DNA of 33,185 bases from Synechococcales cyanobacterium bin2.concoct.b11b12b14.033 (GTDB lineage: Bacteria > Cyanobacteriota > Vampirovibrionia > Caenarcaniphilales > Caenarcanaceae), in NCBI GenBank assembly GCA_013298875.1, contig JAAFJH010000016.1:1-33185 (forward strand). The letters run 5' to 3'. Positions 1 to 33,185 of the stretch are shown in pieces. The notes under the pieces are model-generated. The model ran no database searches and was not told the DNA's origin. It worked only from the letters and a program-made list of their open reading frames with translations. A program made the position numbers and the translations under genes. The first letter of the stretch is position 1. Each line of letters begins with the position of its first letter.

Positions 1-1252
1 AAGTAAGTAAATCATTTAGTTTAAATTTATTTTGTAAAAGGTTTATGCCAATTATACCAATTAACATTCCGCTTCCAATCATGGTTAATAAAGTGTTTAA
101 TTTGTCCGTAGCTAAAGCAATTAAAGCAATATAAAATACTGAAGTTAAAAACGATAATGCACAAGCTAATTCAATTGTTCTTTTAGTTTTTTGATGAGTT
201 TTTAAATAAGCAATGGTACTTTGAAAACTTTCTATAAATTGAATGAATATATTTTTATACTTTATTTCGTTTCCGGGTGATGCACCTTTTTGTATCCATT
301 CATGAGCTTTGGTGTGAAAAATATCATATTCGTAATTAGAATTTATTAAAATTTCATCTAATTTATCTTGTGAAACTTGATATTGATCTTTTAATGATTT
401 TTCAAGAGAATGTATTTTATCAATTTCAGAAATCTTAATTTTGCCCTGTCCTAAAAGCTCTTGAAGCTTATTTATAGATAATTGATTTTTTTCTTCTAAC
501 TTAATAAATTTTGCTAATATCAAACTGATAATAGAAGTAATTAAAATACTTAATATTATAAAAGGAAAATACTTCTCTTCCTTTCCTAGTAATGAAGAAT
601 TAATTAAACAACCAATTAAAATATTTAAACTAATAACTAAAGCATTAGCTGCTCGTAAATTAGATTTTGATACTATGTGGGGTATTAAACTTAAAGTAAT
701 AATATTTATAAAAATAGATATTATAGAAAAAGCAAAAATGAGCAATGGAACCATCAAGCTAGAAGAAAATATTGGTTCTAATAGTTGTACTAAAGAGGGA
801 ACGGATAAAATATATAGAAGTGATTTAATTAAAATATGGACTTTTTTATTAAAGCAATGTACTGCAAATATACCTAAAAATAAATTACTTAAAATAGGGT
901 TATTAAAAAATCCTACATCTCCAGACAAAGAAACTAAAAACCAGACGCCTAACCACAAGACAATTGACATAATAATTCCTAAAATTCCAACTTTAACTAA
1001 AATGCTTTTAATTAAAATATCTTTCTTTTTGTATTTATCAGCTAAATAACCAGCTAGCGGAGCAAAAAATATATATGGCAAAATCGAAATTATAGTAATA
1101 AAAACTGGGTCAATTTTATTTAATTGCTTTATAGCTGATAGTTGTACTAATTTATCGCTAAAGATTACAAATATATTGATTAAGAGAAGTAATATAAAGT
1201 TTTTATTCGTAAATAAATTATTAGTTGCTTTAGTACTTATTTTTTCAGACAT
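1..1252 (-). CDS. MFS-type transporter (LplT-like), partial, runs off the left edge
   Basis: Continuous open minus frame from ATG at 1252 to base 1, absent from the ORF track because no stop lies in the window. Translation MSEKISTKATNNLFTNKNFILLLLINIFVIFSDKLVQLSAIKQL...IISILPYIFFAPLAGYLADKYKKKDILI: multiple hydrophobic segments and an MFS loop2-3-like motif; hydrophilic central loop. Confidence 0.75.
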   Translation of the reverse strand, partial: MSEKISTKATNNLFTNKNFILLLLINIFVIFSDKLVQLSAIKQLNKIDPVFITIISILPYIFFAPLAGYLADKYKKKDILIKSILVKVGILGIIMSIVLWLGVWFLVSLSGDVGFFNNPILSNLFLGIFAVHCFNKKVHILIKSLLYILSVPSLVQLLEPIFSSSLMVPLLIFAFSIISIFINIITLSLIPHIVSKSNLRAANALVISLNILIGCLINSSLLGKEEKYFPFIILSILITSIISLILAKFIKLEEKNQLSINKLQELLGQGKIKISEIDKIHSLEKSLKDQYQVSQDKLDEILINSNYEYDIFHTKAHEWIQKGASPGNEIKYKNIFIQFIESFQSTIAYLKTHQKTKRTIELACALSFLTSVFYIALIALATDKLNTLLTMIGSGMLIGIIGINLLQNKFKLNDLLT

Positions 1253-1427
1253 TTTATTAATTCTCTGCTTATTTATTTAAAATACCCAATAATAATTCTT
1301 TTTTGTTTTTGCTGTCAGCCTAAATGAATTTTATAAACTTATACTTTTTCAGTCAGCCTTATTATTTATTAGAGGTTTATAATTAAAGGATTCTTTGCAT
1401 ATTAACTATTAAAAGCGGATAAATATT

Positions 1428-1862
1428 ATGGAATTTAATAAACAACAATTTTCTAAGTTTGTAATGGAAAGGCCTTATTTAGGTGAAGTCAAACCTGAAG
1501 AATTAAATGCTAATGAAAAATTATTTAAGCACTCTTTGGATAAAGCTGGTTGCGGTGATTCATATGAAATATCCGTAAAAGTTAATGAAGCTGGCCAAAT
1601 TACAAATGCTAAATATATAACTTATGGTTGTGGTTATGCTCAGGCCACTTGCTGTGCTTTGATTGAGTCGATTATTAACCAAGATATTAAAGATATTGAT
1701 AATTGGACTGAAAAAGATATTACTCAAAAAATCGAAAATATTATGGGTGAATATCCAGTGCATAAAAAGGCTTATATGTTTTTTGCCAAAGAATTAATTG
1801 AAGGAATTTGCCATAAAGCTTTAGGAAAAGAAGAATTGGTTTCGAATGTGGCAAAAAATTAA
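1428..1862 (+). CDS. IscU/NifU N-terminal-like iron-sulfur cluster scaffold protein
   Basis: GCGDSYEI..., YGCGYAQATCCAL and a C-terminal GICHKAL give the three-cysteine pattern of IscU/NifU_N proteins. Confidence 0.7.
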   Translation: MEFNKQQFSKFVMERPYLGEVKPEELNANEKLFKHSLDKAGCGDSYEISVKVNEAGQITNAKYITYGCGYAQATCCALIESIINQDIKDIDNWTEKDITQKIENIMGEYPVHKKAYMFFAKELIEGICHKALGKEELVSNVAKN

Positions 1863-2727
1863 AATTTGGGCTGAAATGATTAGATTGGAGCATACGGTTT
1901 TTTCCGCTCCTTTTATGTTAATTGCAATGCTTTGGGCAAAGTCTCAGAGCGGATGGCCAAGCTTTCAACAATTATTTTTTTGCGCTTTAGCTTTATTAGG
2001 TGCTAGATCCGCCAGCATGTCTTTGAATCGGGTAATTGACGCTCAAATTGATGCTTTAAATCCTCGTACCGCTGAAAGAGCAATCCCGAAAGGGACAATT
2101 AAAGTTTGGCAAGCGATTTTAATGGCCATTATTGGTTTTGTCTTAATGTATTTATCAGCCTTGAATTTAAACGCAATTTGTCTGTTTTTATTTCCCTTGG
2201 CAGTATTTTTATTAAGTTTTTATTCATATAGCAAAAGATTTACTTGGCTCTGTCATATTATTTTGGGCATTTGCATTAGCGGAGCCGCACTGGGAGGTTG
2301 GTTGGCCATTGGTGGAAAATTTACTAGCCCAATTATATTTTTAACTTTAGGAATTACTTTCTGGGTCAGCGGTTTTGATATTTTATATGCTTTACAAGAC
2401 TTAAATTTTGACCAAGAAAAAAAGCTTTTTAGTATTCCAGCCAAATTTGGAATGGAAAAATCTTTACAAATTAGTGCCACATTTCATTTTATATGTTTGA
2501 GTTGTTTTATCCTGAGCGGCTGGAGCTTATTTTATTTTACAAAGCAAATTAATTTTAGTCAGCTTATAATTTGGTTTGCAGCTTTGGCAGCGTCTAGCAA
2601 ATGGTTTTATGCTCAGCACCAATTAATTCAAGAAAATCCAAGTCAAATTGAAAAAATCTTTTTTACAGCTAATGCCAAAATTTCTTTTTTATTATTTTTA
2701 AGCGTTTTAATCGGTAAATTATTTTAA
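1846..2727 (+). CDS. UbiA-family prenyltransferase (4-hydroxybenzoate polyprenyltransferase-like, MqnP-type)
   Basis: IRLEHTVFSAPFM, NRVIDAQIDALNPRTAERAIPKG motif and polytopic membrane profile; start overlaps the previous CDS by 17 bp. Confidence 0.85.
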   Translation: MWQKIKIWAEMIRLEHTVFSAPFMLIAMLWAKSQSGWPSFQQLFFCALALLGARSASMSLNRVIDAQIDALNPRTAERAIPKGTIKVWQAILMAIIGFVLMYLSALNLNAICLFLFPLAVFLLSFYSYSKRFTWLCHIILGICISGAALGGWLAIGGKFTSPIIFLTLGITFWVSGFDILYALQDLNFDQEKKLFSIPAKFGMEKSLQISATFHFICLSCFILSGWSLFYFTKQINFSQLIIWFAALAASSKWFYAQHQLIQENPSQIEKIFFTANAKISFLLFLSVLIGKLF

Positions 2728-2751
2728 AGACTTGACAGGTTTATTGCTTGG

Positions 2752-2877
2752 TTAATTATTTTTAATCATGTAAATTTGAGTGAAAAAGTATGAATTTCCA
2801 ATTAAATTAATTTTTCTTAATCATGTCAATTTGATTTCAAAATTCAAGTTAATTATTTTTAATCACGTAAAGTTTGG
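2752..2877. repeat. Three imperfect ~28-bp direct repeats (consensus TTAATTaTTTTTAATCAtGTaAAtTTGa)
   Basis: Copies at 2752-2780, 2807-2834 and 2849-2877 in the intergenic region upstream of the MBL hydrolase. Confidence 0.7.
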
Positions 2878-2919
2878 TCTAAAAATTGTAAAGTAAAGTA
2901 AATCTTAAACTAAAAAAAC

Positions 2920-3576
2920 GTGAAAAATCCAAAATCCAATGACCAAAAAAGTTATTATTTCACCATGGTTGAAGGCGGTTACGATGCTAATTTTACTTAT
3001 TTAATCGGGGATCCAGTTAGCAAAGAGTTAGCCTTAATTGACTGTGCGGAAAGATTTGAAATACTAGAAAAGCAGTTAAAAGCCGCATTTGAGCAAGGTT
3101 ATAGTAAATTAAACAAAGTATTTGTAACTCACGGACATCACGATCATGTAGTTAGTTTAAAAGAAATAAAAGAAAAATATAATCCGACTGTTTACTGTCA
3201 TATGGCTGAATATGAAAGATTAATTAAACAAAATAAAGTTGAAATTGATGAATTTATTGAAGACCGGCAAATCCTATCTTTGGGCGAGCAAGAATTAAAA
3301 GCTTTTCATACGCCTGGCCATCAGCCAAGTTCAATGTGTTTTGTTTGGCAAAATAAATTATTTACGGGCGACACTCTATTTGTCGGAGCTTGTGGGCGAC
3401 ACGACTTGCCCGGTGGCAATGCAAATGAATTAGTGCAATCATTAAAGTTTTTAGCCACTACCAATGAGCTTTCTGGCGATTTAGAAGTAAGATCTGGCCA
3501 TAATTATGGCTTCAAACCTTATACAACTTTGGCTTATGAAAGAAAAAATAATCCGCATTTAATTGGAGCTGTCTAA
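2920..3576 (+). CDS. MBL-fold hydrolase (glyoxalase II / ETHE1-like)
   Basis: VTHGHHDHVVS (HxHxDH), TPGHQPSSMCFVWQNKLFTGDTLFVGACGRHD, SGHNYG...ERKNNP. GTG start at 2920; an ATG at 2965 is an alternative. Confidence 0.85.
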   Translation: MKNPKSNDQKSYYFTMVEGGYDANFTYLIGDPVSKELALIDCAERFEILEKQLKAAFEQGYSKLNKVFVTHGHHDHVVSLKEIKEKYNPTVYCHMAEYERLIKQNKVEIDEFIEDRQILSLGEQELKAFHTPGHQPSSMCFVWQNKLFTGDTLFVGACGRHDLPGGNANELVQSLKFLATTNELSGDLEVRSGHNYGFKPYTTLAYERKNNPHLIGAV

Positions 3577-4632
3577 ATCGCAGATGGACGCAGATTTAAT
3601 TGATTCGCTAACAATTTATATTTCTTCAATTTCTTCTTTGGATAAGCCCGTTAATTTAACAATGTCATTCAATTTTAATCCCATTGCTTTTGCGTTTCGG
3701 GCTATTTCTATTTCTCTTGTCTTTTGACCCTTTTCAAAGGAAGTATCTAGGCTATTTTTCCAATCTCTTTTTGCTTTCAAACTATCTTCATAAATTTGGC
3801 GATTCGGCCTGTCATACTTGGCTATTTCACCTAATTCAAACACTTCTTTAAATATTTTTTCTTGCAGCTTTTCAGACACATTTTCCAGCTTTGCCAAGTT
3901 TTTTATCAAATAAATCCATTTCTCAAAATGTGTCTCTAGCTCGGCTTCTTGCTTATTAAACTTGGGTATTTCCAAATATATAAAATTTAATTTATCGCTA
4001 AAAATCTCTTTAGTTTCGGTGTTCATCAGCTTAACACGATGAATATAATCACTACTTTCTTTCTCAATACTAAAATCCATAATTGCAATTGTATAAATTG
4101 CGTTGAATTTGAAGTCCCAATCACCTTTTACGGCTTGTTCTTGTATCGGAAAAGTCGCATAATAAATACTTCTCTCCTTAAAAAATTCTTGTTGTGCCTT
4201 CTGAAGCTCGACTATAAACTTTTCACCAGTTTGGCTTTCGCAATAAATATCATAAATGGCTTTTCTATCCAGCTGAGACATACCCAGTTTTTCTGTTTTC
4301 AAATAAGTGATTTGGGTAATTTTGCCTTTTTCTTCTTCCAATAAACTGTTTAAAAAGTCAATTAATAGCTCTTTATTGGCTTCTTCACCGAATATTTTTT
4401 TAAAACCAAAATCAGTTAATAAATCAATATATTTGTCTGGCATTTAAAGTAATTTTTCAAGATTATAACTTTTGTTTTTTGAACCGCAGATTGTCTGAAC
4501 CAGGATATCCAAGGTTTTAGGATTTTAGGATTTGTGTTTAGAATAATTTTCTTTAGGATGAACTTTTCTAATGTGAATCCTGTTTATCCTTTAATCCGGT
4601 AAATCCTGATTCAAAAATATTTATCTGCGATT
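3576..4632. mobile_element. Putative ~1.06 kb unit carrying an Rpn/PDDEXK gene, bounded by 10-bp inverted repeats AATCGCAGAT
   Basis: AATCGCAGAT at 3576-3585 and its reverse complement ATCTGCGATT at 4623-4632; a long imperfect palindrome lies inside the right end. Confidence 0.35.
3616..4443 (-). CDS. Rpn family / PD-(D/E)XK nuclease family transposase-like protein
   Basis: MPDKYIDLLTDFGFKKIFG...LLIDFLNSLL...DIYC..GEKFIVELQKA...RSIYYATFPIQEQ: typical of the Rpn/PDDEXK_2 family; paralog at 9724-10590. Confidence 0.85.
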   Translation of the reverse strand: MPDKYIDLLTDFGFKKIFGEEANKELLIDFLNSLLEEEKGKITQITYLKTEKLGMSQLDRKAIYDIYCESQTGEKFIVELQKAQQEFFKERSIYYATFPIQEQAVKGDWDFKFNAIYTIAIMDFSIEKESSDYIHRVKLMNTETKEIFSDKLNFIYLEIPKFNKQEAELETHFEKWIYLIKNLAKLENVSEKLQEKIFKEVFELGEIAKYDRPNRQIYEDSLKAKRDWKNSLDTSFEKGQKTREIEIARNAKAMGLKLNDIVKLTGLSKEEIEEI

Positions 4633-4636
4633 GAGA
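4481..4636. repeat. Long imperfect inverted repeat with degenerate internal AGGATTT repeats
   Basis: Arm 4481-4536 (gaaccgcagattgtctgaaccaggatatccaaggttttaggattttaggatttgtg) resembles the reverse complement of 4572-4636 (ctcaatcgcagat...tgaatcaggatttaccggattaaaggataaacaggattcac). Confidence 0.6.
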
Positions 4637-4644
4637 CAAAACAA

Positions 4645-4950
4645 TTATTTATGTTTCTTTTTATCTTTCTCAGAAGCAACTGCGTGCTGAGATGGAGCAG
4701 AAAGAACTACTTTATTGAGAGTCGTTGAAGCTGCAGTTTCAGAATTTGCTTGATCATGACTGGATCTAACTGTAACCGGGCGAGATTGGAGTATTTGTCC
4801 AGATACTCCAGGAACTTTCATTCCATTATTAGTTATTCTGTAAGTGCTATTCAAGATAACTTCTTCGGTTAATTGAACTAATTCGGCAGGTAGGCTTTCA
4901 GAAACTGAAAATATTTCTTCTTCAGAAATATTATACTTATGGTTAATCAT
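4645..4950 (-). CDS. Hypothetical protein (start uncertain; the track uses 5019)
   Basis: ORF of 124 aa in the track. The upstream part overlaps the divergent gene at 5008, so ATG at 4950 (MINHKYNISEEEIF...) is more plausible. No recognised domain. Confidence 0.45.
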   Translation of the reverse strand: MINHKYNISEEEIFSVSESLPAELVQLTEEVILNSTYRITNNGMKVPGVSGQILQSRPVTVRSSHDQANSETAASTTLNKVVLSAPSQHAVASEKDKKKHK

Positions 4951-5007
4951 TGCTTTAACTTTTTGGTTAGAGAATATAAATAAATAGTATAACAAGGAAA
5001 TACCTAT

Positions 5008-5622
5008 ATGGTTTATCAAATTTCTGATTCCAAAATCCTATCGTTACAAAATTATCTACCGATTGCAGAAATAAATAATCTTTTACAATATTTTTATTTA
5101 AGTGAAAGTGACTTTCATGATGTTAATAAATCTCAAGGAAAAGTATTTTTCAGCGAAGAAGTTTTCACATTATTTTTCGATAGATTTAATAAATTAAAGT
5201 TAGACGAAATAATAAAAGCTGAATTTGATTATAAATTTACTTGGGAAGAAGTTCTAAAAAACTCTCCTAAAGATGAATTAATAAGAGTTTGGGCTTTTAA
5301 TGATGGGTTAGAGATTAAAGAGCATATTGATGATTTAGATAAGCTTGGGCAAATTGGAGATAAAAAAATAAGCTTATTGTTACCTATATTCAAATTACCT
5401 AAAACATTTACCAAGGGGGATTTTATTACCCGAGATAGATATGTAAATGAGAATAATGAATTTGTTAAAGATCTTTATCCACCCCAAGCAAACAAAATAG
5501 AATTGCAAAATAACACTTTAATTATCTTTGATGCTGCTTATCCTCATCAATTAACAAAAATCATTAATCCTAATAATAGTTTTGAAAGTTCTTTATTTTT
5601 AGTGTTTATGCAAATCTTTTAG
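5008..5622 (+). CDS. Putative 2OG-Fe(II) oxygenase-like protein
   Basis: HxD in GLEIKEHIDDLDK followed by a distal PH in NTLIIFDAAYPHQLTKI, as in 2OG-Fe(II) dioxygenases; AAGGAAA Shine-Dalgarno-like sequence upstream. Confidence 0.45.
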   Translation: MVYQISDSKILSLQNYLPIAEINNLLQYFYLSESDFHDVNKSQGKVFFSEEVFTLFFDRFNKLKLDEIIKAEFDYKFTWEEVLKNSPKDELIRVWAFNDGLEIKEHIDDLDKLGQIGDKKISLLLPIFKLPKTFTKGDFITRDRYVNENNEFVKDLYPPQANKIELQNNTLIIFDAAYPHQLTKIINPNNSFESSLFLVFMQIF

Positions 5623-7304
5623 ACTTTAACTTGTGTTCTTTCAAAAGGCTTTATATCATTTAATTTCTTTAATTCTCTTTCATGGTAAATAAGAAAACCT
5701 CTATTGGTAACCCCAATCCCAGTTGATAGCCATAAAAGCAAGGATGAAATAAATTGTAAGGTAAGCCCGATTCCAGGCTGATTAAATCCTTTATCTGCAA
5801 GCATAGCAAGACCAGAAAAAAGACCACCAAATCCTAGAAATCCCCCAGAAACAGAACCATTAAAGTGCAGTAAGTCTTTATTAAAAGAAGAAATTATACT
5901 TGTGCCTGCTGATAAACCACGGGACACATTAGTTAAGCCACTTGTAAGAGCTAAAGCTGTATTACCTACAAAGTTTTGCTGAGTAGTTAAACCATTAAGG
6001 GTAGAATTGCTAGGATTATTAACAGTATTACTTTTTGGAGCAAATGCCTCAATCCCTAAAGTAAAAAATGCTGTTAAAGCAGAAATAAATATGGACAAAC
6101 GAGTAGCAGCATTAATGGCAGTTGTCGCCGCGGGAAATAAACCTTGGGACAGTCTATTAGTCCATAAAAACCAAGCTAATTCTCCTTCTTTAAGGTTTCT
6201 GCCAAGCTTTTGTTCTTTTTGTTTTAAAGCATATTTTAGTCCATCAATTCTTAGACCCTCAACTTTTTCTTCGCTTACTCCTTCTTCGACCCTTTTATTC
6301 CTACCAAACGGAGTTCCTTGAAATCTCTCTCCATTTAAAATACCTTCTTTTAATTCTAAAAGAACTTCTTTAAAACTTCTAATTTCTATCTTTAATTGTT
6401 CAAAAAAAACTTTTGGATAAGAACCTAGCTTTCGCTCATCCCAGTTCTTGGCTCCACCAAATATTATCTTTTTCAAATCATGCTCAGCATAAAAATTAAT
6501 TGGCCAGTTGTCTTTATCATAGCGGCTTTCCCTATTATATTTTTCAACTCTGGTATATCTGCATGATTTTGAAAGAGTAGGAATTAAAGCTAAAAAGCTA
6601 AACGACATTATAAAATTAAAAATCGAATTACCAAAAAATTGAACCCATGCCTGAACTGCTTTATTAGACTTATTAATTTCGGCTTCTTTTTTATATAATT
6701 CGCCAAGCCTTACCATAATCTGTTCTTTTCTTTCATGCGTAAGATTTGGAGTTTTAAGTTCGTCTGCTAATGATTGAATTTCGGTATTAATTGCCCTTAA
6801 TGCGACACCATTATCCAAGGATTTTTTATTATTAGGAGCAGCAATAAAATGATTAGCTAAAGCTAAAAGACCATAAGTTATTGCTCGACCTGGTGAAGGA
6901 GTTAAAAGAGAGATAATAAGATTAATAATAGTAATGGCTTGAAATAAAGGATCAAAAGCATAAGCCAGTTTACTAACAATATCTGCCCAGAAAGGGTCAT
7001 CGGGTAATTTGGCATTTGCTGTACTAACCCAATTTTTAAATAAAAGAGCTGGTAAAGCTGGTACGCCCACCCCAATTAAAGCTAAGGGTAGTAATTTTTG
7101 TACTGGATTCGCCCCACTTTCTTCGCCTGAAGCTAATAAAAAACTTCCAAAAATTTTGGCATCTCCTCCAAGGGTTTTAGCTTTATCCATAAAACTGGGT
7201 TTAAGCTCTTTATCAGCATGAGAAACTTTTTCTGCCACAGCACCACTTCTAGCAGATACTTTTCTTGGGTTTAAGCTTGGTGATTGTGTAATTCCAGCGA
7301 CCAT
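5619..7304 (-). CDS. Hypothetical multi-pass membrane protein (561 aa)
   Basis: Long intact ORF with several hydrophobic segments; convergent with a 4-bp overlap to the previous gene. No family recognised. Confidence 0.75.
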   Translation of the reverse strand: MVAGITQSPSLNPRKVSARSGAVAEKVSHADKELKPSFMDKAKTLGGDAKIFGSFLLASGEESGANPVQKLLPLALIGVGVPALPALLFKNWVSTANAKLPDDPFWADIVSKLAYAFDPLFQAITIINLIISLLTPSPGRAITYGLLALANHFIAAPNNKKSLDNGVALRAINTEIQSLADELKTPNLTHERKEQIMVRLGELYKKEAEINKSNKAVQAWVQFFGNSIFNFIMSFSFLALIPTLSKSCRYTRVEKYNRESRYDKDNWPINFYAEHDLKKIIFGGAKNWDERKLGSYPKVFFEQLKIEIRSFKEVLLELKEGILNGERFQGTPFGRNKRVEEGVSEEKVEGLRIDGLKYALKQKEQKLGRNLKEGELAWFLWTNRLSQGLFPAATTAINAATRLSIFISALTAFFTLGIEAFAPKSNTVNNPSNSTLNGLTTQQNFVGNTALALTSGLTNVSRGLSAGTSIISSFNKDLLHFNGSVSGGFLGFGGLFSGLAMLADKGFNQPGIGLTLQFISSLLLWLSTGIGVTNRGFLIYHERELKKLNDIKPFERTQVKV

Positions 7305-7463
7305 ATTTAAATTTATAAATTAAAAAAGAGATATTATTGGATTCCTTCATTCAAAGCCATTAAAATGACCTTCTGAAGAGATATTAAAATTTTAAAAAGA
7401 AAGGCTTAATAATAAATCGTTTTAAAGCTCTCATCCTCTTAAGCAGAGAAACTATCTCAAGTT

Positions 7464-7487
7464 CCCCCTAAAGGGGGCGGAGGGGGC
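7464..7487. repeat. G/C-rich palindromic motif CCCCCTAAAGGGGGCGGAGGGGGC
   Basis: CCCCC-TAAA-GGGGG hairpin plus a second GGGGG run, in an otherwise AT-rich intergenic region. Confidence 0.6.
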
Positions 7488-7623
7488 ATTAAAAGTAATT
7501 AATTTATAAGCTATTTAGTTTGTATTGAGTAAATTAGTATTAAAGGTTATATTTATTATTCTATAACATTTCCCAAATCTTTTCTTAACAATTTGATTAT
7601 TTTTTTCAAATATTAAAGAAAGA

Positions 7624-8892
7624 TTATATCTCGCTTAAAACTAAGGACGTATTATGTCCACCAAAACCCAAAGAGTTAATCATAGCATATTTAATATGCT
7701 TCCCTTCCCGTGCAGTATTTGGTACATAATCTAAATCACATTCGGGGTCTGGTTTATGATAATTAATAGTCGGAGGAACTTGTTTAGTTTGTAAAGTTTT
7801 TATACTGGCCAAAACGCCCATAGGTCCAGCTGCTCCAATCATATGGCCAGTCATAGACTTGGTACTATTTATCCATAATTTTTTAGCATGATCACCAAAA
7901 GTTAATTTGATAGCCGCTGTTTCTCTTGCATCATTTAATGGGGTTGAAGTGCCATGTGCATGAATATAAAAAAGGTCTTCTTGGTTTAATCCGGCTCGAC
8001 TCATAGCTTCTTTCATAGCTCGAGAAGCCCCTTCCCCAGTTTCATGTGGAGCAGTTATATGATAGGCATCACAACTACCAGCTCCGCCTAATATTTCAGC
8101 ATAAATTTTAGCTCCTCTCTTTTTCGCTGCTTCATATTCTTCAAGGGTAAACATAATTGAGCCTTCGGACATTATAAAACCATCACGATCTGCTGAAAAA
8201 GGGCAACAAGCTTCTGCTGCTGGCACATTACGACGAGATAAAGCCCGCATATTATAAAAAGAAGTAACCGCCAGAGGCATTAAACAGGCTTCAGTTCCAC
8301 CAGTTACTATTGCCTCAGAAAGACCAAATTTAATATTATAAAAAGCATCTAATAAAGCATCTAAACCGCTAGCACAAGCTGTTGATTCACTTTTAGCTTG
8401 TCCTTTTAAACCAAATTCAATTCCTACTTGGCCAGCTGGAGCATTTGGCATTAACCTAATAATTGAACGAACACCAACTCTTTTAGGTCCCAAATTAATT
8501 AATTTGTAAATATCTTCGCTGGTGGTCGAAATACCGCCAATACCAGTTCCTACAAAAACACCTATTTTTTCACTGTTTAATTCACCTTTTTCGATAGCTT
8601 TTAAAAGTCCTGAATCTTCAATCGCTATTTTAGAAGCGGCTACGCAAAACAAAGAAACTCTATCCATATCTTTAGACATTGAGTCAGCTTTAGGTTGCGG
8701 AAAATAATTTTGAATAGCAAAGTCGGTTATTTCTCCAGCAATTTTGGCTTCCATATTAAATTCAGATGGATTAAACAAAGAAATATTTTTAATACCGCTA
8801 ATTCCATTAACTAAACTACGCCAAATATTCTCAACATTGTCTCCCAAAGGAGTGATTGCACCAATACCAGTTATTACAACTCGTCTATTCAT
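7624..8892 (-). CDS. fabF: Beta-ketoacyl-[ACP] synthase II
   Basis: MNRRVVITGIGAITPLGDNVENIW, active-site STACASGLDAL, HAHGTSTPLND, KSMTGHMIGAAGPMG, LGFGGHNTSLVL. Confidence 0.97.
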   Translation of the reverse strand: MNRRVVITGIGAITPLGDNVENIWRSLVNGISGIKNISLFNPSEFNMEAKIAGEITDFAIQNYFPQPKADSMSKDMDRVSLFCVAASKIAIEDSGLLKAIEKGELNSEKIGVFVGTGIGGISTTSEDIYKLINLGPKRVGVRSIIRLMPNAPAGQVGIEFGLKGQAKSESTACASGLDALLDAFYNIKFGLSEAIVTGGTEACLMPLAVTSFYNMRALSRRNVPAAEACCPFSADRDGFIMSEGSIMFTLEEYEAAKKRGAKIYAEILGGAGSCDAYHITAPHETGEGASRAMKEAMSRAGLNQEDLFYIHAHGTSTPLNDARETAAIKLTFGDHAKKLWINSTKSMTGHMIGAAGPMGVLASIKTLQTKQVPPTINYHKPDPECDLDYVPNTAREGKHIKYAMINSLGFGGHNTSLVLSEI

Positions 8893-9006
8893 AAAAGCTT
8901 TCCTAGATATTTTTGTCCATTTTAGCTGATTTTCTAATTAATTTTGAGCTTTTATTTGTAAATCGCCTTAAAAAGTTGTTTGGACTGCTTATTAGTTTTG
9001 ATTTTA

Positions 9007-9618
9007 TTATTTTGCAGCTGAAAGCCAAGTTAAACATTTTTTCAATAAATCATCAGTGCTTATATTATCTTCATGATTAGCTTTCAATGCTTTATCTATA
9101 TCAGATTGCGAATAACCTAAAGAATTTAAAATACCGTTTATTTCCGCAAATTGACCAATATCAAGTATATTCCCCACGTTTAATCTTAAAGATTTTTGCG
9201 AAATAATTTCGAGTTCAAGTACTTTTGGTTTTAATTCAAAAATAAGTCTTTCGGCTGTTTTTTTGCCAATACCGGGGGCAGCTGACAAAGTTTGCGGATT
9301 TTCTTCAATAATAGCTTGGGTAATTTGGCTAGGACTAATCGAATCAATTAAAGCTAAAGCTGATTTTGCACCAATGCCTTTCACGGAAGAAATTAATTCA
9401 AATAATTGCTTTTCCCAATCTTCTAAGAAACCATAAATTTTCATACTTTCCTGAGAGATATTCACAACTGTATAAAATTTATATTCTTTGCCAACTTCCG
9501 CTTTAGTCCAAGCATTATAACTAAGGTAAATTAAAAACCCAAAGCCTTGAACGTTTATTGAGACTGAATTTGGATTAAATATTTTAGAATCAATTGAACC
9601 AATTAAAAAAGCTAACAT
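9007..9618 (-). CDS. ruvA: Holliday junction branch migration protein RuvA
   Basis: FYTVVNISQESMKIYGF, LFELISSVKGIGAKSALALI, APGIGKKTAERLIFELK: RuvA OB fold and helix-hairpin-helix motifs. Confidence 0.93.
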   Translation of the reverse strand: MLAFLIGSIDSKIFNPNSVSINVQGFGFLIYLSYNAWTKAEVGKEYKFYTVVNISQESMKIYGFLEDWEKQLFELISSVKGIGAKSALALIDSISPSQITQAIIEENPQTLSAAPGIGKKTAERLIFELKPKVLELEIISQKSLRLNVGNILDIGQFAEINGILNSLGYSQSDIDKALKANHEDNISTDDLLKKCLTWLSAAK

Positions 9619-9723
9619 TATTTTCGGGGAGCCTCTGACAGCGAAAGAGGAGGTTATAGAGATTATTTGAAATATATTTTAAAGTATAATTATAAAAATA
9701 AGAGAATCCAAAATTAAATAAAA

Positions 9724-10590
9724 ATGCCCGACAAATATATAGATTTACTCACTGATTTTGGTTTTAAAAAAATATTCGGCACTGAAACTAATAAGTTTTT
9801 ATTAATTGATTTTTTAAATAGCTTACTCGAAGAAGAAAAGGGCAAAATAATAGATTTAACTTATTTAAAAAATGAACATTTAGGCCTCTCTGAAATTGAC
9901 CGGAAAGCCATTTTTGATTTATATTGTCAAAATGAAGCCGGGGAAAAATTCATTGTTGAATTGCAAAAAGCTGAACAAACATATTTTAAAGACCGCAGTA
10001 TTTATTATGCAACTTTTCCTGTTCAGGAGCAGGCAAAAAAAGGAAAGTGGAATTTTGAATTAAAAGCAGTTTATACAATTGCGATTATGGACTTTTGCTT
10101 TGATAATGAAGACTTGAACTTAATTCATAAAGTAAAATTATTTGATTTAGAAAGTAATAAAATTTTTAGCGATAAACTTAGTTTTATTTATCTTGAATTA
10201 CCAAAGTTTAATAAGCAACAAGGTGAATTGAAGAGTCATTTTGATAAATGGTTATTTGTCCTTAAAAACTTGGCACAGCTTGATCATGTTCCGAAAGAAT
10301 TCCAAGAGAAAATATTTAAAGAAGTATTTGAATTAGGAGAAATAACAAAATATAATCCTCAAGACCGTCAAAAGTATGAAGACAGCCTGAAAGCGAAAAG
10401 AGACTGGCAAAATAGTTTAGATACTTCTTTCGAGAAGGGAATAGAGCAAGGAATGCAAAAGGGAATAGAAAAAAGTAAATTTGAAATAGCTAAAAACATG
10501 TTGAGTTTAAAAATAGACATAAATTTGATAATGCAAGCTACTGGCTTATCCAAAGAAGAAATTGAAAGTTTATCTTACTTAAACTCTTAA
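9724..10590 (+). CDS. Rpn family / PD-(D/E)XK nuclease family transposase-like protein (second copy)
   Basis: Same architecture and strong similarity to 3616-4443; C-terminal KGIEQGMQKGIEKSKFEIAKNM tail. Confidence 0.85.
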   Translation: MPDKYIDLLTDFGFKKIFGTETNKFLLIDFLNSLLEEEKGKIIDLTYLKNEHLGLSEIDRKAIFDLYCQNEAGEKFIVELQKAEQTYFKDRSIYYATFPVQEQAKKGKWNFELKAVYTIAIMDFCFDNEDLNLIHKVKLFDLESNKIFSDKLSFIYLELPKFNKQQGELKSHFDKWLFVLKNLAQLDHVPKEFQEKIFKEVFELGEITKYNPQDRQKYEDSLKAKRDWQNSLDTSFEKGIEQGMQKGIEKSKFEIAKNMLSLKIDINLIMQATGLSKEEIESLSYLNS

Positions 10591-10643
10591 ATAAATTAAA
10601 TTTACTCTATAATTTTCGAGCTTTTCATAAAAAATAATAATTA

Positions 10644-12533
10644 ATGCCTAAAAGTTTAATTGTACGACGTGTTAAGAGTTGGTTTTTGCAAGATTTAAAA
10701 CAAAAAAACCTCACAGAACATACCGAAGAAACCCATCCGTGGTGGCAAGTTATGTGTTTGACTGGTTTGGATTATTTTTCAACTTTGGGATATCAGCCTA
10801 GTATTGCTTTTTTGGCAGCAGGAGCTTTATCCCCAATTGCAACTCTCATTTTAGTTTTAATCACGCTATTTGGTGCTTATCCAGTTTACAGACGAGTCGC
10901 AGAGCATAGCCCAGATGGAAGAGGAAGTATATCAATTCTTGAAAATTTATTTCCTCGCTGGAAAGGTAAAGCGATTGTACTTTTACTTTTAGGTTTTGCA
11001 GCTACCGATTTTATTATTACCATGACCTTGTCGGCTGCCGACTCAACTGCACATATTATTGAAAATCCATTTGTGCCTGAATATCTTCATCATAAAATTA
11101 TAATAACTTTGTTTTTGCTCCTGGTACTTGGCTTTATTTTTCTGCGAGGGATGAAAGAAGCTATTAATATTGCTGTTTATACTGTCTTTATTTATTTATC
11201 TTTAAATATTATTGTCATTGGGAAAGGTATTTTCATGATTGCCAATGAACTTAGCTTAATTGGAAATTGGCAAAGATTGATTTGGGAAACAAATGGGCAA
11301 AATCCTTGGGCAATTTTAGGCTTGGCTTTAATTTTATTTCCAAAATTGGCTCTCGGACTATCTGGTTTTGAGACGGGTGTGGCTGTTATGCCTTTAGTAA
11401 AAGGTGGAGATGAAAAGCAAAAAGTTAAAAATACAGGCAAATTATTATTCACCGCCGCTTTAATCATGAGCATTTTGCTAATTGCTAGCAGTTTTGTAAC
11501 CGCCTTATTAATTGACCCCAAAGAGTTTGCGACTGGCGGTGAGGCAAATGGAAGAGCTTTAGCTTATTTAGCCCATAAACATTTAGGTTTAGTTTTTGGC
11601 ACAGTTTATGATATTAGTACAATTTTAATATTATGTTTAGCGGGTGCCTCTGCTATGGCAGGTTTATTGAATTTGGTACCTCGCTATTTGCCTCGCTATG
11701 GAATGGCACCTAGTTGGGCAAAAGCTTCCAAGCCACTAGTTCTTGTTTTTACAATTATTTCTTTTCTAGTAACTATTTGGTTTAAAGCCGATGTAGATGC
11801 TCAGGGTGGGGCTTATGCTACGGGGGTTTTAGTCTTAATGACTTCAGCCGCTCTTTCGATAACAATTATTCACTGGAAAGATAAATTACGTTGGCCTTTT
11901 TTATTAACTACTCTTGTTTTTACTTATACAACAATTTTAAATATTATTGAAAAACCCGACGGAATAAGAATTGCAACTTTCTTTATTGGTTTAACAGTCA
12001 TGACTTCTCTTATATCTAGAGCCATGAGGTCGACTGAATTGCGTATAAGTCATGTTTACTTAGATGAAGAAGCCGAAGCTTTAATTGACAGCGATCACGA
12101 TCAAATAATTAGAATTGTGGCACATAGACCTGATAATGGTTCATTGGAAGAATATGATTTTAAAGATGCCCAAGCTCGAGAACTTCATCATTTAGACAAA
12201 GACGAACAATTACTTTTCATTGAGGTTTTACTGGGCGATGCTTCAGATTTTGACGCTCCTTTGTATGTGAAAGGTGTAAAAGTTGGTAAACATAAAATTT
12301 TGCGGTCTAGCAGTGCAGCTGTTTCAAATGCAATTGCGGCTCTTTTAATTAATATTGGCGAAAAAACTGGTAAATTACCACACGCTTACTTTGGCTGGAC
12401 AGAAGGAAATCCGATTGGTTATTTATTTAGATATATTTTTCTAGGTGAAGGAGACGTGGCACCTATGGCCAGAGAAGTATTAAGACAAAAAATACCCAAT
12501 CCTCAAAAAAGGCCTTATATTCACGTTAGCTAA
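10644..12533 (+). CDS. APC family amino acid permease-like transporter
   Basis: [63 protein letters not shown]; about 12 hydrophobic segments and a hydrophilic C-terminal domain. Confidence 0.8.
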
Positions 12534-12541
12534 AAAACAAA

Positions 12542-14704
12542 TTAAAGCTTTTGCAATAAATCCCAATTTAAATTATCAAAATGTTTTTTTAAATCAAAAA
12601 TTAATAAACTTAAAAGTTCTTTTCGATTGGTGGAAACTTTTATATTTTCATCTTCAATCATTACTTCTTCAAAAAAATTATTAATAACTAAGCTGAGTGA
12701 GTTTAAAGATAACCATTTGTCTGGAAAATCTTGGGCTTTTTCGATATTTATTTGCCAAGTTTTTAGGCTTTCCCAAAGGTCTTTTTCCGCTTTTTCAATA
12801 AATAACTCCGGTTTTGGCTGTGGTTCAGGAATTTCAATTTTCATAATTCTAAGTACTCTTTTAATAGCCATTAAGCTTGCTTGAAAGTCTGAATTATTTT
12901 GTATTTGTTCAAAAGCTTGGATTTTCTCAATTAATTTTTTGAGATCAAAGTCTAAATCATGGTTTTCAGGAATAAAAACTTCTAATAATTCTTTTTTTAA
13001 ATTTGTATTTTGGCTTAAAACAAAAATTAAACGCTGTCTCAAAAATTCTTTTAAATTGATTTTTTTATTTTGATTTTCCTGCCAAAGTTTATCGAAACCT
13101 GCTTCGCCCAAAGACCAAATACTTAAATAAAGTTTTTTGAATAATAATTTAATTTCTAAGTTTAAAGGGTTTTCCCTATTCGCCAACAAAATTTCAAAAA
13201 TACCTTGAGTTTGCCGCCTTAAAGCAAATGGATCGGCTGAACCAGTCGGAATTTTATTTAGCAAAAATAAACAAGTCAAATTATCAATGCGATCTAAAAG
13301 AGAAATACTAGCTCCTAAGAGGCTTTCCGGCAAATTATCCCCCGAATAAAGTGGTTTATATTGGTCTTTAATGGCTGTGTAAATAATTGATTTTTCTTTT
13401 TGCTGTTTGGCGATGAAACCACCGGCTATACCTTGTAATTCCGGAAATTCAAAAACTAAATTACTAACTAAATCAACTTTGCACAAATTGGCTATTTTCG
13501 CTAAATCTTGTTTTTGCTCGGGGCTAAAGCTCATTAATTCCGCTAAAGACTGAGCCATTTTACCTAAACGCTTCACTTTTCCAAGCATGGATGAGCTTTG
13601 ATTTAAAGATTTTAATTCTTTCTGAAAAGTCATTTTATCTAACTTTGCATAGCTTAATTCATTGTTAAGAGGTGCTTTTAAGTCTTCTTTTACAAAAAAT
13701 TCTCCATCTTTTAATCTGGCTCTTAAAACTCGCTGATTACCTTTAATGACATTTTCCTCGGCAGTAGGTAAACAATTAGCAATAAAAATAAATTCACGGC
13801 AAAGGCTAGCTTCTGATGCGCTTAAAAGAGTTTGTTTAATCTTATCTTTTTGTTTAAAACAAGGTAAATAACGCTGATGTTGCTTTAAAACATTAATAAT
13901 CAAAGTTTGTGGCAATTCTAAAAACTCTGGGTCAAAAGCTCCTATTAAAGCGGTTGGCCATTCAAGTAAATCAATAATTTCTTCTAATAAACTTTCGTCG
14001 ATATAAGCTTCAAAATTATTTTTTTCTTCTAAAACTTTAATCTGATTTAAAATACTTTTTTTCCGCTCTAAATAGCTTGGCTCAACCAAATTAGCTCTTA
14101 AAATTTCGGGATATAGTTTTGCAGACGGAATATCAATAAAATGAAAACCAGCTGTATCAGCTTCCAATAAACGATTCGGACGAGTTTGTCGGCCTGCTTT
14201 TAAACCAAATAATTCAAAATCAAAAATCTCTGAATCCAAAAGGGACACTATCCACCGTATTGGCCTGGCAAAGCTATATTCTCCATTTCCCCAAGTCATA
14301 AAACGCTCACCGGTTAAAGATTTTAAGCTATATTCAATTGCTAATTTTAAAATTTCGGTAATTGGCTCTGCCTGAATTGTTTTTTGCAAACATAATCTTC
14401 CGTTCTGCTCAAATAAATCACTCACTTCTACATTTTGTTTTTTTGCAAAGCCTTCTATTGCCAAAGTAGGTGCTGTCGGAGAAGGTCCTTTAATTAATTC
14501 ATGGCGGGCTTCTGTCTCCTTGGGTAAGTTTTTCAGCAAAATTGCCAGGCGGCGTGGTGTTGAAAAAAGTTGAATATTTTCTTCAGGAATTAAATTAGTA
14601 TATTCTTTAAGTCTGGTAAAAAATAAATTTTTCAAACTATCTGCAATTTGTCCAGTCGTGCCCGCTGGCAATTCTTCGACGCCTAATTCTAATAAGAAAA
14701 ACAT
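12542..14704 (-). CDS. glyS: Glycyl-tRNA synthetase beta subunit
   Basis: MFFLLELGVEELPAG, LIKGPSPTAPTLAIEGFAKKQ, ARPIRWIVSLLDSE, VLKQHQRYLPCF, RLKDGEFFVKEDL, SADPFALRRQTQGI. Confidence 0.97.
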   Translation of the reverse strand: MFFLLELGVEELPAGTTGQIADSLKNLFFTRLKEYTNLIPEENIQLFSTPRRLAILLKNLPKETEARHELIKGPSPTAPTLAIEGFAKKQNVEVSDLFEQNGRLCLQKTIQAEPITEILKLAIEYSLKSLTGERFMTWGNGEYSFARPIRWIVSLLDSEIFDFELFGLKAGRQTRPNRLLEADTAGFHFIDIPSAKLYPEILRANLVEPSYLERKKSILNQIKVLEEKNNFEAYIDESLLEEIIDLLEWPTALIGAFDPEFLELPQTLIINVLKQHQRYLPCFKQKDKIKQTLLSASEASLCREFIFIANCLPTAEENVIKGNQRVLRARLKDGEFFVKEDLKAPLNNELSYAKLDKMTFQKELKSLNQSSSMLGKVKRLGKMAQSLAELMSFSPEQKQDLAKIANLCKVDLVSNLVFEFPELQGIAGGFIAKQQKEKSIIYTAIKDQYKPLYSGDNLPESLLGASISLLDRIDNLTCLFLLNKIPTGSADPFALRRQTQGIFEILLANRENPLNLEIKLLFKKLYLSIWSLGEAGFDKLWQENQNKKINLKEFLRQRLIFVLSQNTNLKKELLEVFIPENHDLDFDLKKLIEKIQAFEQIQNNSDFQASLMAIKRVLRIMKIEIPEPQPKPELFIEKAEKDLWESLKTWQINIEKAQDFPDKWLSLNSLSLVINNFFEEVMIEDENIKVSTNRKELLSLLIFDLKKHFDNLNWDLLQKL

Positions 14705-14777
14705 ATAAAATAAAATTATTACTTACGAAATAATAACAAAAATTTATATTTAAAAGTTTTTTGTCTAATAATTAATG

Positions 14778-14849
14778 CTCCTGGGGAGGGATTTGAACCC
14801 CCGACCAAGCGGTTAACAGCCGCCCGCTCTACCACTGAGCTACCCAGGA
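14778..14849 (-). tRNA. tRNA-Asn (anticodon GUU)
   Basis: Reverse complement TCCTGGGTAGCTCAGTGGTAGAGCGGGCGGCTGTTAACCGCTTGGTCGGGGGTTCAAATCCCTCCCCAGGAG folds as a cloverleaf: 7-bp acceptor, loop CTGTTAA with GTT anticodon, TTCAAAT T-loop, discriminator G; CCA not encoded. Confidence 0.96.
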
Positions 14850-14947
14850 AAACAGATTAGAAAATAATATCAGCTTTTTTACTTTCTGTAAATTCTTACC
14901 CAATATTTTTTATTTTTCTTGATTATTAATTTAAAACTTTTTAGGAA

Positions 14948-15787
14948 TTAATATATTTCCTCTTCATATCGATATTCATATTCAGGCTCAGGTGGAATTT
15001 GATACTTTTCAGTTTCTTCTTTGGGTGGCTTTTCTTCTTTTATTTCTGGCGGTAGCTGTTCCTGTTTTTCAAGATAACCAATAAATCTGGGCAAATCAAG
15101 TGGGTTTTTCTCTTTAATTAAAAAGCCAATAGCAGTTTTATTAATAATAGCTTTTGGGTACTTTTTTAAAACTTGCTTTTCAATATTATCGACAGTTAAA
15201 GGCTCTAAATTATAAGGATCTTGTTTTATGGTTAAAATCAAATCCCCCTCTCTTTCTACAATCTCAAAACGGTCATAATAAACAAGAATTGGGCTTCCTA
15301 TTTCCACGCGATCAAATAAATCTTCAATGTCTGGGATTAACATTCTAATACAGCCATGAGAAACATTTTTGCCAATCGATTCAGGTTTATTAGTGCCATG
15401 AATACCGTATTCAGAATTTCCTTTTCCGTGAAAACCAATCCAGCGAGTGCCTAAAGGATTATTTTTGCCAGGAGGAATTATAACTTTGGGATTAAATGGA
15501 TTTATCCAGCCGGGGTTTTTATCTTTTACCTCAACTTTATATGAGCCAGGCGGAGTGATAAAGTCTTTTGATTTGGCAACTGCAATCGGATAAGTTTTAA
15601 TTAATTGTCCATTTTCCTTAAGCTGAAGTTGACGACTAATTAAATTAATTTCAATTTCGGCTGCCTTGGCTTGACTAAAATTAAATAATGAATTGAACAA
15701 AATACAAATACTTAACAAACAAAAAAAAGCTCCCCTAAATTTGAAAGGAGAGCCTTTAAGAAATAATTTTTGAAAAATATTAATCAA
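14948..15787 (-). CDS. L,D-transpeptidase (YkuD/ErfK family)
   Basis: IEINLISRQLQLKENGQLIKTYPIAVAKS, GTRWIGFHGKGNSEYGIHGTNKPESIGKNVSHGCIRM; N-terminal signal-like segment, Pro/Glu-rich C-terminus. Confidence 0.93.
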   Translation of the reverse strand: MINIFQKLFLKGSPFKFRGAFFCLLSICILFNSLFNFSQAKAAEIEINLISRQLQLKENGQLIKTYPIAVAKSKDFITPPGSYKVEVKDKNPGWINPFNPKVIIPPGKNNPLGTRWIGFHGKGNSEYGIHGTNKPESIGKNVSHGCIRMLIPDIEDLFDRVEIGSPILVYYDRFEIVEREGDLILTIKQDPYNLEPLTVDNIEKQVLKKYPKAIINKTAIGFLIKEKNPLDLPRFIGYLEKQEQLPPEIKEEKPPKEETEKYQIPPEPEYEYRYEEEIY

Positions 15788-15805
15788 AGTTTTATTACTT
15801 ATTTC

Positions 15806-16264
15806 TTACCAAAGACCACGGTGGTAATTAGTTGAGTTTTTAACTTCTTTTTTCTCAGAGTAAACTGGTTTAGTTTCCATGACAGTTTCTTCTTTTCTTT
15901 CGGTGTAAACTGGTTTAGTTTCCATTACAGCTTCTTCTTTTCTTTCGGTGTAAGCTGGTTTAGTTTCCATTACAGCTTCTTCTCTTCTTTCGGTGTAAGT
16001 TGGCTTGCTTTCTACCATAGTTTCTTCATGTCTTTCGCTATGCATAGTATTTGTATGCTGAGAAGGCATAGACATTTCGCTTTCTTCGTGATCATGGTGA
16101 GCTTCTGGAGTACAGGTTCCATCAGCGGAAGTTTCACCTACGCATTTTTCAACTACTTCTTCTTGACAGCAACAGTTGCTTTTGCGAGAAAATGGGTTAG
16201 CAATACTGCTAAGGCTAAAACCTAAAGCTGAAAGAGACAATAACAAAATAAATTTATTACGCAT
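15806..16264 (-). CDS. Exported Cys/His-rich protein with 15-aa tandem repeats, unknown function
   Basis: Signal-like N-terminus MRNKFILLLSLSALGFSLSSIA; CCCQEEVVEKC; four repeats of EEAVMETKPxYTERK. Confidence 0.75.
   Translation of the reverse strand: MRNKFILLLSLSALGFSLSSIANPFSRKSNCCCQEEVVEKCVGETSADGTCTPEAHHDHEESEMSMPSQHTNTMHSERHEETMVESKPTYTERREEAVMETKPAYTERKEEAVMETKPVYTERKEETVMETKPVYSEKKEVKNSTNYHRGLW
15848..16027 (-). repeat. Four 45-bp tandem repeats within the CDS
   Basis: Recurring 'ctttcggtgtaaactggtttagtttccattacagcttcttctttt' units encoding EEAVMETKPAYTERK-type repeats. Confidence 0.85.
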
Positions 16265-16371
16265 AAAATGTTTTTCAAATGTTTAACTATGTACTTACAC
16301 TATCATATTTACAAATCAAAAAACAAGTTTAGGCAAATAATATAAATAAGATCGCCAAAAAGTTAATTTAT

Positions 16372-17214
16372 TTAGCGTAAAAATTCAGCCTTTAATGGTA
16401 CTGTTGCCCCAATATAATAATTGCCTTCTTTAATCATTTTATTCATAATTTCAATTCTTTTTTGCGGATGAGGATGAGTAGAAAAGAAATCACTTAAACT
16501 TGCTTTGCCTACTTCATTTTGCAAATGCTTCATAAAATCGGTGCAACCACCAATATGATTGTAAGTTTTATTTAATAGTTCCAAAGCAAACAAATCAGCA
16601 TTAATTTCTTGAGATTGAGAAAAACGTCTTTCGGTGAAGATAAGAAAATCATTAGTTAGTTTATTAATTGGATTATCTTGTCCTAAAAAAACATGAGACA
16701 GGAAAAGCAAAATAAATACACGTCCTAAGCCTTTAAGCTGGTCTTTATGAGCAAAATGTCCAATTTCATGAGCCAGCACATAAGCCAATTCATTTTCGGA
16801 TTTAACTTCTTTTAATAAACCACTTAAAACAATAATATAACCACCTGGCACGGCAAAAGCATTTATTTGGTCTGAGTTTTCAATATAAATTTTCAAGTCA
16901 AGCTCTTGTTGGTCGGGTGGCAAATGAGATTCTAATTTATCAACTAATTTTTGTAGTTCCAGAGATTTAGCCGATTTATTATCAAATTTATTAAATTTGC
17001 TCGTATAGCTTGAATAGAAATTTTTCCATAACTTTTTTTCTTGATTTGGGGAAATATAAGGAATTAATAAATCAAAAATTAAGCCAACTAAAAAGTAAAG
17101 CCCGACGGTAATTAATAAAAAATTTAGTAAAAAAGGAAAAAACTTAAACTCGCTAGCAGAGTTCTTTGGCACATTATGATTTTCGGGGCTAGACTTTGGC
17201 TTATATTCGAGCAT
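16372..17214 (-). CDS. M48 family metalloprotease
   Basis: VLAHEIGHFAHKDQLKG (HExxH), INADLFALELL (third ligand), N-terminal transmembrane segment. Confidence 0.93.
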   Translation of the reverse strand: MLEYKPKSSPENHNVPKNSASEFKFFPFLLNFLLITVGLYFLVGLIFDLLIPYISPNQEKKLWKNFYSSYTSKFNKFDNKSAKSLELQKLVDKLESHLPPDQQELDLKIYIENSDQINAFAVPGGYIIVLSGLLKEVKSENELAYVLAHEIGHFAHKDQLKGLGRVFILLFLSHVFLGQDNPINKLTNDFLIFTERRFSQSQEINADLFALELLNKTYNHIGGCTDFMKHLQNEVGKASLSDFFSTHPHPQKRIEIMNKMIKEGNYYIGATVPLKAEFLR

Positions 17215-17293
17215 TTTAATTTTGTTTATTCTTTCTAATTTCTGATTAAATAGTGCTTACAATCTAAAAATTAGTAAAAAAGGAAAATAATCT

Positions 17294-18076
17294 TTGAATT
17301 TACAGAATAGCAAAAAAGTTTATTCACTATTATTATTTCTTTTCATTCAGTATTTTTCTGGGCTTGCCTCAGCTGAACCTAAAATAATAAATATTGAATT
17401 TCAAAAAGCAATTAGCCTTGAAGAAAGCGGACAATTAAATAAAGCAGCCGACGAATACCGCAGATTATTAAAATCAAATAGCAAAAATGCCTTGGCTTGG
17501 AATAATTTAGGCCTAATTCAGCAAAAGCTCAATAAACTTGATAAAGCGGAAATGTGTTATCAAAAAGCCTTAAAACTAGCACCTGACGAAGCTCAAGCTT
17601 ATAATAATTTTGCAAGCCTGAAAATACAAAAAGCCCAATTTAAAGACGCCGAGAGCCTTTACTTACAAGCCATTGATAAACAGCCAGACTATCCTTATAC
17701 ATATAATAATTTGGCTCATTATTACCATAAACAAAAACAATTTTTTAAAGCAGTTGAATATTATAAAAAAGCAATTGATAAAGCTCCCATTGCGGAATTT
17801 TATTATAATTTGGGTTTAATTTATTTTGATATGAAAAAGCACGATGACATGATTGAAACCTTTTATGAAGCCTTAGAAAAAGATCCAAATTTTATAAATG
17901 CTTATTACAGTTTATCTTTGGCCTATTTGTATAATTTAAACGAACAAAGCCGAGAAAAAAGTAATAAAAATTTCAAATTTGCTTTTCGTAAATTAAGTGA
18001 ATTAGCCCCATCCAGAGCTGAAGAATTTAGTCGTAAGTTTTTGTCCAGCAAACAAAAGACCAAAGTAAATAATTAA
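17294..18076 (+). CDS. TPR-repeat protein
   Basis: Signal-like N-terminus and consecutive TPR units (NALAWNNLGLIQQKLNKLDKAEMCYQKALKLAP etc.); TTG start. Confidence 0.88.
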   Translation: MNLQNSKKVYSLLLFLFIQYFSGLASAEPKIINIEFQKAISLEESGQLNKAADEYRRLLKSNSKNALAWNNLGLIQQKLNKLDKAEMCYQKALKLAPDEAQAYNNFASLKIQKAQFKDAESLYLQAIDKQPDYPYTYNNLAHYYHKQKQFFKAVEYYKKAIDKAPIAEFYYNLGLIYFDMKKHDDMIETFYEALEKDPNFINAYYSLSLAYLYNLNEQSREKSNKNFKFAFRKLSELAPSRAEEFSRKFLSSKQKTKVNN

Positions 18077-18133
18077 AAGTGGTAATTCCGCAAATATTGA
18101 TTTTTTGGTCGCAAGTTAAAGAAATAGTTTCAA

Positions 18134-19485
18134 TTATTTTATGAGTATTTTTAATTTTTGAAATTTATCGTTATTTCTTAGCTCGGACCACTTAAATAAT
18201 TCATACTTATCTCTCTCAAATTCACCTAATGTATTATTAAAAAATATAATTCCGTCTTTATCAGCAATTAAAAGTTTTTTTGCCTGAAAGTGTAGAGCAT
18301 ACGAATTAGCCTGTTGAAAATGCCTCTTTTGTTCTTTTTCAGTAGCTTCAATATATCTAAATTTGGCTTCTATTACTATTTCAACTTTATTACTTCTTAA
18401 ACCAAAGAGATAATCTGGAATTACTCTTTCCCTTGTGCCTAGTAAATTCAACTCCCCCAGTACCAGTTTGCAAATGTGCTTTCATTTGGGCTTTTTTAGA
18501 AATGATTGGTAAATTTTGAAGTTCTTTAAAACTAATATTAGGTATTTTAATTTTATTACAAATTTCAATTCTATTGTAGTAATAAAAAATGGATCATAAA
18601 AACCATCTGCATTAGCTCTCCATATAGAGTGAATTAATGAATAAGGATAAACACAGTACATCAGTAAAATATCTCCTCTTTTTGTATTTATGTTTCCATT
18701 CCAATAACTTCTAAAATTTTTATTAGCATTCTCAATAATTTCAAAATCCAATTGACTTCCATGAGCCGCTTTTATAAGCCATACAAGCAAGGGCAGTGGT
18801 AATTCTTTATCTCTATTATTTTCTAAATACTGAGGAGCATAATCATATAAAAATGCACATAGCTCTATAGGTAATAAATGGTGTTTTGTTCTAAATTCAT
18901 AAAGAGCATAATTAATTTGATTATAATAATTTGCTTTATCAAAATAATTATTTCTTGCCGGTGCGTCTGGTAAATCAATTTCAAACTCTTCACAAATATT
19001 TTTAAATAGATTAAAGCTAAAATCTAAGTTTTTACCATTAACATCTTGAAACATTTCAGTTTTAAATAAATAAGGAAAAAAATACTCAGGGCAAACTTTA
19101 TATAGTGCTAAGCTAATTTCCGAAATATAAAAAGTTATAAATTCGTCAAGTGTTATTTCTTTCTTTTTCTTTGTCTAAGCCATTCTTCAGAAATCCACTT
19201 CTCGAAATCATCATCACTCTGGATATTATTTGATTTATTTTCATACTCTGGTAAAGATGTAACTTCCAAAATTTCTTGAAAAAACTCATTATAAGCATCT
19301 TCAATTGATCGTAAAGGTTCTGCTTTTTGTGTTTCTTGCATCCATTCAAGATAAATATCAAAAATCTCTTTATCAAAATACTTGTTTTCTAAAGCTCTGA
19401 TTTCTATAGTTTCGCAAAATGAAGAAAAGCTTTCAAAACCTTTAGTTTGTTTATAGTTATTCCAAGAAAATTGATTAAAAGACAT
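18134..19485 (-). pseudogene. Frameshifted nuclease-like gene (HsdR N-terminal-like PD-(D/E)XK region at the C-terminus)
   Basis: ORFs 19485-19153, 19054-18482 and 18451-18134 join only by changing frame. Alternative-frame reads ITLDEFITFYISEISLALYKVCPEYFFPYLFKTE and RIEICNKIKIPNISFKELQNLPIISKKAQMKAHLQTGTGGV bridge them; IPDYLFGLRSNKVEIVIEAKF is nuclease-like. Confidence 0.7.
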
Positions 19486-19510
19486 ATTTCCTAAAAATCA
19501 CAAACATTGA

Positions 19511-19562
19511 ATAAAAATAAATACTACCAAAACCGCATAAAAATAAATACTATCAAAACCGC
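19511..19562. repeat. Tandem duplication of a 26-bp unit ATAAAAATAAATACTAYCAAAACCGC
   Basis: Two adjacent copies differing at one base (C/T). Confidence 0.9.
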
Positions 19563-19724
19563 TCTCAAAAAGCCCTAGACCTTTAGTTTATTAATTAATT
19601 TGATTAGTGTTTAAGCTCCAAAATAAAGTTTTTTAATGTGCGATTTCTGGTTTTGCAATACCTGAAGAAAAGCTTATTAATATGGCCTGAATTGAGAATA
19701 CTCTTTGCCCCCTTAGCTTAACTT

Positions 19725-19753
19725 TTGATTAGCGGGAAAATTTGCTATATAAT
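19725..19753 (+). promoter_or_regulatory. Sigma70-type promoter candidate for accC
   Basis: TTGATT (19725-19730), 17-bp spacer, TATAAT (19748-19753), about 45 bp upstream of the start codon. Confidence 0.6.
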
Positions 19754-19798
19754 ACTGAAAATTTTAAAATAAACTTCGACTATTAAATTATTAGAAAA

Positions 19799-21151
19799 TT
19801 GTTTAAAAAAATCTTAATTGCCAATCGCAGTGAAATTGCCTTACGCATTATTAGGGCCTGTAATGATATGGGGATAAACACGGTTTTAGTTTACTCACAA
19901 GCTGATGAAGAATCTTTACCTGTAAATTTAGCTGACGAAAGTTTTTGTATTGGACCGGCTCAAGCGGCTCAAAGTTATTTAAATATTCCAGCCATTATAA
20001 ATGTAGCCCTGCTTACTGGCACCGAAGCTATTCATCCTGGTTATGGTTTTTTATCCGAAAATGCTCATTTTGCTGAAATTTGCCGCCAACATAAAATTAA
20101 ATTTATTGGCCCCGCCGCTGATTCAATCAGGCAAATGGGAGATAAATCAACTGCCCGTGAAACAGTTAAAAAGATTGGTGTACCGACAGTACCAGGATCT
20201 GAAGGTTTAATTAATGATTATGCGGAAGCTTTGTCTTTAGCGAAAGAAATTGGTTTTCCCGTGCTTATAAAAGCTACTGCTGGTGGTGGTGGGCGTGGTA
20301 TGCGTATTGTAAATTCCGAATCAGAATTAGAAAATTGTTTGACCTCTGCTAGCCAGGAAGCCCAAGCCGCTTTTGGAAATGCTGGAGTTTATTTAGAAAA
20401 ATACATTGTAAATATGCGTCATATTGAGTTTCAAATTTTTGGCGATAGTTATGGAAATTTGGTTCATTTAGGCGAAAGAGACTGTTCAATACAGAGAAGA
20501 CATCAAAAATTAATTGAAGAAGCTTTAAGCCCCGCTTTAGACGATACACTTCGCCAAGAAATGGGACAAGCCGCCATTGCAATTGCGAAAGCGATTAATT
20601 ATGAAGGAGCTGGCACCATTGAATTTATTTTAGATGTGGACACGAAAAAGTTTTATTTCATGGAAATGAACACTCGCATTCAGGTCGAACACCCTGTTAC
20701 CGAAACTATTACGGGTTTGGATTTACTGGTTGAGCAAATAAAAGTGGCTTCAGGGGAAAAATTATCATTTAAACAAGAAGAAATTAAGTTTAAAGGTCAT
20801 GTTATAGAATTTAGAATTAATGCGGAAGACCCAGAAGCTAATTTTAGGCCATCTCCTGGTTTAATTGGTGAATATATTAGCCCGGGCGGAATTGGTATTA
20901 GACTGGATTCTCATTGTTATGGCGGTTATAAAATGCCTTCTTTTTATGATTCTTTGCTAGGTAAATTAATTGTGCATGGTTCAACGAGGCAAGAAGCTAT
21001 TAATAGAGCAAGAAGAGCTTTAAGTGAATTTGGTATTGAAGGAGTAAAAACCACGATACCGCTTCATTTGCAGCTATTGGAAGATGATGTTTTTAATGCC
21101 GGCAATATTACCACTAAGTTTCTGGAAGACTTTATGAAGAAAAAAACTTGA
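19799..21151 (+). CDS. accC: Acetyl-CoA carboxylase biotin carboxylase subunit
   Basis: FKKILIANRSEIALRIIRA, HPGYGFLSENAHFAEIC, KATAGGGGRGMRIV, ERDCSIQRRHQKLIEEALSP, EMNTRIQVEHPVTE; TTG start. Confidence 0.97.
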   Translation: MFKKILIANRSEIALRIIRACNDMGINTVLVYSQADEESLPVNLADESFCIGPAQAAQSYLNIPAIINVALLTGTEAIHPGYGFLSENAHFAEICRQHKIKFIGPAADSIRQMGDKSTARETVKKIGVPTVPGSEGLINDYAEALSLAKEIGFPVLIKATAGGGGRGMRIVNSESELENCLTSASQEAQAAFGNAGVYLEKYIVNMRHIEFQIFGDSYGNLVHLGERDCSIQRRHQKLIEEALSPALDDTLRQEMGQAAIAIAKAINYEGAGTIEFILDVDTKKFYFMEMNTRIQVEHPVTETITGLDLLVEQIKVASGEKLSFKQEEIKFKGHVIEFRINAEDPEANFRPSPGLIGEYISPGGIGIRLDSHCYGGYKMPSFYDSLLGKLIVHGSTRQEAINRARRALSEFGIEGVKTTIPLHLQLLEDDVFNAGNITTKFLEDFMKKKT

Positions 21152-21170
21152 TTCATAAAATATTTAAAGA

Positions 21171-21986
21171 CTATTTACTTTCCCGAACAAAGCACTGATG
21201 GATTCCGTCAATGAACTCATCGATATTAGCATAACGGTTTTTCACTAATCCTAAAAAGGAAGATTTAGTTTTTGCAGTGGCTTTTTTAATTAGTTCAGCT
21301 GTTCTATTACTAATATTAGGATTTTCTTTTTTTGGATCAGCTCCAGGATCTGGTTGATCTTTTAAGGTTAAACATTTATAAAGGGTAGCTCCCAAGCTAT
21401 ATACGTCGCAGCTTGCATCTAAAATGCCATTTACCTGTTCTGGAGCAGAATAATTTTCACGCAAACCAACTGCATCAAAACCAGCTCGGGCAATTCCAAA
21501 GTCAATCAAAACTAATTCGCCATTTGGCATAATTACTATATTGTCGGGAGCAATATCAGCGTGGAAAATAGGAAGAGGTTTTTTATTATGCAAAAAACGT
21601 AAAATATGGGCAAGTTTCAGTCCCCAGTTCAAAACTTTGGCTTCTTCGACTGGTTTATTCATTTTACGCAAATAATCTTTCATATTTTCGCCAGCAATAT
21701 AATTCATAATTACAAAAAAGACTTCATTTTCCCAGAAAAAATCAAGTACTTGAACAATATTTGTATGAAATAAATTACTAAATAATTGATAATCTTTTTC
21801 GATTCCTTGCAGATCCGCTGGTCCTAAATACATTTGCTTCATGACACAAATTTGATTATTATTATATGAATCTTGAACTAAATAAATATAACCTTCTCCA
21901 CCCCGTGCCAAAAGCCTAATGATGCGGTAACGTTCATTAACAAGATGAAAATTGTCTAAAAGAAGGCTTTCATTTGATTTTTGCAT
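21171..21986 (-). CDS. Protein serine/threonine kinase (Hanks-type, no transmembrane segment evident)
   Basis: LARGGEGYIYLV glycine loop, VMKQ lysine, HADIAPDNI catalytic loop, DFG, YSAPEQ. Confidence 0.9.
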   Translation of the reverse strand: MQKSNESLLLDNFHLVNERYRIIRLLARGGEGYIYLVQDSYNNNQICVMKQMYLGPADLQGIEKDYQLFSNLFHTNIVQVLDFFWENEVFFVIMNYIAGENMKDYLRKMNKPVEEAKVLNWGLKLAHILRFLHNKKPLPIFHADIAPDNIVIMPNGELVLIDFGIARAGFDAVGLRENYSAPEQVNGILDASCDVYSLGATLYKCLTLKDQPDPGADPKKENPNISNRTAELIKKATAKTKSSFLGLVKNRYANIDEFIDGIHQCFVRESK

Positions 21987-22147
21987 CTTTAATCTTTAAT
22001 TCATAATCAGTCTTAAGCTATGCAATTTATTTACCCGAAAATCAAAAAACTTTAAAATAACTAGACTAAATAGTTTAAAGCTAGCAATTTTAAGAAGTTT
22101 TGCTTTATGCTAATAGCAAATTTTGCATAATACAAATTAAATTTAAA

Positions 22148-24172
22148 ATGAACTTTAATCGCGACGATTCTCAGTCTTCTTATTCGGGTGGTGGCTATCG
22201 AGGTAATAGTCCTCGAAGCAATAGTGGTGGTTTTAACCGAGACCGAGACTTTCGAGGAAATAGTAGCAATAGAGACAATTACCGTGATCAAAGGCCTGAA
22301 AGATCAGATCGTGGAGATTATTCAGGGCAAAATAATACTGGGCGTTATGGTAACAATAATAATAACTACTCCGAACGAAATAACAATGCAGGCTCCACTT
22401 CCTATAGTAATCATGGTGGTAAAAACAATTTAAGCCTTAATTCCAAGCCATCATTACAAAAGCCACCTGAATTATTAAATGGTCAATTACGTTTATTACC
22501 AATTGGTGGGCAATGTGAAGCGGGGCGTAATGCTTGGTATTTTGAACAAGACTCCGAGATCATTCTGATTGATGCTGGCTTAGGTTTTATGCCTCATGGT
22601 TTTAAAGGTGGTGCTGATTGTACTTTGCCTAATTTAACTTATTTGGAAGAAAATAAAGACCGTATAAAAGCTTTATTAATCAGTAATTCGCATGAAGAAT
22701 ATGCTGGTAATTTAATTAATTTTATACAAACCCTGGATTTGAAAGAAGTTTATTTGCCACAAATTCTCGCTAAAGTTTGCAAAAAAGAATTGGCTCTCTT
22801 TCCGGATTTAAAAGTTAATATAATTGAGCCAAATAAAATTTATAAAATTGGGAAAAGCTTTGAAATTAATCCTTTTACACTGACCTTTATCGGAGCGGAT
22901 TCATTTTCATTTTTAATTACTACTCCTACGCACCGTACATTTTATACTGGGCCTTTCAAAATAGACCATATGCCTTCAATACGCAAGGGGCAAACGGATA
23001 TACAAAGTATTGCTAATTTAGTAACCGAAAAAGGCGTTGATATTTTAATTTCTAATTCTACCAATGTGGAGAGTATGGGATATACCGGCTCTGAATCATC
23101 GGTGAATAAAAAACTTATTGAAATATTTGAATCCGCCCCTAGCAGAGTTATTACTTTATTGAATGCTTGTGCTACGCATAGATTAGCTTCTTTATTACAA
23201 AGTGCTATTAAAGCTAAACGCAAAGTTTGTTTGCTAAATGAAACCTTACAAACTTGGTATAAAGCAGCTGTTGAGTGCGAATACTTTAACTTCCCGAAAG
23301 AACTTTTTATTGAGACCAAAGATTTAGCTAAAACTAATAATAAAGATATTTTGATTTTGATTGGTACTGAAGAAAATAGCTTATTAAAACCTTTTATTGA
23401 TTTATCTTATAAAAAACATCCCGAAATTTCTTTGATTGAAGGCGATAGTATTATACTTTCGGGTAATCCGCCTTTAGGTACTTCGCGTTTAATTGCTAAT
23501 TCCGTCGACCAATTATTTTTGCAAGGCGTACATGTCATTGGCGGCCGGGAAGCGGGAGTGCATGTGCAAAGTTATGCGGCCCAGGAAGAATTGAAATTTA
23601 TGTATAATTTAACGCGTCCTAAATATTGTGTACCAGCTCATGGAGAGTCTCGGCAATTAGTTTTACATTCAGAGCTTTTAGCCCACTGCGGAGTAGATAC
23701 TCGTAATATTATTATTGTTGATAATGGTAGTATTGTGGATTTTGATTCTGCACAAAATAAAGTTGAAATTACGGGCAAAGTGGCGGCTCAAGCGGTATTT
23801 TTTAATAGAGTAAAAGATAGTAGTTTAAATACTCAATCTATTGAAGAAAGGCGTAGTTTGAGCGAAGATGGAGTTATGACTATTGTTTTGGTAATTAATA
23901 GTTTAGATAAAAAATTAATAGCTGAGCCATTTATTAATATGTTTGGTAATTCTTTTAATACTGATACAGACTGGCCAAGAGTCAAAGACTTGATTTTGAG
24001 TGATGTAAAACAAATGGTAAATAAAGCTTTATCGCAAGGCCAAACAGACTTTGTAGTTTTACGTCGTTTTGCACACGATATTATTAGCAGACGTATTCGT
24101 GAAAAATACGGAATGTCGATGCCAGTTTTATCAATTGTTATACAGGAAGTTCAGGCGGTAGTTTCAGTTTAA
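22148..24172 (+). CDS. RNase J-like protein, probably catalytically degenerate, with low-complexity N-terminus
   Basis: Colinear with RNase J (LLPIGGQCEAGRNAWYFE, STNVESMGYTGSE, RLIANSVDQLFLQGVHVIGG, QEELKFMYNLTRPKYCVPAHGESRQL, C-terminal domain), but MBL ligands are substituted. The track start is 22100; ATG at 22148 (MNFNRDDSQSS) is more plausible. Confidence 0.88.
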   Translation: MNFNRDDSQSSYSGGGYRGNSPRSNSGGFNRDRDFRGNSSNRDNYRDQRPERSDRGDYSGQNNTGRYGNNNNNYSERNNNAGSTSYSNHGGKNNLSLNSKPSLQKPPELLNGQLRLLPIGGQCEAGRNAWYFEQDSEIILIDAGLGFMPHGFKGGADCTLPNLTYLEENKDRIKALLISNSHEEYAGNLINFIQTLDLKEVYLPQILAKVCKKELALFPDLKVNIIEPNKIYKIGKSFEINPFTLTFIGADSFSFLITTPTHRTFYTGPFKIDHMPSIRKGQTDIQSIANLVTEKGVDILISNSTNVESMGYTGSESSVNKKLIEIFESAPSRVITLLNACATHRLASLLQSAIKAKRKVCLLNETLQTWYKAAVECEYFNFPKELFIETKDLAKTNNKDILILIGTEENSLLKPFIDLSYKKHPEISLIEGDSIILSGNPPLGTSRLIANSVDQLFLQGVHVIGGREAGVHVQSYAAQEELKFMYNLTRPKYCVPAHGESRQLVLHSELLAHCGVDTRNIIIVDNGSIVDFDSAQNKVEITGKVAAQAVFFNRVKDSSLNTQSIEERRSLSEDGVMTIVLVINSLDKKLIAEPFINMFGNSFNTDTDWPRVKDLILSDVKQMVNKALSQGQTDFVVLRRFAHDIISRRIREKYGMSMPVLSIVIQEVQAVVSV

Positions 24173-24182
24173 TTAAAATTAA

Positions 24183-24890
24183 TTATTTAGTTTGTAATTT
24201 TAAAAGTGCTTGCTGGGAAGCGATTTGGCTGGCTTCCTTTTTAGAACTTCCTTTGCCTATTCCCATTAATTGATCTTGCAAATAAACTTCAATTTCAAAA
24301 ATAGGTTTATGAGGCGGTCCGCTAATCGAAGCAACTTTATATTCTGGCAAGCCCCATTGTTTACTTTGGCTTAACTCTTGTAAGGCAGCTCGGTAATTAT
24401 CTTTTAAATCCGAGGCATCAGCTTCTTCAATAAGCTCAGTATATAAATTTAAAATCAGTTGGCGAGCTATTTCAAAACCATAGACCAAATAACAGGCTCC
24501 AAATAAAGATTCCATAATATCTGACAAAACTGATTCTTTAGGAACTCGGCTTCCTGTACGTACAAAAGGTTTAATATTAAGTTCATGCGCAATTTGTAAT
24601 AAGCTTTTATCACTCAATAAATAAGCACTTAATTTGGTTAAATTTCCCGAATTATAAGTTTTAAATTTGTGAAATAAATGCTCATTAATTGAGGTTTTTA
24701 AAATAGAATCTCCCAAAAATTCTAATCTATCATATTGATCATTCGTTTCATCAAAAGAAGTATTTTCCGGCAAATCTAATAAAAAGGATTTATGCGTTAA
24801 AGCTTGCCAAAATAATTTAAGTGAATTACTGTCTTGAGTCGGTTTTAAATTCAGAATAGTAAATAAAGAGTCTAAGCTTGGCTTTTGCAT
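24183..24890 (-). CDS. rnc: Ribonuclease III
   Basis: FWQALTHKSF, YDRLEFLGDSIL, DIMESLFGACYL, C-terminal dsRBD (DNYRAALQELSQ...GKGSSKKEASQIASQQAL). Confidence 0.95.
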   Translation of the reverse strand: MQKPSLDSLFTILNLKPTQDSNSLKLFWQALTHKSFLLDLPENTSFDETNDQYDRLEFLGDSILKTSINEHLFHKFKTYNSGNLTKLSAYLLSDKSLLQIAHELNIKPFVRTGSRVPKESVLSDIMESLFGACYLVYGFEIARQLILNLYTELIEEADASDLKDNYRAALQELSQSKQWGLPEYKVASISGPPHKPIFEIEVYLQDQLMGIGKGSSKKEASQIASQQALLKLQTK

Positions 24891-24982
24891 ATTTAGATAA
24901 TCAAAATAAAATTAAAAACTTTCCTATTAATTTAGCAATTAAAACTATAAATCTTAATTTTTATTATTTATTTCGCAGTTAC

Positions 24983-25516
24983 TTAAAAACTTTGTTTATA
25001 AAAATAAATATTAGTACTGCCGTAATTTTTTCTTTGCCAAAGAATTAACTGAGTTGAATTTAAGGCGTTTTCAATTTCTATTTGTCTTTTGGCAGCCATT
25101 TCAAATACAAAAATCCCCGCTGGTAATAAAATCTTAGGAATTAAATTAAATAAGCTAATTAAGTCTTTCAGGGCAATATCATAAGGCGGATCAGCAAATA
25201 TTAAATTAAATTCTGGCTCTGATTGATATTTACAAGCATTAGCTTTAATAATTTTACACTTATCATTTTGTTTTAACTTTTGTGCATTTTCATTAATCGA
25301 GTCAATAGAAGCAACCAAATTATCGATAAAAGTGAATTGTTTTGCTCCCTCAAGTAAAGCCATAAGCCCTAATGCTCCACTGCCAGCAAATAAGTCTAGG
25401 CCATTAATCATTTCCCAATCAGCAATTTCAGATCTTAAAACATTAAAAATAGCCAACCGATTTTTACCAGTAGTTGGTCTGATGGAGGCCGGAGCTTTAA
25501 ATTTGATTAGTCCCAT
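24983..25516 (-). CDS. rsmD: 16S rRNA (guanine(966)-N(2))-methyltransferase RsmD
   Basis: IRPTTGKNRLAIFNVL, GLDLFAGSGALGLMALLEGA, FADPPYDI; overlaps the preceding gene by 10 bp. Confidence 0.9.
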   Translation of the reverse strand: MGLIKFKAPASIRPTTGKNRLAIFNVLRSEIADWEMINGLDLFAGSGALGLMALLEGAKQFTFIDNLVASIDSINENAQKLKQNDKCKIIKANACKYQSEPEFNLIFADPPYDIALKDLISLFNLIPKILLPAGIFVFEMAAKRQIEIENALNSTQLILWQRKNYGSTNIYFYKQSF

Positions 25517-25917
25517 TCAAGTGCTTTTTTCTTATAAGCGTAAAATAAGCCTAAACTCAGAATAAAAATAAAAGCAAAAGCTTCGGATAATAAAATTAAT
25601 TTGCCTTCAAATACATTAGCCAAAGACATTGCTAAAGCCCATGGGATAAGAAAAATAAATTCAACGTCAAAAGCAATAAACATTAAAGCAAAAACATAAT
25701 ATTTAATATCAAACTGCACTACCTCATTGGATAATGGTTTTACGCCGCATTCATAAGTTTGCTGTTTAATTTGCCTTTGTTTTCCAATTTTAAAAATTTT
25801 TTGAACGGCTAAAGATAAAAACAATAAAACTGTTCCCAAAGCAAAGCCAGCAATGATAAATAAAAATACTTGAAATAAAGTGGAATTAAAAAATGCCTCA
25901 AAATTAAAGTTTTTCAT
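25507..25917 (-). CDS. nuoA: NADH-quinone oxidoreductase subunit A (NuoA/NdhC)
   Basis: YECGVKPLSNEVVQFDIKYYVFALMFIAFDVEFIFLIPWA: hallmark of the subunit A family. Confidence 0.95.
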   Translation of the reverse strand: MKNFNFEAFFNSTLFQVFLFIIAGFALGTVLLFLSLAVQKIFKIGKQRQIKQQTYECGVKPLSNEVVQFDIKYYVFALMFIAFDVEFIFLIPWALAMSLANVFEGKLILLSEAFAFIFILSLGLFYAYKKKALEWD

Positions 25918-25922
25918 TGTGA

Positions 25923-26294
25923 TTATTTAGTTTTAGTGGTGCTGGAAGACTTTTTATTAACTTCTTCTTTAATTTCATCCCTAAACACTTTACAAGCTTC
26001 TGCGGCACCTTTTTTAATTTCCAAATAAGAATTCATATCAGATTCTTTCATAGTTTCAAGTGCTTTCAGGGCTTGTTCTTTGGATAAATTGATCGACATC
26101 ATTTCTGAAAAAGTTAATTGAAATGCAACCGCTGTCAAGGCTTCTTCACAATCTTGCATAACACTATTACTAATTTCAGGCTTATTATTAGTTTCAGCTG
26201 ATAAGCAAGAATAATTGTTTAAGGTTATAAAACTAACAGCGAGTAAAATTAAATTATAAAGTACAAAATTATTTTTTTTCATAAAACGGCTCAA
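25923..26294 (-). CDS. Hypothetical secreted protein
   Basis: N-terminal hydrophobic signal-like region (MKKNNFVLYNLILLAVSFITLNNYSCLSAE) and alpha-helical remainder. Confidence 0.65.
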   Translation of the reverse strand: MSRFMKKNNFVLYNLILLAVSFITLNNYSCLSAETNNKPEISNSVMQDCEEALTAVAFQLTFSEMMSINLSKEQALKALETMKESDMNSYLEIKKGAAEACKVFRDEIKEEVNKKSSSTTKTK

Positions 26295-26464
26295 ATCGGA
26301 TTGAATTGATTAAATTTGATATTGCTATAAATATAAAATAAATTATAAAAAATTAGTTTGAATCTTTAGCCTAAAAACATTATAGAAAACCCTATTAAAT
26401 TTCTAACTATACGATTTTGGTGAATTTATGATAAATATTTACTAAGTTTTCAGGTTTTAAAATT

Positions 26465-27982
26465 ATGAGTTTGCCCATTTTAAGCATTTTATTAATTATT
26501 TCTTTAATTGCTCCGTTTTCATTTGCTTTAAATAAATCAGGCGAGCAAAAGTCTCTTCAGAAGCAGGCTTTATTTTTATCTTTTATAATTTCGGCTTTGT
26601 GTTTAAGTATAAGTTTTCTTTTTTTTCAAAATGCTGAAAGCGGCCTTCAATTAATTGAATCTTATAATTGGATTGGTAATATTTTAGTTTTTAAGCTTGG
26701 CCTAGATGGATTATCGGTAAATATGTTGCTTTTAATTGGCTGTATTTTACCGATTATTATCTTGAGCCAGAAAATTAAAATTACTAAATTAAATTATGGA
26801 TTATCATTTGCCTTCATTAGTTCAGTAATTGGTGTGTTTTTAGCCCAAGATTTGATTTCATTTTTTATATTTTTTGAATTAGAAATAATTCCTTTATATA
26901 TTTTACTGAGCCAAGATAATTCAGCTGAAAATAATCAAAGTCAGTCTGGCAGCGACTCAGCCGCCAATCAGTTTTTAGTTTATGCTTTAACGGCCGGTGC
27001 TTTTATTTTGGCAGGTATTTTAGTTTTATTTATGGCTAATGACGGCAAAACTTTTTCCTTTAGCGAATTTAATGCTTTTAGCTTACAGCCAGTTGGTGCT
27101 GATTCTAAGAATATGCAAAGAATTTCTTTCTTTTTATTTTTAATTGGGTTTTTAATTAAAATTCCCGCTTTGCCTTTTCATGCTTGGTTTATCAAAGCTA
27201 TTCAAAAATCTTCGCTGGGACTTGCTTCCCTTTTAATGATTAAAGTGGCGGCTTATATTTTAATTCGCTTTATTACCGAAATATTTCCAGCTTTATGGCA
27301 AGAATATTCGTCTTTAATTGCCGGTATTGGTTTTGTAAATATTATAGTTGGAGCTTTATTTGCCCTCCGCCAAAAAGAAATAAAATTAATAATTGCTTAT
27401 TCAGTTATTAGTCACTTGGGTTTTGTTTTACTAGGGTTATCTAGCGGAAATGCAGCTGGTTTGAGTGGTGCTTTATTTCAAATCTTTAGCCACACAATTT
27501 TAAGTATTGCTCTAATTTTGGCTTTAGGCATACTGGAAGAAAAAGCTGGTAAAAATAATCTGAAATTAGATGACTTAGGGGGACTTGCCAATAATATGCC
27601 TGTTTTCTTTTTCATTTTTATGGGCTTAATTATGGCTAATTTAGGTTTACCAGCTTTATCAGGCTTTATCGGAGAGTCATTAGTTTTTTATGCTTTATTT
27701 AGCAATGCCTCCGACTTTTCTTATCCGCAAGTCTTAGGCTTAATTGCGACGCTAAGTATAATTTTTAGTGCAGTTTATATGCTTTATATTTTGAAAAATG
27801 CTTTTTTTGGCTCTTTAGGCATCAAGATTTCGTCTCAAACAACAGACTTAGCAATTTCACAGAAACTTTTACTAGGCAGTCTTTTATTTATGAGTTTATT
27901 TTTGGGCATTTATCCTCAAATCCTAATTGAAAAGTCTAAGCCAAGTCTTGAATCAATTATCGAGTTAAAGAAAAAAGTATAA
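26465..27982 (+). CDS. nuoM: NADH-quinone oxidoreductase subunit M (NuoM/NdhD)
   Basis: GLDGLSVNMLLLIGCILPIIIL, FFELEIIPLYILL, KIPALPFHAWFIKA, IAYSVISHLGFVLLGL, GFIGESLVF. Confidence 0.93.
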   Translation: MSLPILSILLIISLIAPFSFALNKSGEQKSLQKQALFLSFIISALCLSISFLFFQNAESGLQLIESYNWIGNILVFKLGLDGLSVNMLLLIGCILPIIILSQKIKITKLNYGLSFAFISSVIGVFLAQDLISFFIFFELEIIPLYILLSQDNSAENNQSQSGSDSAANQFLVYALTAGAFILAGILVLFMANDGKTFSFSEFNAFSLQPVGADSKNMQRISFFLFLIGFLIKIPALPFHAWFIKAIQKSSLGLASLLMIKVAAYILIRFITEIFPALWQEYSSLIAGIGFVNIIVGALFALRQKEIKLIIAYSVISHLGFVLLGLSSGNAAGLSGALFQIFSHTILSIALILALGILEEKAGKNNLKLDDLGGLANNMPVFFFIFMGLIMANLGLPALSGFIGESLVFYALFSNASDFSYPQVLGLIATLSIIFSAVYMLYILKNAFFGSLGIKISSQTTDLAISQKLLLGSLLFMSLFLGIYPQILIEKSKPSLESIIELKKKV

Positions 27983-28047
27983 CTAAATTAACGTGAGTTC
28001 GATAAAAATCAAAGTTTGAAATAATCAACAGAGAAAAAGTTATTAAG

Positions 28048-28779
28048 TTAGAGAAAATCTGTCGGATAACAACTTGTTAGGCCTTTCATTCCTTGGCTAA
28101 AAATATTAACGGCTTCAAAGCAGTAAGTGCCGGAATGTACACCATCTTTAAATTCTTGAAGAACTTTCTCAAAGGTTTTTGGCTTCCGATAATAATCCCT
28201 ATCTTTTGTAGTTGCGGCATCTAGTTCATCACAAATATTAACCATCGATCCCCCAGGCGATTGCCTGCCTTTTCCGAACTCCCATCTTAAATGATGCTCA
28301 GCTATTGCAAATCCAAGCTGTTTTTTCAGAAATGGATAATCTTGCAAAATACTTAGTCCAAAAGGAACATGCTGCATAACTAATCTATATTCTTCCAAGG
28401 ACAATTTACCCGGCTTATCTAATATTTCTAAAGGAATTCTTGCCTTTCCAATATCTTGCACAGCCATCCCTAATACAAGACGAAGTTTCTCTTCAGGATC
28501 TATACTTGTATCTTCTAAAACATGTTTCATGTAATAAGCTCCCTTAATAGAACCCCTTAATGAAATTTCATGATGTTTACCAAGCTTAACTAAAATTGGA
28601 GTTAATTCTTGTTCAAGGCTATTTTCCCACTGTAATCTATTTTGGGAGGGAATTTCGGGTAATAAGCGTTCTTTAACGTCCTTTGTAAACTGAGAGACCA
28701 TTTTGACCACGTTTTCAGGCACATTTCTATCAGTTGTTTGTAGTTTAGCTAAAGAAGGAGGCAAAACTGCTTTTATCAT
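28048..28779 (-). CDS. HD-GYP-like domain protein, degenerate
   Basis: VQDIGKARIPLEILDKPGKLSLEEYRLVMQHVPFGLSIL...IAEHHLRWEFGKGRQSPGGSMVNICDELDAATTKDRDYYRKPKTFEKVLQEF aligns by eye with HD-GYP cores, but HD is QD and GYP is lost. Confidence 0.75.
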   Translation of the reverse strand: MIKAVLPPSLAKLQTTDRNVPENVVKMVSQFTKDVKERLLPEIPSQNRLQWENSLEQELTPILVKLGKHHEISLRGSIKGAYYMKHVLEDTSIDPEEKLRLVLGMAVQDIGKARIPLEILDKPGKLSLEEYRLVMQHVPFGLSILQDYPFLKKQLGFAIAEHHLRWEFGKGRQSPGGSMVNICDELDAATTKDRDYYRKPKTFEKVLQEFKDGVHSGTYCFEAVNIFSQGMKGLTSCYPTDFL

Positions 28780-28925
28780 AAGGAACTTGGATTTATATAA
28801 TTATTACATCGCTTAATAATATATTAATTTTTCACTGGCTGTCAAGACTTGTTCCTGTGAATTGGTTTTTTAATGAGAAAAGTAAAGATAGTAAGAGGAT
28901 TACCTCTACTAGCACGTGAATTCGA

Positions 28926-29759
28926 CTAAAAGCTGTTTTCTGCAGTTGGAAATTTCTGCTCGTGAATATCACTTATATAATTTCTGACAGCTAATTTTAT
29001 GTCTTGAGCCAAATTAATGTACTTTTTCGTAAATTTAAAATTATTTTCGGTTAAGCCTAATACATCGGGCGTAACTAAAACTTGTCCGTCACATTCCAAA
29101 CCAGCTCCTATACCGATAGTGGGTATTTTTAAAGTTTTAGTTATTTGTTTTGCTAATTCAGCCGGTATCATTTCAAGCACCAAACCAACTGCCCCTGCTT
29201 CTTCAAGTGAGCGTGCTTGGTCAAAAATTTGCCTGGCTTCTTGTTCAGTTTTTCCTTGTATACGCCCTCGGCCTATAGTTTCGCATGCTTGTGGTGTATA
29301 ACCCAAATGCCCAATTACTGGAATTCCAATTTCATGACATTTTTTAATAATCCCTAAGGTCAAATCACTGGCACCTTCTAGCTTAACAGCATTGGCACCC
29401 GCTTTAATCAAATTAGCTGCGTTTATTAAAGCCTCGGGCAAAGAAATTTGATAAGATAAGAATGGCATATCTGTGACAATTAAAGCTTGTTTGACCGCTG
29501 AGGAAACGGCTCTCGTATGATAAAGCATTTCAGTCATACCAATTTCAAAAGTATTATTAAGCCCGAGGAAGACATTAGCTAAGCTATCTCCAATTAAAAT
29601 TATATCAATGCCCGCTGCGTCTAATAAACTAGCTGTTAAATAATCATAGGCGGTTAAAGCGGTAATTTTTTTCTGATTTTTTTTGAAATTAATTAAGTCA
29701 AAAGCTCTAATCTTTTTTTTAGACTTAAAATCTACGTTTTTTTCCAACTTTGCGTTCAC
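28926..29759 (-). CDS. panB: 3-methyl-2-oxobutanoate hydroxymethyltransferase
   Basis: ITALTAYDYLTASLLDAAGIDIILIGDSLANVFLG, GANAVKLEGA, PVIGHLGYTPQ, IPTIGIGAGLECDGQVLVTPDVLGL. The track start at 29840 lies deep in the upstream gene; GTG at 29759 or TTG at 29747 is more plausible. Confidence 0.95.
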   Translation of the reverse strand: MNAKLEKNVDFKSKKKIRAFDLINFKKNQKKITALTAYDYLTASLLDAAGIDIILIGDSLANVFLGLNNTFEIGMTEMLYHTRAVSSAVKQALIVTDMPFLSYQISLPEALINAANLIKAGANAVKLEGASDLTLGIIKKCHEIGIPVIGHLGYTPQACETIGRGRIQGKTEQEARQIFDQARSLEEAGAVGLVLEMIPAELAKQITKTLKIPTIGIGAGLECDGQVLVTPDVLGLTENNFKFTKKYINLAQDIKLAVRNYISDIHEQKFPTAENSF

Positions 29760-31638
29760 GATAAGTAAACTGATTGAATTTAATTTTATCATCAAATAAA
29801 AGAGTAAATCCAAAATTAATGCGTTTAAAAACCGGATCATAACCTAATAAAAACTTAAAATCCTCCGGGCCAATGGTTGCACGAACTTGCTGAGCCACAA
29901 ATTGCTGACGAGTTAAACTGTAAGACGAATATCCACCTACGCTTAGCCAAGAAGTAAAATTAAAATCAGCATTCGCTGAAACGCTCTGCTGGCCTTGTAT
30001 AACTTGGTCAAATCCAAAAGGTGACTTGCCGGATGGAGCTAAAAAATCATAACCTAATTCAATATCAGCATAATGATTGAGATGCGTACGCAAACGGGGG
30101 CCACCATTAATAAAAGCATTAAAATTACCGGTTGTATAAACCCTAGCTGTGCTAGACCCAACAACTGACAAACCAATATTATATTTTTCAGAGCCAACTT
30201 CAATAATTGGCTTTGTTCTTAAATATAAAGTTTGTTGTAATCTTAGTCCGCTTTTGTCTTTAATGGTTGACCCTCCACCCAATGAGTCTCTCTGTAAACG
30301 GCTGATTAAGTTATTTTCTTGATTTCTTAAATCTTGTGAATCAGTAATAAAAGATAAATCTGCAAAAGAATAAATCGAGTTTCCTTCGAAAGCAGAGCCA
30401 ATATAAGGTATTTTTATTTGCCGATGATCATTTAATTGCATAAACTGTTTAGTTATTCCACCACCCATATAGCTATTCCAGCCATAAACAAAATCATTGT
30501 GTCCAGTCAAATGACTTCTTACTTCTGCTAAACCACGAGCTTTTGCGGATCCATAAGCTAATAAAGCATTATTGCGTGGGTCTGAATATTCCACCAGGCC
30601 TCCATACCCCAATCTGCTGCCCATTTGAACAAAAGGTGCTAATGAAAAAGCTCTTTTTTTAGCGGGATCTCCCAGCACAAAACTTAACTTAGGTCCCAAA
30701 TTAAAGTCACCGGCTCCCGTTCGAGGATTATTACCTAAAATTAGCCCAAACATTTGCTGGCTACTGTCTCCAGCCGTAAAAACCCCATAAGGAATGGGTA
30801 AAGTTAAAGGGAATTTTTTAAATTTGAGCTTAGTTCCATATAAAAATAAATTATTTTGAATGCGGTCGGGATAATATTTGACGCGATCTGTACTAACTGA
30901 AAAACTTGGGCCATCAATTAAAGCGGTTTTTGAATTAGCGGCTAAGGCTTTATTAAAGCGAAAAGTCTCGACAGTATTTGGATTAGCAGTGAGGCGAATA
31001 GGGTATGGTAAGTCAAATTCACCATTTTGATAATTGGCACTATTAATAGTTTTGGTAGAAATAATAGTTCCCTTTTTTGCTTCAATAGAGGCTAAAGCTA
31101 TTTGAGATTTAACTTCTTCGAAAAAAGCTTCATTATTATTAACTTTTATTTCCATATATTTTGAAAAAGTAACTTGTTCTTTACCAGTTAAAAGTACATT
31201 TCCATAAGCTTTCAAAAGCTCTTTATCCGGATAATATTCAATTGTATCGGCCGCTAATTTGATATCATCCTTCAGCAAATATAAAATGGCATTTCCTTTA
31301 ATTGTGACAATATTAGCTATTTGATCAAAATCAACTTGATCTCCTTCAAACTGAGCCTGGTCTTGTTTATCTTCGGTATTAGTTAAGCTAACTGGATTTA
31401 ATCTTGCATCCGCTTTTTCTTCCGGTGCTTGCTTGTCTTTTTCCTTTTCAGAAGATTGGGAAGTTTGAGAAAGAGGAATTTGATCTTCTACCTGAGGACT
31501 GACCTGAGAATCAGTAATTTTTTCATCAATTGCTTTGTCGGCCAAAACGCAAGAATTATTGAATAGTAAAATTAAACAAAAACTCAAATAAAAGTATTGC
31601 TTGAAAGATTTTTTATTTAAATGAATTTTCAATGCCAA
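29725..31638 (-). CDS. LptD/OstA-like outer membrane protein
   Basis: Signal-like N-terminus, OstA-like domain (FEGDQVDFDQIANIVTIKGNAILYLLKDDIKLAADTIEYYPDKELLKAYGNVLLTG), then beta-rich C-terminal region. Confidence 0.8.
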   Translation of the reverse strand: MALKIHLNKKSFKQYFYLSFCLILLFNNSCVLADKAIDEKITDSQVSPQVEDQIPLSQTSQSSEKEKDKQAPEEKADARLNPVSLTNTEDKQDQAQFEGDQVDFDQIANIVTIKGNAILYLLKDDIKLAADTIEYYPDKELLKAYGNVLLTGKEQVTFSKYMEIKVNNNEAFFEEVKSQIALASIEAKKGTIISTKTINSANYQNGEFDLPYPIRLTANPNTVETFRFNKALAANSKTALIDGPSFSVSTDRVKYYPDRIQNNLFLYGTKLKFKKFPLTLPIPYGVFTAGDSSQQMFGLILGNNPRTGAGDFNLGPKLSFVLGDPAKKRAFSLAPFVQMGSRLGYGGLVEYSDPRNNALLAYGSAKARGLAEVRSHLTGHNDFVYGWNSYMGGGITKQFMQLNDHRQIKIPYIGSAFEGNSIYSFADLSFITDSQDLRNQENNLISRLQRDSLGGGSTIKDKSGLRLQQTLYLRTKPIIEVGSEKYNIGLSVVGSSTARVYTTGNFNAFINGGPRLRTHLNHYADIELGYDFLAPSGKSPFGFDQVIQGQQSVSANADFNFTSWLSVGGYSSYSLTRQQFVAQQVRATIGPEDFKFLLGYDPVFKRINFGFTLLFDDKIKFNQFTYRERKVGKKRRF

Positions 31639-31723
31639 AATGAATCTAAACCGAAAGTGAATTTTAATTTTAAATACAAATTCAAATAAAACTTATAAAT
31701 TTTAAATAATTCTAGAAGAAAAT

Positions 31724-33037
31724 ATGTATCAATTACATTTATTTAATTTAATAATTCCTTTTAACTATCAAAAGCCTATCTATGAAGGGTTTATATTAAT
31801 TAATACCAAAAATGGAAAAATTATTAAAATTGGTAGCCAAAATGATGTTTTTTTTATCAATACAAGTGCTGACTATGAAATTTATAGACATAAAAACTCA
31901 ATTTGTTTGCCTGGTTTTATAAATAATCATATTCATTTGGCCTATAAAAATAATTATGTAATTGCCAAGCCCAATCAGCAAATTGAATGGCTAAAAAATT
32001 TAATTAAAACTTCACGTAATTGGCCAGAAGAGGACAAACAGGAAATTATTAAAAATAATATTCAAAACTGCTTAAAAAATGGAATTACTTTTATTTTTGA
32101 AAATACGCCTTTTGGCAAAATTACCGCCACCGAAATTACAAAAAGCCCATACAAAAACAATTCATTAATTGGACTCGAAGTTTTTGGCAATTCAGAAGAG
32201 CAAAGTCAATTTATTTTTGAAAAGGCAATTGACAATTTGAATCAATTAGAGGTTGAATTCAAAGATTTAAATTTTACACTTTCGCCACATTCAATTTATA
32301 GTGTTGGTTCAAGTTTATTAAAAAAGCTGATGCAATGGGCGAAGACGAATAATAAAATTTTAGCTTTGCATTTAGCTGAATTTAATTTTGAGCTGGAATT
32401 ATTAGAAAAAAATTATTTAAATCCAGACTTAAAAGAGTTTTTTGAATTTTTGCAAGTTTCTAGCCCGGAATTAAAAAATAATAGCTCTCAAAGCACAATG
32501 CAATATTTGTTAAATTTAGCGACTGAGCTGGAAAATACTGATTTGCTAAAAAACTTTTTGTTAATTCATTTTATTTTAACTACAGATAAAGATTTGGAAA
32601 TTGCCCAGAGATTTGGCTTAGGAATAGTTAGTTGCCCACAAAGTAATTTATTTTTGCAAAATGGTTTGCCTGATTATAAAAATTGGCTGAAATATAATTT
32701 GCCTTTTAGCTTTGGAACAGATAGTTTGGCTAGTAATTTTGACTTTGATTTTTTGAATCAATTGAAAAATATTTATTGGCTTTTAAATTGCCAGCTTTCA
32801 GCTCAAAATCTTTTTGAAACAATAACTTCGATTCCTGCCAAACAATTAAAATTAGAAGCTGAAGTTGGTTCTTTAGAAGAAAACAAAAAAGCTAATTTTA
32901 TACATTTTGAATTAAAACCTGAAAACATTGCAGAAATTAAGTCTCTGGGCGAGCAAGATTTATATACTTGGCTTTTAATAAATTTAAATACTAATTTAAT
33001 TAAACAAGTTTTTATCGAAAGTAAACCAATTGTCTAA
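31724..33037 (+). CDS. Amidohydrolase family protein (deaminase-like; possibly aminodeoxyfutalosine deaminase)
   Basis: CLPGFINNHIHLAY (HxH), LALHLAEFNFELELL, VSCPQSNLFLQNG, PFSFGTDSLASNFDFDFLNQL. Confidence 0.75.
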   Translation: MYQLHLFNLIIPFNYQKPIYEGFILINTKNGKIIKIGSQNDVFFINTSADYEIYRHKNSICLPGFINNHIHLAYKNNYVIAKPNQQIEWLKNLIKTSRNWPEEDKQEIIKNNIQNCLKNGITFIFENTPFGKITATEITKSPYKNNSLIGLEVFGNSEEQSQFIFEKAIDNLNQLEVEFKDLNFTLSPHSIYSVGSSLLKKLMQWAKTNNKILALHLAEFNFELELLEKNYLNPDLKEFFEFLQVSSPELKNNSSQSTMQYLLNLATELENTDLLKNFLLIHFILTTDKDLEIAQRFGLGIVSCPQSNLFLQNGLPDYKNWLKYNLPFSFGTDSLASNFDFDFLNQLKNIYWLLNCQLSAQNLFETITSIPAKQLKLEAEVGSLEENKKANFIHFELKPENIAEIKSLGEQDLYTWLLINLNTNLIKQVFIESKPIV

Positions 33038-33126
33038 TTTAAAATTTATCCTGAAATTTAATTAACAGAGCTTGAAAAATATGGCTCTTGGCTATTTCAC
33101 TCATTCCAAATAACTTTATCACTGCG

Positions 33127-33185
33127 TTACAAATCAGTTTCCCATTCCCTATCAATTAAATGATTATATTCTTCCAAAGAGATTG
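33127..33185 (-). CDS. C-terminal fragment of an ORF entering from the right edge, unknown
   Basis: Open minus frame ISLEEYNHLIDREWETDL* ending at TAA (33127-33129); too short to classify. Confidence 0.3.
   Translation of the reverse strand, partial: ISLEEYNHLIDREWETDL

Follow-up and report, generated by a model that had tools for sequence, protein, structure and literature searches.

The gene at nucleotides 22148–24172 of the window (the whole stretch of 33,185 nucleotides analysed here) encodes a degenerate paralogue of RNase J, called pseudo-RNase J below, which has lost most metal ligands of the RNase J active site, has kept the fold, and co-occurs with an intact RNase J. With a probability of roughly two in three, it is a catalytically dead, non-catalytic partner of that intact RNase J, which is encoded elsewhere in the genome. 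Most likely, it would hetero-oligomerise with the active RNase J via its conserved C-terminal domain and the adjoining metallo-beta-lactamase (MBL) part, and would set assembly, substrate access or the recruitment of other RNA-decay factors, the cutting being done by the active partner. Inactive nuclease paralogues are of a known kind; what appears to be new is this clade, how much it has lost and how tightly it is paired with an intact RNase J. In the library searched, no paper was found that connects RNase J to Melainabacteria or to Vampirovibrionia, and ribonuclease J is mentioned in none of the papers listed by a broader search.

Gene, Domains, and Fold

The open reading frame starts at an ATG and encodes 674 aa on the + strand; upstream, the frame is open to a TTG at 22100. 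The protein was mapped onto B. subtilis RNase J1, the numbering of which is used here for ligand and substrate positions. The features of the gene are as follows.

22148..24172, + strand: pseudo-RNase J, the degenerate paralogue, 674 aa (Pfam RNase_J_b_CASP and RNase_J_C; TIGR00649; Foldseek RNase J1/J2)
22148..22456, + strand: N-terminal low-complexity tail, residues 1–103, N/S/G/R-rich (pLDDT < 50; composition)
22685..22702, + strand: motif 2, HxHxDH changed to N180-S-H182-E-E184-Y185 (alignment)
22886..22888, + strand: position of ligand H142, here F247 (alignment)
22952..22954, + strand: position of the bridging ligand D164, here P269 (alignment)
23138..23527, + strand: beta-CASP region as delimited here, residues 331–460 (Pfam PF22505; paired conservation)
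23561..23575, + strand: HxSxH substrate site, H472 kept, Q474 and Y476 substituted (alignment)
23639..23641, + strand: ligand H390, retained as H498 (alignment)
23825..24154, + strand: RNase J C-terminal domain as delimited here, residues 560–669 (PF17770; paired conservation)

The beta-CASP (PF22505) and C-terminal (PF17770) domains pass the Pfam cut-off; RMMBL and MBL are narrowly sub-threshold (PF07521, 21.5 vs. 21.6; PF00753, 19.7 vs. 22.7). On TIGR00649 the protein scores 303.6 bits, under the curated 400-bit cut-off. Its architecture is that of RNase J, with MBL, beta-CASP and RNase J C-terminal domains, and the solved structures nearest to it are RNase J1 and J2. In a Foldseek search with an AlphaFold model built from 28 family members (mean pLDDT 76), the top matches were RNase J1/J2, the first being the J2-J1 integrative model 9a5v, and the TM-score with RNase J2 reached up to 0.92 by target length. 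The preliminary description, made from the letters of this DNA alone, had held that the RNase J framework is kept and the frame open, which speaks against a decaying pseudogene; the structure prediction that it proposed agrees, as does a dN/dS of 0.07 (see below).

Residues 1–103 are predicted to be disordered. This N-terminal tail measures 65–112 aa in members of the window's family (f1) and is short in most members of other families. Speculatively, this tail could give f1 members extra contacts with RNA or with proteins.

Metal Ligands and Substrate Residues

RNase J1 has two metal sites, with D78, H79, D164, and H390 as ligands of metal 1, and H74, H76, H142, and D164 as ligands of metal 2 (PMC7864078). 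The corresponding residues of the window protein are N180 (for H74), H182 (H76), E184 (D78), Y185 (H79), F247 (H142), P269 (D164) and H498 (H390). Five of the seven ligands are substituted (H74N, D78E, H79Y, H142F, D164P), bridging D164 among them, and H76 and H390 are kept; metal site 2 retains one ligand out of four, and the complete two-metal set is absent. At the substrate site H364 is kept as H472, S366 is replaced by Q474 and H368 by Y476. The preliminary description had read the four motifs as SNSHEEY, GADSFSF, TGPFKID and QSYAAQEE, all correctly, and the alignment to B. subtilis RNase J1 that it suggested gives the five substitutions; its wording that nearly all ligands are replaced was slightly strong, since H76 and H390 (the latter unmentioned there) remain.

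Retained H390, found in the motif PAHGE of the window protein, is not a conserved residue: it is H, H, H, Q, and N across the five genomes of f1, the Q and the N belonging to two further genera of this family. H74, H142, and D164 are absent from all degenerate sequences that cover these positions, which fits their loss in a common ancestor. All seven ligands are present in 35/35 intact paralogues, in four reference RNases J and in 20/20 RNases J of the phylum's other classes. A genome of the same genus (G001), assembled separately, has a 90% identical copy with the same substitutions; this, and the intact ligands of paralogues and references, rules out sequencing error or chance. Close relatives with intact motifs, named in the preliminary description as a sign of sequencing error, were accordingly not what this genome showed.

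The alignments strongly support that the window protein is catalytically dead, weak metal binding being not impossible as H182, E184, and H498 remain. In the degenerate copies of f2 (Obscuribacterales-type), H76, E78 and H79 are kept and position 142 is acidic or an amide (D/N), which may leave room for a metal; hence the case for catalytic death is strongest for f1, f6 and f7. Among degenerate RNases J, divergence is greatest in L066 and L067 of f7, with approximately 24% identity to the window protein; L067 has none of the seven ligands and L066 has only H79.

Intact Paralogue and Distribution

A second RNase J is encoded in the window's genome (locus G000:C24). It has all seven ligands, scores 607.5 bits on TIGR00649 (cut-off 400) and is approximately 35% identical to the window protein, so that the active RNase J which the preliminary description thought perhaps to be encoded elsewhere has a ready candidate. 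The two genes are not adjacent. The intact gene adjoins dapA. In the class, dapA neighbours the intact copy at 33 of 35 loci and the degenerate copy at none of the loci compared; in the phylum's other classes it neighbours at least 15 of 20 single-copy RNases J. By its position, then, the intact gene is the orthologue of these RNases J, and its degenerate paralogue is derived. Neighbourhoods of the degenerate gene share nothing that is common to different families.

The distribution of both copies was followed in a sample of 290 genomes of the class. As judged from related records, the class is Melainabacteria/Vampirovibrionia, non-photosynthetic relatives of cyanobacteria; most of these records are Melainabacteria (Caenarcaniphilales, Caenarcanales, Obscuribacterales), and a few stand under other phylum names. 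Both copies are present in 68 genomes, the intact one only in six (54–88% complete), the degenerate one only in five, and neither in 211. Fisher's test for co-occurrence gives p ~1e-52, a value that overstates independence as the genomes are related, and co-occurrence tracks large clades, so that the effective independent events are few. In a set of 60 relatives, the J-bearing families f1, f2, f4, f6, and f7 have as a rule one intact and one degenerate copy. A wider sample of the phylum gave 138 genomes with a match: there is a single match in each of the 132 that belong to other classes, and there are two in each of the six that belong to this class. Pseudo-RNase J is an ancient clade-wide paralogue and not a local oddity.

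RNase E was found in 57 of the 60 relatives and in 47/47 high-quality genomes, J-bearing ones included. RNase Y above the cut-off is limited to f5, which is without RNase J, and to one f4 genome (G042). By family, the ribonuclease sets are RNase E and RNase Y without RNase J in f5; RNase E, RNase J, and pseudo-RNase J without RNase Y in f1, f2, f4, f6, and f7 (except G042); and RNase E with neither RNase J nor RNase Y in f3, f8, and f9.

Selection and Domain Constraint

Pseudo-RNase J is under strong purifying selection. Between the window's genome and the same-genus genome, dN/dS is 0.070 for the degenerate copy (0.03–0.11 by domain) and 0.050 for the intact copy, and values across degenerate pairs range from 0.04 to 0.10; a comparison of this kind had been proposed at the outset. 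Constraint is shifted between domains. Within-family identity, compared in pairs from the same genomes, is lower in the degenerate than in the intact copy by 0.18 in MBL-N, 0.27 in beta-CASP and 0.13 in MBL-C, and higher in the C-terminal domain by 0.055 (95% interval 0.012 to 0.099). Beta-CASP is the least constrained domain of the degenerate copy relative to the intact paralogue. This gain in the C-terminal domain and loss in beta-CASP argues that the role of pseudo-RNase J may be more one of assembly than of holding RNA within the cleft. The preliminary idea of a retained, non-catalytic RNA-binding or scaffold subunit is favoured in its first part by dN/dS, fold, and class-wide retention, whereas the constraint pattern would favour C-terminal assembly over RNA binding in the old cleft.

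Origin of the Duplication and Alternative Explanations

In the tree, a single branch with support 100 splits intact from degenerate copies. The degenerate group is again single (support 100) when ligand columns are left out and RNases J of other classes and references are added. Grouping the degenerate and intact copies of the class as one clade, as a duplication inside the class would have it, is not the best tree but is not rejected by the AU test (p = 0.126), and long branches blur the root of the duplication. Firmicutes J1 groups with S. epidermidis J2 (support 99), apart from the degenerate group. This placement, and the single match per genome in the phylum's other classes, make it quite improbable that pseudo-RNase J is a true J2 orthologue, going back by vertical descent or transfer to the duplication that produced Firmicutes RNase J2, even if a joint clade with S. 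epidermidis J2 is not rejected by the AU test (p = 0.167) and motif 2, D164, and H390 are altered in J2 too. The S. epidermidis row of the alignment was taken from PDB 8yyi, an E166A mutant, so that the A in this row at position 164 is not the wild-type residue. A diverged active enzyme, working with one metal or with alternative ligands, is improbable as well. S. epidermidis RNase J2 has such a site (H76, H78, H80, H144, and E166 in its own numbering) and keeps activity with one Mn2+ (PMC7864078), and in the window protein H182, E184, and H498 remain, with four potential ligands kept in f2. Among the five J2 metal positions (equivalents of H74, H76, D78, H142, and D164), however, the window protein has lost three, has E for D78 and keeps only H76 unchanged, whereas J2 keeps one site and measurable activity; H74, H142, and D164 are gone from all covered members, and H390 varies to Q and N inside f1. 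Judged from these residues, pseudo-RNase J is further degenerated than Firmicutes RNase J2.

A decaying pseudogene is scarcely credible. Catalytic residues are lost, and the catalytic domains evolve faster than in the intact copy, but full-length open frames are found in five families, degenerate pairs have dN/dS of 0.04 to 0.10 and the degenerate group occurs in all five J-bearing families; decay, old or recent, is refuted by the dN/dS of 0.07 and by class-wide retention. The protein might also be a stand-alone RNA-binding or regulatory protein built on the RNase J fold (a 5'-end competitor, decoy, or sensor) which forms no complex with active RNase J. The RNA-binding residues H364, S366, and H368 survive in most f2 and f6 members, and the tail of f1 members contains arginines. 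This is unlikely, as two of the three substrate residues are gone in the window protein, beta-CASP, which forms the RNA cleft with MBL, is the least constrained domain and the C-terminal domain relatively the most, and co-occurrence with the intact enzyme is left unexplained. The reading as a dead partner of intact RNase J is the one compared with known systems below.

Comparison with Known Nuclease Pairs

Firmicutes RNase J2 (B. subtilis RnjB; S. epidermidis, PDB 6k6w) is, like pseudo-RNase J, a paralogue that stands beside an intact RNase J (J1) in its genome, and has altered ligands and low or different activity. J2 forms a hetero-complex with J1 and has a C-terminal interaction domain, whereas pairing is proposed here from sequence; unlike Firmicutes, the hosts of pseudo-RNase J have RNase E and are without RNase Y. 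The role of the partly degenerate J2 is unclear. Since pseudo-RNase J is not expected to be catalytic, it would be a cleaner system than J2 in which to study the contribution of an inactive subunit.

In eukaryotic RNA 3'-end processing, pairs of an active and an inactive MBL/beta-CASP nuclease have a central place. CPSF73 and CPSF100 are a pair of active nuclease and pseudonuclease (PMC10688271). In INTS9, a pseudoenzyme of the MBL/beta-CASP type, NYHC stands in place of HxHxDH, and C-terminal domains join INTS9 to its active partner INTS11 (PMC7980224). As in INTS9 and CPSF100, the ligands of pseudo-RNase J are lost, the fold is kept and an active-looking paralogue is present, and NYHC is close in kind to the N-S-H-E-E-Y of the window protein. 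INTS9 and CPSF100 differ in that they serve eukaryotic 3'-end processing and have the TBP-like C-terminal domains CTD1/CTD2. The likeness is best taken as analogy and not as common descent of the inactive subunit. Among the nearest working precedents, INTS9 would be more exact than RNase J2, in which the loss is only partial.

The balance is about even for a wider proposal, in which J-bearing Melainabacteria would run RNase J as an obligate enzyme/pseudo-enzyme hetero-complex, the dead subunit controlling the active one. The dead subunit would have arisen in or before the common ancestor of the J-bearing families, and the complex would be a separately evolved counterpart of CPSF73/CPSF100 and INTS11/INTS9. 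A class-wide bacterial RNase J that is much more degenerate than J2 and stays with its active copy would mean that this nuclease family has yielded pseudonuclease partners repeatedly.

Canonical cyanobacterial RNase J (slr0551, all3678) and the intact paralogue share domain order and fold with pseudo-RNase J. They differ from it in having all seven ligands, and RNase J is single-copy in cyanobacteria (PMC10989914).

Neighbouring Genes in the Window

An RNase III-like gene (24183–24890, - strand) is convergent with pseudo-RNase J. It was considered as a conserved operon partner and rejected, as it does not lie beside pseudo-RNase J in the same-genus genome or at any other locus compared. On the other side, a short stand-alone gene of the Ser/Thr protein kinase type (271 aa; 21171–21986, - strand) is divergent from pseudo-RNase J.
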